A stretch of 59,234 nucleotides of DNA from Lachnospiraceae bacterium (GTDB lineage Bacteria; Bacillota; Clostridia; Lachnospirales; Lachnospiraceae): NCBI GenBank assembly GCA_022799355.1, contig JAAWOG010000016.1:1-59234 (forward strand), read 5' to 3'. The first letter of the stretch is position 1; every line of letters begins with the position of its first letter. Below are positions 1-59,234 of the stretch, in pieces. The notes under the pieces are model-generated. The model searched no databases. It was not told the origin of the DNA and worked only from the letters and a program-made list of their open reading frames with translations. Position numbers and translations under genes: made by a program.

Positions 1-2
1 GC

Positions 3-128
3 GAAGGCTGTTCCAAAACATTAGCGTCTGCAAGGCGCTTGATTCTTGACTTCTTGAAATGTGGCAATTTCAACTACTCCGTCAGGAATGAAGCAACTGA
101 GGGCTTGAAACGCTCGTTTCAAGACTAA
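3..128 (+). CDS. C-terminal end of an unidentified protein (partial)
   Basis: An open frame enters from the left edge and ends at TAA 126-128, giving the last 41 residues (EGCSKTLASARRLI... ending KRSFQD). It contains no recognisable domain. Its base composition is less AT-rich than the genes that follow. The next gene starts 13 bases downstream with its own ribosome binding site, so the two are probably co-transcribed. Being cut by the window edge, its function cannot be judged. Confidence 0.5.
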   Translation, partial: EGCSKTLASARRLILDFLKCGNFNYSVRNEATEGLKRSFQD

Positions 129-141
129 AATGGAGGAGATT

Positions 142-291
142 ATGAAAGCGAATATAGAAATTAGCGAGGAAACAATGGACAAGTTGGCAGGATCATTAGA
201 TTTATCACCATTATATGATGAGCATTATGGGATTGATGAAGAAAATTTAAGTTATGCAATAAGATTAATGGTTGACCTCTGTGCCGAGTAG
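142..291 (+). CDS. Small acidic protein, 49 aa, unknown
   Basis: An ATG at 142 follows a strong GGAGGAG ribosome binding site (about 132-138). The 49-residue product begins MKANIEISEETMDKLAG and is acidic, with no cysteine motif or membrane segment. The start MKANIEIS-E-E resembles the short amphipathic proteins that phages encode between larger early genes. It is the first of a run of same-strand small genes in the element. I do not recognise it. Confidence 0.6.
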   Translation: MKANIEISEETMDKLAGSLDLSPLYDEHYGIDEENLSYAIRLMVDLCAE

Positions 292-309
292 AAGGAGAAA
301 AGTAAAAAC

Positions 310-636
310 ATGGTAATGATAAACGGAAATTGGGAGAAAGTCAAAGACTTATCAGATATTCTTAGAGTCGTATCTGAAAATATTGGTGATGAATTTGCTA
401 AAAAAGTAGAAGAAATATGTGGAGAGCCAAGCAAAGAATTATATGCAGCATATCAGGAGTTAGAAAATGAGAAAGATGAGTTAGAGCAAAGGTGCAATGA
501 CTATGATGATATATTAAAAAGTTTGGATTATTTGAATGAACAAATAGATAAACTTGAAAGTTACATAGATGAAAATAAAGACGGTACTGACTTTATGGAA
601 GGTATGATAAAGGCATTTGAAATGATTGAGAGGTGA
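310..636 (+). CDS. Coiled-coil hypothetical phage protein, 108 aa
   Basis: The 108-residue product is acidic and its middle (about residues 45-95) is rich in Glu, Lys and Leu with heptad-like spacing, which suggests a coiled coil. A GGAG sits about 13 bases before ATG 310, a little far, so ATG 316 or a nearby codon could also be used. It ends at TGA 634-636, directly against the next gene, which suggests translational coupling. No known family is recognised. Confidence 0.65.
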   Translation: MVMINGNWEKVKDLSDILRVVSENIGDEFAKKVEEICGEPSKELYAAYQELENEKDELEQRCNDYDDILKSLDYLNEQIDKLESYIDENKDGTDFMEGMIKAFEMIER

Positions 637-1047
637 TTGAAGGTGTTATGGTCGTGGAATGAAACAGATAGTGAAACTTGGACACATGGTACATTCGATA
701 CAAAAAAAGAAGCAATACAGGATGCTTTAGGCTGTAAAGAATGGATTGAAAGAAGTTTATCTACAGATAATCCAATAATATATGTAGGTGAATGTGAACT
801 TGTTCCATTAAGAACTGATCCTGATCCAGATAGGATTATGGAGGAACTGGATGAAGCATATTGTGATGATTCTGGATGTGATACATATATTTATGATAGT
901 GTAACAGACGAAGAAAGAAAATGGTTAGAGGACAAGTTATCAGAATTGATGTTTGAATTTCATCATAAGATTGGTTTGAATCCTGGATGGTTTAAAGTTA
1001 TTACCATGGAAGAAGTTAGTTTAAATGATTATAAAGAGGAAGGATAA
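637..1047 (+). CDS. Hypothetical phage protein, 136 aa
   Basis: The frame opens immediately after the stop of the previous gene. TTG 637 gives 136 residues (MKVLWSWNETDSETWTHG), but the GAGAGG at 628-633 is only 3 bases away. GTG 643 has a more usual spacing of 9, so the true start may be 643. The protein is acidic, with several Trp and a Cys-containing middle section (CDDSGCDTY), and has no membrane segment. I do not recognise a family. Confidence 0.6.
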   Translation: MKVLWSWNETDSETWTHGTFDTKKEAIQDALGCKEWIERSLSTDNPIIYVGECELVPLRTDPDPDRIMEELDEAYCDDSGCDTYIYDSVTDEERKWLEDKLSELMFEFHHKIGLNPGWFKVITMEEVSLNDYKEEG

Positions 1048-1080
1048 ATCCACGCCTTTATTGAAAGAGAGGATGTAAAT

Positions 1081-1857
1081 ATTTTAGAATTAAACAAAAT
1101 TTATGATATAGATTGCTTGGAAGGATTTAAATTACTTGATGAAAATTGTATTGATTTAACGGTAACAAGTCCTCCATACGATAATTTAAGAAAATATAAT
1201 AACAAGTTTGATTTTGAAAACGTAGCAAAACAGTTATTTAGAGTTACAAAATTAGGTGGTGTAGTAGTATGGGTAGTAGCAGATAAAACTTTGAGTGGAT
1301 CTGAATCTGGTACATCATTTAGACAGGCACTATTTTTTAAAGAAATTGGATTTAATTTACATGACACTATGATTTATATGTCAGATAAGCCGCCGTTAAC
1401 ACATAATAGGTATGAGCAGAAATTTGAGTATATGTTCGTATTTTCAAAAGGAAAGCCTAAAACTTTTAATCCGATTAAGGAAAAATGTAAATATGTTGGA
1501 TCGGATAAAAGGGCGAGAACATTTAGACAAACCGGAGATGAACTGCAGGAAACACATCTAAAGAACAAAGTAAATAAAGAAAAGATAAAAGGAAATGTGT
1601 GGTATTTCTCAACAGGATTTAATAAATCTACAAAAGACAAAATCGCTTTTAAACATCCGGCAATTTTTCCGGAAAAATTAGCGGAGGATCACATTTTATC
1701 TTGGTCTAACGAGAATGATATAGTACTTGATCCATTTATGGGTAGTGGTACTACTGCTAAAATGTCAATTATAAATAACAGAAAATACATAGGTTTTGAA
1801 ATTGAAAAAAAATATTGTGATATATCAGAAGAAAGACTAAAAAACATATATCACTAA
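1081..1857 (+). CDS. Site-specific DNA methyltransferase (N4/N6 amino-methyltransferase), non-ATG start
   Basis: This is a beta-class exocyclic amino-methyltransferase of about 258 residues. The catalytic motif IV is TSPPY near residue 30 and the SAM-binding motif I is DPFMGSGTT near residue 210, in the order catalytic then SAM-binding. TSPPY is more common in N4-cytosine or N6-adenine enzymes of this group. There is no in-frame ATG, GTG or TTG between the upstream stop (1045-1047) and TTG 1117, and starting at 1117 would remove the conserved LNKIYDIDCLEG segment. ATT 1081 lies 8 bases after GAGAGG (1067-1072), so I place the start there. It has no visible restriction partner and so may be an orphan enzyme protecting phage DNA. 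Confidence 0.85.
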   Translation: MLELNKIYDIDCLEGFKLLDENCIDLTVTSPPYDNLRKYNNKFDFENVAKQLFRVTKLGGVVVWVVADKTLSGSESGTSFRQALFFKEIGFNLHDTMIYMSDKPPLTHNRYEQKFEYMFVFSKGKPKTFNPIKEKCKYVGSDKRARTFRQTGDELQETHLKNKVNKEKIKGNVWYFSTGFNKSTKDKIAFKHPAIFPEKLAEDHILSWSNENDIVLDPFMGSGTTAKMSIINNRKYIGFEIEKKYCDISEERLKNIYH

Positions 1858-1883
1858 ATCAAGACTTTCAAGAGGAGAAAGTA

Positions 1884-2081
1884 ATGAATAAATGTATATT
1901 AGGTGTAACTATTTCAAGAGATGAATATGATAAATATTTGAGATTAAGGAAAAAAGATACTCCAATGAAAAAAATATATAGTGCTTATCATAAACGATGT
2001 CCAGTATGTAATTATATAGTAGATAATGTAGTGCCTAAACAAAAGTATTGCGATAGATGTGGACAGCGATTAAAGGGATAA
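1884..2081 (+). CDS. Small zinc-ribbon protein, 65 aa
   Basis: ATG 1884 follows AGAGGAGA. The 65-residue product has a basic N-terminal half (ISRDEYDKYLRLRKKDTP) and a C-terminal four-cysteine ribbon, CPVCNYIVDN...YCDRCGQRL, which fits a structural zinc site of the rubredoxin-knuckle type. Small ribbons of this form are frequent in phage early regions and are often annotated as zinc-ribbon domain proteins. The function is unknown. It lies between the methyltransferase and a coiled-coil protein on the same strand. Confidence 0.65.
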   Translation: MNKCILGVTISRDEYDKYLRLRKKDTPMKKIYSAYHKRCPVCNYIVDNVVPKQKYCDRCGQRLKG

Positions 2082-2112
2082 TAAATTCACAATTTTAGAT
2101 GGAGGTGTATGA

Positions 2113-2508
2113 GTGTTTATTAGAGATTTGGAAACATGTTTAGAAGGTATTAGAAAAATAAATCAACATAATCAAATTGTTATCGAAAGTTTAAAAAAAG
2201 AAAATTCTGAACTAAAGGAAAAACACTATAAAGATACGGAAATGAAGGATATGAAACATAGATTAGATAAAATGCAGAAAGATTATTGGCGTGGCTTTCC
2301 TATCTCAGAAGAAGAGCAAAAAGCTATTAAGGATTGGAAGAGAAAACACGATGAACAGGACCATGGATATACACCAGAAATAAGAATGAAAGCTGAAGGG
2401 TGCAGCGGAGGAAGATATAAGTATGTATTTGTTCCAACAAGTTTAGGCGTATCTGGTAGAATTGTTTGTCATTGTGGAGTAGAATTTGAGTTTCAGGAGA
2501 TTGGATAA
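2113..2508 (+). CDS. Hypothetical phage protein with N-terminal coiled coil, 131 aa
   Basis: GTG 2113 is placed 7 bases after GGAGG (2101-2105); the ATG at 2109 is in another frame and hits a stop within five codons. Residues 10-60 are charged and helical, typical of a coiled coil. The C-terminal part (GGRYKYVFVPTSLGVSGR, then CHCGVEFEF) looks like a small beta domain with a Cys-x-Cys pair. No family is recognised. Confidence 0.6.
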   Translation: MFIRDLETCLEGIRKINQHNQIVIESLKKENSELKEKHYKDTEMKDMKHRLDKMQKDYWRGFPISEEEQKAIKDWKRKHDEQDHGYTPEIRMKAEGCSGGRYKYVFVPTSLGVSGRIVCHCGVEFEFQEIG

Positions 2509-2538
2509 ATTGTGTGTTTTGAGGAAGAATAAGAAAGG

Positions 2539-2655
2539 ATTAATGAAGTAAAATATAAGGAAATTGGTAAAGATAAGAAAGCAAGTCTTGGGAGTTGGCG
2601 AGTTCCTATATTTGTAGGATTGAGAGAAAATGGAAAAGGCATAAGCTGCGATTGA
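2539..2655 (+). pseudogene. Short open frame, possible gene remnant
   Basis: A 38-codon frame reads INEVKYKEIGKDKKASLG, continues through a WRVPIFVGLREN segment and ends GISCD at TGA 2653-2655. There is no in-frame ATG, GTG or TTG and no ribosome binding site at a normal distance from the ATT at 2539. It lies in the 241-base gap before the wall hydrolase gene. The amino acid make-up is protein-like, so it may be the rest of a decayed gene; it may equally be chance. Confidence 0.2.
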
Positions 2656-2749
2656 TCTGATTTAAATTCTGACACAATTCAGATAGAGAAATTATTAATG
2701 TAACTCGTAAAAATATCAAACAAAATTCCAACATTTAATTAGGAGAAAA

Positions 2750-3427
2750 ATGAATAGAAAAATAATATTAATTTTATTGTTATTTCTAACAGTTTTATTT
2801 TCTGTGCTCTTTTTAGTGAAAAATGACAAAAATAAAGAACTTAAAATAGAGAAAATAGAGGTAATAGATGAATATATTGTGGGAACACAACCTGTTAGAA
2901 AAACCAAGCAGATACATAGCGAATATGATTTTGCAATAGATAATATGGATAAAGAAATGAAAGAAATAGAACCTTTAAATGGAAAAGAATGGTTTATTGC
3001 TTATAAAAATATTGTTTCTAAATATGCATACATAATAGATCAACCAGAAACAATTTATGATTGCTTTACAGATGATGAATTGAATTTATTGTTTCACGTT
3101 GTACAAGCAGAAGTTGGAGATGAATTTACTTTTGAGCAAAAAGTAAATGTTGCAAATGTAATATTTAACCGTTTGGAACATGAAAGGTTTCCCAATAATT
3201 TATTTGAAATCTTAATAAAAGAACAATTTCAACCAATAGCAGATGGAAGATATATGGAAGTAAAAGTTTCAGAAGATACGATACTTGCCTGTGAATATGC
3301 TTTTATGTTTCCAGATACAACTAACGGCAGTTTATTTTTTGACAGTAATAACACTCTAAAATATGAGTTTGTTATGAATGATGGAGCACATAATTTTTAC
3401 AAATTAAAAGGAGAAATGAGATTATGA
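2750..3427 (+). CDS. Membrane-anchored cell wall hydrolase, SleB family
   Basis: The 225-residue product begins with an uncleaved-looking membrane segment (residues 4-22) and a charged linker. Residues 105-222 match the SleB / Hydrolase_2 catalytic fold: an ELNLLFHVVQAEVGDE start with the family glutamate, NVANVIFNRL, FPNNLFEIL and a C-terminal NNTLKYEFV...HNFYKL part. Family members are lytic transglycosylases acting on peptidoglycan (SleB in spore germination, phage relatives in lysis or entry). The start ATG 2750 follows AGGAGA. It overlaps the next gene by 4 bases, so the two are translationally coupled. Its role here, lysis or wall remodelling, is inferred. Confidence 0.8.
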   Translation: MNRKIILILLLFLTVLFSVLFLVKNDKNKELKIEKIEVIDEYIVGTQPVRKTKQIHSEYDFAIDNMDKEMKEIEPLNGKEWFIAYKNIVSKYAYIIDQPETIYDCFTDDELNLLFHVVQAEVGDEFTFEQKVNVANVIFNRLEHERFPNNLFEILIKEQFQPIADGRYMEVKVSEDTILACEYAFMFPDTTNGSLFFDSNNTLKYEFVMNDGAHNFYKLKGEMRL

Positions 3428-3660
3428 ATAAAATGAGAATTGTGTTCAAGACACCAGAGGAGATAGCAGATTTTATTAATATTTGCTCTAAATATGATTG
3501 CGATATTAATTTATATGATGCAAGAAGTGTCATAGATGCTCGATCTTTGATAGGTGTATTCGCCATTGCACAAGGAAAGGAGATAGAGGTCCAAGCAATT
3601 AGTTCTGATGAAAGTGTTATTTCATCGTTTATCGAAGATATGAAGAAATTTGAAGTATAG
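3424..3660 (+). CDS. HPr-like protein without the phosphorylatable histidine (copy 1)
   Basis: The 78-residue product has the spacing of the PTS HPr fold: a first strand (RIVFKTPEEI), a helix with FINICSKYDCDINL, then DARSLIGVFAIAQGKEIEV, which matches the region around Ser46 of HPr, and a last helix. The active-site His15 region is replaced by TPEEIADF, so classical phosphotransfer is not expected. It overlaps the wall hydrolase gene by 4 bases. A second copy of the family lies at 7385-7615. Assignment to the HPr fold rests on pattern recognition only. Confidence 0.55.
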   Translation: MNKMRIVFKTPEEIADFINICSKYDCDINLYDARSVIDARSLIGVFAIAQGKEIEVQAISSDESVISSFIEDMKKFEV

Positions 3661-3675
3661 AAAGGGGATTGTAAT

Positions 3676-4314
3676 ATAGCGAATAAGTGTTCAGTAGAGG
3701 GATGTAAAAATTGTTATAGGGTAACTAAGTATAAGGATAGTGGTTTATATCTTTGTAATAAGCATAGGACTCAAATGGATCGTCATGGTTGCATAATGAG
3801 AACCAAATATGACTCAAATACAATTAATATAAGAAACGATTTTGCAGAAATGCATCTATATAATAATCACGGAGAACATATAGAAACAACGATTATAGAT
3901 ATAGAAGATGTTGAATTGTGCAAGAAGTACAAATGGTCATTAACAAAAGATGGATACGTTTTAACATATAAAGGTGGAGAGTACATCTACTTACATCGCT
4001 TACTATTAAATGCTAAAGTTGGTGAATATGTTGATCATATTAACTTTAATACTTTAGACAATAGAAAAAATAATTTAAGAATCTGTACAAACGCTCAAAA
4101 CTTACAACATAGAAGTAAATTAACAAAAATAAACACATCAGGATATCATGGAGTTAGTTTCGATAAAGTAAAGAAAAAATGGCAAGTAGAAATACAATAT
4201 AACAATCATAAAAAGTTTATTGGATATTACAAAGATATTGATAGTGCAATTATAGCAAGAAAACAAGCAGAAGAAAAATATTTTGGCGAATATAAATCAT
4301 TTGCTGCCATATAA
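3676..4314 (+). CDS. HNH-AP2 homing-type endonuclease, ATA start
   Basis: The frame begins with a small zinc-finger-like segment, CSVEGCKN and, further on, LCNKHRTQMDRHG, which is a standard opening in this family. It is followed by an HNH_3 core (YLHRLLL, then VDHINFNTLDNRKNNLRIC) at about residues 100-145 and an AP2-like DNA-binding domain (SGYHGVSFDKVKKKWQVEI) at about 155-205. The zinc-finger part is upstream of the first ATG (3775). The only plausible start is ATA 3676, 8 bases after AAAGGGG (3661-3667). Such enzymes are selfish nicking or cutting nucleases that spread between phages. No intron is obvious around it, so it is probably free-standing. Confidence 0.8.
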   Translation: MANKCSVEGCKNCYRVTKYKDSGLYLCNKHRTQMDRHGCIMRTKYDSNTINIRNDFAEMHLYNNHGEHIETTIIDIEDVELCKKYKWSLTKDGYVLTYKGGEYIYLHRLLLNAKVGEYVDHINFNTLDNRKNNLRICTNAQNLQHRSKLTKINTSGYHGVSFDKVKKKWQVEIQYNNHKKFIGYYKDIDSAIIARKQAEEKYFGEYKSFAAI

Positions 4315-4328
4315 ACGGAGGTGTAAAT

Positions 4329-5090
4329 ATGAAGTTTGAGAATACAGAAGTAATGAATTTTGATGGAGCATTACGAGGAATGAGAAATCCTAAAAATAGT
4401 TGGGGTAAATCAGATAGCAGCTATTGTATAACATCTATTGATGAATCAACAAGTCACTGTAGTACATGTCCTGTTAGTGAAGGATGTACAGGATCACAAA
4501 GAGATATTGAAACCAGATATATTATTGGTAAAAACGATATGAAACTTGCACAGCAGCTTATTAGAGCTGGCTCAGAACATAGAAAATTTATGCGACAGAT
4601 ATTTATATCAGTTGATATTACAGCTCCGCTTTATTGGTGGAAGGAATTTGATACATATAAGGTAGGAACAGTTGCAAATAGTACCAGTACAATGCATAAA
4701 CTGGCGACTACACCTATTACACTGGATTGTTTTGAAACGGACGACTATGAAGATTCAATTATGAAGTACAAAAGAGATGGTGGTGTTTATCTTATGCAAA
4801 CCGTTTTCATAGAATTTTTGGAACACATCCGAAAAAAATATCTTGAGACAAAAGACAAAAAGTATTGGAAAGAACTTATTCGTTGGCTTCCTGAGTCATG
4901 GTTGCAAACAAGAACAGTAACTATGTCATATGAAAATTTGCTTGCAATATGCAGTAAAGGACAAAGGCGCTTTCACAAATTGAATGAGTGGAGTGGACAA
5001 GATGATAACACAAAACCTAATTTTATCTCATGGGCGAGGACATTGCCATATGCTCAGGAACTAATTTTTATTGATGAAGTGGAGGAATAA
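4329..5090 (+). CDS. Conserved phage protein, possibly a divergent ThyX-like enzyme
   Basis: ATG 4329 follows GGAGGTG. The 253-residue product has a segment, FMRQIFISVDITAPLYWW followed by KEFDTYKVGTVANSTSTMHKL, that I associate with a conserved phage family sometimes linked to flavin-dependent thymidylate synthase. The genes around it (NrdD, NrdG, Gmk, Dut) all serve deoxynucleotide supply, which agrees. The classical ThyX RHR-x7-S motif is not clearly present, so the enzyme function is uncertain. Residues 30-60 contain a four-cysteine stretch (CITSIDESTSHCSTCPVSEGC) that looks like an inserted small metal-binding loop. Confidence 0.45.
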   Translation: MKFENTEVMNFDGALRGMRNPKNSWGKSDSSYCITSIDESTSHCSTCPVSEGCTGSQRDIETRYIIGKNDMKLAQQLIRAGSEHRKFMRQIFISVDITAPLYWWKEFDTYKVGTVANSTSTMHKLATTPITLDCFETDDYEDSIMKYKRDGGVYLMQTVFIEFLEHIRKKYLETKDKKYWKELIRWLPESWLQTRTVTMSYENLLAICSKGQRRFHKLNEWSGQDDNTKPNFISWARTLPYAQELIFIDEVEE

Positions 5091-5098
5091 ATACACTT

Positions 5099-5209
5099 AT
5101 GATTATTGTTTTATTAGAGACTTCCGGATCAGGGAAGTCCACAATTGAAAATGAACTGGCGACACATCATGGCTTTGAAAAGATTATTTTAATAAATATG
5201 GAGGAGTAA
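5099..5209 (+). pseudogene. N-terminal fragment of a guanylate kinase-like gene
   Basis: A 36-codon frame starts at ATG 5099 and reads MIIVLLETSGSGKSTIENEL, then ATHHGFEKII, and ends at TAA 5207-5209. It contains a full P-loop (TSGSGKST) followed by the first helix of a nucleoside monophosphate kinase. The substrate-binding SxxTR(P)PR part and all the rest are missing. The following HNH gene starts just after the stop in the same frame. A complete guanylate kinase follows at 6169. The fragment is best explained as the left-over 5' end of a kinase gene split or displaced by the endonuclease gene. Confidence 0.6.
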
Positions 5210-5212
5210 ATA

Positions 5213-6169
5213 ATAGGAAAACCAAAAGATATAACTGGCGAAAGATTTGGAAGATTGATTGCAATTTGTATAGATGAAGAAAAATCAAAACAATACAAAA
5301 GTAGATGTAAAGTTTGGAAATGTCAATGCGATTGTGGGAATATAACATATGTATCTATTGGAAATTTAAAAAGTGGTAGTACAACATCGTGTGGTTGTTA
5401 TAGAGAAGAATTAAAACAATCACATTTTAAAAACTTAACTAGCTTAAAATTTAATAAACTAACTGTAATAGAATTGGGTGAGCCATATATCAAAATACGC
5501 AACAAAAAAAATGGTTGGTATGAAACAAGAAGAACGTGGAATTGTTTGTGTGATTGTGGAAGTATTAAAAATAATATTCAAGAACGGCATTTGAAAAGTG
5601 GGTATATTAAATCTTGTGGATGTTTAAAAATAGAACAATCAAGAATAAACGGCAAAAAGTCAAAGAAATATAATCAATATGATATGTCTAAGCAATATGG
5701 TGTTGGATATAGTTCTAACGGCAGAGAATTTTATTTTGATAAAGAAGATTATGAAAAAATCAAAAATATCAATTGGATTGTAAAATCAAATGATTATGTT
5801 GAAGGAACGGATGAACAAAGAAAAACAATTTCGCTTCATAGATTAATAATGGATTTTCCCAAATGCCATGTTGATCATATAAATCATAATCCACGAGATA
5901 ATAGAAAATGTAATTTGAGATTAGTTACTAGAGAACAAAATCAAGCAAACACAAAATTACGAATAGATAATACAAGCGGAACAAAGGGTGTTTATTTCGA
6001 TACTAAACATGATTGTTGGGTTAGCAATATTCAAGTAAATCATAAACAGTTTTCAAAAAGATTTATAAATAAAGAGGATGCAATTGAATATAGAAAAATG
6101 CTAGAAGAAAAATATCAAAAAGAATATAGTTACATAAAAAGTATGAATATGAAAGGGGATAATATATAA
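5213..6169 (+). CDS. HNH-AP2 homing-type endonuclease with two cysteine-rich repeats, ATA start
   Basis: The product of about 318 residues has two N-terminal repeats of the pattern W-x-C-x-C-D-C-G ... L-x-S-G-x(3)-S-C-G-C (about residues 25-75 and 100-145). These are probably zinc- or DNA-binding units. An HNH_3 core follows (SLHRLIM, VDHINHNPRDNRKCNLRLV; about residues 215-250), then a C-terminal AP2-like domain (SGTKGVYFDTKHDCWVSNI). The conserved opening KPKDITGERFGRL lies upstream of TTG 5255. The first codons after the stop at 5207 are ATA ATA, so the start is ATA 5213 (or 5210), 6-8 bases after GGAGGAG (5200-5206). It sits between a kinase fragment and an intact kinase gene, and its stop overlaps the kinase start by one base. 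Confidence 0.8.
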   Translation: MGKPKDITGERFGRLIAICIDEEKSKQYKSRCKVWKCQCDCGNITYVSIGNLKSGSTTSCGCYREELKQSHFKNLTSLKFNKLTVIELGEPYIKIRNKKNGWYETRRTWNCLCDCGSIKNNIQERHLKSGYIKSCGCLKIEQSRINGKKSKKYNQYDMSKQYGVGYSSNGREFYFDKEDYEKIKNINWIVKSNDYVEGTDEQRKTISLHRLIMDFPKCHVDHINHNPRDNRKCNLRLVTREQNQANTKLRIDNTSGTKGVYFDTKHDCWVSNIQVNHKQFSKRFINKEDAIEYRKMLEEKYQKEYSYIKSMNMKGDNI

Positions 6170-6726
6170 TGCTTCTATTGTGTGGGAAAAGTTGCACTGG
6201 TAAGTCAACTATTATAGAAGAATTAAGAAAGTTAGGAATAAAGGAAGTTGTATCATATTCAACTAGACCTCCACGACCGGGAGAAGTAGATGGTATAGCA
6301 TACCATTTCATAACAAAAGAAGAGTTTTTTGAAAAAGAAAAGCAAGGATTTTTTGCTGAAACTACTTCATATAATGTAGCTTCTGGTGAAACCTGGCATT
6401 ATGGAAGCGCAATGGAAGATTTAACTGATGATAAAGTAATTATCGTGAATCCACATGGATTAAAACAAATAAGAAAAATGAAACAATTGAATCCTATTGC
6501 TTTTCATATTATCGCTTCCAAGACTACAATAATGGATAGAGCAAAAAAGCGAGGAGATAATACTGATGAAGTTTTAAGAAGTTTAATTGCAGACGATTTT
6601 GATTTTGAAGATATCAATAGCTATATTGATTTTGCATTTAGAAGCGATCTTGGCTTATCACCTAAAGTAATGGCAGAAATGATCCTATATACATACAGAA
6701 AAACGATGGAGGATAAAAACAATTAG
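6169..6726 (+). CDS. gmk: Guanylate kinase (phage type)
   Basis: The 185-residue product has a P-loop GKSCTGKST near the N-terminus and the substrate-binding stretch SYSTRPPRPGEVDGIAYHF with FFEKEKQGFFAE, as in GMP kinases. It would convert GMP or dGMP to the diphosphate with ATP. The lid region (KTTIMDRAKKRGD) is also present. ATG 6169 follows GAAAGGGGATAATATA. The gene is in the nucleotide-supply cluster with Dut and NrdD. The P-loop differs from the 5099 fragment (CGKSCTGKST against LETSGSGKST), so the two are not recent copies of each other. Confidence 0.85.
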   Translation: MLLLCGKSCTGKSTIIEELRKLGIKEVVSYSTRPPRPGEVDGIAYHFITKEEFFEKEKQGFFAETTSYNVASGETWHYGSAMEDLTDDKVIIVNPHGLKQIRKMKQLNPIAFHIIASKTTIMDRAKKRGDNTDEVLRSLIADDFDFEDINSYIDFAFRSDLGLSPKVMAEMILYTYRKTMEDKNN

Positions 6727-7171
6727 AGAAATAATTATATATACTGCTGGTGCGATGGAAGTATATGCAGGTACCAATAAAGCGGAAGAGTGGAGAGGAT
6801 ATGTCAAAGACTTTTTTGAAACAAACATGGATGATTATAAAGTTGTCAATCCAACTGATTATTATCAATATGGCAAGAATTATCACAAAACAGATAAGGA
6901 AGTTTTTAGATTTGATATACGAAAAGTTAGTCACTCAGACATAATTTTGGTTAATTTAAAGGATATCAGAAAGTCCATTGGATCATGTATCGAAATTTAT
7001 GAAGCATACAAAAATAATATTCCTGTAATTGGTTTCATAGACGATGAGTTATCTGTAGAAGAAATAGTTCAGTTGATTCATCCATGGATATATTGCTGCG
7101 TGGACAGGATAGAAACAGGAAAGAACTCTTTAGATAAAGCAATTAATTACATAATGGATTATTATCGTTGA
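6722..7171 (+). CDS. Nucleoside 2-deoxyribosyltransferase-like protein, ATT start
   Basis: The 149-residue product begins REIIIYTAGAMEVYAG, which fits the first strand and loop of the nucleoside deoxyribosyltransferase / DUF4406 fold (family form: IYLAGPM). Later parts are FRFDIRKVSHSDIILVNL and KSIGSCIEIYEAYKNNIPVIGF, matching the D-x3-I-x-x-SD-hhhV and G-T/S-x-x-E-h patterns of that family. It would move or hydrolyse the base of deoxynucleosides. The strand before the first ATG (6755) is essential to the fold, so the start must be ATT 6722, 9 bases after GGAGG (6708-6712). The gene overlaps the kinase stop by 5 bases. Confidence 0.7.
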   Translation: MREIIIYTAGAMEVYAGTNKAEEWRGYVKDFFETNMDDYKVVNPTDYYQYGKNYHKTDKEVFRFDIRKVSHSDIILVNLKDIRKSIGSCIEIYEAYKNNIPVIGFIDDELSVEEIVQLIHPWIYCCVDRIETGKNSLDKAINYIMDYYR

Positions 7172-7232
7172 AGCTTTACTAAATTATGAATAAGCATAAC
7201 ATATTGAGTTGCATTAAAAAGGATAAAAATCT

Positions 7233-7379
7233 ATGAAAATGATTAAAAATGAGTATATATATAATTCAAGTTTTAAACATTATGTTGATGAATTTTGTAA
7301 AAGTAATAACTGTACTATTGATGAGGCTTTTAATAATGAAGAGGTTAAAAAGATGTTCTGGAGATATACAGAGGTATAG
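7233..7379 (+). CDS. Hypothetical phage protein, 48 aa
   Basis: ATG 7233 follows AAAAAGGA. The product MKMIKNEYIYNSSFKHYVDE is continued by FCKSNNCTIDEAFNNEEVKKMF and ends RYTEV. It is probably helical, with two cysteines, and no family is recognised. It lies 5 bases upstream of the second HPr-like gene on the same strand. Confidence 0.55.
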   Translation: MKMIKNEYIYNSSFKHYVDEFCKSNNCTIDEAFNNEEVKKMFWRYTEV

Positions 7380-7384
7380 AAATA

Positions 7385-7615
7385 ATGTTAATAAAACTAA
7401 ATACAATTGACGATGTAAAAGAATTTGTAAACATATGCAGTAAATATGAGGCAGATGTTGATGTAAAACAGGGAAAATTTACAGTAGATGGTAAAAGTAT
7501 TTTGGGGATTTTTAGTTTAAATCTTATAGAAGGATTAAGTGTTTACATATTAACACCAGATGAAAAAGTTGCTGAAGATTTTAAGCGGAAAATTTTCAAA
7601 TGGAATGTTTCTTAA
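7385..7615 (+). CDS. HPr-like protein without the phosphorylatable histidine (copy 2)
   Basis: This 76-residue protein is a paralogue of the 3424-3660 product. Shared positions are F(I/V)NICSKY-x-x-D-h-(N/D), (D)A/GKS-(L/I)-(I/L)-G-(V/I)-F and a final helix after an E/D-x-(V/S). The middle, DGKSILGIFSLNLIEGLSV, resembles the Ser46 region of HPr. No histidine occurs at the expected phosphorylation site. The function is unknown; a binding or decoy role toward host PTS regulation is conceivable but not shown. Confidence 0.55.
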   Translation: MLIKLNTIDDVKEFVNICSKYEADVDVKQGKFTVDGKSILGIFSLNLIEGLSVYILTPDEKVAEDFKRKIFKWNVS

Positions 7616-7653
7616 AATGCCTGTTTTATTGGCAAAATATGAGGTGAAATTGT

Positions 7654-7758
7654 ATGAAGATTAATTTATGGGATGGTTTATGGAAGTTTGAGATTGACTG
7701 GAAAGCAGTTGTAGGTATTGGGATTATAATTTGGGGTTGTGTGTTATTAAATATGTGA
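7654..7758 (+). CDS. Small single-span membrane protein, 34 aa
   Basis: ATG 7654 follows GAGGTG. The product MKINLWDGLWKFEIDWKAVV continues as a hydrophobic stretch GIGIIIWGCVLLNM to the C-terminus, a likely single membrane helix. Its stop overlaps the AGGAGG used by the NrdD gene, so translation may be coupled. No family is recognised. Confidence 0.45.
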   Translation: MKINLWDGLWKFEIDWKAVVGIGIIIWGCVLLNM

Positions 7759-7772
7759 GGAGGAATTATTTA

Positions 7773-9932
7773 TTGCAGATAATTAAGAAAGATGGAACAT
7801 TAGAGCAATATGATGAACAAAAGATAATCAATGCTTGTAATAAAGCTGCAAGAAGAGCAATGGTTGAATTATCTGATTCTGACTATCAGATAATTTGTAA
7901 TGCTGTATGGGATAAACTGGTAGAAAATGATTTAGAAGATACTGAAATTTATGAAATGCATAATATTGTAGAAGCAGTATTAGAAGAATATTATCCAGTA
8001 GTTGCAAAGATGTATAAAGAATATAGAAATTATAAAAAAGACTTTGTACATATGATGGATAAGGTATATGAAAAAAGTCAGACAATTAGATATATTGGGG
8101 ACAAAAATAATGCTAATACAGATTCTGCATTAGTTGCAACAAAAAGAAGTCTGATATTTGGAGAATTAAATGGAGAATTATACAAGAAATTCTTTTTAAC
8201 TTTAAATGAAAAACAAGCAATGAAAGATGGATATATTTATATTCATGATAGAAGTTCTCGCTTGGATACTTTCAATTGCTGCCTTTTTAGAATTGGTAAA
8301 GTAATGAAAAATGGCTTTGAGATGGGAAATGTATGGTATAACGAACCAAACTCACTTGATACGGCATTTGATGTTATGGGAGATATCATTCTTTCGACGG
8401 CAGCACAACAGTATGGTGGCTTTACAGTGCCGGAGGTGGACAAAATTCTTGCTCCATATGCGGAGAAATCATATTGGAAATATAGAAAAGAATATGCAGA
8501 TATATGCAGATATATTGAAAAGGATAATGGAACTGAAATTACTAATACTTCCAGTGCTGAAGAATGGGTTATGAAAAAGATACAGCGTGATTTTGAACAG
8601 GGATGGCAAGGAATTGAATATAAATTAAATACTGTTGGATCGTCACGAGGCGATTATCCTTTCGTTACAATGACTATTGGATTGACAACAGATAAATTTG
8701 GCAAGATGGCAGCTATTACATTGCTCAATGTACATAAAGAAGGTCAGGGAAAGAAAGAATTTAAACGTCCTGTGCTATTTCCTAAGATCGTATTTTTGTA
8801 TGATAAGAATTTGCATGGAGATGGTAGTGAGAAATATGAAAGCGCAGATGTATTTAATGCGGGTATTGAATGTAGCAGTAAGACAATGTATCCTGATTGG
8901 TTGTCTTTGACAGGTAATGGATATGTACCAGAAATGTATAAGAAATATAGTAGAGTTGTAAGCCCTATGGGCTGCAGAGCATTTCTATCTCCTTGGTATG
9001 AAAAAGGCGGTATGTACCCGTTAGACGAAAATGATAAACCAGTATTTGAAGGGCGATGTAATTTAGGTGTTGTTTCACTTCATTTACCTATGATATTGGC
9101 AAAAGCGAGACAAGAATCAAAGGATTTTTATGAAGTTTTAGAATATTACCTTGAATTAATCAGAGGATTACATAAACGTACCTATGATTATATTGGGGAA
9201 TTAAGAGCAAGCGTAAATCCAGTAGCTTTTTGTGAAGGTGGATTATATGGTGGACATTTAAAGCCAGAAGATAAGATCAAGTCAATTCTTCCACCAATGA
9301 CTATGAGTTATGGAATTACGGCATTGAACGAATTGCAGAGGTTGTATAATGGCAAATCTATTCGTGAAGATGGAGAGTTTGCATTAGAAGTAATGCAGTA
9401 TATCCAAAGATACATAGATAGAATAAAGGAAGAAGATCAAATACTATATGCAATTTATGGAACACCAGCAGAAAGTCTTTGTGGATTACAGATTGAACAA
9501 TTCCGAAAAGTGTATGGAATTATTGAAAATGTATCAGACAAGCCATATGTAAGCAATAGCTTTCATTGCCATGTATCTGAGCAAATGTCTCCCATCGAAA
9601 AACAAAATAAAGAAGAAAGATTTTGGGGATATTTCAACGGTGGCAAAATCCAGTATTGTCGTTACAACTTGGGATATAACATAGAAGCAATTAAGACCTT
9701 GGTTCTTAGGGCAATGAAGAAAGGTTTCTATGAAGGTGTAAATCTTGCGATGTGCTATTGTGAGGATTGTGGGTATCAGCAAGTAGAAATGGATGTTTGT
9801 CCCAAGTGTGGAAGTAGCAAGATTACGAAGATAGATCGTATGAATGGCTATTTGGGATTCACAAGGGTACATGGAGAAACGCGATATAATGAAGCAAAGA
9901 ATGCGGAGATAAAGGATAGGGTGTCGATGTAA
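7773..9932 (+). CDS. nrdD: Anaerobic ribonucleoside-triphosphate reductase
   Basis: This class III reductase (about 719 residues) makes deoxyribonucleotides from ribonucleoside triphosphates without oxygen. The N-terminal ATP-cone (QIIKKDGTLEQYDEQKIINA) controls activity. A C-terminal zinc site CYCEDCG...CPKCG is followed by the glycyl-radical region MNGYLGF near residue 700, where the glycine radical forms. The start is TTG 7773, in frame, 9 bases after GGAGG (7759-7763). The in-frame extension to 7731 would run through the upstream small gene and has no ribosome binding site. The gene overlaps nrdG by one base, giving a coupled nrdDG operon. Confidence 0.95.
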   Translation: MQIIKKDGTLEQYDEQKIINACNKAARRAMVELSDSDYQIICNAVWDKLVENDLEDTEIYEMHNIVEAVLEEYYPVVAKMYKEYRNYKKDFVHMMDKVYEKSQTIRYIGDKNNANTDSALVATKRSLIFGELNGELYKKFFLTLNEKQAMKDGYIYIHDRSSRLDTFNCCLFRIGKVMKNGFEMGNVWYNEPNSLDTAFDVMGDIILSTAAQQYGGFTVPEVDKILAPYAEKSYWKYRKEYADICRYIEKDNGTEITNTSSAEEWVMKKIQRDFEQGWQGIEYKLNTVGSSRGDYPFVTMTIGLTTDKFGKMAAITLLNVHKEGQGKKEFKRPVLFPKIVFLYDKNLHGDGSEKYESADVFNAGIECSSKTMYPDWLSLTGNGYVPEMYKKYSRVVSPMGCRAFLSPWYEKGGMYPLDENDKPVFEGRCNLGVVSLHLPMILAKARQESKDFYEVLEYYLELIRGLHKRTYDYIGELRASVNPVAFCEGGLYGGHLKPEDKIKSILPPMTMSYGITALNELQRLYNGKSIREDGEFALEVMQYIQRYIDRIKEEDQILYAIYGTPAESLCGLQIEQFRKVYGIIENVSDKPYVSNSFHCHVSEQMSPIEKQNKEERFWGYFNGGKIQYCRYNLGYNIEAIKTLVLRAMKKGFYEGVNLAMCYCEDCGYQQVEMDVCPKCGSSKITKIDRMNGYLGFTRVHGETRYNEAKNAEIKDRVSM

Positions 9933-10630
9933 TGAATTATCATAATATTACTTATCCAGACATGAATAACGGAGAAGGTTTGAGAGTCGTACTATGGCTC
10001 TCAGGCTGTTCTCATAAATGTAGAGGATGTCAAAATCCTCAAACATGGAATGTTAATAGCGGTATTCTATTTGATGAATCAGCAAAAGAAGAATTATTTA
10101 GAGAACTTGATAAGGATTATATTTCAGGTCTGACACTGACGGGAGGTGATCCGCTTTTTGAGGATAATCTTGATGGTGTGTTGGATATAGTTACCGAAGT
10201 AAATAAACGATACAATCAAAATATATTCCAAAATGCAGAAATGCTATTGGATAGAGGTATTTCTAATGCCTTGTATAGTAAAAACGAGTATACAAAAGGT
10301 AGTCTAAATGATTGCCATAGAATCCGTCTTTCAAGACCACAGAAAACAATTTGGCTATATACAGGATATACCATTTATTTTACAGATGATTGTAATAGAA
10401 AAGTATTATCTGCAAAAACAGATAATTATCAATTAGATGCTGTGATTCCAACTGTATTAAGAGAGAAAATATTAGAACAATGTGACATTGTGATAGATGG
10501 AAGATATGTGGATTCTCAACGCGATATAACATTGCCATATAGAGGCAGTAAAAATCAAAGACTTATTGATATTAAAAGATCCATTCAAAAAGGAGAAGTG
10601 ATTTTATGGAACAGTCAATATATAAAATGA
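9932..10630 (+). CDS. nrdG: Anaerobic ribonucleotide reductase activating protein with a central insertion
   Basis: This radical SAM activase installs the glycyl radical on NrdD. The iron-sulfur motif C-x3-C-x2-C appears as SGCSHKCRGCQNPQ near residue 30, followed by the SAM-binding GGDP motif (LTLTGGDPLF) near residue 73. At 232 residues it is some 50-70 longer than the common form. The extra part lies around residues 90-135 (YNQNIFQNAEMLLDRG and NALYSKNEYTKGSLNDCH), between the GGDP motif and the IWLYTGY strand. The C-terminal half is otherwise normal (IVIDGRYVDSQRDITLPYRG). It overlaps nrdD by one base. Confidence 0.9.
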   Translation: MNYHNITYPDMNNGEGLRVVLWLSGCSHKCRGCQNPQTWNVNSGILFDESAKEELFRELDKDYISGLTLTGGDPLFEDNLDGVLDIVTEVNKRYNQNIFQNAEMLLDRGISNALYSKNEYTKGSLNDCHRIRLSRPQKTIWLYTGYTIYFTDDCNRKVLSAKTDNYQLDAVIPTVLREKILEQCDIVIDGRYVDSQRDITLPYRGSKNQRLIDIKRSIQKGEVILWNSQYIK

Positions 10631-10938
10631 AAAACTATTCTAAAGAATTTCTACAGAAACATAAGTTTAAATATAGCAGCCACTTAAGTGAATATGTAGA
10701 TGAAATATTTACATATAAGTTCCCACTTATCTATAGTATAAAAATACCTGTAATAGAATGTGAGATATCCGTTTCCACAGTAACGGGTATAGCTAATTTA
10801 AATATTTATAAAGCAGGTACAAAGGAACTATATCCACCATATTACAATAAAGAATATGGAAACTATAAAATTATTATGAGACTTATTGATACAAAGATAA
10901 ACAGAAAACTCAAGGAATTGGGAATTGAAAAAGCATGA
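10606..10938 (+). CDS. Hypothetical phage protein, 110 aa
   Basis: ATG 10606 lies inside the end of nrdG (25-base overlap) after AAAGGAGAAG. The basic product contains EFLQKHKFKYSSHLSEYVDEI and a beta-rich centre. It overlaps the next small gene by 4 bases, so it belongs to the nrdDG transcription unit. No family is recognised. Confidence 0.6.
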   Translation: MEQSIYKMKNYSKEFLQKHKFKYSSHLSEYVDEIFTYKFPLIYSIKIPVIECEISVSTVTGIANLNIYKAGTKELYPPYYNKEYGNYKIIMRLIDTKINRKLKELGIEKA

Positions 10939-11099
10939 ATATGATCTTAACTTCAGAATGTGAAGAATGTAAATATGGATTTATTGATGAGAGCAATAAA
11001 GCAAAAATAAAAGTATTTTGTGAGGATAAAAATAAAGAATACTATTATGGACAATGCATACCATGCGAAAATAAAACAAAGAAAAAGAGGCGCGAATGA
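10935..11099 (+). CDS. Small four-cysteine zinc-ribbon protein, 54 aa
   Basis: ATG 10935 (or 10941) overlaps the previous stop. The 54-residue product has two Cys-x-x-Cys pairs (CEECKYGF and CIPCENK) about 30 residues apart plus a cysteine between, and a very basic tail (KTKKKRRE). It looks like a metal-binding, perhaps nucleic-acid-binding, protein. Its stop overlaps the dUTPase start by 4 bases. Confidence 0.55.
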   Translation: MNMILTSECEECKYGFIDESNKAKIKVFCEDKNKEYYYGQCIPCENKTKKKRRE

Positions 11100-11626
11100 A
11101 TAATATAGGAATAGCTGAGTTTCAGAAAGTTAGTTTCTTTCAGTTTTTGGCGGATTGGTCTGAAATATATAAAATGAAACAGGAAGAATATGAAAAAGAG
11201 GCAGTACAAAATATATACAATGCATTAACACTACCCAAAAGATCAACGAAAGGAAGTTGCGGATATGATTTTGCATGCCCATGTGACATATCATTAAAAC
11301 CTAATGAATCCATAAAAATACCAACAGGAATGAGATGTAAGATAAATAATGGCTGGGCATTAAAATTATATCCAAGAAGCAGTTTGGGATTTCAATATAG
11401 AATGCAGCTTGACAATACAGTAGGCATCATAGACAGTGATTATTTTCGTTCTGACAATGAAGGACATATTTTAGTGAAGATAACAAATGATTCCAAAGAA
11501 GCTAAGACACTTGAAATAAAAAGTGGTGAAAGATTTATTCAGGGGATATTTTTACCATATGGGATAATAAAAAGTGATACTACTGAGGCAGTTAGAAATG
11601 GTGGGTTTGGAAGCACAGGAAAGTGA
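11096..11626 (+). CDS. dut: dUTP diphosphatase
   Basis: The five dUTPase motifs are visible in order: GYDFACP (motif 1), PRSSLG (2), NTVGIIDSDY (3), GERFIQGIF (4) and the C-terminal RNGGFGSTGK (5). The enzyme hydrolyses dUTP to dUMP, keeping uracil out of DNA and feeding dTMP synthesis. At 176 residues it is longer than the usual 140-150, because of about 35 extra N-terminal residues before the first motif. ATG 11096 follows GAGG at 11087-11090. Confidence 0.9.
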   Translation: MNNIGIAEFQKVSFFQFLADWSEIYKMKQEEYEKEAVQNIYNALTLPKRSTKGSCGYDFACPCDISLKPNESIKIPTGMRCKINNGWALKLYPRSSLGFQYRMQLDNTVGIIDSDYFRSDNEGHILVKITNDSKEAKTLEIKSGERFIQGIFLPYGIIKSDTTEAVRNGGFGSTGK

Positions 11627-11647
11627 ATAGAGAAAGGAGCTGGAGCC

Positions 11648-12913
11648 GTGCGCACAAAAGGATATCCTGGCTCCTTTTTAACAAGTATGAATAATGAAGA
11701 AATATTGAATTTTGCAATAGAGCATGGTATGATAGATACATCATACGTGCAAGATCAAATTAAAATGAGTAAAAGAGAGGAGATATTAAAAAAACACCCA
11801 TATTCTATCTGGATTGATAAAAATGGTTATTGGCACACATATTTACCAAAAGAAAATGGTGAACGAAAGGCTATAAAACGTAAAGAAAAAAATGACATAT
11901 TGAACATCATAGAAAGTTTTTGGAAAAATAGAAGTAAGAATTCATTTAAAGAACGATACCGTATTTGGATTGATAGACAAAGAAAGTGTGGAAGATCAGA
12001 TAATACTATTAGTAAGTATGAGAGTGATTTTAAAAGATTTTTTCTTGATGATGAGATATGTTATAAAGATATAACACAAATAAATGATGAGTATATCTAT
12101 ATGTTTATACAGCGATTGCTTAAAAGAAAACAAATTCCATATAGAGCATTAAAAGGAATGTTTGGTTATATGAACGGAATTTTTGAAAAAGCAATTATGG
12201 ATAAAGTAATAAAAGAAAATCCGTGTAAATATGTTGATTTGCCTACATTTAAACAATCATGTAAAGAAGAACGGGAAAAAATAACTGAAGAAAGAATTTT
12301 ATCAAAATCAGAAAAAGAGGCATTACTAAGAAAACTAAATTCAAGTTATGATGGGAAACCAAATTATATTACTAAATATGCAATTGAATTAGCAATGTAT
12401 ACTGGTATGAGAGTTGGAGAACTATCTGGATTAAAGTGGGAAGATATTGACTTTAAACGAAAGGAAATAACTATTAGACACTCTGAAAAATATAATCAAA
12501 TAACAAAAGAATATACTATTTCAACAACAAAGAATAGTAAAATAAGAAAGATTCCGCTTACTAAAGAAATGATAGATGTGTTACAAAAAGTTAAAGAAGT
12601 GGAAATGAAAAATGGTTATATTACAGAGTTTGTTTTTTCAAATGAAAATGGCAGAATACATTCAAGAGTTATATCAGACTGTATTAGAAATCGCACTATG
12701 TCAAAAGAGTTTTTTAATCCAAAAAGTATACATGCAATTAGAAGAACTGTTAATTCTGATATGAGATGTAACGGAGTATCTTCGGTTGTTGCAGCATCAA
12801 TATTGGGACATACATCAAAAGTAAATGATGAAAATTATACTTATGATGCATCGGATATGAATTATAAAACAGCAATTATATCTGAGATTAATGAAAAGAC
12901 AAAATGCATCTGA
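11648..12913 (+). CDS. int: Tyrosine-recombinase integrase
   Basis: The 421-residue product has an N-terminal arm-binding region, a core-binding SAM-like domain (about 95-200) and a catalytic domain (about 215-415). Catalytic residues seen are Arg in TGMRVGELSGLKWEDI, His and Arg in HAIRRTVNSDM, His in ILGHTSKVND and Tyr in ENYTYD. It starts at GTG 11648 after AAAGGAGCTGG. It lies about 70 bases from the partial tRNA at 12985, the usual arrangement of integrase and attachment site. It should integrate and excise the element at a tRNA gene. Confidence 0.95.
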   Translation: MRTKGYPGSFLTSMNNEEILNFAIEHGMIDTSYVQDQIKMSKREEILKKHPYSIWIDKNGYWHTYLPKENGERKAIKRKEKNDILNIIESFWKNRSKNSFKERYRIWIDRQRKCGRSDNTISKYESDFKRFFLDDEICYKDITQINDEYIYMFIQRLLKRKQIPYRALKGMFGYMNGIFEKAIMDKVIKENPCKYVDLPTFKQSCKEEREKITEERILSKSEKEALLRKLNSSYDGKPNYITKYAIELAMYTGMRVGELSGLKWEDIDFKRKEITIRHSEKYNQITKEYTISTTKNSKIRKIPLTKEMIDVLQKVKEVEMKNGYITEFVFSNENGRIHSRVISDCIRNRTMSKEFFNPKSIHAIRRTVNSDMRCNGVSSVVAASILGHTSKVNDENYTYDASDMNYKTAIISEINEKTKCI

Positions 12914-12984
12914 TATCTCATTGATAACTTTTACGTTTTCGGTGCTTAAAAAGGTTGATTTTACGCGGTTTTTCACATGTCAGT

Positions 12985-13008
12985 CGGGTTCAAGTCCCGC
13001 TGCCGGCA
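12985..13008 (+). repeat. Right attachment site: partial tRNA 3' end
   Basis: The sequence CGGGTTCAAGTCCCGC followed by TGCCGGCA has the form of a tRNA T-arm, 3' acceptor strand and discriminator base. The T-loop TTCAAGT is flanked by GGG and CCC. The rest of the tRNA is missing upstream, and the outermost T-stem pair is mismatched (T84 against C at the end of CCCGC), as expected if the crossover lies between 12984 and 12985. The tRNA reads on the plus strand, so the intact gene should be at the left end of the element. A leucine tRNA is possible from the acceptor sequence, but this is a guess. Confidence 0.75.
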
Positions 13009-13242
13009 TCATAAACGATTCGGATTTTCATATAATACCAGTTCTTAAGCTTATTCTTAAGAGGATTTCGATCAGTAAAGTCAGGTTTTTCCAGTTGAGT
13101 TTTTATCATATTCGGATTTCGGGCGAAGGTGCCCGGGTTTTTCCGTAAACACAATACGGCGGCATTTTTTCGGGAGGAGATGTCGGCTGAGGTTTTGAAG
13201 GATTTTATTATGACAATACAGGCATAAAAAAGGAGGAAAAAG
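13009..13242. other. Junction region between element and chromosome
   Basis: This stretch has no convincing gene. It holds a 7-bp stem hairpin (TCTTAAG / CTTAAGA, 13043-13062) and a GGAGG before ATG 13243. A short open frame across 12891-13148 overlaps the integrase end and the tRNA piece and is not supported. Confidence 0.5.
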
Positions 13243-14388
13243 ATGAGGTACAGAGTATTAGGTAAGACAGGACTTACGGTGAGTGAGATCGGCCTTGGCG
13301 GGGAATGGCTGGAGCGCCACAATACGCAGGAAGTAAAAGAAGTGATAGATACCTGCGAAAAGGAAGGAATCAATATTCTGGACTGCTGGATGTCCGAGCC
13401 GAATGTGCGCACCAATATCGGCCTCGCAATTGAGGGAAGGCGGGATAAGTGGATCATTCAGGGACATATCGGTTCCACCTGGCAGAACGGACAGTACGTA
13501 AAGACAAGGGAATTGGAGAAAGTAAAAGCGGCCTTTGAGGATCTGCTTGCGCGGATGCGGACGGATTATATCGATCTGGGCATGATCCACTTTGTGGATG
13601 AGCCGGAGGAGTTTGAACGGGTTACCACAGGGGAATATATGGCGTATGTGCGGCAGCTCCTTAAGGAAGGAAAGATTCGTCATATCGGACTGAGCACCCA
13701 CAATCCGGAAGTGGCTAAGATGGCGGCGCTGCAGGGAGAGATCGGGATGATTCTGTTCAGCATCAATCCGGCTTTTGATATGATGCCTGCGGTGCGGGAT
13801 CTGGATCAGTATTTTGCGGATACATACGACGAAAATTTAGGAGGCATCGCACCGATCAGAGAAGAACTGTATAAGATCTGTGAGCAGCAGAATGTGGGTA
13901 TTACGGTTATGAAAGGATATGCCGGCGGGCGGCTCTTTGACGCAAAGACTTCGCCCTTTGGCGTGGCGCTGACGCCGGTACAGTGTCTGCACTATGCGCT
14001 GACAAGGCCTGCGGTGGCAAGCGTGATGGCAGGATTTGATACACCGGAGCATGTGTATGCGGCGACGGCCTATGAGACGGCATCGGATCAGGAAAAGGAT
14101 TATGCCAGCGTGCTGGCGGCTGCTCCGAAGCATGCATTTTCCACCGGACAGTGCACTTACTGCGGGCACTGCGCGCCCTGCCCGAAAAAGATTGATATTG
14201 CCATGGTAAATAAATTATATGATCTGGCGACCATGCAGAAAGAAATTCCGGGGACGGTGCGTGCCCACTATCAGGAATTGAAGGCGAATGCCTCCGACTG
14301 TATCGGCTGTAAGGGCTGCGAGAGCAGATGCCCCTTCCACGTGTCGGTGGCGGAGCGGATGGAAAAGACCAGAGAGTTGTTTGGGTAA
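13243..14388 (+). CDS. Aldo/keto reductase-like protein with C-terminal ferredoxin domain
   Basis: Residues 1-290 follow the aldo/keto reductase barrel (MRYRVLGKTGLTVSEIGLGG opening; RTDYIDLGMIHF; EGKIRHIGLSTHNPE). Residues 300-380 carry two four-cysteine iron-sulfur sites, CTYCGHCAPCP and CIGCKGCESRCP. The usual catalytic Tyr and Lys are not where expected: the loop reads DCWMSEPNVRTNIGLAI instead of D-T-A-x-x-Y-G, and the lysine strand reads KWIIQGHIGS. The protein probably uses electrons through its clusters on an unknown substrate. ATG 13243 follows AAAGGAGGAAAAAG. Confidence 0.85.
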   Translation: MRYRVLGKTGLTVSEIGLGGEWLERHNTQEVKEVIDTCEKEGINILDCWMSEPNVRTNIGLAIEGRRDKWIIQGHIGSTWQNGQYVKTRELEKVKAAFEDLLARMRTDYIDLGMIHFVDEPEEFERVTTGEYMAYVRQLLKEGKIRHIGLSTHNPEVAKMAALQGEIGMILFSINPAFDMMPAVRDLDQYFADTYDENLGGIAPIREELYKICEQQNVGITVMKGYAGGRLFDAKTSPFGVALTPVQCLHYALTRPAVASVMAGFDTPEHVYAATAYETASDQEKDYASVLAAAPKHAFSTGQCTYCGHCAPCPKKIDIAMVNKLYDLATMQKEIPGTVRAHYQELKANASDCIGCKGCESRCPFHVSVAERMEKTRELFG

Positions 14389-14403
14389 GCAAGCAGCAGT
14401 GAG

Positions 14404-14438
14404 AAACCGGGAGTCTGAGAAAGGGTTCCCGGTTTTTT
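14404..14438 (+). terminator. Intrinsic terminator after the reductase gene
   Basis: The stem AAACCGGGA / TCCCGGTTT (9 bp) is followed by a T run (TTTTTTC). It lies 16 bases after the stop and separates the reductase from the first BlaI/M56 operon. Confidence 0.85.
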
Positions 14439-14466
14439 CTTTGATGTAACGGTTGGCGGGTTATTC

Positions 14467-14520
14467 TTGACAAGGGTGTCTAATGATGTTAGACTAAAGT
14501 TGTCTAATATCATTAGACAA
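14467..14520 (+). promoter_or_regulatory. Promoter with two BlaI-type operators (operator type GTCTAA)
   Basis: The -35 TTGACA (14467-14472) and -10 TAGACT (14490-14495) are 17 bases apart. One palindrome, GTCTAA-TGATG-TTAGAC (14478-14494), fills the spacer and -10. A second with half-sites TTGTCTAAT and ATTAGACAA around ATC (14500-14520) lies over the likely transcription start. Centres are 24 bases apart. This is the expected layout for repression by the BlaI-like protein encoded next. Confidence 0.8.
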
Positions 14521-14588
14521 CTGAAAGAATTTTAAATCCGGCAGGCATTTTAAGAGTTTTGAAATGGAAGAGGGTAAAAAGGAGCATT

Positions 14589-14972
14589 ATGGAACCGTAT
14601 AAACTGGGAGAGATGGAACGGAGATTTGCGGACTTAATCTGGGAGAGGGAGCCTGTTGCCAGCGGCGAACTGGTAAGGCTTTGCGAAAAGGCCTTTGACT
14701 GGAAGAGAACTACGACTTATACAATGCTGAAACGGCTTTGCCAGAGAAACCTGTTTGTCAATGACAATGGCATCGTCAGGGCATGCATGACAAAAGAAGA
14801 GTTTCATGCCGCCCAGGGGGAGCAGTTTCTAAAGGAAAATTTTGACGGCTCCCTTCCCGTTTTTCTGGCGGCTTTTTCCCGCAGGAGAAAACTGAGCGGA
14901 AGAGAAGTGGCGGAGCTGAAAAAACTGATCGAGGAGTATGAGGAGGAGAGAGATGATGATGCAGATATTTGA
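14589..14972 (+). CDS. BlaI/MecI-family repressor (pair 1)
   Basis: The 127-residue product has the BlaI winged helix: LGEMERRFADLIWEREPVAS, then RTTTYTMLKRLCQRN (recognition helix) and the wing with VNDNGI. The C-terminal part forms the dimerisation helices. These repressors bind palindromes and are released when the partner M56 metalloprotease signals. The start is ATG 14589, after AAAAGGAG; the earlier ATG 14559 has no ribosome binding site. It overlaps the M56 gene by 20 bases. Two palindromes upstream suggest autorepression. Confidence 0.9.
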   Translation: MEPYKLGEMERRFADLIWEREPVASGELVRLCEKAFDWKRTTTYTMLKRLCQRNLFVNDNGIVRACMTKEEFHAAQGEQFLKENFDGSLPVFLAAFSRRRKLSGREVAELKKLIEEYEEERDDDADI

Positions 14973-17556
14973 TGAAAATTTGCTGACCTGTTTTATTCTT
15001 GTCCTGAATATGAGCCTCACCGGCTGTGTGGTGATTATGGCGGTGCTGGCGGCGCGGCTTTTGTTGAAGAAAGCGCCAAGGATCTTTTCCTACGTGTTGT
15101 GGGCGGTGGTGCTGTTTCGGCTGCTGAGTCCGGTGTCCTTTTCTCTGCCGGTATCTCTCCTTGGCGCGCTGCAAAGTGAGCCAGCGGCAGAGGGAAGGAT
15201 GGCGTATATTACGGAGGATATCGGCTATATGGAAAAGCCGGAAATTACGCTGCCGGCTCCCGGTATCAGCGGTTCGATCAATGATATCCTGCCGGGGGCG
15301 ACGCCGGAAAACTCCGTAAATCCGATGCAGGTTTATCTGCAGGCGGGCGCCTATCTCTGGCTTCTGGGCATTTTGAGCATGGGGATCTACAGCCTGATCT
15401 CTTTGCGGAGGCTGCACCGGAGACTGAGAGAGGCAGTTTGGGAGCGGGAGAATATTTACAGGCTTAGGGGAGGGGGATCACCTTTTGTATACGGCGTACT
15501 CCGCCCCCGGATTTATCTGCCGGAGAGGATCGGGAAGGAAGAAGAACAGTATATCCTTTTGCATGAACAGATTCATATCAAAAGAGGCGATGCGCTGTTT
15601 CGCCTGCTTTTCTATCTGGCACTCTGGCTGCACTGGTTCAACCCTTTTGTCTGGGCGGCATTTATGCTCAGCGGGCGGGATATGGAGATGTCCTGTGACG
15701 AGGCAGTGATCCGCCGGCTTGGGAGCAAAGTGAAGAAGGAATATTCCGCGTCCTTGCTGAACGCGGCATCGGGAGAGCGGATCGTAAAGGGGATTCCCCT
15801 TGCTTTCGGGGAGAGCGATACCGGAAGCCGGATCAAAAATGTTCTGCGCTATAAAAAGCCTGCGGCGCTGCTGGCAGGACTGGCGGCTGTGGCCTGCGCG
15901 GTTTTAGGAGTGGCTTTACTGGCAAATCCTCCGAAGGAGAAGTTAAATGAAACTGTTTTTTACGGCGTGGTGACAGACGTGATGGGAGAAAACGGCGCTG
16001 CGGAAACGATAGTGCGGATTCCGCAGATTGGCGATGTGATATTGCCGGATGCGGAGGATGTTTCTCTCTATCTGGAACGGGATGCGGAAAAGATCATTCT
16101 GCGGGGAGATCTTCTGCGGATTACTTTTTCTTCGGATCAGGAGATCGTGATGGATACAACGGACCGAAATGGAGAGACCGTATATCGTTTTACTGCTTCC
16201 GCAGGAGGCGCCGAGAGTATCCGGGTGATGGGAGAAGGATTTTCCATGTCAGGGCAGGAAGGGGACAGGTATCTTTTTACGGTGCCCCTGGGGATGGCAA
16301 TGGATGCACAGCCGGGCGATACACTGGAAATATATCATGAGCGGGAGGCGGATACTACAAAAGAGATTTATCACTTTTCCCAGGAGGAGCAGGCGGATCA
16401 GGAACTGCTGACTTCCGTGAAAGTATTATCTGTGGATGAGGAGAACTATGATATCTGGGTGGAGCTAACCGCACAGGAGACGAAAACCTTTTTGGCTGAA
16501 TTTGGTTTCGGGATTTCAGTCAGTCTGATCAAAGGGATAGAGGACGGGAATGCAGAGGAAGAACAGGCAGAAGAGACATTGCCCCAATACGATGATATCT
16601 TAACGGAAGATACCGGAAGCGAGGTGCTCACCTTATCCTCGGAGAGACTGCGGAATCAGGAACTTTTGGACGGTACGTATGTGGTAAACGTGGAGTCTGT
16701 TTCCATCAGTGCAAGAGGCTTCGACCGGTATGTGACACAGGAGGAGGCGGAAGGGGATTTGCCGCTTTTCCCGTTTGCGGAGGATTGTACATTCCGGGTA
16801 AACTGGGGAAAGGATAAACTTTCTTATGATCCGGTTAGTTTTGATAAGTTTGCAGATTTAATCACGCAGTCGGCGAAAGTCGTCAATCCTACGGTGTACT
16901 GTGAGGTGGAGAACAATCAGATTCTGCGCGCGGATCTGGAAAGCGGCTATTATGTGAACGGCTTCACCTATATGAGGCCGGTGAAAAGCGGCTGGGACGG
17001 ATATGCGGAGAACGTGGGCAGTGATCTTTCCCTGACAAAGGAGGAAGTGCTGGAAGATTACTACACTTTGGCAGGAACAGATACGGCGGATATCGGTGAT
17101 ACGCCGGGGATGGAGCGGATAGAAGTCTACACCGGCAATATCGGCGACGGAGAGAGCGGAGCGGTATTTTTTAAAGATGCCGAAGGAAATATTCTCGGAA
17201 CGGAATTTGCCCATGATTCGAGAGCCGTATGGAATAATATCTATATCGGAGAAATAAATGAAACCGGCTATATCCTGACGGTGCATATTGAGGACAGGGA
17301 TACCTACGGGAATTATGGGTATCAGGTGTACCGGCTGGGAGAGGCGGGAGAGATCCGGCAGATCGCAGGAAGCAGTTTTGAGTTTGGAGGAGCGTATCGG
17401 TATGATGATGAAATGTTCCGCAGTTGGGCAAATCAGCTTTCCGATTATCTGGAAAACAGTTATCTGGTGCTCAGTTCCCAGGAGGGAGAGATCCGCACGG
17501 AGAGGGTTTCGGAGGCGGATCGATACAATTATGAGACATTGCGCAGAGAGCCATAG
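14953..17556 (+). CDS. M56 (BlaR1-like) sensor metalloprotease with large external domain (pair 1)
   Basis: The start ATG 14953 follows GGAGGAG. About 867 residues: membrane helices near residues 5-35, 43-60, 115-135 and a last one near 310-325. Between the last two lies the zinc protease site HEQIH (in YILLHEQIHIKRGD) and MEMSCDEAVI. The roughly 540 residues after the final helix should be outside the cell. They show no SxxK penicillin-binding motif, so the signal is probably not a beta-lactam. On sensing, the protease domain should lead to cleavage of the BlaI-like partner. It ends 4 bases from the convergent lipoprotein gene. Confidence 0.85.
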   Translation: MMMQIFDENLLTCFILVLNMSLTGCVVIMAVLAARLLLKKAPRIFSYVLWAVVLFRLLSPVSFSLPVSLLGALQSEPAAEGRMAYITEDIGYMEKPEITLPAPGISGSINDILPGATPENSVNPMQVYLQAGAYLWLLGILSMGIYSLISLRRLHRRLREAVWERENIYRLRGGGSPFVYGVLRPRIYLPERIGKEEEQYILLHEQIHIKRGDALFRLLFYLALWLHWFNPFVWAAFMLSGRDMEMSCDEAVIRRLGSKVKKEYSASLLNAASGERIVKGIPLAFGESDTGSRIKNVLRYKKPAALLAGLAAVACAVLGVALLANPPKEKLNETVFYGVVTDVMGENGAAETIVRIPQIGDVILPDAEDVSLYLERDAEKIILRGDLLRITFSSDQEIVMDTTDRNGETVYRFTASAGGAESIRVMGEGFSMSGQEGDRYLFTVPLGMAMDAQPGDTLEIYHEREADTTKEIYHFSQEEQADQELLTSVKVLSVDEENYDIWVELTAQETKTFLAEFGFGISVSLIKGIEDGNAEEEQAEETLPQYDDILTEDTGSEVLTLSSERLRNQELLDGTYVVNVESVSISARGFDRYVTQEEAEGDLPLFPFAEDCTFRVNWGKDKLSYDPVSFDKFADLITQSAKVVNPTVYCEVENNQILRADLESGYYVNGFTYMRPVKSGWDGYAENVGSDLSLTKEEVLEDYYTLAGTDTADIGDTPGMERIEVYTGNIGDGESGAVFFKDAEGNILGTEFAHDSRAVWNNIYIGEINETGYILTVHIEDRDTYGNYGYQVYRLGEAGEIRQIAGSSFEFGGAYRYDDEMFRSWANQLSDYLENSYLVLSSQEGEIRTERVSEADRYNYETLRREP

Positions 17557-17560
17557 GAAA

Positions 17561-19564
17561 CTAGGGCTCTTTTTCAAACTCGCCATAGGGAATGGTGACA
17601 CTAAACCATTCGTAAACCCGGCTTGTGGTGTCGGTAAAAAACAGAGTGTACCCGTCGTCAGAGAGGGAAAACCGCCGGGGATCCAAAATATTTTCCGGGG
17701 ATATCTCCCATGTTACCGCTCTGTTCAGATAGGGGGAGATGACATCGATGATGTGGGAGGGATCTCCCTCAAAATCCTCAAAGGTCAATTGTTTTCCGGT
17801 ATGCCTGTCAAAAACATAATAGTCGCACCCGTTTTGGGAAAACAGTCCGTAGGGAAAGTATGTGAAAAAGCAGGCGAAGGAAACGGTATCGTCGTCCATA
17901 TAGTTGCAGAAGACGGAGACCTGAAAATCCGGCTTTTTATCACTGAAGCAGCGCAGGGTATCCTGCAAATATTCCGGGTGGGATTCCGACCGGCTCAGTT
18001 CATACTGTACGCGGTCATTTATATCGGTCTCAAAATCCGCGTAAATTTCCGTCAGAGCCTGATTGATACGGACATCGGCATCCGTCTGTTCTTTTAGAAA
18101 CAGCAGTTTCATCGAACTAAAGAGAGAGTCAGAGTCCCCGAAAGCTATTTCTTCATCTTTTTCTATCATTTCCGTTTCGGCAGGATAGAGGGACCAGACT
18201 TGAAGCTTCTGAAAGTCCGGTTTCTCCCGAAGGGAGAGCCGAATCAGAGAATGTTCCGCTTCCCCGGTGTCGATGTAATAAAAATAATCGCCGAATATGC
18301 AGCAGCGGTCATTTGTCCTGTAACCGATCGGTGAGCCCGGATATTCAGGCGAATCTGGGAGTCCGGAAAACACGAGATCTGCGGAACCATCAGGCAGGAT
18401 ATGACAGATATAGGATCCGGGGGACTCCGCAGTATCGGTGGCGTACTCTGCGGTATACAATTTGCCACAATATAGAAATCCCTGCTCTGTGGGGAACACT
18501 CCGTAGAAATAAGCTTTTTCCGACCAGATATCCTCACTCCGGATCATCGTTTTATCGGACAGATTAAAAAGAAAGATCGTGTCATCCGGCTTCAGGAAAA
18601 TCGTATCGCCGGAAAAAGCAAAGTCGCTTAAATCATCCGAGCTTATACCAAGGCTTTCCATCGCGCCGCTTGTGGGATCCATACGGTAGACGTTCTTATC
18701 CGTATCCTGCACAAAGAGATAGCCGTAGTTGCGCATGGCGTAGGGGAAGGAGGGAAAGGAGTCATAACGGGCGACAGGAAAAAAGCCCTGCGGCAGTTTT
18801 CCGTAGAGTGTCTCTTTTTCGTCCGTTTCCTGCACGGTTCCGTCCTCATTCAGTTTAAAGTAAACACTGGCGGATACCGGGAGATGGTATTCATAGCCAT
18901 AGATATAAGAATAATCTATCAGATAAATGATATCATCATACAGGTCAATGCTTTCATAGATGCCTGCGTCATTATAATCTCCCATGGGATCATACAGGTA
19001 GGGGGCATCATTTTCAACGATATTGAACGGATAGATACCCCGGGGACCAACAGAGGAAACGTTTAAAATGTGATCCTGTAAAAGCGTCAGGTTTTCACCG
19101 TCTTTTTCCATGCGATACAGGGAAGTATCCCTGTGGTCTGACGAGTCGGCGCCTGTCCTTTCTATGAAATAAATGTAGTCTTCGGAAAGACAGAAGCGGA
19201 GCTTGTGCAGATAACTTGTCTGATAGAGCAGGGTGGTCTCGCCTGTTTCACCGTGGGTGCGCATAAGTCTGCCGTCGAAATAGCTGTAGAGATAATCGCC
19301 GTCCCGCTGCATGGATGTTTTTCCGGTATCGTCGATAAAGGGAGCTGTCTCCGGAAAGACAGGATCGGCATCGAAACCGTTATCCACATCGGGGGAGAAA
19401 GAAGGACCAAACGACTCTGTGTCTGAAACGTTTGTCTCCGGGTTTTCCCTTTTATCCTCGGCAATGTCCGGCGTTTTGGAGACGCCGGTTCCGCATCCGG
19501 TCAGAATAAATGCCGGCAGAAGAAAAAAGATATTGGAACGCAACATAAAAATAATTTTTTTCAT
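17561..19564 (-). CDS. Lipoprotein with beta-propeller-like and RsiV-like C-terminal domain (copy A)
   Basis: The 667-residue product has a lipoprotein signal with lipobox LTGC at about residue 24. The middle consists of repeats such as YIYFIERTG...SLYRMEKDGENLTLL, of the DUF5050 propeller-like type. The last 150 residues (NYMDDDTVSFACFF, YYVFDRHTGKQLTFEDF, and a final FSVTIPYGEFE) resemble the DUF3298 / RsiV-type extracellular domain. It is probably a surface sensor or binding protein. It has a paralogue immediately upstream and faces the M56 gene tail to tail. AGAGGG precedes the start. Confidence 0.75.
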   Translation of the reverse strand: MKKIIFMLRSNIFFLLPAFILTGCGTGVSKTPDIAEDKRENPETNVSDTESFGPSFSPDVDNGFDADPVFPETAPFIDDTGKTSMQRDGDYLYSYFDGRLMRTHGETGETTLLYQTSYLHKLRFCLSEDYIYFIERTGADSSDHRDTSLYRMEKDGENLTLLQDHILNVSSVGPRGIYPFNIVENDAPYLYDPMGDYNDAGIYESIDLYDDIIYLIDYSYIYGYEYHLPVSASVYFKLNEDGTVQETDEKETLYGKLPQGFFPVARYDSFPSFPYAMRNYGYLFVQDTDKNVYRMDPTSGAMESLGISSDDLSDFAFSGDTIFLKPDDTIFLFNLSDKTMIRSEDIWSEKAYFYGVFPTEQGFLYCGKLYTAEYATDTAESPGSYICHILPDGSADLVFSGLPDSPEYPGSPIGYRTNDRCCIFGDYFYYIDTGEAEHSLIRLSLREKPDFQKLQVWSLYPAETEMIEKDEEIAFGDSDSLFSSMKLLFLKEQTDADVRINQALTEIYADFETDINDRVQYELSRSESHPEYLQDTLRCFSDKKPDFQVSVFCNYMDDDTVSFACFFTYFPYGLFSQNGCDYYVFDRHTGKQLTFEDFEGDPSHIIDVISPYLNRAVTWEISPENILDPRRFSLSDDGYTLFFTDTTSRVYEWFSVTIPYGEFEKEP

Positions 19565-19597
19565 ATAAATTCCCTCTTAGCAAAATAATATGACGTA

Positions 19598-21517
19598 CTA
19601 CAACTCCTCCTCAAACGCCTCATAAGGAATCGTAATCAGATAAAAACCGGAAGCATAACACCCGATTTCATAAGGCGCAAAATACAGCGTATAGCCGTCC
19701 TCGGAGAGGGAAAACCGGGAGATATCCAGCAGTATTTCCGGCTCAAACTCCCATTCCGCCATTTTTTCCACATAGGGAGAGACAATGGCGAGTATGGAGG
19801 CGGAATCTCCGGCGAAGTCTTCAAAGGAGAGACGTTCTCCGCTTTGCCTGTCAAAGACATAATAGTCGGACCAGTAATAGCCGTGCGCCGCATAAGGATA
19901 ATACTGATAATAATCACAGCAAAAAGAGATCGTCTCATCATCCATATAATCCAGGCTGACCTGCAGGGAAAAATTATAGCCGGATGTATAGCCAAAGTCA
20001 TAGCTTTCATAGAAAGAGGGATCTTCCTCCAACTGTTTCTTTTCCTGTTGTATCAGTTCCTCTAAAGAGGTTTCAAAATTCGTATAAAGTTCCGTCAGTG
20101 TTTGATTGATCCGTTGATCTGCCTCTGTGTTTTCTTCCAGAAACAGCTTTTTGAGAGAGCAGTAAACGGAGACATTGCCTTCTATTTGCGTATTATCTTC
20201 CCTGTCTTCCACAATAACGGCGGCCGGAGAGGAAGCAGGATAACGTGAAAAGACGCTTACCTCCTCCAGGGCGGTATATTCCGAAAGAGAAAGCCGCATC
20301 AGCCGCCGCGTTGTCTCATTATTCTCGTAATAATAAAAATGATCACCCAAAACACAGCTGTTATTTCGGAGCTGCATACCGTAGGTATCCTCAAAATATA
20401 AAGAAGAGTCGGAAATCAGCGCGTCTGTGGAGCCGTCCGGTTCAACCCGAAAAATCTGTAACCTGTAGTTTGGCTCTTCCAAAAAAGAATCCTCTTTCAG
20501 AAGATTGCAGCAAAAGTAAAAACCCTGATCTGAGGTATAGGCGGTGAGGCCGGAGGAGATTTTGGCAGGCGCTCCATCCAATGAGGTGTGGGTTTTATCA
20601 CTAAGGTGGAACAGGGAGGGCACAGAGTCTCCGTAATAGGGATACAGAAATATCAGATCCCCGGAGAAAGTAAACTTGGAAGAGCCTTTTGTACTGAGCC
20701 CAAGGCTTTCCTTTTCTCCGCCGTCCGGTTTAAGGCGGTAGAGTGTATTGCCGGAATCCTGCACGAAAAGATAGCCATAATGACGCATGGCGTAGGGGAA
20801 TGTCGGGAAATCGGTGTCATAGACAGGGCTAAACCGCCGCGGCAGTGTGCCGTAAAGGGTTTTGGCCTCTTCTATTTCAGTGGCAGTACCGTCATTTTCA
20901 AGCCGGTAATACAGATTGGCAGTCTTTGTGACATAGGTTCCGTCTTCATAATCGGAAGTATAATTGATAAGGTAAATAATATTATCGTAGATATCAATGG
21001 AGTAATTTTTTCCGTCCCGAAGGGTATGGGCATTTATTATGTCATCCTGCAAAAGGGTAAGATCCGTGCCGTCCTTTCCCATACGCCAGAGGGAAGTGTC
21101 TCTGTCGTCCAGGGAGTCACAGCCTGTTCTCTCCACAAAGTAGATATAGTTTTTATATAAACAGAAGCTCAGGTCATGGGTGGACGCCGTCTGATAGAGC
21201 AGGGTTAGTTCTTCCGTCTCTTGGTCGAAGCGGATCAGCCTGCCGTTATAATAGCTGTAGAGGAAATTTCCGTCCCGCTGCATGGATTTTCCGGTGTCGT
21301 CAATAAAAGGAGCGGTTTCCGGGAAAACATAGTCCGAAGCCTTCAAACTTTCCTGAGGCACTGCGTGAGAAAAAGGAGCAGGAGAATGTTCGGTCATTCC
21401 CGGTTTATCAGGCGCAGACTGAATATCCGGGGCTTGCCTGCCGCAGCCCGTCAGTGTCAATGCGGACAAAATCACTAAAATAGTACTCAAAAATAATGTA
21501 AAACTGCAGTTTTTCAT
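19598..21517 (-). CDS. Lipoprotein with beta-propeller-like and RsiV-like C-terminal domain (copy B)
   Basis: This 639-residue product is a paralogue of the 17561-19564 protein, with the same order: lipobox LTGC at about residue 25, a linker, then VFPETAPFIDDTGKSMQRDG which is nearly identical in both, propeller-like repeats and a C-terminal domain ending LITIPYEAFEEEL. The two genes are 33 bases apart on the minus strand and should be co-transcribed. The acidic, tyrosine-rich ectodomain suggests extracellular binding. The ligand is unknown. Confidence 0.75.
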   Translation of the reverse strand: MKNCSFTLFLSTILVILSALTLTGCGRQAPDIQSAPDKPGMTEHSPAPFSHAVPQESLKASDYVFPETAPFIDDTGKSMQRDGNFLYSYYNGRLIRFDQETEELTLLYQTASTHDLSFCLYKNYIYFVERTGCDSLDDRDTSLWRMGKDGTDLTLLQDDIINAHTLRDGKNYSIDIYDNIIYLINYTSDYEDGTYVTKTANLYYRLENDGTATEIEEAKTLYGTLPRRFSPVYDTDFPTFPYAMRHYGYLFVQDSGNTLYRLKPDGGEKESLGLSTKGSSKFTFSGDLIFLYPYYGDSVPSLFHLSDKTHTSLDGAPAKISSGLTAYTSDQGFYFCCNLLKEDSFLEEPNYRLQIFRVEPDGSTDALISDSSLYFEDTYGMQLRNNSCVLGDHFYYYENNETTRRLMRLSLSEYTALEEVSVFSRYPASSPAAVIVEDREDNTQIEGNVSVYCSLKKLFLEENTEADQRINQTLTELYTNFETSLEELIQQEKKQLEEDPSFYESYDFGYTSGYNFSLQVSLDYMDDETISFCCDYYQYYPYAAHGYYWSDYYVFDRQSGERLSFEDFAGDSASILAIVSPYVEKMAEWEFEPEILLDISRFSLSEDGYTLYFAPYEIGCYASGFYLITIPYEAFEEEL

Positions 21518-21609
21518 AAGAAATCCCCTTATTCTCGTACAATTGCGGAAAAGTTTACGTAATATTTTTAATAATATTGCACAAAATCGAATTTTTTTAA
21601 AATATTAGC

Positions 21610-21638
21610 TTACAAAACAGCGAAAAATCTGTTAAAAT
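21610..21638 (+). promoter_or_regulatory. Promoter for the CarD-like gene
   Basis: TTACAA (21610-21615) and TAAAAT (21633-21638) are 17 bases apart in a very AT-rich stretch between two divergent genes. The distance to the CarD-like start (about 95 bases) leaves a long leader. Confidence 0.5.
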
Positions 21639-21732
21639 AAGTATAACAGAAACTGGAAGGCGGTGACAATCAAATTCGTTCACTTTTGTGCAAAGTTGGA
21701 CGGGTTTTTCTCTGGTGGGGAAAGGCGAAAAA

Positions 21733-22248
21733 ATGTTTAAAGTGGGTGATTATGTTGTGTATGGTAACAGCGGGGTTTGCAGGATAGAGAATATCGGCCC
21801 GCTGTCGATCGGCAGTAAAGATAAGGATTACTATACACTGGTCCCTGTGTATGGGAGAAACAGCAGACTTTATTCGGTGGTGGACAGCGATAAAGTGGTG
21901 ATTCGGCCGATCATGACAAAACAGGAGAGCGATGCTCTGATCGATGAGATGGAAAGTATTGATACTCTGCGGATCGGGGATGAGAAAAACAGAGAAGAGA
22001 TTTATAAAGAGACGATGAAGAGCTGTGACTGCAAGGCATGGGTACAGATGATCAAGACGCTCTATCTGCGGAAGATGGACAGGCTGGCAAAGGGAAAGAA
22101 AGTGACCAGCAGTGATGAGAGATATCTGAGCATGGCGCAGGACAATCTGTTTGGGGAACTGGCTTTTACGCTGCAGATGCCGAAAGAAAAAGTCGGGGAA
22201 TTTATCGTGGAAAAGATCAGGGAAAAACAGATGCCGATCAATGTATAA
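21733..22248 (+). CDS. CarD-like RNA polymerase-interacting regulator
   Basis: The start MFKVGDYVVYGNSGVCRIEN at ATG 21733 is the standard opening of CarD/CdnL-family N-terminal domains, which bind the RNA polymerase beta subunit. The strand YYTLVPVYGRNSRLYS and VIRPIMTKQE follow. The rest (residues 75-171) is helical, as in CarD proteins, and includes a charged KKVTSSDERYLSMAQ helix. CarD proteins stabilise open promoter complexes. The in-frame extension to 21688 lacks a ribosome binding site and was not used. Confidence 0.85.
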   Translation: MFKVGDYVVYGNSGVCRIENIGPLSIGSKDKDYYTLVPVYGRNSRLYSVVDSDKVVIRPIMTKQESDALIDEMESIDTLRIGDEKNREEIYKETMKSCDCKAWVQMIKTLYLRKMDRLAKGKKVTSSDERYLSMAQDNLFGELAFTLQMPKEKVGEFIVEKIREKQMPINV

Positions 22249-22293
22249 AACGGATGCGGGCGCATAGACTGGTAAAAAAATCAGGATGAAGAA

Positions 22294-23517
22294 ATGGACT
22301 ATTTTGACTGGTATGCGGCTTATCTGCACAGAACCTGCCCCGTGGCGGATGCCCATCGTGATCTTGTTACGGAAGTTTACAGGCGTCGCCTTCGGGGGGA
22401 GAGAGGCGTTTTAAATACATATTATAAAGAGGAAATTCAGGAAAGCGGTGTGAATCTGGTGGTCGCATCGCTTTTTTTGGGTGGGGAGGAGCTGAAGGAC
22501 TGCATGGAAGAGGGTGTTTTTCCAAAGGGCGCCCTGCTGAAAAAATCCATGGAAATGCTGGCGGCTTTTTTGGCTGATCTGGAAGAGGCAAAAGGGCGGA
22601 TGCAGCTTGTTACGGACAGGGAGGCTCTTTTGAGGACCACCGCAAAGAGAGGGTTTTCCAGACAGTACAAAGTGGGGATTGTGCTGTATCTGGAAGGGCT
22701 GGATATGCTGGAAGGAGAGCCGGAACTTCTGCGCTGTTTTTATGCGATGGGAGTGCGCGGTGCGGCGCTTACCTGGAACCGGAGGCAGGCATTGTCAAAT
22801 GTTTTTGCTGAAGGATGCGGCAGCGCCGATGGCGGGATATCTGAAAACAGGAAGAAAAAAGCGGATATAGCGGAAGAGAAAGGACAGATGCCGGCGGAGA
22901 AAGGGCGGCAGGCGATCACCGGCAAAGGAATGGAGGTGCTGCTCTTAATGGAAAAGCTGGGGATTTTTGTGGACAGTAGCCATTTAAGCAGGGAGGCGGC
23001 GTTATTGCTGCCCTCCATTACGAAAAAACCATTTGCCGCAACGCATTCCAACAGTACGGCGGTCCTGCCTCATCGGCGGAATCTGACGGATGAAGAGATA
23101 AAGGAGATCGCAGACAGGGGAGGCGTGATCGGCGTCAACGCTTACAGAAAGTTTGTCTGCCCTCCCTGTGAGAACCATATGGATAGAACATGTCCTGCCG
23201 GCGGCGAAAAAACGGGATATAACGGGGAAAAAGCGGGGTATGACGGCAAAAAATCGGAATATGCCCGGGAAGGAGCAGGGAGGGGCTTTTGGTCCGAACT
23301 GGATGCGCTGTGCGATCATGTGATTTATTTGAAGGAGAAGGCAGGCGAGGACCATGTGGGACTCGGGCTGGATTTCGGGGAGGACACCGTCCTTGCGGGA
23401 TATCAGGATCTGCCGAAGCTGACGGCAGCCCTTTTGCGGAGAGGGTTTTCCGTGGAGACGGTGAAAAAGGTACTGGGCGGAAACTGGATACGGTTTCTGT
23501 CCGAAATGTTAAAATAA
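22294..23517 (+). CDS. Membrane dipeptidase, peptidase family M19
   Basis: The 407-residue product shows the family M19 metal-ligand regions in order: ADAHRDL, LYLEGLDML, GIFVDSSHLS and FAATHSNS, then RNLTDEEIKEIADRGGVIGV and GLGLDFGE. Family members hydrolyse dipeptides with a dinuclear zinc site. Two low-complexity insertions occur: a Lys/Glu/Gly-rich part after residue 185, and a stretch near residues 305-330 with a repeated G-E/K-K-x-G/E-Y pattern. Both probably lie in surface loops. ATG 22294 lies shortly after the CarD-like gene and may share its transcript. Confidence 0.85.
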   Translation: MDYFDWYAAYLHRTCPVADAHRDLVTEVYRRRLRGERGVLNTYYKEEIQESGVNLVVASLFLGGEELKDCMEEGVFPKGALLKKSMEMLAAFLADLEEAKGRMQLVTDREALLRTTAKRGFSRQYKVGIVLYLEGLDMLEGEPELLRCFYAMGVRGAALTWNRRQALSNVFAEGCGSADGGISENRKKKADIAEEKGQMPAEKGRQAITGKGMEVLLLMEKLGIFVDSSHLSREAALLLPSITKKPFAATHSNSTAVLPHRRNLTDEEIKEIADRGGVIGVNAYRKFVCPPCENHMDRTCPAGGEKTGYNGEKAGYDGKKSEYAREGAGRGFWSELDALCDHVIYLKEKAGEDHVGLGLDFGEDTVLAGYQDLPKLTAALLRRGFSVETVKKVLGGNWIRFLSEMLK

Positions 23518-23633
23518 AAAGACAAAACGGCGGCTTACATGCCGCTTATGAAAAAAATAAAAATTTTTTGATCAATGATGCAATAAAACCATCCACTTCC
23601 GTATTAACTATATGAAGGGGGCAAAACCATATT

Positions 23634-24203
23634 ATGCTGAGTGAAACATCGATGGAAAAACGAAAAGCGGACTGCAATCCGGATGCAGTGGATAAGTGTA
23701 TTATCGGGATTCAGAGACAGGATTCCGGGGCGCTGGAAGAGTTTTATCATAGAACGAGCGCTTCCGTATATGGGTTTGCCCTGTCTGTTTTGAAGAACAC
23801 ACAGGATGCGGAAGATATCATGCATGATTTTTATGTGCTGGTCTGGTCGGCGGCGGATAAGTACCGTCCGTGCGGAAAGCCGATGGCGTGGGTACTGACG
23901 GTCACCAGGAATTTATGTCTGCAGAAAATAAGGGAATACGGAAAAAAGTCAGACATTCCTCAGGAGGACTGGGAAAACTACATAAGCGGCAATCCGAATA
24001 TGACGGCGGAAGACAGGGTGATATTGTCGGAGTGTTTAAGAAGCTTATCGGATGAGGAGAGGCAGATCGTTATGCTCCATGCCGTATCCGGGTTTAAGCA
24101 TCGGGAGATTGCAAGGCTTTTGGAAATGCCTCTTTCGACGGTTCTTTCAAAATATAACAGAGCAATGAAAAAATTAAGAAAAATTTATGGAGGAGAGCAA
24201 TGA
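23634..24203 (+). CDS. ECF-type RNA polymerase sigma factor
   Basis: The 189-residue product has sigma region 2 (ALSVLKNTQDAEDIMHDFYV...W) and region 4 (LSDEERQIVMLHAVSGFKHREIARLLEMPLSTV) joined by a short linker, as in extracytoplasmic-function sigma factors. A G-rich sequence lies about 12 bases before ATG 23634, so ATG 23652 is an alternative start. It overlaps the next gene by 4 bases (ATGA), the usual sign of a sigma/anti-sigma pair. Confidence 0.9.
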   Translation: MLSETSMEKRKADCNPDAVDKCIIGIQRQDSGALEEFYHRTSASVYGFALSVLKNTQDAEDIMHDFYVLVWSAADKYRPCGKPMAWVLTVTRNLCLQKIREYGKKSDIPQEDWENYISGNPNMTAEDRVILSECLRSLSDEERQIVMLHAVSGFKHREIARLLEMPLSTVLSKYNRAMKKLRKIYGGEQ

Positions 24204-25876
24204 AGATAAAAGAGGCAAATGAAAATGCGAAGATCAAACAGGCATATACAAACGCTGTTCCTGATATCTGCGATGTGATCCTCTCTGAATGCGGACAGGA
24301 GAAAGGGAAGGTGATCATAATGACGGAAACAGGGAAAAAGAAAAATACTGTGAAATATATGATGGCAGCGGCGGGACTGGTTCTGATGTTGGGAGCGGGA
24401 ACACTGATCACGAATATCTACCGGCTGAACTTCGCGGTAGCATCCACCGTATCACTGGATGTAAATCCGAGTATTCAGATCACGGTGAATGAGAAGGAAC
24501 AGGTGCTGGATGTTAAGGCTTTGAATAAAGACGGCGGGATCGTGGTCGGAGACATGGATTTCAAGGGAAGCGATATTGAGGTGACAATGAATGCCCTGAT
24601 CGGTTCCATGCTGCGGAAGGGGTATCTGAATGAACTTGCAAACTCCATTTTGATCAGCGTGGATAACAACGATCCGGCTAAGGGAGAAATGCTGCAGGAA
24701 AAACTGACGGAAAAGGTGAATGAACTGTTGGAATCCGACGGATTTTTCGGGGCGGTGCTGGGACAGACGATTACGGAGAGCGGCGATTTGCAGCAGCTTG
24801 CGGACCAGTACGGCATCACGCAGGGGAAGGCGCAGCTTATTCAGCAGATACTGGAGGGCACCACGGGACATACTTTTGAGGAACTGGCGCCGCTCTCCAT
24901 CAATGAACTGAACCTGATTATTTCCACAGGGCGTTCGGAGGTGGAAAAGGTTTCTTCCCTGGGCAATGCCAGCGACAAGGCTTATATCGGGGAGGAGAAG
25001 GCGAAGGAGACAGCTTTTCAGCACGCGGGCGTATCGGCACAGGATATTGTCTATTACGAGATGGATATGGACCTGGAGAAGGGCGTGATGGTCTATGAGA
25101 TAGAGTTCAAGTGCGGCGGCTTTGAGTATGAGTATGACATCGATGCCCGGACAGGGAAGATTGTGAAAAATAAGAAAGAGATTGACGATGATATGCCGGC
25201 GGGAGCGCAGAAACCCGCATCAGGGGCGGATTCGGGAGCAGGCGCTAAGGCACCGGGAACGGATTCTTCCGGGGCAGGCTCATCAGGGAGCGGCACACAA
25301 TCCTCTGCGGGGAATACGGGAACATCCAATCATACCGGGCAGAACAATACCGGAAGCACAGGCGGCAGCGGATCAGGCGCGCCTTTGGCGGGAGCAGACC
25401 AGACAGCCTCCGGGATCATCACACTGGAACAGGCAAAGGAGATCGCCTTAAATCATGCGGGACAGTCGGCATCTGCCGTATATTTTGACAAACTGGAACT
25501 GGACCATGATGACGGAAAACAGAAGTATGAGATCGAGTTTATCAGTGGAAATACGGAATATGAGTATGATATAGACGCAGTGACAGGCGCGGTCCTCAAA
25601 TATGACTGGGATTATGACGATGACCATAACCATGCGGTGGCAGGAGGCGGCGCAGGGGCGGCATCCGCAGCAATCACTTCGGATCAGGCAAAGGAGATCG
25701 CATTAAATCACGCCGGACAGTCGGCATCCTCCGTATACTTTGATAAGGTAGAACTGGATTATGACGATGGAGTGCAGAAATACGAGATTGAGTTTGTCAG
25801 CGGAAATATGGAATATGAGTACGAGATAGATGCGGCGACCGGAGCAATCCTTAAGTACGAGTGGGATGAGGACTGA
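24200..25876 (+). CDS. RsgI-like membrane anti-sigma factor with three PepSY domains
   Basis: The 558-residue product has about 50 cytoplasmic residues and one membrane helix (about 53-72). An RsgI-like domain follows (STVSLDVNPSIQITVNEKEQV, 88-240), then three PepSY-type domains. The second and third (from about 410 and 495) are nearly identical and separated by Gly/Ser-rich linkers; the first (about 265-325) is more divergent. Such proteins hold their sigma factor at the membrane until an outside signal arrives. The start at ATG 24200 is inside the sigma gene after GGAGGAG. Linker residues 335-405 are rich in Gly, Ser, Thr and Ala. Confidence 0.85.
   Translation: MKIKEANENAKIKQAYTNAVPDICDVILSECGQEKGKVIIMTETGKKKNTVKYMMAAAGLVLMLGAGTLITNIYRLNFAVASTVSLDVNPSIQITVNEKEQVLDVKALNKDGGIVVGDMDFKGSDIEVTMNALIGSMLRKGYLNELANSILISVDNNDPAKGEMLQEKLTEKVNELLESDGFFGAVLGQTITESGDLQQLADQYGITQGKAQLIQQILEGTTGHTFEELAPLSINELNLIISTGRSEVEKVSSLGNASDKAYIGEEKAKETAFQHAGVSAQDIVYYEMDMDLEKGVMVYEIEFKCGGFEYEYDIDARTGKIVKNKKEIDDDMPAGAQKPASGADSGAGAKAPGTDSSGAGSSGSGTQSSAGNTGTSNHTGQNNTGSTGGSGSGAPLAGADQTASGIITLEQAKEIALNHAGQSASAVYFDKLELDHDDGKQKYEIEFISGNTEYEYDIDAVTGAVLKYDWDYDDDHNHAVAGGGAGAASAAITSDQAKEIALNHAGQSASSVYFDKVELDYDDGVQKYEIEFVSGNMEYEYEIDAATGAILKYEWDED
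25430..25864 (+). repeat. Near-identical duplication of a PepSY domain
   Basis: Two copies of about 175 bases, beginning CAGGCAAAGGAGATCGC at 25430 and 25685, are offset by 255 bases and nearly the same apart from scattered third-position changes. This is a recent in-frame tandem duplication inside the anti-sigma gene. Confidence 0.85.
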
Positions 25877-25890
25877 TATACGATATAAAA

Positions 25891-25924
25891 TTTGCGGCAG
25901 TTCGGATTTGCGGACTGCCGCAAA
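25891..25924 (+). terminator. Strong inverted repeat, probable terminator
   Basis: The arms TTTGCGGCAGT and ACTGCCGCAAA form an 11-bp stem with a 12-base loop, 15 bases after the anti-sigma stop. The T run is weak (AAATTTG), so termination may be partial. Confidence 0.55.
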
Positions 25925-25972
25925 AATTTGCCGCAAAAAGGGAATGTCATAAATTTTTGTTGGTATTATATC

Positions 25973-26001
25973 TTGTCTGTTGTGGAAAATAAAGGTATAC
26001 T
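25973..26001 (+). promoter_or_regulatory. Promoter for pta
   Basis: TTGTCT (25973-25978) and TATACT (25996-26001) are 17 bases apart. The start codon of pta lies 68 bases further on. Confidence 0.6.
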
Positions 26002-26068
26002 GAAAGATATGGAAACAGCATTTTGAGAGGATCGATGCGGAACTAAGTATAAGGAGGTAAAAACGGGG

Positions 26069-27070
26069 ATGGCTTATATTGACAGTATCAAGGAGAAGGC
26101 AAGGAAGGACAAAAAAACGATCGTCCTGCCGGAGTCTAACGACAAAAGGACTTTGATCGCGGCGTCCCATATTCTGGAGGAGGGAATCGCAGATATTATC
26201 ATGGTCGGTGACGAGGAGAAGATCATGGACGGTGCCGGCTGGCTGGAGATTGAGCTGGACGGGGTGACGGTGGTAAATCCCGAAAACTGTGAAAAATTTG
26301 ATGCGTATGCAAATCTGCTCTATGAGACGAGAAAGTCCAAGGGCATGACGCTTGAGAAGGCGACGGAGATCCTGAAAAAAGATTATCTGACCTTCGGCGT
26401 TGTGATGGTAAAGGCAAACGATGCGGACGGCATGGTGGCGGGAGCCTGTCATGCGACGGCGGATACCCTGCGCCCTTCGCTGCAGATTCTGAAGACGGCG
26501 CCCGGTGTAAAGCTGGTATCGGGCTTTTTCATTATGGATGTGCCGAACTGCGCCTATGGAGACGGGGGGACCTTCCTGTTTGCGGACTGCGGCTTAAATC
26601 AGGATCCGACGGCGGAGGAACTGGCAGCGATTGCGGATTCTTCCGCGAGAAGTTTCCAGAATCTGGTAGGCAGCAAGCCGATCATAGCGATGTTGTCCCA
26701 TTCCACAAGAGGCAGCGCGAAACATCCGCTGGTGGACAAGGTGGTGGAAGCCACAAAGATCGCCCATGAACAGTACCCTAACCTTATGCTGGACGGCGAA
26801 CTGCAGCTTGACGCGGCGCTTGATGCGAAGGTGGCAAAGACCAAGGGGGCTCTCAGCGATGTGACGGGCAAGGCAAATGTGCTGATCTTCCCGAATCTGG
26901 ACTGCGGCAATATCGGTTATAAACTGGTGCAGAGGCTGGCAAAGGCGGAAGCTTACGGTCCCATGCTGCAGGGTATCGCGAAACCGGTGAACGATCTTTC
27001 GAGAGGCTGTTCCTGGGAGGATATCGTCGGCGTTGTGGCGCTGACCGCAGTGCAGGCGCAGATCATGTAG
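26069..27070 (+). CDS. pta: Phosphate acetyltransferase
   Basis: The 333-residue product has the full length of the short (type I) Pta and its typical segments: TIVLPESNDKRTLIAASHIL, AGACHATADTLRPSLQIL, LVSGFFIMDVP, PIIAMLSHSTRGSA and NVLIFPNLDCGNIGYKLVQR. It converts acetyl-CoA and phosphate to acetyl phosphate in the ATP-yielding acetate pathway. ackA follows in the same direction. ATG 26069 follows AAGGAGG. Confidence 0.97.
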   Translation: MAYIDSIKEKARKDKKTIVLPESNDKRTLIAASHILEEGIADIIMVGDEEKIMDGAGWLEIELDGVTVVNPENCEKFDAYANLLYETRKSKGMTLEKATEILKKDYLTFGVVMVKANDADGMVAGACHATADTLRPSLQILKTAPGVKLVSGFFIMDVPNCAYGDGGTFLFADCGLNQDPTAEELAAIADSSARSFQNLVGSKPIIAMLSHSTRGSAKHPLVDKVVEATKIAHEQYPNLMLDGELQLDAALDAKVAKTKGALSDVTGKANVLIFPNLDCGNIGYKLVQRLAKAEAYGPMLQGIAKPVNDLSRGCSWEDIVGVVALTAVQAQIM

Positions 27071-27071
27071 A

Positions 27072-27260
27072 AAATGAGAAGATATTCTAAGGCGTCAAAA
27101 GACGCCGCCTAAGAATATCTAATCTCATTTAAAAGAATGCGTGTAACGCATTCTTTGCAAGTCTGTAAGCGGGAAAGCAAGAGATTGAGAAGCAGACATT
27201 TGTTTTTTCTGGGCCGCCAACGAGCAAACGTCCGATGAAATCGGACAGGGAGCGCGCAAG
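27072..27260 (+). ncRNA. Cluster of hairpins between pta and ackA
   Basis: Several perfect or near-perfect hairpins lie in 190 bases: AAATGAGA / TCTCATTT with inner AGATATTCT / AGAATATCT (27072-27130) and GGCGTC / GACGCC at its tip; AAAGAATGCG / CGCATTCTTT (27132-27156); GTCCGAT / ATCGGAC (27230-27246); and a GCGC / GCGC stem near 27252. This may be a processing or partial termination region that sets the pta to ackA ratio, or an unrecognised repeated element. No gene is present. Confidence 0.45.
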
Positions 27261-27355
27261 CGCGGGTTTGCGGGTATATAATCTTCAAAACAAGCGGCTG
27301 TTTGCGGGTATTAGATTGCAGAAAATATAAAAATTAAGAATCGAGGTAAAAAACA

Positions 27356-28552
27356 ATGAAAATATTGGTGATAAACTGCGGTAGTTCCTCTCTGAAGTTT
27401 CAGCTTATTGATTCCGAGACCGAGGCGGTGGCTGCAAAGGGAATCTGTGAGCGGATCGGCATGGAGGGAAGCAAACTGATCTATACGCCGGCAGGAGGCG
27501 AGAAGCAGGAGACGGAAGCTCCTATGGAAGATCATAAAAAGGCGGTCTCTCTGGTGATTGATGCTTTGACGGATAAGGAGACAGGGGTGCTTTCAAGCCT
27601 TTCCGAGATCGATGCGGTAGGACACAGGCTGGTACACGGCGGGGAGAAATTTGCCTCCTCCACACTGATAAACGAGGAAGTGATCGCGGCGATCACGGAG
27701 TGCAACGATCTGGCGCCGCTTCACAATCCGGCGAATCTGATCGGTATAAATGCCTGTCAGGAACTGATGCCGGGAGTGCCTCAGGCGGGCGTGTTTGATA
27801 CGGCGTTCCATCAGACCATGCCGGAAAAAGCGTATCTGTACGGTATTCCTTACGAATACTATGAGAAGTACAGGATCAGAAGATATGGCTTCCACGGGAC
27901 GAGCCATTCCTATGTGTCAAAGAGAGCGGCGAAGATGCTTGGGAAGGCTTATGAAGAGGCAAAGATCATTGTCTGCCATTTAGGGAACGGTGCCTCCGTG
28001 TCTGCGGTGAAAAATGGAAAATGTGTGGATACGTCCATGGGGCTTACGCCTTTGGAGGGCTTGATGATGGGGACAAGGTCCGGGGATATCGATCCCGCCA
28101 TTATAGAATTTCTTGCCCATAAAGAGGGAAAAAGTATCGATGAGGTGATGTCGGTTCTGAATAAAAAGTCCGGTATGTATGGGCTTTCAGGCTATCTTTC
28201 TTCGGATTCAAGAGATCTCCATGCCGCCTCTGATGAAGGAAAACCGGAAGGGATCAGGACCATAAAAACTTACTGTTACCGGGTGGCAAAATATATCGGT
28301 GCTTATGTGGCGGCGATGAACGGTGTGGATGCCATCTGCTTTACGGCAGGCATCGGTGAAAACTCTCCTGAGACAAGAGAGGAGGTCTGTGAGTATCTGG
28401 GCTATCTCGGAATCGCCGTTGATGCTGAGCAGAATAAAAAGCGCGGAGAGGATGTGGTGATCTCCACTGCGGACAGCAGGGTGAAGGTTATGGTGATCCC
28501 CACCAATGAAGAACTGGCAATCGCAAGAGAGACGGCGGCGCTGGTAAAATAG
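27356..28552 (+). CDS. ackA: Acetate kinase
   Basis: The 398-residue product has all main motifs of the family: ILVINCGSSSLKFQL, GHRLVHGG, HNPANLIGI, RRYGFHGTSHSYVS, CHLGNGASVSAV, GLMMGTRSGDIDPAI and FTAGIGENS. It turns acetyl phosphate and ADP into acetate and ATP. A GAGG precedes ATG 27356. It follows pta after a hairpin-rich 285-base gap. Confidence 0.97.
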   Translation: MKILVINCGSSSLKFQLIDSETEAVAAKGICERIGMEGSKLIYTPAGGEKQETEAPMEDHKKAVSLVIDALTDKETGVLSSLSEIDAVGHRLVHGGEKFASSTLINEEVIAAITECNDLAPLHNPANLIGINACQELMPGVPQAGVFDTAFHQTMPEKAYLYGIPYEYYEKYRIRRYGFHGTSHSYVSKRAAKMLGKAYEEAKIIVCHLGNGASVSAVKNGKCVDTSMGLTPLEGLMMGTRSGDIDPAIIEFLAHKEGKSIDEVMSVLNKKSGMYGLSGYLSSDSRDLHAASDEGKPEGIRTIKTYCYRVAKYIGAYVAAMNGVDAICFTAGIGENSPETREEVCEYLGYLGIAVDAEQNKKRGEDVVISTADSRVKVMVIPTNEELAIARETAALVK

Positions 28553-28586
28553 TATGTCCGGTATGCAAATTTTGCCAGAAAACCGG

Positions 28587-28615
28587 TTGACAAACAGATA
28601 TGCAGCAGGTATAAT
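28587..28615 (+). promoter_or_regulatory. Consensus promoter for DUF177-rpmF
   Basis: A perfect TTGACA (28587-28592) and a perfect TATAAT (28610-28615) are spaced 17 bases apart. This is the strongest promoter in the window and fits a ribosomal protein operon. Confidence 0.9.
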
Positions 28616-28642
28616 GATTAAGTGCGTGTATAGGAGTTTTCT

Positions 28643-29164
28643 ATGTTAGTGAATTTAACGGAACTGTTTGCTTCGCAGCTCGGGCATAAAGAAAAAAGAG
28701 AGATTATGCCGGAGATGGAAGTGTTTCAAAGCGGTACGGAAAGTTTTCGGATATTGCATAAAACACCTGTTAATTTTACCTTCACAAATCTTGCTTCCGG
28801 TAAGGTTCGAGTGGAGGGAGAGGCGGAAGTTGTACTTTTGATGCAGTGCAGCAGATGCCTGAAGGATGTGGAGCAGGAGATAAAGCTTTCTTTTGAACTG
28901 GATGTGGTATCGCCGGAGGTTCCGTCTGAATATGCTGATGGCGAGGCCTTTATGGAAGGGTACGGCCTGAACGTGGAAAGCCTGCTAGACAACGAAATAT
29001 TAATGAGCCTGCCGACCAAGGTTTTATGCAGACCGGACTGCAAAGGAATTTGCAGGGTGTGCGGAAAGGATCTGAACTTGGGAGAATGTGGATGCGATAC
29101 CTTCGTTCCTGACCCCAGGATGGCGGCGATAAAGGATATCTTTAACGCGAATAAGGAGGTGTAA
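28643..29164 (+). CDS. DUF177 (YceD-like) protein
   Basis: The 173-residue product matches the DUF177 family by its position directly before rpmF and by its C-terminal cysteine pattern: CSRCLKDVEQEIKLSFELDV in the middle and CRPDCKGICRVCGKDLNLGEC near the end. It is thought to take part in 23S rRNA or 50S assembly. Three bases separate its stop from the rpmF start. Confidence 0.9.
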   Translation: MLVNLTELFASQLGHKEKREIMPEMEVFQSGTESFRILHKTPVNFTFTNLASGKVRVEGEAEVVLLMQCSRCLKDVEQEIKLSFELDVVSPEVPSEYADGEAFMEGYGLNVESLLDNEILMSLPTKVLCRPDCKGICRVCGKDLNLGECGCDTFVPDPRMAAIKDIFNANKEV

Positions 29165-29167
29165 TGT

Positions 29168-29350
29168 ATGTCTATTTGTCCCAAGAATAAATCTTCCCGT
29201 TCGAGAAGAGACAAGAGGAGAGCAAACTGGAAAATGTCTGCTCCGACTCTCGTGAAGTGCAGCAAATGCGGCGCACTGATGGTACCCCACAGAGTATGCA
29301 AGAGCTGCGGTTCTTACAACAAACGGGAAATCGTAAGTGTGGAACAGTAA
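29168..29350 (+). CDS. rpmF: 50S ribosomal protein L32
   Basis: The 60-residue product opens MSICPKNKSSRSRRDKRRA and carries the zinc-binding form CSKCGALMVPHRVCKSCG. It is the standard L32 length. GGAGGT lies before the start at 29168. It ends just before a strong terminator. Confidence 0.97.
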   Translation: MSICPKNKSSRSRRDKRRANWKMSAPTLVKCSKCGALMVPHRVCKSCGSYNKREIVSVEQ

Positions 29351-29357
29351 AAAATGG

Positions 29358-29387
29358 AAGCCTTCCGGTTATTCGGAAGGCTTTTTT
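29358..29387 (+). terminator. Terminator after rpmF
   Basis: AAGCCTTCCG / CGGAAGGCTT forms a 10-bp stem with a 6-base loop and a following T run. Confidence 0.9.
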
Positions 29388-29429
29388 ATATAACGGATAA
29401 ATATATTATATCTTAATGGAGAAATACGA

Positions 29430-31448
29430 ATGAAACGATCTAAAGATATTATTTTATATGGATTAGCATGCATCATGATTATTTTTATTGTTTCTGGAGT
29501 GTGTCTTTTTCAGCCGAAAAAAATTTTATCTGTACAGATGGCAAACAATTATGAAGAGTTGAAGTTGTTGATTGAATTTTCTGATGGGAGCGAGGAGTGG
29601 GTTGATATCTGGCAGGATGAAACGGAAACTTATTATTTTTTTCTTCCGGCAGGTGCAGATACAGGTAAAGTGACATTTGGAAATTTGAAGGATGAGGATA
29701 GTATTCTTCTGAATAATTATAATTTGAGAAAGGACGAAAATGTAGTCACTGTATTGTCTGACATGGAAATGGGACAAATTCTGGAACTGCAAATGCAGAC
29801 AAATGAAAAAATGCAGGAGCCAGTGGAAGTGTGTTTTTTAATATCCCAAAATATTGCATCTATCTTTATTGATACGGCATCCGGAACAGTTGAAAATATT
29901 CATTCAGATAAAAATATAAAAGAAAAGGGGGCTTTACGCATCATAGATTCAGGCGGGAAAAACAGCTATTCCGGTGTGATAGAGTATATAAAGACCAGGG
30001 GGAATTCCACATGGGAACTGGAAAAAAAACCATACAGGATAAAATTGGAGAAAGAAGCCTCATTATTGGATATGCCTTCAGCTAAACAATGGATTTTGCT
30101 GGCAAATGCAATTGATGATACATTAATTAAAAATGAAATAGTATTTCGTTATGCAGAAAAGTATACTTCTATACCTTCCATTAGGGGACAATATATAGAT
30201 CTCTATCTTAATAATATGTATGTGGGAAACTATTATCTTTGTGAAAAAGTTGAAGTGGGTAAAAACAGATTAAATATTTTTGATTTAGAAAAGGCTACGG
30301 AATCGGCAAATAATGATAGAGTTTATGATAAAGCGGTACCTTATATATCAGAAGATGGTAAAATAAAAGCAACAGCAGGGCTGACGAATCCTGTAGATAT
30401 TTCAGGGGGGTTTCTGGTAGAATATATTTCGGATAGGGAATATAAAGTGGCAGAGAATGCATTTATGACAAACGGCAATCGTCACTTTGCGGTGATTAGT
30501 CCGTCAAAAGGAACGGTAGAACAAATAGAATATATTTGTGGACTATTTAATGAGATGGAAACAGCGATGGAACAGGAAGATGGTATAAACCCAATAACGG
30601 GAAAGCATTTTTCCGAGTATATGGATATAGATTCCTGGGCATCTAAATATGTAATGGAAGAAGTATTTCATGATCCGGATGCGGCAATAGCAAGTATGTT
30701 TTTTTATAAAGATTGTGATGGAAAAGATCCATTAATTTACTGCGGGCCAATGTGGGATTATGATCGTGCGTTAGGAAGCTATGGGTTAAATAATTATATA
30801 GTGGATGACGCTAAAAAGGCAGGGGGTTATGGTATTTATGTGGATCTGATGATGAAGCATAAAGAAGTTTCATCTTTGGTTTATAAAAAATTTAAGGAAG
30901 AAATGGTACCTTATGTCAATTACAAAGCAAAAAGTGATATATATGAACTAAGCCTGAAACTGGATGCCTCCGCAGAAATGGATGATATCAGATGGCCTGG
31001 AGTTCATGGTTATTATAAAGAGAGAATTGCAAGTACGGAATATCTTTCTTGTTTTTTAGAAGAGAAAGTTCGTTACTTGGAAGATGTATGGCTTGGAAAA
31101 GATGATTATTGCACAGTTGATTTTTTAGATTATTACGGAAATATATATGCATCATATAAAGTAAAATATGGCGAACGACTTCAGGAGACACCAATAATAT
31201 CTTCTTATGAAGCAATATTTGCAGGATGGTATATAAGAGGAGAGGATATACCATATATTTCCGGGCTGCCGGTTTTGTCGGATGTTACATATGAATCTCG
31301 CTGGATTGGGATGGATATTTTAATACAAAATGGGCTTGGAGCTTCAGAAACAGAATTGTATCAGGTAGATCCTGAGATATTGGAAAATATGGCAGATATG
31401 CTGCGAAAAACACAGGAGCAGGCAGAAAGCAATCGGGGAGACAATTGA
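29430..31448 (+). CDS. CotH-like protein kinase, membrane-anchored
   Basis: The 672-residue product has an N-terminal membrane helix (about 7-27) and a small beta-rich domain. The CotH core follows, with YIKTRGNSTWELEKKPYRIK, WILLANAIDDTLIKNE, GQYIDLYLNNMYVGNYYLC and CGPMWDYDRALGSYG. CotH proteins are atypical kinases that phosphorylate extracytoplasmic or spore-coat proteins. A C-terminal beta domain follows (residues 560-672). Two genes, VTC-like and DUF4956, follow directly, so the protein probably works with them. The whole three-gene block is AT-richer than its surroundings. Confidence 0.85.
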   Translation: MKRSKDIILYGLACIMIIFIVSGVCLFQPKKILSVQMANNYEELKLLIEFSDGSEEWVDIWQDETETYYFFLPAGADTGKVTFGNLKDEDSILLNNYNLRKDENVVTVLSDMEMGQILELQMQTNEKMQEPVEVCFLISQNIASIFIDTASGTVENIHSDKNIKEKGALRIIDSGGKNSYSGVIEYIKTRGNSTWELEKKPYRIKLEKEASLLDMPSAKQWILLANAIDDTLIKNEIVFRYAEKYTSIPSIRGQYIDLYLNNMYVGNYYLCEKVEVGKNRLNIFDLEKATESANNDRVYDKAVPYISEDGKIKATAGLTNPVDISGGFLVEYISDREYKVAENAFMTNGNRHFAVISPSKGTVEQIEYICGLFNEMETAMEQEDGINPITGKHFSEYMDIDSWASKYVMEEVFHDPDAAIASMFFYKDCDGKDPLIYCGPMWDYDRALGSYGLNNYIVDDAKKAGGYGIYVDLMMKHKEVSSLVYKKFKEEMVPYVNYKAKSDIYELSLKLDASAEMDDIRWPGVHGYYKERIASTEYLSCFLEEKVRYLEDVWLGKDDYCTVDFLDYYGNIYASYKVKYGERLQETPIISSYEAIFAGWYIRGEDIPYISGLPVLSDVTYESRWIGMDILIQNGLGASETELYQVDPEILENMADMLRKTQEQAESNRGDN

Positions 31449-31450
31449 AG

Positions 31451-32140
31451 ATGAACACATCAAAATATCGCCATGAATTGAAATTTCTTTGCAGTGAAAT
31501 AAGTCTGCGAATGATTGAGAAGCGCCTTAAATATTTATGCCCTTTGGATAAGAATGTTGGTGAGGATGGAAAGTATATTGTTAGAAGTTTGTATTTTGAT
31601 ACTTATAATGATCGCTATTTTTATGAAAATGAAGCAGGAGTTGATGGCAGGAATAAGTATCGCATCAGGTTGTACAACGGCAATAAAAATGCTGTTTTTC
31701 TGGAAGCAAAAGAGTCTTTGCACGGACTGAAAAGGAAGGAAACATGCTGTATAACTACGGAGCAGGGGAATCAATTAATGAAAAGGCTGCCGGTAACAAA
31801 TGTAAGGGAAGATCAAAAACTTTTAAAAAGATTTCTAATGGAAAAAAGTATGGATCTGTTAGAGCCAAAAGTAATTGTAGAATATAGCAGGACTCCCTAT
31901 ATTTTTAAGACAGGAAATGTTAGGATTACCTTTGACAGATTTATCAGGTCTTCGTTTAAAGTATTAGAATTTTTGTCACCCAATATATCAGGTAGAAATA
32001 TTTTAAAGGAAGGAATGCATGTGCTCGAAGTAAAGTATGATGAAGGTATACCAGGAGCAGTAAAAGATATGATAATAGCTGAAGAACAATTACAACAGAT
32101 TAGTTTTTCCAAATATTCACTTTGCCGAAAAATTAAATAG
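31451..32140 (+). CDS. VTC-domain protein (polyphosphate polymerase-like)
   Basis: The product of about 229 residues has the VTC fold elements: YRHELKFLC at the start, VRSLYFDTYNDRYFYENEAG, KYRIRLYNG, FLEAKES, KVIVEYSRTPYIF, VRITFDRFIRSS and VLEVKYDEGIP. Basic and acidic residues line a tunnel in this superfamily, which makes or cleaves polyphosphate-like substrates. The start ATG 31451 follows GGGGAG with a spacing of 10; the TTG at 31445 is too close. It lies between the CotH-like gene and the DUF4956 gene. Confidence 0.8.
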   Translation: MNTSKYRHELKFLCSEISLRMIEKRLKYLCPLDKNVGEDGKYIVRSLYFDTYNDRYFYENEAGVDGRNKYRIRLYNGNKNAVFLEAKESLHGLKRKETCCITTEQGNQLMKRLPVTNVREDQKLLKRFLMEKSMDLLEPKVIVEYSRTPYIFKTGNVRITFDRFIRSSFKVLEFLSPNISGRNILKEGMHVLEVKYDEGIPGAVKDMIIAEEQLQQISFSKYSLCRKIK

Positions 32141-32163
32141 TAGATTACTATGGAGGATGTATC

Positions 32164-32835
32164 ATGGGTATTCAGGATGTAATGAAAAAATCATTTTTAG
32201 AAGGTTTCCAAAACACGGAAATATCAGTTAAAACACTTGTATTTTTGCTGATAGCTGCAGGGCTTTTAGGAATTTATATTTTTTTTGTCTATCGAATTGT
32301 AACCAGTAATACATTTTACTCAAAAAGTTTTAATGTATCATTGATTTTGATGTGTGTTATAACAACATCTATAATTATAACAATACAAAGTAGTGTTGTG
32401 GTATCATTGGGAATGGTGGGAGCGCTTTCTATTGTGAGATTTAGAACGGCAGTGAAAGATCCGCTAGATTTGATATTTATGTTTTGGAGCATCAGCGTAG
32501 GAATAATATGTGGTGCCGGAATGTTGGGGTTAGCGATAATATTATGTGTTGGATCTACAATACTGGTACTTATATTTTATTATTTTCCGGAGACAAGGCC
32601 ATCGATGATTTTGGCTGTCAGTGCGGCAGATAATGATTGTGCCGAAGAAATTTATACAATTATTAAAAAATATGATAAACATTATATTGTTAAATCTCGA
32701 AATCTTTCAAAAGATTGTGTGGAGTTTTTGTTGGAAATACGATTGAAAGATCGTGAAGAATTGTTAAGAGATCTTAGTCAGGTAAAGGCGATTATTAGTG
32801 TTTCATTGATATCTAATAAGGGAGAAGTGATTTAA
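32164..32835 (+). CDS. DUF4956 membrane protein
   Basis: The 223-residue product has about four membrane helices (24-44, 58-78, 80-105 and 117-145) and a C-terminal cytoplasmic domain of about 75 residues that looks like a ferredoxin-like beta-alpha fold. The pattern VSLGMVGALSIVRFRTAVKD at the end of a helix is the family hallmark. It follows the VTC-like gene after GGAGGATG. Families of this type often stand beside VTC and CotH genes, which supports a joint function, here perhaps to export or insert the product. Confidence 0.8.
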   Translation: MGIQDVMKKSFLEGFQNTEISVKTLVFLLIAAGLLGIYIFFVYRIVTSNTFYSKSFNVSLILMCVITTSIIITIQSSVVVSLGMVGALSIVRFRTAVKDPLDLIFMFWSISVGIICGAGMLGLAIILCVGSTILVLIFYYFPETRPSMILAVSAADNDCAEEIYTIIKKYDKHYIVKSRNLSKDCVEFLLEIRLKDREELLRDLSQVKAIISVSLISNKGEVI

Positions 32836-33032
32836 TATCATTGTGTGACGTGGATTTCTGCTTGAAATAGTTTTCTATTTTTTATAAATATTAAACTTTT
32901 ATGAAGCGGAGTTTAATATTTATGGTATATGGTTGAAGTTGTTTCCTTAAAAAGTTAGTATGTATTTGGCTGATATTTCCACAGTTTGAAAATTTGATTT
33001 CTTATTATGCATGTTATGAGAGGAAATAATAT

Positions 33033-33983
33033 ATGAAAAAAATTAAAAGAAAAGTTGGTTTGATAGTTTTAACTATTATTTTTTCAGGTTCGGTAATACT
33101 CAACATCTTTCTTTGGAGGCTGGCTGTGCCTTCGGAAAATATCTGGAATATTCATTTCCCGGATGCCAATTCAAGGGAAACTTACGATACGATACACCAT
33201 GTCAGAGAAGCACAGAAGGTGAGCACGGGTAATGGTGTAAAGGTGGGTATTCTGGACTGGGGATTTGGGTTTGAGGAGCATGAAGGGTTGTATGCGGGAG
33301 GCAAAGACTTTACTACATACGGATATCATGAGGACAATTTTAAGCACACCAGTGAGCACGGTTTCTGGATGGCACAGACGCTGAAAGAGATTGCGCCGGA
33401 TGCGGAAGTTTATGCGCTGGGGACTTATGTGCCGGATGATGAGGATGCATGGGTGGATGCGATGATCGAGGCAGTTCACTGGTCAATGGAGCAGGGGATG
33501 GATATTCTGACCTTGTCTCATCAGGCAATTTCCGGAGAAAACAGGGAGCGGTTTGATGCGGAGATTGATAAAGCGGTGGAACAGGGGATTGTAACGACGT
33601 TTATCCATTATGATAATCCGAACAATATCCTTCCCTGGGGAATCTGGGAGAACGGAGGAGAGGGGTATTATAACCGGAAGGCGGATATCAATATTTTTCA
33701 ATATGATTATAATACGTTATTCGTTGACAATTATAAAACGGCTTTAAAAAACCCGGATTTTGATAAGGATTATAAAGAAGAGCTCTGTATGTCCATTTCC
33801 TCCATGTCCGTAGTGACAGCCGGGTTTGTGGCCATTTTGAAAGAAGTGGACGATACGCTGACACCTGCCCAATACGGGGAGATACTGGTGGAGACAAGCC
33901 GCCCCGTGGAATATGAAGGAGAGAGGGCGGAACATGTGGCGGATATCGGTGAGGCGGTGCGGTATCTGGCACATGGGAAATAG
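33033..33983 (+). CDS. Subtilisin-like protease, degenerate, membrane-anchored
   Basis: The 316-residue product has a signal anchor at 8-30, then an S8-family core: Asp in VGILDWGFGFEEH, His in HTSEHGFWMAQTLKEIAP and Ser in ISSMSVVTAGFVAIL, which takes the place of GTSMAAPHVAG. The catalytic triad is therefore present, but the surrounding motifs are unusual. The GTS becomes ISS, and the S-L-G oxyanion part reads LTLSHQ. It may be an inactive or specialised relative. It follows a 197-base gap with no other gene. Confidence 0.75.
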   Translation: MKKIKRKVGLIVLTIIFSGSVILNIFLWRLAVPSENIWNIHFPDANSRETYDTIHHVREAQKVSTGNGVKVGILDWGFGFEEHEGLYAGGKDFTTYGYHEDNFKHTSEHGFWMAQTLKEIAPDAEVYALGTYVPDDEDAWVDAMIEAVHWSMEQGMDILTLSHQAISGENRERFDAEIDKAVEQGIVTTFIHYDNPNNILPWGIWENGGEGYYNRKADINIFQYDYNTLFVDNYKTALKNPDFDKDYKEELCMSISSMSVVTAGFVAILKEVDDTLTPAQYGEILVETSRPVEYEGERAEHVADIGEAVRYLAHGK

Positions 33984-34002
33984 CAAAAATGTTTTGGCGT
34001 AT

Positions 34003-34038
34003 AGCTGTTATCAAATAAAAAGATAGCAGCTGTTTTTT
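34003..34038 (+). terminator. Terminator after the subtilase gene
   Basis: AGCTGTTATC pairs with GATAGCAGCT (one mismatch or wobble in ten), loop of 9 bases, followed by GTTTTTTTG. Confidence 0.85.
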
Positions 34039-34087
34039 TGTTATAAGGGAGTTTACAAAACCTGTTGCTTATCAGCAAAATACATTC

Positions 34088-34139
34088 TTGACAATAAGAC
34101 TACATAATGTTATCATAATAAAAGACTACAACTTGTTGT
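34088..34139 (+). promoter_or_regulatory. Promoter with two BlaI-type operators (operator type ACTACA)
   Basis: TTGACA (34088-34093) and TATCAT (34111-34116) are 17 bases apart. A half-site AGACTACA occurs twice, 26 bases apart (34097 and 34123). It forms the palindromes ACAT-A-ATGT (34102-34110) and ACAAC-TT-GTTGT (34128-34139). They overlap the promoter and follow it, as needed for repression. Confidence 0.75.
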
Positions 34140-34173
34140 TATAAAATATGGCAGGAGACGGAAGGAGGAAATT

Positions 34174-34560
34174 ATGGTACAACAGATATCCAATTCCGAA
34201 CTGGAACTGATGAAGATTATCTGGGCAAGGGGCGGAAACGCGCTCTATGCGGATATTATGGAGGAACTGGTAAAAACGGGACGTATCTGGCAGAAAAATA
34301 CGATTATAACGCTGTTGTCAAGGCTTGCGGAAAAGGGATTTCTAAAAGTTGGTAAAATCGGTCATCGAAACGAGTATACCGCCGTGATATCCGAGGAGGA
34401 CTATCAGACGACACAGACACAGATGCTTCTCAACAAACTTTATGAAGGAAGCGCAAAAGGGCTTGTATCTGCACTGATCCAAAGGGAAATGCTTTCTGCA
34501 GAGGATTATGAAGAACTGAGGCAGTTCTGGGCAAAGGAGAAAAAAGGAAAAAATGAATGA
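34174..34560 (+). CDS. BlaI/MecI-family repressor (pair 2)
   Basis: The 128-residue product opens VQQISNSELELMKIIWAR and has the BlaI recognition helix (TIITLLSRLAEKGFLKVGKI) and wing. The C-terminal half, LNKLYEGSAKGLVSALIQREM, resembles BlaI dimerisation and cleavage regions. GGAAGGAGGAA precedes ATG 34174. It overlaps the M56 gene by 8 bases. Confidence 0.92.
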   Translation: MVQQISNSELELMKIIWARGGNALYADIMEELVKTGRIWQKNTIITLLSRLAEKGFLKVGKIGHRNEYTAVISEEDYQTTQTQMLLNKLYEGSAKGLVSALIQREMLSAEDYEELRQFWAKEKKGKNE

Positions 34561-36400
34561 ATTGATCAAAGTGGTTATCTCGCTGTCACTTTCCGGTTCG
34601 CTGCTTATTCTTGTTTTGCTTCTGGGTAAGCCTTTTCTCAGGGACAGAATCAGTAAACGGTGGCAGTATTATATCTGGTTGGTTGTTATCGCCCGTCTGC
34701 TTTTGCCTTTTTCACCGGAAAAGAATCTGATGGGGGTTTTGTTCGAGCAGGCGGCACGGACAGGATTGTCCGCAGAACCGGCATCGGGAGAAAAGGAAAC
34801 ATATAGAAATATAGAAAATATAGCTTCTGAAACAGGCGGCAACATAGCTTCCGGAGATGACGACGGCATGGATGTATATGAAAAGGAAAGCGTACTTTCG
34901 GATGAGACCGGTTTATCTCCTGAGCAATCGGAAAAAACAGCTTGCCTATCCGGGGCGGTGACAGGTCTGTCTTATCATATCGGAGATTATATCGGGATGA
35001 TCTGGATAAGTATGGCAATGATCCTGCTGATATGGAAGATCGCGGGGTATCAAAATTTTGTCAGAAGTATCAAAGCGGGCAGTGAGGAAGTTTCCGATAT
35101 AGAGCTTTTGAATATCCTGGCGGCGGCACAGGAACAGATGGGAGTAAAAAGGCAGGTGGAACTGCATACAAGCGTGTTGGTTTCAACACCGCTTCTGCTG
35201 GGCTTTTTTCATCCCTGTATTGTACTGCCGGATGCCGATCTGTCGGGAGAGGATCTCAGGTATGCGGCGCTTCATGAACTGGTACATTACAGGCGGCGTG
35301 ATATTCTGTATAAGTGGCTGATGCAGATTACAATCTGTCTGCATTGGTTTAATCCGCTGGTCCGGCTGATGGGGAAGGAAATGAGCCGCGCCTGTGAGCT
35401 TGCCTGTGACGAGGCGGTAATCGGGAAACTGGATAAGGCGGAGCGGATTGCCTACGGAGATACGCTGCTTCGCACGATAGAAAACAGTGGACAAAAGGGC
35501 GGTGGAAATCCACTTGCCGCTTTGACGCTCAGCGAGGGAGGAGAACTGATGAAAGAGAGATTGCGGGCAATACTGGATTTTAAAGTGAAATCGAAAAGGA
35601 TTATGGTGTTATCTGTTATGCTGGCGGCATTTTTGATGCTGGGAGCGGTAATGACAGGGGTGGCAGCCCCTGCGGAAGGCTCAAAGGCGAAAGCATCCGG
35701 TGATGTTTTCGGTGCAGGAGGTGATCGGACGGCGCTGTCTGAGATGGACGATAATCAGGCTTCTGCACTTTGGGCAGACAGTATGAAGGAGGCTTCTAAG
35801 GCAGAAGAATATTATGAAAACGGAAATCTTTCGGGATTTGGCAGAGCATTTTCCGTGATGGATCAGACATCTCAGGAGGCATGGCTTGAGATAATTTACA
35901 ATGACAGAGAAATTGCGTTTTTTTCGGTTTCCTTGCAGGGACTTGAAGCGGAAAGCCCTTTGGTTGACAGATTTGCGCAGAAAGCGTATAAAGACGGAGA
36001 AATTGCTTTTTTCTCTGTTCTGGCAGGGTATATGGATAAAGATGCCTTGGAGGGCTGGCTGAATAAGGCGGCCGGAGAAAAGGAGTTTGGTTTTGAGTCG
36101 GTGCTGCTTACCGCGCTGGATCGGGATTGGGAGAAAGAGGCATTGGAAGAGGAACTTGACAGACGGCTGAATGAAGAGTATGAAAGTTTCGGTATCACAA
36201 GAAACGGCAAGCTGCGGTACTATCAGGGACAGCTTATCAATATTTTCCTTGATATGCAGCAGAACAGGTCCTTTTATACACTAGATATGAATCCTGACGG
36301 GACAGTAAATATAAAAGTTCTGCGGGGAGAAGACGATAAGATATATCAGGTAGTATATATGACGGATGCGGAAGCGGAGGAGTTGTTGGGAGAGAGATAA
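34553..36400 (+). CDS. M56 (BlaR1-like) sensor metalloprotease (pair 2)
   Basis: The 615-residue product has membrane helices near residues 5-25, 33-50 and 145-165, the zinc site HELVH (LHELVHYRRRDILYKW) and RACELACDEAVIGKL. A final membrane helix follows at about 345-365. The C-terminal part, outside the cell, is only about 240 residues and contains two similar stretches with EIAFFSV (residues about 445-455 and 482-490), a small internal repeat. No penicillin-binding SxxK motif is obvious. The pair should form a one-signal switch with the repressor gene. Confidence 0.85.
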   Translation: MNELIKVVISLSLSGSLLILVLLLGKPFLRDRISKRWQYYIWLVVIARLLLPFSPEKNLMGVLFEQAARTGLSAEPASGEKETYRNIENIASETGGNIASGDDDGMDVYEKESVLSDETGLSPEQSEKTACLSGAVTGLSYHIGDYIGMIWISMAMILLIWKIAGYQNFVRSIKAGSEEVSDIELLNILAAAQEQMGVKRQVELHTSVLVSTPLLLGFFHPCIVLPDADLSGEDLRYAALHELVHYRRRDILYKWLMQITICLHWFNPLVRLMGKEMSRACELACDEAVIGKLDKAERIAYGDTLLRTIENSGQKGGGNPLAALTLSEGGELMKERLRAILDFKVKSKRIMVLSVMLAAFLMLGAVMTGVAAPAEGSKAKASGDVFGAGGDRTALSEMDDNQASALWADSMKEASKAEEYYENGNLSGFGRAFSVMDQTSQEAWLEIIYNDREIAFFSVSLQGLEAESPLVDRFAQKAYKDGEIAFFSVLAGYMDKDALEGWLNKAAGEKEFGFESVLLTALDRDWEKEALEEELDRRLNEEYESFGITRNGKLRYYQGQLINIFLDMQQNRSFYTLDMNPDGTVNIKVLRGEDDKIYQVVYMTDAEAEELLGER

Positions 36401-36505
36401 ACAGGAACGTCACGGATCGGTAAATCAGTGTGTATGCTGCAAATATGCAGAGAAAGCCGGCGGCTTTCTGTACGTAAAAGAGTATCATTTCGTGAGATAA
36501 AAATA

Positions 36506-36550
36506 GTTTACATTGTAGACAGATTATGATATGCTGTTTACAGTGTAAAC
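36506..36550 (+). promoter_or_regulatory. Promoter with two BlaI-type operators (operator type GTTTACA)
   Basis: TTTACA (36507-36512) and TATGCT (36530-36535) are 17 bases apart. Two 15-base operators, GTTTACATTGTAGAC (36506-36520) and the perfect palindrome GTTTACAGTGTAAAC (36536-36550), have centres 30 bases apart. The first covers the -35 region and the second follows the -10. Confidence 0.85.
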
Positions 36551-36616
36551 TATTTTTGTTTACGGATCTGCAACAATAAGATAAAGAGAGCTACAGTCAA
36601 AGAAAGGGAGAGGATC

Positions 36617-37003
36617 ATGCAACAGACTATATTAACGCCGGCAGAATGGAATATCATGGAAAGCCTCTGGAAAAAGGCGCCGAAGGTCGGCAGCGAGATT
36701 GTGGGTGATTTAAGAGAGGCGGCCGGTTACAGCAGGAGCACTACGCTGACGATGCTGACGCGGATGACAAAAAAGGGTTATCTGGAATGTTCGGAGGATG
36801 AAAAGGGTATAAAAACCTACACTCCGCTGATCGACAGGCGGGAAGCGGTGCGGCAGGAGACGGATCATTTTCTGAACCGGGTTTACCATGGGAGCCTTTC
36901 TCTGCTGATCAGCACGTTTACGGAAAAACAGAAGCTCTCAAAAGAAGAGATTGATGATCTGTATGAGATTCTGAGAAAGGCGGAGGAAGAATACCATGAT
37001 TAA
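36617..37003 (+). CDS. BlaI/MecI-family repressor (pair 3)
   Basis: The 128-residue product has LTPAEWNIMESLWKKAPKVG, then TTLTMLTRMTKKGYLE as the recognition helix and a basic C-terminal dimerisation region. ATG 36617 follows GGGAGAGG. It overlaps the M56 gene by 8 bases. It is about as similar to pair 2 as to other BlaI proteins, so the three pairs are not recent duplicates. Confidence 0.92.
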   Translation: MQQTILTPAEWNIMESLWKKAPKVGSEIVGDLREAAGYSRSTTLTMLTRMTKKGYLECSEDEKGIKTYTPLIDRREAVRQETDHFLNRVYHGSLSLLISTFTEKQKLSKEEIDDLYEILRKAEEEYHD

Positions 37004-38912
37004 CTGGATTATTACATCATCCATGCTGATTGTTGTAATACTGGCTGTCAGAAAATTTTTCGGGGACAGGCTGACGCCCGGCGCCCGGTACGGGCTTTGG
37101 TTTCTTGTACTGTTACGCCTTCTGATCCCGGTCAGTTTTTTTCAAAGCAGCTACAGCGTGGCAGAACTGACGGAACAGGCGGGTACCATACTGAGACAGA
37201 GGTTTTCGCAGGAGCCGGAGCAATATGTGCTTACGGATACGGAATATATGACAGATGGACCTGCTATTGTGGGTTCCGATGAAAAAATATATCCGGAAAG
37301 CTATGGGGAGACAGAAGAACATATATATGTTCCGGCAGAAAGTCCCCTTAACCTTTTTTCCGGGGAAGGCGCCGTTTTTTATGTGATCTGGCTGACAGGA
37401 ATGGGGGGAGTCGGCGTTTTCTTTCTGATGATAAATCTGTTTCTCAGAGTACGTATATATGGTGACAGAGAAGAGATCGATGAGGAGGAACTGGAAAAGC
37501 GGGGACTGCGTTCGGAAGTTTCGGTGTATGTTACAGGATTTGTGGAAACGCCCTGTATTGCAGGGCTGAGGGGAGCGGCCGTTTATCTCCCGGTATCTCT
37601 GTGGGAGGAATTATCGCAAGAGGGAGAGGACCAGGAGAAGAGGGAAAAAGAACTGGGAGCCGTGATCTGCCATGAAAATATTCACTATCGGCATGGGGAT
37701 CAGCTCTGGAGCCTGTTAAGGCTGTTTTGTCTGGTGCTGCACTGGTATAATCCCCTTGTCTGGGCGGCGGCTCTTATCAGTAAACAGGATGGGGAACTTT
37801 TCTGTGACGCGGCTGTGGTCAGGGAGATCGGAGAAAAGAACCGTTTTGAGTATGGGCGTCTGCTCCTTCGGATTACGGCGCAGGAGGAACAAAATGCGGG
37901 AAGGCTGTCCGGAATTGTCGGATATGCAGGGCTCTGTAATACGGAAATGGCGGATACGAAAAAGCATATGGAGCAGCGGATCAATATGCTTGCAAAAAGG
38001 CCGAAAAAAAATACCGCGGCGGTTTGGTTTGTCCTGTTAGCCGCTCTGGCAGTGTGGGCATGGCTGTTTACTGGGGGAAGGGATGTGGCGGAAAGAGAAG
38101 TGGATGAAAAATTTGTACCGGAAGGTGGAGACGCCCGAAGTGATCTGTCCGGAGAAGCGGCAGCAGGAGCCCTGTTCACGGATGGTACGTCAGCGGGATA
38201 TGATATGGCGGATGAGAATGCGGAGGGAAGACTGATTTTCGGCGATGAGGCGGCAGAAGGCGTTTTTTTTCCGGGGAGGGAAGAGACGGAGGAAGTCAGA
38301 AAGAGAGCCCTGCAGGGGATGAGCGAGGAAGAGATTGACGCGCTGACCGTTTACGTAAAAGATTATCATAACTGGCTGGAATACAAGCTATTGTATGAAA
38401 ACTGGGAGAGCAGGCTTTTGGATAAAGAGAATGCGGTCTGGAATTTTATCGATGAGAGCGGCACGGTACTGGCGGGATGGAGATTGGAAGATGATCCGGC
38501 GGACTATCTGGAACTGGGAGAAGAAGGACGGGAGGAGCTGATGCGGAAATACCCGGAGTTCGGACAGATATCGCTGGAGGAATTGAGGAAAAAATACGGG
38601 GAGCCTTATTATGAGGAAAACCGTTATGGAGCGGAAATGGTGACAGAGCGTATCAGGGAGCTTACCGCCTCTGCGGAGAATGAAGTTTTTCAGACAGATG
38701 TGGAGGAACTCTGCGGCGCGCTGCAGCAGGCTAAGGATACCCATAAAGTGGTTTATGTGACACAGGCACATGAAATACTGCATGATATGGAATATTTTCT
38801 GCTGCGCTATTCTCCGCGGGATGTATCACCCTACACCACAGATAAAACGCTCTCCGGCAGGTATTATGGCGCGCTGGAAGTGTGGAAGGCATGGCAGGAG
38901 GGAAGGCTCTGA
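36996..38912 (+). CDS. M56 (BlaR1-like) sensor metalloprotease (pair 3), unusual third metal region
   Basis: The 638-residue product has membrane helices near 3-20, 30-48, 122-145 and a last one around 345-362, and the zinc site HENIH (VICHENIHYRHGDQLW). The second zinc region reads GELFCDAAVV, where the other two M56 proteins of this window have CDEAVI, so one conserved glutamate is missing. About 270 residues after the last helix lie outside and are rich in Glu. It may be a changed or less active protease. Confidence 0.85.
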   Translation: MINWIITSSMLIVVILAVRKFFGDRLTPGARYGLWFLVLLRLLIPVSFFQSSYSVAELTEQAGTILRQRFSQEPEQYVLTDTEYMTDGPAIVGSDEKIYPESYGETEEHIYVPAESPLNLFSGEGAVFYVIWLTGMGGVGVFFLMINLFLRVRIYGDREEIDEEELEKRGLRSEVSVYVTGFVETPCIAGLRGAAVYLPVSLWEELSQEGEDQEKREKELGAVICHENIHYRHGDQLWSLLRLFCLVLHWYNPLVWAAALISKQDGELFCDAAVVREIGEKNRFEYGRLLLRITAQEEQNAGRLSGIVGYAGLCNTEMADTKKHMEQRINMLAKRPKKNTAAVWFVLLAALAVWAWLFTGGRDVAEREVDEKFVPEGGDARSDLSGEAAAGALFTDGTSAGYDMADENAEGRLIFGDEAAEGVFFPGREETEEVRKRALQGMSEEEIDALTVYVKDYHNWLEYKLLYENWESRLLDKENAVWNFIDESGTVLAGWRLEDDPADYLELGEEGREELMRKYPEFGQISLEELRKKYGEPYYEENRYGAEMVTERIRELTASAENEVFQTDVEELCGALQQAKDTHKVVYVTQAHEILHDMEYFLLRYSPRDVSPYTTDKTLSGRYYGALEVWKAWQEGRL

Positions 38913-39006
38913 GTTTACCGTCCTTTGCTTTTGGGCGGTTGCTTCTAAATCGGTATGCCCTGTCATATCCTGTTAAAAAGGACAAAGAGTACGGGGCAGG
39001 AAAGAA

Positions 39007-39519
39007 ATGGCAGGATGGTCAAAGGGAATAGAGGATACATTATCGGGAAAGCAGGCGGCAAAAAAGGAGAGAGGAGCTCTGTCTGTGGAACAGAAGCTGG
39101 AACTGTCCCATATGCTGCGGCAGGAGCAGGACTATAACAGGATGCAGATGGACCAGAGGGAGATGCTGGTCTACGGAGCAAAGAAAAAGAATCGGACGGA
39201 AAGAACATATAAAAATGCCGGGGCAGGAAGCGGCTACGGCAGAACATCCATGCTGCAGGCGGCAGAGGCGCAGGAAGCGGAAGCGGAGATAGCATGGGAG
39301 AAGATGCGGAAGCGAAACCGGATATCCTTTGTGGTACGCGGTTTTGTTTCCGTACTTCTTTTTGTGATCGTGCTGCTGATGCGGTTCGCAGGGCTTAAGA
39401 TCGGCAGCGTGGATTATCAGAATCTGGTCAGTTCCCTGCGGAGCGAGGAGTTTGTAAACGGAATCGATCTGGAAGAACTGCTTCCGGACATGGAAGCCGG
39501 GGGTGAAGATCAAATGTGA
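39007..39519 (+). CDS. Hypothetical single-span membrane protein, 170 aa
   Basis: The 170-residue product has a long, charged, Gln/Glu-rich N-terminal half (about residues 25-110) that looks helical. A membrane segment of about 20 residues (VVRGFVSVLLFVIVLLMRFA, about 109-128) follows, then a short external tail. A weak GGCAGGAAAG precedes ATG 39007. It lies after the third M56 gene on the same strand, but with a 94-base gap. I do not recognise the family. Confidence 0.6.
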   Translation: MAGWSKGIEDTLSGKQAAKKERGALSVEQKLELSHMLRQEQDYNRMQMDQREMLVYGAKKKNRTERTYKNAGAGSGYGRTSMLQAAEAQEAEAEIAWEKMRKRNRISFVVRGFVSVLLFVIVLLMRFAGLKIGSVDYQNLVSSLRSEEFVNGIDLEELLPDMEAGGEDQM

Positions 39520-39587
39520 TGCTGCCGGCTGTTAAATGAACAGAACAACCTGTGATAAATTGACATATTATTTTATGTATGCTGAGA

Positions 39588-39616
39588 TTGAATTACCGCA
39601 CATAACTTGTTATACT
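39588..39616 (+). promoter_or_regulatory. Promoter upstream of the radical SAM gene
   Basis: TTGAAT (39588-39593) and TATACT (39611-39616) are 17 bases apart. This promoter lies before a 19-codon remnant and the TIGR03960-type gene. Confidence 0.6.
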
Positions 39617-39653
39617 ATAAAATAAGTTGTAAATCAGGCAGGGGGTTGCGGAT

Positions 39654-39713
39654 ATGGCAAGAACGGTGGGGATCGGCATTCGGAGTTTTGGGAAAATAAT
39701 GGCAGCGGCATAA
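39654..39713 (+). pseudogene. Remnant of the 5' end of an AAA-ATPase-like / DUF1703 gene
   Basis: ATG 39654 follows a GGGGG 9-14 bases before. The 19 residues MARTVGIGIRSFGKIMAAA closely match the standard opening of a large clostridial family of AAA-ATPase-like proteins with a PD-(D/E)XK nuclease domain (form: VGIGIQ-x-F-x-KI). After KI the similarity stops and the frame closes at TAA 39711. The rest of the gene has been deleted, leaving only its start next to the radical SAM gene. Confidence 0.5.
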
Positions 39714-39742
39714 ATAATAACAGGAAAAACGAAAGGGAAACA

Positions 39743-41623
39743 ATGAGCAGTTTAGCTTTGGATGATGAAATATTGATGCAGGTGGAAAAACCCGCAAGAT
39801 ATATCGGGAAAGAAATAAACAGTGTGGTAAAGAGGCCTGAGAGCGTGGATATCCGTATGGCGATGTGCTTTCCGGATGTGTATGAGATCGGGATGTCCCA
39901 TCTGGGAATACAGATCTTATATGATATGTTCAACAGTTATGAGGATGTCTGGTGCGAGCGGGTGTACTCGCCCTGGCCGGATCTGGATAGGATCATGCGG
40001 GAGAGAGAAATTCCGTTATTTGGGCTGGAGAGCCAGGAGCCTGTGAAGTATCTGGATTTTCTCGGGATCACATTACAGTATGAAATGTGCTATACCAATA
40101 TTCTGCAGGTGCTGGATCTCTCGCAGATTCCTCTGCTTGCAAAGGACAGGACAGAGGATGATCCGATCGTGATGGGGGGCGGTCCCTGCTCCTATAATCC
40201 GGAACCCATCGCCGACTTTTTTGACTTCTTTTATATTGGAGAGGGAGAGACAAGATACCGGGAGATTCTGGATATTTATAAGGACAATAAGGTTACGGGA
40301 GGGAGCCGTGCGGATTTTCTGCGCAGGATCTGTTCCCTGCAGGGAATCTATGTGCCGAGATTTTATGATGTGTCATACTGTGAGGATGGCCGGATTGCGT
40401 CGATGGAGCCGAATATTCCCGAAGCGCCGAAGCGGATTACCAAAAATATAGTGACGGATTTTGACGGGGTGCCGTATCCGGTGAAACCGGTAGTTCCCTT
40501 TATCAAGTGCGCCCAGGACAGAGTGGTGCTGGAGATCCAGCGGGGCTGCATCCGGGGCTGTCGGTTTTGTCAGGCGGGACAGCTTTACCGGCCGGTCCGG
40601 GAAAAAAATGTGGACAGGCTGAAAGGCTATGCCGTGGAGATGCTGAAAAATACGGGTTATGATGAGATTACGCTGAGTTCCTTAAGTTCCAGCGATTATT
40701 CGGAACTGAAAGAGCTGGTGGATTTTCTGATGGAAGAGAGCGGCGAGAAAAAAGTCAATATTTCCCTGCCCAGCCTGCGGATTGATTCTTTTTCGCTGGA
40801 TGTGATGAGCAAGGTGCAGGATGTGAAAAAAAGTTCCCTGACGTTTGCGCCGGAGGCGGGCTCTCAGCGGCTTCGGAATGTGATCAACAAGGGACTTACC
40901 GAGGAGGATATCCTGCGGGGGGCTCAGCTTGCTTTTGAAGGCGGCTGGACAAGGGTTAAACTGTATTTTATGCTGGGGCTGCCCACGGAGACAAAGGAGG
41001 ATGTATGGGGCATCGGAGATCTGGCAAACAAGATCGCCTCGGTGTTTTTTGATACGGTGCCGAAGGAGAAGCGGCGGGAGCCGGTACAGATCGTGGCAAG
41101 CACGTCCTTCTTTATCCCGAAACCCTTTACCCCTTTCCAGTGGGCGCCGATGTGCAGCGCGGAGGAATTTCTGGACAAGGCGTATGAGACAAGACAGGGC
41201 ATCTCTTCCCAGCTCAACCAGAAGCGGATCAAATACAACTGGCATGAAGCGGATGTCAGCGTGATGGAAGGGGTGTTTGCCAGAGGAGACCGCAGAGTTG
41301 CGCAGGTTATTTTGAAAGCCTACGAAAAGGGCTGTATGTTCGATGCCTGGAGCGAATATTACAAGAATGAGTTGTGGATAGAAGCTTTCAGGGACTGCGG
41401 CGTTTCCATTGATTTTTATAATACAAGGAGCAGGGAAAAAGACGAGATTTTTCCCTGGGATATTCTGGACTGCGGCGTTTCGAGAGAACATTTATGGCGG
41501 GAGTGGGAGAAGGCCCAAAGGGAGGTTGTCTCGCCGAACTGCCGGAAGGCGTGCAGCGGCTGCGGTGCGGCGAAGTACGGCTGCGGCGTCTGTGTGAGAG
41601 AGTCGGAAGATATGGCGATATAA
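39743..41623 (+). CDS. B12-binding-type radical SAM protein, TIGR03960 family
   Basis: The 626-residue product has an N-terminal cobalamin-binding-like domain (ICFPDVYEIGMSHLG-type region around residues 40-60) and the radical SAM core with CIRGCRFCQAGQ (C-x3-C-x2-C near residue 270). LTFAPEAGSQRLRNVINKGL, VKLYFMLGLPTET and a Cys-rich C-terminus (CRKACSGCGAAKYGCGVCV) follow. With the DUF2344 gene next it forms the classical pair. Substrates are unknown; a role in tRNA or ribosome modification is suspected for the pair because RNase G genes follow. Confidence 0.9.
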   Translation: MSSLALDDEILMQVEKPARYIGKEINSVVKRPESVDIRMAMCFPDVYEIGMSHLGIQILYDMFNSYEDVWCERVYSPWPDLDRIMREREIPLFGLESQEPVKYLDFLGITLQYEMCYTNILQVLDLSQIPLLAKDRTEDDPIVMGGGPCSYNPEPIADFFDFFYIGEGETRYREILDIYKDNKVTGGSRADFLRRICSLQGIYVPRFYDVSYCEDGRIASMEPNIPEAPKRITKNIVTDFDGVPYPVKPVVPFIKCAQDRVVLEIQRGCIRGCRFCQAGQLYRPVREKNVDRLKGYAVEMLKNTGYDEITLSSLSSSDYSELKELVDFLMEESGEKKVNISLPSLRIDSFSLDVMSKVQDVKKSSLTFAPEAGSQRLRNVINKGLTEEDILRGAQLAFEGGWTRVKLYFMLGLPTETKEDVWGIGDLANKIASVFFDTVPKEKRREPVQIVASTSFFIPKPFTPFQWAPMCSAEEFLDKAYETRQGISSQLNQKRIKYNWHEADVSVMEGVFARGDRRVAQVILKAYEKGCMFDAWSEYYKNELWIEAFRDCGVSIDFYNTRSREKDEIFPWDILDCGVSREHLWREWEKAQREVVSPNCRKACSGCGAAKYGCGVCVRESEDMAI

Positions 41624-41732
41624 CAGGGAAGATAAGGCGGTAAATGGCAGCGGAATTAGCCTGTGCAGGTTATGGCGGTGCGGTATAGGGACAAAATAGC
41701 TGTCAATGTATAAAATTATGAGGATAAACGGA

Positions 41733-42452
41733 ATGAGTGAACGGATCAAAGTACGGATCAAATTTTCCAAGCACGGAGCCCTGAAATTTATCGGGCATCT
41801 TGATATCATGAGGTATTTTCAGAAAGCTTTCCGCCGGTCGGGAATCGATATAGCCTATACGGAAGGGTTTTCACCCCATCCGGTCATGTCTTTTGCGGCG
41901 CCTTTGGGGGTGGGGCTTGAGAGTGACGGGGAGTATCTGGATGTGGAACTCAACACGCCGGAGAACATGGAAGAGGTGAAATATAAGCTGAACGAACAGA
42001 TGGCGGAAGGAATGGAAGTGCTCTCGGCGGTGGTGCTGCCGGAAAAATCAAAGAGCGCGATGGCATCCGTAGCGGCGGCGGGCTACTATATTACGTTTCG
42101 GAATGAATTTACGCCGCCGGAAGGCTGGCAGGAGGCGGTTGAAAGGTTTCTCGCAAAAGAAAAAATAATGGTGGAAAAGCAGACAAAAAAGAGTATGATG
42201 GAAATAGATTTAAAGCCTGCGATCTATGATTTCCGTCTCTCCTCCTATCAGGAGAAGGATTGCCTGTATCTGATGGTGAATGCTTCAAGCGCCGGAAATG
42301 TGAAGCCGGCCATGGTGGTGGAAGCACTGTTTCGGGAACAGGAACTGCCCTTTGATCCGGCATGGCTGATGGTCACAAGGGAGGATACCTACTTAAATCG
42401 CGGGACGGAGAGCGAACCCGAGTTTGTACCGATGGATGGGCAGGGGAAATAA
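41733..42452 (+). CDS. DUF2344 radical SAM-linked protein
   Basis: The start ATG 41733 follows GAGG with a spacing of 9 and gives about 239 residues; ATG 41706 has no ribosome binding site. The product has IKFSKHGALKFIGHLDIMRYF, the standard DUF2344 opening, and AFRRSGIDIAYTEGFSPHP, the next conserved block. It works together with the TIGR03960 protein encoded just upstream, with which it is fused in other bacteria. Confidence 0.9.
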   Translation: MSERIKVRIKFSKHGALKFIGHLDIMRYFQKAFRRSGIDIAYTEGFSPHPVMSFAAPLGVGLESDGEYLDVELNTPENMEEVKYKLNEQMAEGMEVLSAVVLPEKSKSAMASVAAAGYYITFRNEFTPPEGWQEAVERFLAKEKIMVEKQTKKSMMEIDLKPAIYDFRLSSYQEKDCLYLMVNASSAGNVKPAMVVEALFREQELPFDPAWLMVTREDTYLNRGTESEPEFVPMDGQGK

Positions 42453-42497
42453 ATATTTTATGAAGATACACGTGGTACCGGAATAGGAGATAAATCA

Positions 42498-44408
42498 ATG
42501 AGTGATCATGTCAAAATTACCGAAATGAAATGTCCCGGCTGCGGAAGCGCTCTTAGGATGCCGCCGGGAGGGGCAAGATTCGTGCGGTGCGAGTACTGCG
42601 GCGGAGAATATGCCGTGGACTGGAATCAGGGATATATGGCGCCGCGTCAGGCGCCAAACTGGCGGCCTGTCGTTCCGCCTCCCAGACCAAAACAGGAGGA
42701 GTCCCCGGGAAAGTATGTCGCGATCGGCATCATCTGTTTTCTGGTGTGCTCCCTGGGCGCGTTTTTTCTGCTCAATACCCGGAGCGGGAAAGAATCAACA
42801 GAAGTGGACGAGCAGATTGTTGTTCCGGAGATCGGAGAGGAATACGAAGATACATATACCAAAAGGAAGGACGAGCAGATGGCGGAAAATGTTGAGCTGA
42901 CCGGGATGCTCGGTGAGATGGTAAAGTCAGCTTTCGGCAAAGATGCGGAAAATGTATCGACGCAGGAACTTTCGCAGATCAAATGGATCGCCGATGATTA
43001 TGATTTTGACTATTCCTACATCGGCTATAGTTTTGAAGATCCCATAGAGAATCCGGATGCGGAACTTATATGGCTCTCCTTTTCGGATGATCTGGATTTG
43101 AAAAGAGGATATGAAGGGCTTTGTGCCTTTAAGGGACTGAAAAAACTGGACAGTAATCAAAATCTGCATCAGTGCGATTTAAAGGGATTAAAGCTGGAGA
43201 GTCTCAGTGCTTCTTTTGAGACGCTGGAAGAGGCGGCAGCGGCGGTGGATGATCCCGGTCTGATCAGGGAACTTGGCATAAAGCGCAGTGTGGATAGCCT
43301 TGAGGGGCTGGAACTGTTTCCGAACGTGGAAAAGCTTTCTGTGGATGCGGGCAGTTTAAGTGATGTGGACGCGGTGATCCGGATGCGGCACCTGAAGTCC
43401 CTTACGCTGGAGGATGCGGACCTGCTCAGCGATTTTTCCATATTCGGCGCGGTAGCAGGTCTGGAAGAGCTTATAATCGAGTCGGAAAACCTGAGATCCC
43501 TTGATTTTCTGAAAAAGATGCCGCAGCTTAAGAGCTTCGGGATTTCGGATGGGACGCTTCTGAGCCTGGACGGATTGGAGGCGCTTGTAAATCTGGAAAA
43601 ACTTTCTGTGACGGACTGTGATGACCTGAAAGAAATGAGTGCCGTGGAAGGAATGACAGGGCTTAAGGTGCTGACGATGGAGAACGGATACGAATGTGAG
43701 GAGCCGTCCCTCGGCGCATTGACAAAGCTTACGGAACTGACACTGAGAAACTTCCATTCCTGCGGCTTTATACAAAACATGACGGAACTTACACAGCTTA
43801 AGCTGGAAGGCTGCGATATGCCGGAAAATATCGATCTGTCGGGGTTGACGCAGTTGAAAAAACTGACCTGTACGACTTCCTATACCGACAGATCCCTGAA
43901 GTTTATCGGCAGTATTTCATCTCTGGAATCCATAAACCTGCGGGGGATGATAACCTATGAAGATATTTCGGGCATCTTCGCGCTGCCGGCGGTCAGAGAG
44001 ATTGATATCAGCGGGATAGAATGTGAGATTGATTTTGACAAAGTGGGGGAAAATACGTCGCTGGAAACATTAAAGATGTCCGGGGTGATGCTTTATGAAA
44101 ATGTGAGCGTCTCCGGCGGTGGCGGCATTGTATATGTGGATTGGGACGAAGTATTTTTAGCGGACCATCTTGACTTTTTCAGATCTTTTCCGAATCTGAA
44201 AAAGCTGGATATAGCGGAGAATGAGATAACGGACCTTGGGTTTGCGGAATCGCTGGTAAAACTGGAGGAAATTGATTTTTCTGACAACTATGTGACGGAA
44301 ATGCGCCCTCTGGCGGCAAGTTCGGCTCTGAAACTGGTAAACTGTACGGGGAACCCCATCGGTAATCTGCAGGTACTGGGGGAGGATGTTGTTATTATCG
44401 CCGGATAG
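42498..44408 (+). CDS. Zinc-ribbon, membrane-anchored leucine-rich repeat protein
   Basis: The 636-residue product starts with a zinc ribbon (MKCPGCGSALRMPPGG, VRCEYCGGEY; about residues 11-40). A Pro-rich linker and one membrane helix (VAIGIICFLVCSLGAFFLL, about 75-93) follow. The rest is leucine-rich repeats, e.g. LKSLTLEDADLLSDFSIFGA and LKKLDIAENEITDLGF, of the internalin-like type. The zinc ribbon should be inside and the repeats outside. It lies between DUF2344 and RNase G, where other Clostridia normally have no gene. ATG 42498 follows AGGAG. Confidence 0.8.
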   Translation: MSDHVKITEMKCPGCGSALRMPPGGARFVRCEYCGGEYAVDWNQGYMAPRQAPNWRPVVPPPRPKQEESPGKYVAIGIICFLVCSLGAFFLLNTRSGKESTEVDEQIVVPEIGEEYEDTYTKRKDEQMAENVELTGMLGEMVKSAFGKDAENVSTQELSQIKWIADDYDFDYSYIGYSFEDPIENPDAELIWLSFSDDLDLKRGYEGLCAFKGLKKLDSNQNLHQCDLKGLKLESLSASFETLEEAAAAVDDPGLIRELGIKRSVDSLEGLELFPNVEKLSVDAGSLSDVDAVIRMRHLKSLTLEDADLLSDFSIFGAVAGLEELIIESENLRSLDFLKKMPQLKSFGISDGTLLSLDGLEALVNLEKLSVTDCDDLKEMSAVEGMTGLKVLTMENGYECEEPSLGALTKLTELTLRNFHSCGFIQNMTELTQLKLEGCDMPENIDLSGLTQLKKLTCTTSYTDRSLKFIGSISSLESINLRGMITYEDISGIFALPAVREIDISGIECEIDFDKVGENTSLETLKMSGVMLYENVSVSGGGGIVYVDWDEVFLADHLDFFRSFPNLKKLDIAENEITDLGFAESLVKLEEIDFSDNYVTEMRPLAASSALKLVNCTGNPIGNLQVLGEDVVIIAG

Positions 44409-44434
44409 GCATAACGTGAAAGGAGAAAACGGAT

Positions 44435-45220
44435 ATGAAAATGGAAATGACAAGAGGGATGCAAAAATCGATTGCAAAGCACGGGAGCGTGCTGAAGGCC
44501 TTCAGGGCCCAGGGAGGAGGCGGCGCCGGGCTGATGGCAGGCGGTATCGTACTGCTGGTCTTTGGCGTTCCGCTCGGTCTGTTATGTCTGCTTACGCTTG
44601 GAAGCAGTGGACTTTTGGTCGGAGCGGTCTTTATGGCGCCGGGACTTTTACTTATACTGTGGGGAGGGGCGCTGAGGAAAAAGAGGCTTGCCAATTATCT
44701 TGAATTTTACGGGAAAGACACCGGTTACAGTGAAGAGGAACTGCGGCAGGCGGACAGGGAACTGATGAGCCCCGATGCGGTGAAGATCGGCGGAAAGATG
44801 GATAACAGCGGCGGAAAAACCGGCATTATATTTATGATAACGGAGCATTATTTCCTTTCCATCTGGCCTGTGTACGGTGCCCATTTAAGAAAGCTGGATG
44901 ATATTGTTGCGGCGTTCCATTCCGCACAGATTCCCGGAATCGGCGGTTACCGTCAGAACCTGTTTGTGATATCAAGGCAGGAGATCGGGAAGAAGGGTGT
45001 GGAGAATCCTTTTACCAAAAAAGAATACGAGGGATTTGAGTGCGGTATGATGTCGGAACAGAGACATTGCCAGCAGACCTGCGCGGAAGCGATTGAAGAG
45101 ATGATCAGGAGAGCGCCGCATATTATTACAAACCAGAATATCGCGGTAGACGGCGTGACATATAATCTGCTCAGTATGAACAACTGGCAGGAGGACTGGA
45201 GACGGATTCTGGGAGAATAA
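44435..45220 (+). CDS. Membrane protein of unknown function, 261 aa
   Basis: The 261-residue product has two long hydrophobic segments (about residues 31-52 and 55-80) after a basic N-terminus. A cytoplasmic-like domain with a cysteine pair (FECGMMSEQRHCQQTC) and an end GVTYNLLSMNNWQEDWRRIL follows. GAAAGGAGAA precedes ATG 44435. It sits 27 bases after the LRR gene and 30 bases before the RNase gene, so all may be one transcript. No family is recognised. Confidence 0.65.
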   Translation: MKMEMTRGMQKSIAKHGSVLKAFRAQGGGGAGLMAGGIVLLVFGVPLGLLCLLTLGSSGLLVGAVFMAPGLLLILWGGALRKKRLANYLEFYGKDTGYSEEELRQADRELMSPDAVKIGGKMDNSGGKTGIIFMITEHYFLSIWPVYGAHLRKLDDIVAAFHSAQIPGIGGYRQNLFVISRQEIGKKGVENPFTKKEYEGFECGMMSEQRHCQQTCAEAIEEMIRRAPHIITNQNIAVDGVTYNLLSMNNWQEDWRRILGE

Positions 45221-45250
45221 CGTTTGGGGAATGAGGAACCGGAAAGAAAT

Positions 45251-46576
45251 ATGAGCAGATACATACAGGGGGCGTTTCGTCCGGATCAGGAGCATGAGCT
45301 CTATCAAAAGGAGAAAAAGGCAGGGAAAATACTGCTGCTTCGGAATCATGGTATTTTATATGCTTTTGTCATACGGGATAACCGGATTTATAAAGCGGCA
45401 AGAGAGGAAAAGGAAACCTTTCCGATCGGAGAGATTGTGATCGGAAAGGTTGCGAGTGTGGCAAAGCAGTTTCAGGGCGTTTTTTTCTCATTGAAGCCGC
45501 ACGGAGATAAGGGGCAGTCAGGATTTTTGCAGATGAAAGAATGCGAGGGCCTGAAGCCTTTAAACCGGAAGGCGGACGGGCGCATCCTGTGCGGCGATGA
45601 ACTGCCGGTGCAGGTTATAAAGCAGGCGAAGGGCACAAAGCCCATGCAGCTCACGGCGAAATATTTCCTGAACGGACAGGCAGTGGTTGTCAAAAAGGGA
45701 AGCGGCAGAGTCGTATATTCGACAAAATGCAGCAGGGAGGAAAAAGCCGGTCTGGAGGAAGCTTTTTTGATCTGGCGGGATGGTCTTATCGCAGAGGATG
45801 CGGAAAAAAAATCATTTTTTGAGGGATGGGATATTATTTTCAGGACCAATGCGCCGGCGGTTAAGGCGGAGGTGTGGCAGAAAGAGATTATTGACCTGAT
45901 CAGTCAATTGAATAAAATTGACTCGTTAGGTCAAACCAGGACGGTTTACAGCTCTCTCTATAAGCCGGAGGATTTTTATCTGGAATTGATAAGGGATCAG
46001 CCTCTTTCTCTGCTGGAGGAGATCGTGACGGATGAAAAGGATATATTTGAGAGGATCTCGCACCATCCATATATCCGGCATATTCCGGTGCGCCTTTATG
46101 AGGATGCGAAGATATCCCTGCGGAGCGTCTATGCACTGGATACCAGATTAAAAGAGCTTCTCTCGCCGAGGGTATCTATGAAATCCGGCGCCTATCTGGT
46201 GATCGAGCCGACGGAGGCGCTTGTGGCCGTGGATGTAAACAGCGGAAAGGCGGAGAAAAAGACGGAGCCGGAGGAGTTTTATTTTCAGACGAATCTGGAG
46301 GCGGTGAAAGAAGTCTGCTATCAGTTATCCGTCCGGAATCTGAGTGGTATGATCCTGGTGGATTTTATCAATATGAAGGATAAGCAGCATACCGAAATGC
46401 TGATAGAGGCGCTGAAAAAAGAAACGGCAAAAGATTCCGTGCCCACCCGGTTTGTTGACCTGACAAAGCTTGGCCTGGCGGAAATCACAAGAAAAAAGAC
46501 GTCCCGGGGGCTTGGGTATACGCTGCGGGACTGGAATTGGAAAAGAGGGCAGCATGAAATTACAGGAGATTCATAA
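45251..46576 (+). CDS. rng: Ribonuclease E/G family protein
   Basis: The start ATG 45251 follows GGAAAG, giving about 441 residues; the TTG 45224 is less likely. An S1-like domain (residues 35-110) with IGKVASVAKQFQGVFF is followed by the catalytic core, which has the metal-binding aspartates in LVAVDVNSGKAEKK and GMILVDFINMKD. It ends TKLGLAEITRKKTSRGLGY. The enzyme processes rRNA or decays mRNA. The zinc-link Cys pair of RNase E is not seen, as usual for short RNase G forms. Confidence 0.85.
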   Translation: MSRYIQGAFRPDQEHELYQKEKKAGKILLLRNHGILYAFVIRDNRIYKAAREEKETFPIGEIVIGKVASVAKQFQGVFFSLKPHGDKGQSGFLQMKECEGLKPLNRKADGRILCGDELPVQVIKQAKGTKPMQLTAKYFLNGQAVVVKKGSGRVVYSTKCSREEKAGLEEAFLIWRDGLIAEDAEKKSFFEGWDIIFRTNAPAVKAEVWQKEIIDLISQLNKIDSLGQTRTVYSSLYKPEDFYLELIRDQPLSLLEEIVTDEKDIFERISHHPYIRHIPVRLYEDAKISLRSVYALDTRLKELLSPRVSMKSGAYLVIEPTEALVAVDVNSGKAEKKTEPEEFYFQTNLEAVKEVCYQLSVRNLSGMILVDFINMKDKQHTEMLIEALKKETAKDSVPTRFVDLTKLGLAEITRKKTSRGLGYTLRDWNWKRGQHEITGDS

Positions 46577-47120
46577 GGTAAGAGAAGGAAAATATTTAAA
46601 AAACTACGAGCTGATCTATGAAAACAGGGCGGGGCATGAAAAAAAGTATGAGATCGTAAGCCATCATGAGATCAGCGATATCTCCGAACTTGGCGCTAAA
46701 GTCAGCGGGGTTTCGATCGTGGCGCTTTATCAGGGAAAAATATTGCTTTTGCGGGAGTTCCGAATGGGCGTGGACCGCTTTATCTATAACCTTTGTGCCG
46801 GCATGAAAGAGGAGGGGGAGACGATGGAGGACTGCATCAGGCGGGAACTCTATGAGGAGACCGGACTTTCCCTGAAAAAGATCCATCATATTTTAAATCC
46901 CGCTTTTGCGGCGGTTTCCATCTGTGATATTCTGAACCAGGTGGCTTTTGTGGAGGCGGAAGGAGAGATCAACGATTCCCATATGTCGGAGAACGAATGG
47001 ATTCAGGCGGCATTTTATACGAAAGAAGAGGTGGCGCAACTGTTAAGGACAGAGCAGTTCAGTTCCAGAGCGCAGATCGCTTCCTGGGTTTTCTCGATCG
47101 GGGGGCTGGATAATCTGTAA
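46554..47120 (+). CDS. NUDIX hydrolase (ADP-ribose pyrophosphatase-like)
   Basis: The start ATG 46554 lies inside the RNase G gene (23-base overlap) after AAGAGGG. The 188-residue product has the Nudix box G-x5-E-x7-REUxEExGU: GMKEEGETMEDCIRRELYEE followed by TGL. The N-terminal part (YELIYENRAGHEKKYEIVSH) agrees with ADP-ribose pyrophosphatase relatives. The product hydrolyses nucleoside diphosphate derivatives. It is the last gene of this cluster, before a terminator. Confidence 0.9.
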   Translation: MKLQEIHKVREGKYLKNYELIYENRAGHEKKYEIVSHHEISDISELGAKVSGVSIVALYQGKILLLREFRMGVDRFIYNLCAGMKEEGETMEDCIRRELYEETGLSLKKIHHILNPAFAAVSICDILNQVAFVEAEGEINDSHMSENEWIQAAFYTKEEVAQLLRTEQFSSRAQIASWVFSIGGLDNL

Positions 47121-47136
47121 TAGGGTGTCGTTAAAA

Positions 47137-47160
47137 AGAGAGGCTCAGGCCTCTTTTTTG
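47137..47160 (+). terminator. Terminator after the NUDIX gene
   Basis: AGAGGC-TCAG-GCCTCT followed by TTTTT. Confidence 0.85.
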
Positions 47161-47242
47161 GTTAGTATAGTTATCCTTTTTCATTTATTTCCCGTTTTTA
47201 CAGGTGCATCCTATCGGGTATTATATATGGGGGTGGTTCGCG

Positions 47243-47404
47243 ATGAGAAGTAACAACAGAAAGAGATTCAAAAATCATTGGGTGACAGCGTTTCTTGCGC
47301 TGTCGGTGATTCCGCTTTTGCTGGTCAATATTGTTTACTATTATAATACTTCAAAACTCGTGCAGCAGAATGTGGAAAGCATGAAATGTAAACCGCTTAA
47401 TTGA
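47243..47404 (+). pseudogene. Truncated N-terminus of a membrane sensor protein
   Basis: ATG 47243 follows GGGGG at 47229-47233. The 53 residues MRSNNRKRFKNHWVTAFLAL, SVIPLLLVNIVYYYNTSKLV and QQNVESM have one membrane helix and a start typical of YesM-like or other membrane sensor kinases. After ESM the frame runs into KCKPLN and a stop, with no kinase or HAMP domain. The break is just upstream of repeats that look like transposon ends, so the gene was probably cut off by an insertion or deletion. Confidence 0.55.
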
Positions 47405-47529
47405 TACAAAGGGAATGAACAGAATATCGGGAAAACCGCTGAAAACAAGGGATTTCGGCACATTGGCTGTTGCTGGAATCCCTTGTTTGCTTTTTGACCG
47501 ATTTGAAAATGTGCGGCGGTCGTCAAAGG

Positions 47530-47650
47530 GGGTGTTCACTTTTGAACCCTCCTCAAAGGGCATTTGAACCCCGTGGTCAGAGGAAATGAACCCTCCATGG
47601 TCAGTTTGAACCCCGTGGTCAAAAAAGTGAACACCCGTGGTCATTTGAAA
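47530..47650. repeat. Repeat array with inverted ends (type TGAACCCC), transposon-end-like
   Basis: About five units of TGAAC(C/A)CC-x3-GGTCA or similar, 18-25 bases apart, fill 47540-47645. They are bounded by GGGTGTTCACTTTTGA (47530-47545) and its near complement TCAAAAAAGTGAACACCC (47619-47636). Several short copies near each end are how IS21-family and some other elements mark their ends. With both ends so close it looks like two abutted ends or a small non-autonomous element. No transposase is encoded. Confidence 0.55.
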
Positions 47651-47846
47651 AATATTTAACAGCCGCCCAGGCGGCTATCAATAATTGATGCCATAGGAAT
47701 TTGAGTACGATTTGGCGAAAGTATAGAGAAATGGCTTGAAATCAAAGGATTTTGAGCGTAGAGGGGTTCACCGGAGTAGTTGGTGGGCTCCTCTTTTTTT
47801 GGTTTTGGGATAGGGCTGTGAATATAGCGATGGGGAAATTACGGAT

Positions 47847-47941
47847 ACAATTTGGCGAAACCTCGGACTTTTGCCAAAAAGTACAGTTTTGCCAAATTGT
47901 ATAGGGTTTTGCCAAAAGGTATAGGAGTTTCGCTAAATTGT
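47847..47941. repeat. Second repeat array with inverted ends (type TTTTGCCAAA)
   Basis: The ends ACAATTTGGCGAAAC (47847-47861) and GTTTCGCTAAATTGT (47927-47941) are inverted copies with one mismatch. Between them are three units of TTTTGCCAAA-x-x-GTA(T/C)AG-like sequence, spaced about 22-25 bases. A related sequence, GATTTGGCGAAAGTATAG, occurs alone at about 47709-47726. The region from 47405 to 48206 otherwise has no supported gene, apart from a weak 27-codon frame at 48091-48174. Confidence 0.5.
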
Positions 47942-48206
47942 CTGAAAATGCTGTTGGAATTTGGCGATATTGTGGAAATCTTATTTATGGTAGATTTATG
48001 CTTTCCATTCCCGAAAAATAGTCATTTCATGCCATCTGATAAAAACCAGGAAGTGCGAAGCAGGACTGGATGAAAATAGTTCTACTCATGATGAAAGACT
48101 ATATGGGTGCAGGGTTATATAAGCAATCCTTGGATGGCAAGGAATTGTTGGGAATATTTGAAAGGTACTGCTGACTGTCAGTCTGGTACTGATATCTTTC
48201 TCATAT

Positions 48207-49313
48207 TCATACTGCCTCATTTGGCAATACCTCCTTTAGTGTCTTGCACCACAACTGCCGGAGCTGCGGAACCCCGTCGCTTTCTTTTTGGATTCTCTGA
48301 CGCAGGCACTCCACGGCGGTTTTTCCATACTCGTTATATGTGGGTTGGCGTTCTATGCCCAGCATTGTAAAAAACTCCATTCCGGCTGCTTCTCCCGGTG
48401 TGGCATGATCGTAGCTGACAGCATGACTTGCCGCGTCAGAAAGAAATTGCCGGGCCTTTTCAAATTCTCCCTTGAAACAATAGAGCTCGGCGATCATTTC
48501 AAGAAGAATGCAGTCATATTTATCAAACCATGTCAGAGTTCCTTCCGGCTGGATGCCGCGCAGAACGGTCCGAAGCCACCGGACGCAGTCAATCGCGGCG
48601 TCATAATTCTTACGCTGGAAAAACACGTTAGCATAGCCGATCATGATATAGTTGATATCCTCTGCAAAAGTGGAGAACGCCTTACTCAGATATTTTTCTG
48701 CACTGTCCGCATCGTGGAGACAGTCGCTCAGCACCATGCCAATCAAAACGTTGTTGATGCCGCAGACATTGTACTTTTTCAAAATCCGCAGTGCCGTGTC
48801 CGGGTCATGCAGCAACAAATGTGTTTTTGCCATCTGAGTGCGGATGGAAACCTCACTGATGGCCTCGTCCTGATTCTGTGCAATTAGTGCACAGGCGTGA
48901 TCCAGTAGTTCAATGGCCCGACGGTTCGCTTCAAGATGGTCCTCATTCTTGCCCAGCTCCAGATATAACAGGGCACTCCGATATACGATATCAAAGTTGT
49001 TCGGATAGCTTTTTAATGCTTTTTCTGCCTCTGTGACCGCTTCGTCATATTCCTTTGCTTCTGTTAACGTGGCAATCCTGTCAAGAGCGGATGCAGCGCT
49101 TGCATTTCTCCACTCATATCCGAGAAGAACATCGGTAGAGGTGTGGAATAAGTCAGCCATTTCTAAAATCAAATTTATCTCTGGTGTGGACTGATTTGAC
49201 TCCCACTTATAAACGGCGCTTACACTTACGCCCATTGCCTCTGCAAGCTGCTCCTGCGTCATTTTCCTTTCCTTGCGGAATTTTTTGATATTCTCTGAAA
49301 GTTTCACTATCAC
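48207..49313 (-). CDS. XRE-family regulator with TPR-like repeats
   Basis: The 368-residue product starts with a helix-turn-helix domain (ENIKKFRKERKMTQEQLAEA, GVSVSAVYKWESNQSTP; residues 5-60). About 300 residues of helical repeats follow (e.g. EYDEAVTEAEKALKSYPNNF), the form found in regulators that bind a peptide or partner. The start is GTG 49313, 8 bases after a GAGGTG on the minus strand. Nothing in the neighbouring sequence shows what it controls; the candidate small RNA lies next to it on the other strand. Confidence 0.85.
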   Translation of the reverse strand: MIVKLSENIKKFRKERKMTQEQLAEAMGVSVSAVYKWESNQSTPEINLILEMADLFHTSTDVLLGYEWRNASAASALDRIATLTEAKEYDEAVTEAEKALKSYPNNFDIVYRSALLYLELGKNEDHLEANRRAIELLDHACALIAQNQDEAISEVSIRTQMAKTHLLLHDPDTALRILKKYNVCGINNVLIGMVLSDCLHDADSAEKYLSKAFSTFAEDINYIMIGYANVFFQRKNYDAAIDCVRWLRTVLRGIQPEGTLTWFDKYDCILLEMIAELYCFKGEFEKARQFLSDAASHAVSYDHATPGEAAGMEFFTMLGIERQPTYNEYGKTAVECLRQRIQKESDGVPQLRQLWCKTLKEVLPNEAV

Positions 49314-49447
49314 AATATATTCACCTCGCTTTCTGTGGCTTGATTATACCGCGAAAGTGCGTCTGAGTGAACATACCGGCAGTAAAAATAGTAAAAAAAA
49401 TTTTCTACTATTAGTGCGGATTTTTCCTTGCAGTAAATTTTCTATGG

Positions 49448-49666
49448 TATAATTCAGTGGGCACTATTACTTTAGCAGGAACGGTATTCTGCCGAAGTAA
49501 TAGGAAAGTGGTGTGTGAGGAATATTGACAAAGTATGGAAAATCTGAAATCCTATATGCAGCGCCAGTGGAGCCTTGTAGGAGGAATGGCTGGCACGTTC
49601 AGGGAGATGGAATGAAAAAAGGATAAAATCAGCAGGAGAACAGAGATTGGTTTTCCTGCTGATTTT
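49448..49666 (+). ncRNA. Candidate small RNA or leader with its own promoter and terminator
   Basis: A TGG-TATAAT extended -10 box ends at 49453. The expected RNA begins with a hairpin, CTATTACTT / AAGTAATAG with inner GCAG / CTGC (49464-49503), and ends at a 13-bp stem AAAATCAGCAGGA / TCCTGCTGATTTT (49625-49666) with a T run. The -35 side is weak. A 26-codon frame (49535-49615, starting MENLKSYMQRQW) lies inside without a clear ribosome binding site. It is either a regulatory RNA or a very short gene; the family is unknown. Confidence 0.5.
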
Positions 49667-49721
49667 TTGTACAGCAAAGTTACGGGATATATTGCGTCTG
49701 CTTCGCAGAAAAAATTATAAG

Positions 49722-50141
49722 TTAGAACCACATGGCGGTTTCTTCCTTGAATTGTGGCACATTCCCATCTTGATAGGGATCATAATTGCTTGTATTGCAT
49801 CCGAATTCTTTCAGCGCCCGTATCTTATCATCCTGTGTCCATTCAATGAGTGACATTCCGTCAAATGCTTCTACTTTTCCGTCATTCATTGTGTTTTTGA
49901 AATACCACTCCACGATTGTCTGATTTCCTTTATGGAAATATTGTTTTATATCCCATTGCAGAACAGTTCCACGGGTATTCCATTCATCAAACCATAGCTT
50001 TATTTTTGCTGCGCCATAATATTCTGGTCCCCAGCTTTCCGTGTAAACAGCGTTTTCGGAGAATATTTTTAATATACCTAAATCATTTTTTTGTAACCAC
50101 ATATCAAACCATAATCTGATGGTTTCCTCTCGTTTATTCAT
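49722..50141 (-). CDS. SnoaL-like / NTF2-like small protein
   Basis: The 139-residue product begins MNKREETIRLWFDMWLQKND and has the pattern of a nuclear transport factor 2 fold: a helix, FSENAVYTESWGPEYYG, then TIVEWYFKNTM and a strand LIEWTQDDKIRALKEF. These proteins are small binding or catalytic cups. It lies 24 bases after the HxlR gene on the same strand, so the two are probably one operon. AGGTTTTATA precedes the start. Confidence 0.8.
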   Translation of the reverse strand: MNKREETIRLWFDMWLQKNDLGILKIFSENAVYTESWGPEYYGAAKIKLWFDEWNTRGTVLQWDIKQYFHKGNQTIVEWYFKNTMNDGKVEAFDGMSLIEWTQDDKIRALKEFGCNTSNYDPYQDGNVPQFKEETAMWF

Positions 50142-50165
50142 TATAAAACCTCCATATCATATTTT

Positions 50166-50498
50166 TTATTGTTGCTGGTATTCTTGGTAGGACTTTCCCC
50201 ATTCGCACAGTTCTCCTAATATCGGTTTCAGTGTAATGCCTATTTCACTCAGCGAATATTCAACCTTCGGTGGGACTTCCGGGAACACATTTCTCAGGAC
50301 GATTCCCTGTTCTTCCAGTTCCCGGAGCTGCTGTGTCAAAGTCTTGGTCGTGATGTTCCCTAAGAGCCTTTGCAGCTCATTGAAACGTATTGTGCCTTTG
50401 GACAGGTGCCAGAGTATTTTCAGTTTCCATTTCCCGCTCAAAATATTCAGCCCCAGCTCTACCGGACACTGTTCATCTATTGCCTGTGCCTTTGCCAT
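50166..50498 (-). CDS. HxlR-family transcriptional regulator
   Basis: The start is taken at the ATG ending at position 50498, since GGAAAGGGG lies before it; the longer form to 50528 has none. The 110-residue product has the HxlR winged helix: CPVELGLNILSGKWKLKIL, RFNELQRLLGNITTKTLTQQL, LREL-EEQGIV and KVEYSLSEIG. These often control a divergent oxidoreductase or hydrolase gene in response to reactive aldehydes or electrophiles. The divergent amidohydrolase gene (50622) is the likely target. Confidence 0.9.
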   Translation of the reverse strand: MAKAQAIDEQCPVELGLNILSGKWKLKILWHLSKGTIRFNELQRLLGNITTKTLTQQLRELEEQGIVLRNVFPEVPPKVEYSLSEIGITLKPILGELCEWGKSYQEYQQQ

Positions 50499-50621
50499 AT
50501 GTATGCCCCTTTCCACGCACAGTTTCAAAAAGGAAACCTTATTTCAAAAAAGTGCGTACTTGATTTTAGCCATCCCTAATGCTAACGTCAATATACCAAA
50601 ATTGTCAAGGAGGTTCTGAAA

Positions 50622-51428
50622 ATGGTTATAGACAGCCACGAACATATCATGTTCCCTATAAAGACGCAGTTAGAGAAAATGGATGCGGCGGGAGTGGATA
50701 AAACGATATTATTCTGTACTGCGCCGCATCCGGAGAAAGCAGGCGCGCTAAACGAGCTTGAAGCGGAAATGACAGCCCTGAATATGATTTTAGCGGGTTC
50801 TAACACTAAGGAGGAAAACATCCGCCGCCTGAAAAAGAATATTTCGGAAGTAGTGGAAGCCGTGAAAGAATACCCTGACCGTTTCTTGGGCTTTGGAGCT
50901 GTTCCTTTAGGAATGGAACTGGAAGAAACTGAGGAGTGGATTGACACGCAGATCGCATCTAATTCTTTGTATGGGATTGGGGAGTTTACTCCCGGCAGTG
51001 GGCAGCAGATCATGCAGTTGGAAACAGTCTTCCAAGCCATGAAGAATACAAGGATTTACCCGGTTTGGGTACATACCTTCCACCCGGTTGCGATGGATGG
51101 CATAAGGCTCTTGATGTCCTTATGTGAAAAATATCCCGACGTTCCCGTTATCTTCGGCCACTTGGGCGGTTCAAACTGGATGGAGGTAATCAAATTTGCA
51201 AAGGAGCATGATAATGTTTACTTAGACCTTTCTGCGGCATTTGCTTCCATTGCTACTAAAATGGCATTGACGGAACTGCCGGAAAGGTGTCTGTACAGTT
51301 CAGATGCCCCTTATGGAGAACCATATCTGTACAGGCAGCTTATTGAATTTGTAAGTCCGGATAAAAGGATTGCGGAAATGGCGTTAGGGGAAAATATATC
51401 CCGGTTACTGGGATTAAACGAAAGATAA
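50622..51428 (+). CDS. Amidohydrolase-like TIM-barrel protein
   Basis: The 268-residue product begins MVIDSHEHIMFPIKTQLEKM, with the metal-binding H-x-H of the amidohydrolase-2 family. It continues with FGHLGG (metal His), NVYLDLSA and LYSSDAPYGEPYLY (metal Asp). It resembles the family of small decarboxylase or hydrolase enzymes with metal in the barrel. An AGGAGG lies before ATG 50622. The gene points away from HxlR, which should control it. Confidence 0.85.
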   Translation: MVIDSHEHIMFPIKTQLEKMDAAGVDKTILFCTAPHPEKAGALNELEAEMTALNMILAGSNTKEENIRRLKKNISEVVEAVKEYPDRFLGFGAVPLGMELEETEEWIDTQIASNSLYGIGEFTPGSGQQIMQLETVFQAMKNTRIYPVWVHTFHPVAMDGIRLLMSLCEKYPDVPVIFGHLGGSNWMEVIKFAKEHDNVYLDLSAAFASIATKMALTELPERCLYSSDAPYGEPYLYRQLIEFVSPDKRIAEMALGENISRLLGLNER

Positions 51429-51433
51429 AGCTA

Positions 51434-51469
51434 ACCGCCGCTATGGGAAATCGCCCCATATGCGGCGGT
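51434..51469 (+). terminator. Long hairpin after the amidohydrolase gene
   Basis: ACCGCCGC-TATGGG pairs with CCCATA-TGCGGCGGT with one extra base, a 14-bp stem with a short loop. There is no clear T run, so it may stop transcription only in part. The rest of the gap to 51733 holds only the direct repeats listed next. Confidence 0.6.
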
Positions 51470-51601
51470 CTGTCATTTCCCCTGCACTGGATTATCTGCT
51501 TGGCAGTTGGGGAGGTTAGAGGTAATATGCAGATGGCATTATCGGACGAAAGGCGAAAAACTTTAGAGCTGATTTTCATGTTTTTATGAAAGACAAAAAG
51601 A

Positions 51602-51633
51602 TTTCGTTCCCTTTCAAATAGGGTTTCGTTCCC
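51602..51633 (+). promoter_or_regulatory. LytTR-type direct-repeat operator
   Basis: TTTCGTTCCC occurs twice, at 51602-51611 and 51624-51633, exactly 22 bases apart. Tandem sites of 9-10 bases at about 21-22-base spacing are the known target layout for LytTR response regulators (AgrA type sites contain a CGTT or CAGTT core). They lie 100 bases before the LytTR regulator gene, fitting self-control of the operon. A promoter nearby is not clear. Confidence 0.65.
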
Positions 51634-51732
51634 TCCCGGCGAAATACGCAAAATATCTGCCGATATAAAAAGTAAAAAGAACTGCCCGTGGGGAAGCTAA
51701 AGCCCAAGGGAAATGAATTGCAGGTGAGAAAC

Positions 51733-52443
51733 ATGAACATAGCTGTATGTGATGACGAGCAAGCCATCCGTGAACAGATAAATGAACTGATCGTAAAAGA
51801 AAAACCGGGCGTATGCCCGGAACTGTATGAGACAGGGGACGGGCTGCTTGCCGCCGGGAAGCAGTTTGGCATTGTTTTCCTTGACATACAGATGGAGGGG
51901 ACAGACGGGATTGAAACAGCGAGGAAGCTCCGGGAAAGGGATGAAGATACCATACTGATCTTCATAACGGGCATCCGGGAGTATGTTTTTGAGGCGTTTG
52001 ACGTGGCGGCGTTCCACTATCTGCTAAAGCCGGTTGAGGAAGATAAATTCCGGGAGGTGTTCCGGCGGGCGGAAAGGGAACTGGAAAAGAGGAAAAAACA
52101 GCAGCGGGAGACGGTATTCGTCAAGACGAGGAACCGGAGCTTCACGCTGGAAAAGGACAGCATCCTCTATGTTGAGAGCAGGGGCAAGAAGGTGGAAATC
52201 CATACCCAGGGGGAGACCATAGAGGCATACGCCTCCATGAACGAGATGGAAGCACAGCTTGGGGAAGGGTTTTACCGCTGCCACAGGGGGTATCTGGTAA
52301 ACATGGCGTATGTGGCGGAATACGATAATGAGAGCATTGTCCTGAATAATTGGGAGTATGTCTATCTGGCAAAGGAAAAGTACGGGGAGTTTGTAAAAGC
52401 TTATATGCGGTATCTGAGAAACGGGGTGAATGCGGATGGCTGA
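51733..52443 (+). CDS. LytTR-family response regulator (AgrA-like)
   Basis: The start ATG 51733 follows AGGTGAG and gives about 236 residues; the extension to 51688 has no ribosome binding site. An N-terminal receiver domain with acceptor Asp in IVFLDIQMEGTDG (about residue 55), FITGIREYVF and LLKPVEEDKF is followed by a LytTR DNA-binding domain (about 135-236), with VESRGKKVEIHT and YRCHRGYLVNM. It overlaps the kinase gene by 8 bases. It should bind the direct repeats at 51602 and activate the operon and cassette below. Confidence 0.9.
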   Translation: MNIAVCDDEQAIREQINELIVKEKPGVCPELYETGDGLLAAGKQFGIVFLDIQMEGTDGIETARKLRERDEDTILIFITGIREYVFEAFDVAAFHYLLKPVEEDKFREVFRRAERELEKRKKQQRETVFVKTRNRSFTLEKDSILYVESRGKKVEIHTQGETIEAYASMNEMEAQLGEGFYRCHRGYLVNMAYVAEYDNESIVLNNWEYVYLAKEKYGEFVKAYMRYLRNGVNADG

Positions 52444-53881
52444 ATATATCATGAGGATGCTCAGCATCCTGCTGTATCTGTTTGAGGGGTACTGCATACA
52501 GTTCTTTTTTGGCAGGTTTGCGGAGCCTAAGATGCGCAGGCTGAGGAATGCGCAGTGGACGGCAGGGATTGTGTGGATTTTGATAAGGATTGTCAGTGGA
52601 GCTTTATTTCGTGAAACAGACAGCGTGACGCTGGTTGCAGGACTGATTTTTAACACTGTTGTTTTATTTATTTTCTGTGTGGGGTGGTATAAAGGAAATA
52701 TTTTGTTGAAAATTTTTCTGACCATCCAGTTTATCTCCCTGCGTGAGCTGGCAGTTTGGGCGGGGTATAGCTTCCTCTATATCGGGAACAGCCTGATGGA
52801 TTTTCTGATACAACACGGGGCAGGTGGCAGTTTGGCATCGGCTGGTTATTTACCTGTGGCAGCAGGCGTACTGGCCTGCATTTCCGTGGCATTTGTGGAA
52901 GCCATAGAGTGTGTCCTGCTTTTTGTTTTCATAAAGAAAATCGTAAAGAGTTATCATTGCAGGGAAAAAGGGCGGATGGATAAGGAAGTGGTGTTATATC
53001 TGCTCCCGGCTGTGGCAGGGGTTCTGGTCGCGGTGCTGGTACGCCTGCTGATGATCGCAGTTACGGATGGTGTCCCTGTGCTGCTGTATGACAGGCATCC
53101 GGCATTGTACCTCATCATTCCCATGATAGCGCTTGTGCTGCTTGGGGCGATTGTTTTCAGTTTCCGCATTTATCAGGATATGGCAGCCCTGCAGGAAGAA
53201 CGGGCGGAAAAGATCATACTGGAAAACCAGATCACGCAGATGCAGAGTTCCATGGTGGAGATGGAACATCTGTATGACGGGATACGCTCGGTCAAGCATG
53301 ATATGAAAAACCATATGGCAGTCCTGCAGAACCTGATTCGGAAAAGGTACAGCGGGGAAGATGAAGAAATCCGGCAGTATTTTGAGGATATGTGCCAGTC
53401 CGTGGAGCAGCTCGACAGCAGGGTGCATACGGGCAATGCGGTCAGTGATGCGGTGGTGGGAAGCAAGTTCCGCTATGCGGCAAAAAAGGTGAAAGGAATC
53501 CGGCTGGATGCTAAAGGCTTCATGCTGTCGGATGCCGTTACGATAAAGGCTTATGATATGGGCATCATCCTTAATAACGGACTGGACAATGCGATTGAAG
53601 CCTGCATGAGAATGAGGGAGAAACAGCCAGATGCAGAAGCCTATATCACGATCCGGTCTTTCCGGGCAAAGAATATGTTTTTTATAGAAATTGAAAACAG
53701 CTTTGATGGTACGGCACTGTTCGATAAGGACAGCGGCCTTCCCATATCAACAAAAGAGGATAAGGAGGTGCATGGGATAGGGTTAAAGAATATCAGAAAA
53801 TGTGCAGTAAAATATGGCGGCGATCTGGACTGTATTGTGAAAGGCAGCAGGTTCATTCTGTCGGTCATGGTAAAAAATTAA
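52436..53881 (+). CDS. GHKL-type sensor histidine kinase (AgrC-like)
   Basis: About 481 residues from ATG 52436; ATG 52430 is also possible. Six to seven membrane helices fill residues 5-260. The cytoplasmic part has the phosphorylated His in SVKHDMKNHMAVLQNLI and a GHKL ATPase with N-box LNNGLDNAIEAC and G-box GIGLKNIRKC. Helical membrane sensors of this type recognise peptides or cyclic autoinducers. No separate peptide gene is visible in front of it. The next gene starts 24 bases later. Confidence 0.9.
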   Translation: MAEYIMRMLSILLYLFEGYCIQFFFGRFAEPKMRRLRNAQWTAGIVWILIRIVSGALFRETDSVTLVAGLIFNTVVLFIFCVGWYKGNILLKIFLTIQFISLRELAVWAGYSFLYIGNSLMDFLIQHGAGGSLASAGYLPVAAGVLACISVAFVEAIECVLLFVFIKKIVKSYHCREKGRMDKEVVLYLLPAVAGVLVAVLVRLLMIAVTDGVPVLLYDRHPALYLIIPMIALVLLGAIVFSFRIYQDMAALQEERAEKIILENQITQMQSSMVEMEHLYDGIRSVKHDMKNHMAVLQNLIRKRYSGEDEEIRQYFEDMCQSVEQLDSRVHTGNAVSDAVVGSKFRYAAKKVKGIRLDAKGFMLSDAVTIKAYDMGIILNNGLDNAIEACMRMREKQPDAEAYITIRSFRAKNMFFIEIENSFDGTALFDKDSGLPISTKEDKEVHGIGLKNIRKCAVKYGGDLDCIVKGSRFILSVMVKN

Positions 53882-53905
53882 CCAGAAGGAAGGAGAAGAT
53901 TTATT

Positions 53906-54637
53906 ATGAGTATTTTAGGAGTAAACGGGGCTTTGGCGGGTGCATACCAGTACGCCAATAGGACACAGAAAGCAGGAAGAAGCAAAGCGAGTTTCACAGA
54001 GCAGTTACAGAAAACGGGTGAAGCGGCGGATACATCAAAGGTGGAAGCCTATCAGAAGTATTTGGAACAGAAGTATGGGCCTATCATGGTTCAGAATGTC
54101 GGCAGTGACCAGAGGAGCATGGATGCGTTAGGAACAGGGACATACGGGATGAATAATATCGCAATCGCCCCCAATATTCTGGAGGAGATGGCAAATAACC
54201 CGGAAAAGGCAGCCCATTATGAAAAAATCATAGACGATTTTTTTGCTTCACAGCCAATGGTAAAAGCACAGATGGCGGCGGGAGGGTTTGAGATCCAGTC
54301 ATATGGTGTGGTCATTCATCCGGACGGCACGGCGAATTATTATGTCTGCGGTGATGTGTCTCCCGAAAAGAAAGCAAAGATAGAAGCCCAGATGAAGGCG
54401 GAGGACGAGGAGAAAGCAAAACGCAGGCAGCAATACCGGGAACAGAGCGAAAAGGCAGCAGAAAAGCGGAGGACGGAGACAGAGCTTGCATACAGACGGC
54501 AGACTATGGCGGAGTTCTTTGCAAACCGTACGGCGAATGCGGGCAGGGTTGCATATGCAGGGACGCCAGAGACTATGAGTTCTGTGATTGCGGCTTATGA
54601 AACGGGTGCTTTATCCATGCCGGGCATTTTGAAGTAA
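53906..54637 (+). CDS. Cassette protein 1: unknown protein with M-x-I-x-G opening
   Basis: The 243-residue product opens MSILGVNGALAGAYQYANRT and continues with SFTEQLQKTGEAADTSKVEA. It has no signal peptide or membrane helix. Residues 60-140 have mixed helix and strand, e.g. IAIAPNILEEMANNPEKAAH and YGVVIHPDGTANYYVCG. Residues 145-215 are a long charged coiled coil. The end is GALSMPGILK. It is close in sequence to cassette protein 2 throughout. GGAAGGAGAAG precedes ATG 53906, 24 bases after the histidine kinase gene. Confidence 0.7.
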   Translation: MSILGVNGALAGAYQYANRTQKAGRSKASFTEQLQKTGEAADTSKVEAYQKYLEQKYGPIMVQNVGSDQRSMDALGTGTYGMNNIAIAPNILEEMANNPEKAAHYEKIIDDFFASQPMVKAQMAAGGFEIQSYGVVIHPDGTANYYVCGDVSPEKKAKIEAQMKAEDEEKAKRRQQYREQSEKAAEKRRTETELAYRRQTMAEFFANRTANAGRVAYAGTPETMSSVIAAYETGALSMPGILK

Positions 54638-54676
54638 AAGTAGATAACCGCTCGGACTTATTACAAGAGAGCAGAG

Positions 54677-54701
54677 GCAGCCCCGAATGACAGAGGGGTG
54701 C
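54677..54701 (+). other. Intergenic hairpin with loop GAATGACAGA (first)
   Basis: CCCC and GGGG flank the loop GAATGACAGA (54685-54694), with outer G and C partly paired. It lies 40 bases after the stop of cassette protein 1. The same loop sequence recurs after protein 2 in a different stem. Confidence 0.6.
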
Positions 54702-54736
54702 GATAAGTGATTTGATCAGGAAGGAGACGATTTATT

Positions 54737-55465
54737 TTGAGCATATCAGGAGTAAATGGTGCTTTGGCAAATATGTACCAGTATGCAAACAGGACACAGA
54801 AAGCAGGAACAAGCGGGGCAAGTTTCACGGAGCAGTTACAGAAAACGGGTGAAGCGGCAGACATGTCAAAGGTGGATGCTTATACGGAATACCTCCGGTC
54901 AAAGTATGGCAATGTGAGAATCCAGAGTGTCGGGAAAGACAAACAGAGCCTTGACAGGGCAGGAAAGAGCATGAGCGGCAGTGATGTTGTGATTGCACCG
55001 AATATTCTGGAGCAGATGGCAAACGATCCGGAAAAAGCGGCTTATTATGAGGGCAAGATAGATGATTTCTTTAACGCCACACCAAGATTAAAGGCACAAT
55101 TTGCGGCACAGGGGCTTGATTACCAGCCATGCGGTGTGGTCGTCCATGAGGATGGGAGCGTTACCTATATCGGCGGCTGTGGTGATTCCCCTGAACGCGT
55201 GGCAGAAGTGAATGCAATCAATAAAGCAAAACGGGAGAAAGAAGCGGCACAGCGGAAAGCTGGCATGGAGCGCAGTCAGGAAGCGGCAGAGGAACGGAAA
55301 GAGCAGTTGGAGATTATCTATAAGCAAAAGACCATGACGGAGTTTCTTTCCATCCGCACAATGGATACAAGCAGAGTTACATATACAGCCACACCGGAGG
55401 TCTTGAGTTCTGCAATTACAGCTTATGAGCAGAACATCATGGAGGCATCGGGCATTTTGAAGTAA
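54737..55465 (+). CDS. Cassette protein 2: paralogue of protein 1
   Basis: The 242-residue product starts at TTG 54737, with the same upstream sequence as protein 1 (AAGGAGACGATTTATT then TTG). It opens MSISGVNGALANMYQYANRT, continues SFTEQLQKTGEAADMSKVDA and is highly similar along its length, including APNILEQMANDPEKAAYYE and ITAYEQNIMEASGILK at the end. One clear difference is an added GDVS / GCGDS Gly-Cys segment near residue 140. It is the result of tandem duplication with later divergence. Confidence 0.7.
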   Translation: MSISGVNGALANMYQYANRTQKAGTSGASFTEQLQKTGEAADMSKVDAYTEYLRSKYGNVRIQSVGKDKQSLDRAGKSMSGSDVVIAPNILEQMANDPEKAAYYEGKIDDFFNATPRLKAQFAAQGLDYQPCGVVVHEDGSVTYIGGCGDSPERVAEVNAINKAKREKEAAQRKAGMERSQEAAEERKEQLEIIYKQKTMTEFLSIRTMDTSRVTYTATPEVLSSAITAYEQNIMEASGILK

Positions 55466-55502
55466 AGCGGGATATGCCCGGACTTACCATAAGGGGGCAT
55501 GG

Positions 55503-55528
55503 GCGGCTCCGAATGACAGATGAGCCGC
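55503..55528 (+). other. Intergenic hairpin with loop GAATGACAGA (second)
   Basis: GCGGCTC and GAGCCGC form a perfect 7-bp stem around C-GAATGACAGA-T. The loop is identical to the one at 54685, but the stem sequence is different. It is located about 38 bases after the stop of cassette protein 2. Confidence 0.65.
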
Positions 55529-55558
55529 AATACTAAAAATAAATGGAGGACTTGAAAA

Positions 55559-56062
55559 ATGGGTATTAACGGGATTGGAGTAGCAGGCTACCCGGTGACA
55601 GGGTACACGGCGAGAAAGGCAGAAAGAAGTGCGGAATCCGGGGCTGTAGGATTTATGGAAACTGTGACGGAGAAAGCGGAACAGGATAAAAAAGTAGATT
55701 ATGATGAAAAAGCCTTTGCATCCGTTGGGGCAAATGCACCAGAGGAAGTGAAGCAGGCATGGCTGGAGGCAGCAAAGGCGATTGGTGCGAATGGGCTTGG
55801 TATGTCTGGGAACGGTATGCTGACACATTTATCACAGATGATGGTGCAGCGGGCTGAAAACTGGATGAACGGCATCGGCGGGACAAACGATATCCTCGGA
55901 AGTACAGTGCAGTCAGCAATCAAGGCAACGGAACAGGCACTTTATGATTTAGACCATCCGCTTTCCCCGGACAGCGTAAAGAGCATTGAGGTACAGAGGC
56001 AGCAGGTGAAGGAGAGGGCGTTTTATCAGTTATTTTTAGATAAGCTGGGTGCGCTTGTGTAG
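55559..56062 (+). CDS. Cassette protein 3: unknown, NGIG opening
   Basis: The 167-residue product begins MGINGIGVAGYPVTGYTARK and then has GAVGFMETVTEKAEQDKKVD, in line with the F-x-E/N/D pattern of the other cassette members. The remainder is helical, e.g. EVKQAWLEAAKAIGANGLGM and MVQRAENWMNGIGGTNDILG. No signal peptide is seen. GGAGG precedes ATG 55559. No similarity to a known family is recognised. Confidence 0.7.
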   Translation: MGINGIGVAGYPVTGYTARKAERSAESGAVGFMETVTEKAEQDKKVDYDEKAFASVGANAPEEVKQAWLEAAKAIGANGLGMSGNGMLTHLSQMMVQRAENWMNGIGGTNDILGSTVQSAIKATEQALYDLDHPLSPDSVKSIEVQRQQVKERAFYQLFLDKLGALV

Positions 56063-56112
56063 TAGCGGTTTAGAAGTAATAAAAAATTGATAATGATGGA
56101 GGACTTAAAGAG

Positions 56113-56703
56113 ATGAGCGTAAATGGAATTGGAGCAACAGGATATTCGATGGCAGGATATGGTGTAGGAAAGACACAGAGGAACATGGCAGGAAAGAATT
56201 TTACAAATGGAGCGATACAAAGTTCCCGCGCGAATGCTTCAGAAAAGAGTTCATATAATGGGCCTTATCATCTTCGGATGGGCGGAATGGTATCAAGGGC
56301 ATTGAGCGACGGGGGAAATGTTACAGTCTATGAGGCAGATGGGTATACATCAGAAAATCCGATGGTGAAAGTTGTGACTACATCGGCGGACGGGCAGGAA
56401 CACGAACAGTTCATTGATCCGAGGACGGTTGATATATCAAAGGCCACAGAGAATGAGATGCTGGCCTTGAATGCGTATCTGGTCAAGGAAGGGAAACTTG
56501 ACGGGAATGTATATTCATCAAGCGTACTGAGTGGGGCTGATTTGTCGGATGCAGATGTGTCAAGTGTTATGAATTTGAAAAAGAACTTTTTTAGCAATGT
56601 GAAAGAAATGATGGAAATGCAGTATAACGCCCACAATTTTGCCGGATATGCACAGTACAAGAAGATTTGGGATGTATACGACCTGTTCATGAGCAGGAAG
56701 TAA
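56113..56703 (+). CDS. Cassette protein 4: unknown, NGIG opening
   Basis: The 196-residue product begins MSVNGIGATGYSMAGYGVGK and has KNFTNGAIQSSRANASEKSS. The middle (VTVYEADGYTSENPMVKVV and GQEHEQFIDPRTVDISKATE) looks beta-rich, and the end is helical. No export signal is seen. ATG 56113 follows ATGGAGGAC with a spacing of 8. Its N-terminal block is very close to those of proteins 3 and 6, while the rest differs. Confidence 0.7.
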   Translation: MSVNGIGATGYSMAGYGVGKTQRNMAGKNFTNGAIQSSRANASEKSSYNGPYHLRMGGMVSRALSDGGNVTVYEADGYTSENPMVKVVTTSADGQEHEQFIDPRTVDISKATENEMLALNAYLVKEGKLDGNVYSSSVLSGADLSDADVSSVMNLKKNFFSNVKEMMEMQYNAHNFAGYAQYKKIWDVYDLFMSRK

Positions 56704-56820
56704 AGCCCGATGGCTACATATCCTCAATGCCCCACAGAGGATAAGCAGGCATCCCCGGTTTCCGGCAGATTGGCAAATCGGGGAGCAGGAGGCGGCTTGC
56801 TGTAGAAAGGACATTTTAGC

Positions 56821-57357
56821 ATGGAGATAACGGGAATTAAGAATATACATCCGGCGGCAGGTAAAGCATCATCCAAGAAAGGCTGGAAGTTGACGGACGC
56901 CCTCCGGGAGAAGATAACGGCGCTTGCGAAGGAGGACGCGGCGCAGAATGTCTATATGGGAAATCAGTTCCTCGCCCTGCGGAAAAGCGAGGTTGCCAAA
57001 GTAGCGCCGGACAGGGCTGTGCTGATCGGCAGAATGAACCAGGCCATGTCTGGCGATATGGGAAACATGAAGCAGATAGAGGAGGCGGACAGGAGGTGGC
57101 TGTGCATCCTGTTTGGAGAGCCCTATGAAGCTGAGTTCCAGTCCGGCGGCGGAGTCCATGTGTATGATGAAAACGGTGACGAAATCCTTACATACACCGC
57201 AGGCGTGGGCTGGCATGAGAAGGAGTCGAAGGCAGAGACAGAAGTGCATGGCGTTTTGAAGGCTGCCTACTATGATGCGTACCATGCGGCAAGGCAGGAG
57301 ATCAATTCCGGCATTGCGGGGATGGAAGTGCAGGGCGGGTTTGATGCGAGGGCATAG
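56821..57357 (+). CDS. Cassette protein 5: unknown, divergent opening
   Basis: The 178-residue product opens MEITGIKNIHPAAGKASSKK and then GWKLTDALREKITALAKEDA. It shares M-x-I-x-G-I with the others but lacks the GY repeat. The second half (EAEFQSGGGVHVYDENGDEI, YTAGVGWHEKESKAETEVHG) is beta-rich and ends in an Ala-rich helix. A weak AAAGGA precedes ATG 56821. The 117-base gap before it contains a CCCCG / CGGGG stem. Confidence 0.6.
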   Translation: MEITGIKNIHPAAGKASSKKGWKLTDALREKITALAKEDAAQNVYMGNQFLALRKSEVAKVAPDRAVLIGRMNQAMSGDMGNMKQIEEADRRWLCILFGEPYEAEFQSGGGVHVYDENGDEILTYTAGVGWHEKESKAETEVHGVLKAAYYDAYHAARQEINSGIAGMEVQGGFDARA

Positions 57358-57417
57358 GTGGTACATGGATTCCGATGGGGAGCAGGGAAGGCAATAGAGA
57401 ATGGAGGAGATTTGGAA

Positions 57418-57789
57418 ATGAACATAAACGGAATAGGAGCAGCAGGGTATCTTGCCATGTATGGGATGAGAGGAGCGGAAAGGGGTGTGGCAGAAAAGAG
57501 CTTTGCTGACGAGATAAGCAAAGCCGCAGCGAGGCTGGAAACAGAAGAAGTGGATTCCGACAAAGACATAGCAGAGATGCGTCCGATAGGAGAAAATGTT
57601 GGTGAAACCTCAGAACTGGAAGATAAGTATTGTTCGCTTTGCGGTTCCATGATCAAAGAGGATGGCAGTTGTCCTATGTGCGGTGTTCCCACATTCATAT
57701 CCGGCAACGGGCGGTCTGGCAATCAGAAAATTGCACAGGCAGCCAGTTCCCAAGCAGTATCCGGGAACCAGAAAATCAGGATTCGGTAG
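57418..57789 (+). CDS. Cassette protein 6: NGIG opening and zinc ribbon
   Basis: The start is ATG 57418, since GGAGGAG lies just before it and the protein then opens MNINGIGAAGYLAMYGMRGA like proteins 3 and 4. KSFADEISKAAARLETEEVD follows, giving the F-x-D pattern. A four-cysteine zinc ribbon YCSLCGSMIKEDGSCPMCG comes near residues 79-97. About 123 residues. The longer frame from 57358 is a shadow without a ribosome binding site. Confidence 0.7.
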   Translation: MNINGIGAAGYLAMYGMRGAERGVAEKSFADEISKAAARLETEEVDSDKDIAEMRPIGENVGETSELEDKYCSLCGSMIKEDGSCPMCGVPTFISGNGRSGNQKIAQAASSQAVSGNQKIRIR

Positions 57790-57901
57790 GGGTAATACAT
57801 AAGCACCACATGAAGAAAACTAATAATGCACAAAGGATAAAAGGGAATCGGCAGAAAGGCTGGTTCCCTTGTTCCACATCAGTGCGGGGAGGCGGTTGTC
57901 A

Positions 57902-58195
57902 ATGGAAAAGATCAGATGCCCGAATCCTAAGTGCGGGCGGCACATCCTTGACATTGAGGAAATGCCGCCGGGCGAGACGGTGCTGGCATTCCCCGCAATA
58001 CATTTAAAAACGGTAAAAGAGAGCGATACATACATTTTGGAGGGCGTGCTGCGTTTCACAATAAATGTGGATTGCAGCACGCCCTTTTTGACTTTAAAAG
58101 GAGAAAACACGGATTATTTTGTAAGAAAATGCCGCCTGCAGGGCAGGCAGGACGAAACCACCCAGGAGGACAGAGACGACAGGGACACCCGATAA
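57902..58195 (+). CDS. Small zinc-ribbon-like protein, element type
   Basis: The start at ATG 57902 gives 97 residues beginning MEKIRCPNPKCGRHILDIEE, with one Cys-x4-Cys pair and later single cysteines, followed by a beta-rich part and a charged Asp/Arg-rich tail. The frame includes the 11-bp inverted repeat with T run at 58042-58089. The start has only a weak GGAGG at a distance. It resembles short genes found near the left ends of integrative conjugative elements. Confidence 0.5.
   Translation: MEKIRCPNPKCGRHILDIEEMPPGETVLAFPAIHLKTVKESDTYILEGVLRFTINVDCSTPFLTLKGENTDYFVRKCRLQGRQDETTQEDRDDRDTR
58042..58089 (+). terminator. Strong hairpin and T run, inside an open frame
   Basis: GGGCGTGCTGC pairs perfectly with GCAGCACGCCC (11 bp) and TTTTT follows. 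The structure is that of an intrinsic terminator but lies within the frame 57902-58195. Either the frame is not a gene past this point, or the gene is attenuated. Confidence 0.6.
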
Positions 58196-58421
58196 AGCAG
58201 CCGGGACGGCTGCACTTTGCCGGGTGTTTTCTGTTGTTCAAGGAAAGGACAGGCCATACCGAGGGGCGGTTCCGGAGGGCTTCCCGGCGGGCGGCACCGG
58301 CAGGCGCCGGGGAAGCCGGAACGAAATGCTGTCCCCAGGAAAGGGGATACCATGGGCATGGCACGAGCAGGGAACTGGCTCCCTACACCCGCGGCCAGAC
58401 ATCATATTTTTTCTGTACATA

Positions 58422-58453
58422 CCGCAGCCTTTAGGGGGACTGCGGAATTTTTT
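58422..58453 (+). terminator. Terminator in the leader before the sigma-like gene
   Basis: CCGCAG pairs with CTGCGG around a 12-base loop, followed by AATTTTTTT. It is the first of two terminators in the 456-base stretch 58196-58651, which has no supported gene. Confidence 0.6.
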
Positions 58454-58517
58454 TATTCGACACATTTCTATCTGTTTCCCAAGAAGAATACAAAAAGACA
58501 CATAGTTTTTATTGCGG

Positions 58518-58550
58518 GCGTACCGGACATTCTGCCGGTGCGCTTTTTTT
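58518..58550 (+). terminator. Second terminator in the same leader
   Basis: GCGTACCGG pairs with CCGGTGCGC (one T-G pair), followed by seven T. Together with the structure at 58422 it suggests control by termination and antitermination before the sigma-like gene. Confidence 0.65.
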
Positions 58551-58602
58551 GCGCCCTGGAATGCGGGCATCAGCCGCCGTTCCGGGGCCGTGCGCCGCCC
58601 TT

Positions 58603-58640
58603 CCAGTCTTGAAAGCCATTTAACCAAATTTCAAGACTGG
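58603..58640 (+). promoter_or_regulatory. 12-bp inverted repeat covering the ribosome binding site
   Basis: CCAGTCTTGAAA (58603-58614) and TTTCAAGACTGG (58629-58640) are perfect inverted copies, 14 bases apart. The right arm runs into GGAGGG, the ribosome binding site of the gene at 58652. It may be an operator or an RNA structure that hides the binding site. Confidence 0.6.
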
Positions 58641-58651
58641 AGGGAATCTGA

Positions 58652-59044
58652 ATGAAAATTGAATACAAGTTTGTTGATGGAACCGTGACGGAGATCGAGG
58701 TGGACGGAAGCCTCGGAGAATTTATGCTTGATCTGAAGAACGAAGGGGACAGGGTGGAAAGGAAGGAAACGCGCCGCCATGTCCTCCTGTCAGCGGTTGA
58801 CCCGGAAGACCGTTATTTTGATTCGGGGCGGGACACGCCGGAGGAGCTTGCCAGGAAGGACGAGCTTGAGCGGCTTGCTGCAGCCATAGGAAGGCTTCAG
58901 CCACAGCAGAGGGAGCTTTTGCGCCGTATTTACTGGAATGGTGAGAAACAGAAGGATATTGCCGCCGAGGACGGGGTGTCGGAACGCGCCATCACAGGAA
59001 GGATGAAAAAAATCTATGCTGCCTTAAAAAAATTTATGGATTAG
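58652..59044 (+). CDS. Sigma-70 region 4-like HTH protein, conjugative-element type
   Basis: The 130-residue product has a charged N-terminal half and a region 4-type helix-turn-helix: IGRLQPQQRELLRRIYWNGE, KQKDIAAEDGVSERAITGRM. Short proteins of this form stand near the start of Tn916/Tn1549-like conjugative elements, where they help control transfer genes. There is no region 2, so it is a partial sigma factor. A GGAGGG lies before ATG 58652. Confidence 0.8.
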   Translation: MKIEYKFVDGTVTEIEVDGSLGEFMLDLKNEGDRVERKETRRHVLLSAVDPEDRYFDSGRDTPEELARKDELERLAAAIGRLQPQQRELLRRIYWNGEKQKDIAAEDGVSERAITGRMKKIYAALKKFMD

Positions 59045-59123
59045 GGGGGTTCAGTTTTGTGTTTCCCGTGGCCTATATGTGAGGGGCAAAAATACAGCCC
59101 CTAAGAAATGGAGGTCATGGTTT

Positions 59124-59234
59124 ATGGGACACACGTTGAGGATCAGTGTTTCAAAGGAGCCGGCATCCGGCGGGATCGTGAGCTGCCGCCATATCTCCGT
59201 GAGGGAGCGTTTCTTACGCTTCCTCCTTGGGGAG
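59124..59234 (+). CDS. Partial small protein of conjugative-element type, cut by the window edge
   Basis: ATG 59124 follows GGAGG and the frame runs to the right edge with MGHTLRISVSKEPASGGIVS, then CRHISVRERFLRFLLGE. This opening is typical of a short ORF that follows the sigma-like gene in Tn1549-type integrative conjugative elements. The function is unknown, and the C-terminus is outside the window. Confidence 0.6.
   Translation, partial: MGHTLRISVSKEPASGGIVSCRHISVRERFLRFLLGE

Follow-up and report, generated by a model that had tools for sequence, protein, structure and literature searches.

Why do six neighbouring proteins with dissimilar bodies all begin in the same way? The question is raised by a cassette of six open reading frames (positions 53906-57789, + strand) on a contig of a Lachnospiraceae bacterium, within a stretch of 59,234 nucleotides (the window). 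An earlier note on this DNA had described a common head, M-x-[IV]-x-G-[IV], and had suggested a targeting or assembly tag; we find the pattern at the N-terminus of all six proteins, each of them with I or V at residues 3 and 6. The best reading of this head is that of a signal for flagellar type III export. This reading draws together the co-occurrence of the family DUF6033 with FlhA, a sigma-28-type promoter, an invariant phenylalanine (F30) and the flgE (hook) leader found before two of the genes. With a probability of roughly two in three, we hold that positions 51641-57789 constitute one flagellar-regulon operon, whose proteins would be exported via hook-basal bodies and released outside, two of the genes being under flgE-leader control.

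One head on different bodies

The cassette lies directly 3' of the LytTR sensor pair reported earlier, which Pfam resolves into a response regulator (51733..52443, + strand, longest ORF from 51688; Response_reg 2.5e-17, LytTR 1.1e-19) and a GHKL sensor histidine kinase (52430..53881, +; HATPase_c_5 2.3e-22); a kinase of the same cluster is present in 62 of 80 loci. The first two proteins, P1 (53906..54637, +) and P2 (54737..55465, +, start codon TTG), combine the head and a GRM-like FTEQL at F30 with a DUF6033 (PF19498) body (E 2.3e-25, 90 bits and E 1.3e-33, 117 bits, respectively, above the curated cut-off of 25 bits), to which P2 adds a long helix. They had been called a recent tandem pair, an age that the identities contradict: P1 and P2 share 55%, whereas their homologues in other genomes reach 93% (P1) and 86% (P2), and by this measure the duplication is old.

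No match to DUF6033 was found by Pfam in P3-P6, and no window protein matched an axial flagellar family above cut-off. P3 (55559..56062, +) carries FMETV at F32 and a body without a family above cut-off; P4 (56113..56703, +) has FTNGA at F30, an incomplete FxxxPhi, before a four-strand body without a Pfam family; P6 (57418..57789, +, its start placed at 57418 and not at 57358) has FADEI at F29. These three read NGIG-[VA]-[AT]-GY, as had been noted. P5 (56821..57357, +), with similar proteins in L129/L130 and at L208:8190-8687, has a short head and shows no F-[TMA]-[END] stretch, so that this stretch is found in five proteins, the number claimed earlier (FTE in P1 and P2, FME in P3, FTN in P4 and FAD in P6). 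A sigma-70 region 4-like gene lies 3' of the cassette (58652-59044) and might hint at a mobile element.

Two cassette clusters comprise 334 proteins, of which 168 have the head M-x-[IV]-x-G-[IV]; once dereplicated, the count is 27 of 63. Among the 563 remaining proteins of these loci the pattern occurs in 15, which makes the enrichment greater than chance; the 12 listed of these 15 resemble further cassette members. A stricter pattern, M-x-[IV]-[NS]-G-[IMV]-G, searched at the DNA level, was found at four places genome-wide, three of them inside the cassette. Since the P4-family profile matches P6 (E 2.6e-8) and P3 (E 1e-5) through its first 41-44 columns only, the head behaves as a shared module.

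Low confidence marks the same region in the structure models (pLDDT below 50 for residues 1-28 of P2 and 1-51 of P4), while residues 41-200 of P2 mostly reach 80-96. Fold searches gave a best PDB match of E 1.5 for the P2 model and a best E of 0.38 for that of P4 (query TM-scores under 0.2, taken as noise), and when both profiles were searched against the sequences of solved structures, no match was better than E 0.07. In P1-P6 a crude hydropathy scan detected neither TM-like nor Sec-like stretches, and the earlier note, too, had seen no classical signal peptide; TM-like segments occur in 0 of 63 cassette proteins and in 125 of 408 others, and mean cysteine content is 0.89% against 1.89%.

Flagellar company and a sigma-28-type promoter

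The host genome is flagellated, with FlhA on contig C55 together with FlgE, FlgD, FliK and Flagellar_put. Among 250 Lachnospiraceae genomes, 81 have DUF6033, and FlhA was found in 80 of these (the exception being G235) and in 49 of the 169 without it (Fisher p 1e-29, a value that ignores kinship). The same holds for the P4 family (FlhA in 29 of 31 genomes, p 1.4e-7) and for family A2, among whose members is a DUF3879 protein (16 of 16, p 2e-5), both values again ignoring kinship; the microcompartment family BMC, used as negative control, gave 41 of 74 (p 0.49). At class level FlhA occurs in 14 of 15 DUF6033-bearing genomes, compared with 113 of 291 overall. Close relatives are found in the named isolates Eubacterium plexicaudatum ASF492, Schaedlerella arabinosiphila DSM 106076 and Parablautia intestinalis D8-82.

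Neighbouring genes in other loci include flagellin, FliS, FliD_C and FlxA. The FliD_C-like genes and the FliS-like gene of related cassettes, like the hook gene's own leader RNA (below), could be taken to mean that these proteins serve the flagellum itself as accessory components of its axis or cap, such as hook-associated proteins, and are not freely secreted. We regard this as improbable, given strongly different bodies, the lack of any axial family above cut-off in the window and the absence of DUF6033 from 49 of the 129 FlhA-bearing Lachnospiraceae genomes.

The export reading gains from the promoter that stands ahead of the sensor pair: a sigma-28 (SigD/FliA)-type site, GAAA-N14-GCCGATAT (51641..51666, +), conserved before homologous response-regulator genes. 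With a pattern that was fixed after a first look at the data, such sites precede 21 of the cluster's 69 response-regulator genes (the window's own counted; 0.4% in shuffled sequence), 0 of 68 kinase genes and 4 of 571 other genes (21/69 vs 4/571, p 2e-18), and all 21 fall within the 65 genes directly related to the window's regulator gene. Canonical DUF6033 genes have the site in 9 of 27 cases. Within the window alone the pattern is at chance level (4 distinct sites, 2.95 in shuffles), and ahead of individual cassette genes no sigma-28 promoters beyond chance were found (3/267, 0/62, 0/29). The site's place ahead of the operon and its recurrence in homologous loci agree with membership of the sigma-28 (flagellar late) regulon; the operon looks to be under the control of sigma-28, and not (or not solely) of the LytTR protein. 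Genes dependent on sigma-28 are usually of the late class. The N-terminal signal is of the early class, a discrepancy that speaks against the export reading.

A conserved phenylalanine and the export gate

Early (rod/hook-class) substrates of Salmonella (FlgD, FlgE and FliK) likewise have an unstructured N-terminus and no Sec signal (PMC8983047, PMC10936197, PMC4183434). The cassette differs from them in having bodies unrelated to axial proteins, transcription that looks sigma-28 (late) dependent and a full FxxxPhi in only part of its families. FxxxPhi, which occurs in rod/hook subunits, is described as an FlhB-binding motif (PMC4183434). Among the native FliK and Flagellar_put proteins, 38 of 39 show F-x-x-x-[LMIVF] at F27-F47 (one Flagellar_put protein with a mis-called start, L144, being excluded), and with a profile of this native motif a score of at least 6 bits is reached by 16 of the 63 cassette proteins left after dereplication and by 17 of 408 others (p 3e-7; shuffles 2.3%), the remaining 47 of the 63 scoring lower. 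P1 and P2 score 8.7 bits each (P1 at F30) and P6 6.6 bits at F29; P3 (-2.1 bits, despite its FMETV), P4 and P5 all fall below zero. This profile, together with conservation within families, superseded a looser test for F...[LIVM] at positions 22-45 in all genes contiguous with the kinase, which was not significant (25/76 vs 69/260, p 0.31).

In P1 and P2 the motif spans F30-L34 (53993..54007 and 54824..54838, both +). Position 30 is F in all 45 rows of alignment A4 (P1, P2 and 43 of 45 picked homologues), and the residue at +4 is always L, V or M. F32 is kept in 13 of 14 rows of the P3 family, and position 30 of the P4 family (29 of 31 picked homologues taken in; n=30 rows) holds F in 25, Y in 3 and V in 2. 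In a wider alignment of nine rows, F30 is not invariant: L045:9887-10612 differs there and has an F motif further on. The distance from the head (residue 3 or 6) to F29-F32 amounts to 23-29 residues; Bryant et al. give a minimum spacing of 19, 26 for efficient FlgD export and 30 for substantial export with another construct (PMC8983047).

The proposal of a targeting tag, serving either a common docking partner or a non-standard route of export, fits these data and acquires a concrete candidate, the flagellar export gate FlhB; it is weakened by strict heads in only about half of the proteins and by DUF6033 itself, as P1 and P2 lie above the Pfam cut-off but have an F30 motif that canonical members lack near residue 30. 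Neither DUF6033 nor DUF3879 (PF12995, matched by a neighbouring protein in locus L065) has a Pfam title that states a function. Canonical members without the motif, and the missing full FxxxPhi of P4 and P5, would suit a head that docks to a non-flagellar partner, the flagellar link being indirect, through the same lifestyle and the same regulon. Set against this are the F30 with its hydrophobic +4 residue, the promoter, the hook-gene leader and the near absence of DUF6033 from genomes without FlhA, and we consider such a partner very unlikely.

A further possibility is suggested by P6. Its four cysteines (unusual in an exported flagellar protein) are arranged as CxxC..CxxC; the zinc ribbon proposed for it stays below every Pfam cut-off but is kept in homologues L081, L109 and L119. 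A zinc ribbon suits the cytoplasm, the operon is headed by a kinase/regulator pair and the motif is one that binds FlhB (PMC4183434), all of which would agree with flagellar-regulon proteins that use this motif while staying cytoplasmic, where they regulate the export gate and couple the LytTR sensor to export. Such a role seems unlikely to us, because one head without predicted structure on different bodies suits the signal of a passenger, several different families occur within one locus (e.g., L109) and cysteine content is low.

The leader of the hook gene and its possible meaning

Before two of the genes lies an RNA element, linking them to the hook gene, that the earlier note had not seen. 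Copies of the flgE leader precede P2 (54645..54716, +; E 5.2e-9) and P3 (55471..55542, +; E 1.4e-13), both being training sequences of the model R2 that gives these values. The element consists of two covarying hairpins, with a GGA loop and a GA[AC]UGACAGA loop, and the same two-hairpin RNA is the leader upstream of flgE in many Clostridia: a model built from the cassette copies alone recovers it in 13 of 19 flgE loci at E<=0.01 (15 of 19 if two noise-level matches are counted). Compensatory cells in flgE leaders number 53 against 18 in shuffles, and the structure pairs 90% of cells in an alignment of loop-picked sequences, pair counts in this alignment and in that of the flgE leaders found by model R1 being biased toward the structure; further pair types were not above shuffles in the two alignments (90 and 400 of 500). 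Searched against Rfam, the window stretch 51000-59234 and two flgE leaders matched nothing above chance level. Among 30 canonical DUF6033 loci, the leader was present only in L023, itself inside a cassette. R1 also matches G003, a genome without an FlhA match, twice (E 1e-5 and 4e-4; the gene that follows one of the two looks unrelated), as well as sites away from flgE at E 0.1-0.6, and weak single matches are therefore not trustworthy. Two further genomes without an FlhA match, G256 and G321, are R2-positive, the latter with flgE 3' of the element.

Taken together, we propose that the sigma-28-type promoter would drive the sensor pair and the six small proteins, that the hydrophobic N-terminus would open the export gate and that the bodies would travel through growing hook-basal bodies to be released outside the cell, while the flgE-leader copies would place translation of two cassette genes under the hook's post-transcriptional control. 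More speculatively, the leader might be a portable RNA address that couples hook translation to the export gate in Clostridia and was copied, along with rod/hook-type signals, onto fast-diversifying passengers, giving a LytTR-tuned secretion via the growing hook-basal body; this we put forward as a tentative idea.

Non-flagellar proteins that leave by the flagellar export apparatus are described for Campylobacter (Cia and FspA; PMC5223770, PMC7910587, PMC3145565). In the likeness, drawn by description, the Campylobacter proteins are dispensable for flagellum assembly and the export of the cassette proteins is predicted; the cassette differs by its Gram-positive host, its own LytTR/GHKL pair in the operon and its hook-gene RNA leader. 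The Fed proteins of Campylobacter, to which the same likeness extends, are also non-flagellar and secreted by the flagellum. C. jejuni, too, has an RNA linked with its hook gene: the FlmE/CJnc230 sRNA is processed from the flgE transcript and lies downstream of flgE (PMC11187230). Compared by position, the element described here differs in standing upstream of flgE and of the cassette genes.

The mammalian gut commonly harbours flagellated Lachnospiraceae, of whose secreted proteins, flagellin apart, little has to our knowledge been described. Our results suggest that the flagellar export machine may also serve gut bacteria as an outlet for proteins that have no part in swimming; if true, such flagella-dependent secretion of diverse proteins would give these bacteria a new form of contact with their surroundings. 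In many Clostridia, the analysis also assigns the hook gene a structured RNA, for which the three stretches tested gave no Rfam match. It is an old question whether signals in the mRNA play a part in type III export, and since hook gene and cassette share a leader, it becomes directly testable with two short sequences.

The cassette and its N-terminal head

A single gene run on the forward strand of the window carries a LytTR response regulator, a GHKL sensor kinase and the six small cassette proteins P1 to P6 (53906-57789). The earlier note's account of the sequence was correct (the head, M-x-[IV]-x-G-[IV], opens all six proteins, and five of the six have F-[TMA]-[END] at F29-F32), save for the 'recent' tandem duplication that it proposed for P1 and P2, which share only 55% identity, against 93% and 86%, respectively, with their closest homologues in other genomes. 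Both match DUF6033 (P1 90 bits, P2 117 bits; cut-off 25); for P3-P6 no curated family scored above cut-off. A sigma-70 region 4-like gene (58652-59044) lies behind the cassette and may mark the edge of a mobile element.

A P1/P2 profile gave 161 confirmed relatives, of which the best 80 were kept. In the resulting 80 loci (79 named loci plus the window), cassettes of diverse proteins accompany a recurring regulator/kinase pair, with the window's type of response regulator cluster present in 59 loci and its type of kinase cluster in 62. Direct relatives of the window's regulator account for 65 of the 70 cluster members (67 of 69 for the kinase), and a Pfam check of three response regulators (window, related locus L045 and own-genome locus L211) found LytTR in each.

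Judged by its sequence, the head is a module. Within the same genome, the P4-family profile matches P6 and P3, with only its first 41-44 columns contributing; four further matches elsewhere (genomes G047, G163, G076 and G176) are likewise confined to the head. The strict head occurs in 168 of 334 proteins of the two largest cassette clusters versus 15 of 563 other proteins of the same loci. In the AlphaFold models, residues 1-28 of P2 and 1-51 of P4 are without confident structure, and the bodies behind them are better predicted. The P4 body domain was also seen repeated within open frames of ~800 aa (genome:contig G122:C106, G171:C64, G004:C7).

Likeness to flagellar export signals and co-occurrence with FlhA

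The heads probably serve as flagellar type III export signals. For such signals, PMC8983047 gives the distance from N-terminal signal to motif as 19 residues at minimum and 26-30 for good export; further sources on the export signal and FlhB motif are PMC4183434 and PMC10936197. Among 39 native FliK and Flagellar_put proteins of Lachnospiraceae (20 genomes, own and 19 others), 38 have F-x-x-x-[LMIVF] at F27-F47. A profile built from these 38 stretches reached 6 bits or more for 16 of the 63 cassette proteins left after dereplication (from 334), compared with 17 of 408 other proteins (from 499) and 2.3% of shuffled heads. Its scores were 8.7 bits for each of P1 and P2, 6.6 for P6 and below 0 for P3, P4 and P5; counting a cruder motif gave no significant result. 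In family alignments the F ranks with the best-conserved residues of the head: F30 in 45/45 rows of the P1/P2-type alignment (followed four positions later by L, V or M), F32 in 13/14 rows of the P3-type alignment, and F 25, Y 3, V 2 at position 30 in the 30 rows of the P4 family. One relative in a wider nine-row alignment deviates from F30, and canonical DUF6033 members are without the F. By hydropathy, no cassette protein (0/63) has a membrane-like segment, as opposed to 125/408 of the others.

In a survey of 250 Lachnospiraceae genomes (249 genera), DUF6033 was found in 81 and FlhA in 129 (both 80; DUF6033 alone 1, G235; FlhA alone 49; neither 120). With p-values that count genomes as independent, which is not fully true, this association has p 1e-29; FlhA likewise occurs in 29/31 genomes with the P4 family (exceptions G159 and G227; p 1.4e-7) and in 16/16 with family A2, which includes a DUF3879 member in locus L065 (p 2e-5), and the control, bacterial microcompartment protein BMC, showed no association (41/74, p 0.49). 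Across the class Clostridia, 14/15 DUF6033-positive genomes have FlhA versus 113/291 overall; for DUF6033 over cut-off the count is 12/12, eight of the 12 being Lachnospiraceae. Open frames of ~210-300 aa that match the FlhA profile only in stretches between about positions 312 and 555 were also observed (G184:C28, G166:C53, G096:C29, G206:C18, G164:C38, G045:C6, G016:C220, G173:C9), possibly stand-alone relatives of the FlhA cytoplasmic domain.

Several loci have flagellar or other neighbours, named by eye unless the gene itself was searched for. In G106 the cassette is flanked by flagellin and a FliS-like gene; on own-genome contig C45 (L009:7900-9906) a DUF6033-like gene (437 aa, GFLDHIL near residue 36, scoring just under cut-off in one search and just over in another) precedes a FliD_C-like gene (220 aa, its start FlgL-like by eye). 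In G511, FlhA and a sigma factor precede DUF6033 by ~5 kb and a FlxA-like gene adjoins it; in G384 it is preceded, at ~6 kb and with intervening genes, by a sigma gene located after a che operon. Two further families of Clostridia (L206:5021-15380, with five tandem copies, and L207:8209-15557) have DUF6033 genes that stand amid genes resembling, by eye, those for peptide maturation and ABC transporters.

Sigma-28-type promoters and a leader RNA shared with flgE

Upstream of the LytTR gene, a sigma-28-type promoter (GAAA-N14-GCCGATAT) spans 51641-51666, with 66 bases separating it from the gene's probable ATG. Across the whole window the pattern is no rarer than in shuffles, so the promoter evidence rests on its repeated position: a site falls within 300 bases upstream of 21/69 response-regulator genes of the cluster (window and near-identical loci counted), versus 0/68 kinase genes, 3/267, 0/62 and 0/29 cassette genes and 4/571 other genes (shuffles 0.4-0.7%). 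The pattern was set only after a scored scan, whose outcome agreed. Canonical DUF6033 genes have such a site in 9/27 cases. A second operon of the same genome (contig C23, L211:698-6706) comprises a sigma-28-type promoter (TAAA-N14-GCCGATAC), LytTR gene, kinase, leader RNA and cassette genes.

A 72-base, two-hairpin RNA element occupies the P1/P2 gap and again the P2/P3 gap, preceding only P2 and P3 within the window; its loop motif recurs in 49/144 intergenic gaps downstream of cluster-0 genes. With the corrected structure, 29 aligned copies have 90% of cells paired, 36 compensatory cells versus 13 in shuffles (0/500), and 9 both-sides-changed pairs versus 6.8 (22/500). A covariance model from cassette copies only (R1; E-values here and below are approximate) gave 195 matches at E<=0.001 in 66 of 79 cassette loci, all on the cassette strand. 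The downstream gene was located for 180 (median distance 20 bases), and 152 of these have a loose head-like start, against 153/563 background proteins. More head-bearing genes and a leader copy were seen on own-genome contig C26 (L212:1041-3764).

R1 also matches the gap upstream of the hook gene flgE in the same genome (C55:27185-27253; L007:7185-7253). In Lachnospiraceae, flgE is present in 19 of 20 further flagellar loci, and R1 detects the preceding gap in 13/19 at E<=0.01, with two more at 0.2-0.3, a range that also holds stray matches. Four flgE genes, including this genome's, each carry Flg_bb_rod, the FlgE/F/G D1 domain and Flg_bbr_C (Pfam). Taken alone, 20 flgE leaders form both hairpins (53 compensatory cells versus 18 in shuffles, 0/500; 11 both-sides-changed pairs versus 7.5, 0/500). 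A combined model of cassette copies and flgE leaders (R2) detects the leader in 19/19 loci, 15 of them in its training set, with four new ones at E 2e-4 to 0.02 and one stray match at 0.02. Class-wide, R2 matched 39/138 genomes (five matches in this genome, one each in 38 of 137 others), and flgE lies downstream in 28/29 fetched loci (L232-L260, from 29 of the 38). Three stretches searched against Rfam (window 51000-59234 and two flgE leaders) gave no match.

Proposed mechanism and novelty

Sigma-28 activity begins on completion of the first hook-basal body. We reason that operon transcription would start once sigma-28 is active, and that the heads would dock the P proteins on FlhB at hook-basal bodies still at the rod/hook stage, which would make late transcription compatible with an early-class signal. 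The N-terminal residues would open the gate and the bodies would then be released, while the leader RNA would set P2 and P3 translation through the same factor as the hook's (our guess, from a conserved GGA, is CsrA).

In the literature searched we found no mention of DUF6033 or DUF3879, and, among titles and abstract openings, no paper on this system under flagellar type III effectors of Lachnospiraceae/Clostridia, LytTR with flagellar secreted proteins, or the flgE leader or mRNA. Secretion of non-flagellar proteins via flagella is already known from Campylobacter, so this kind of system is not novel as such; what is new to us is the cassette, together with its regulation and the leader that it shares with the hook gene. 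The structured flgE leader RNA, without an Rfam match where tested, is interesting independently of the cassette.
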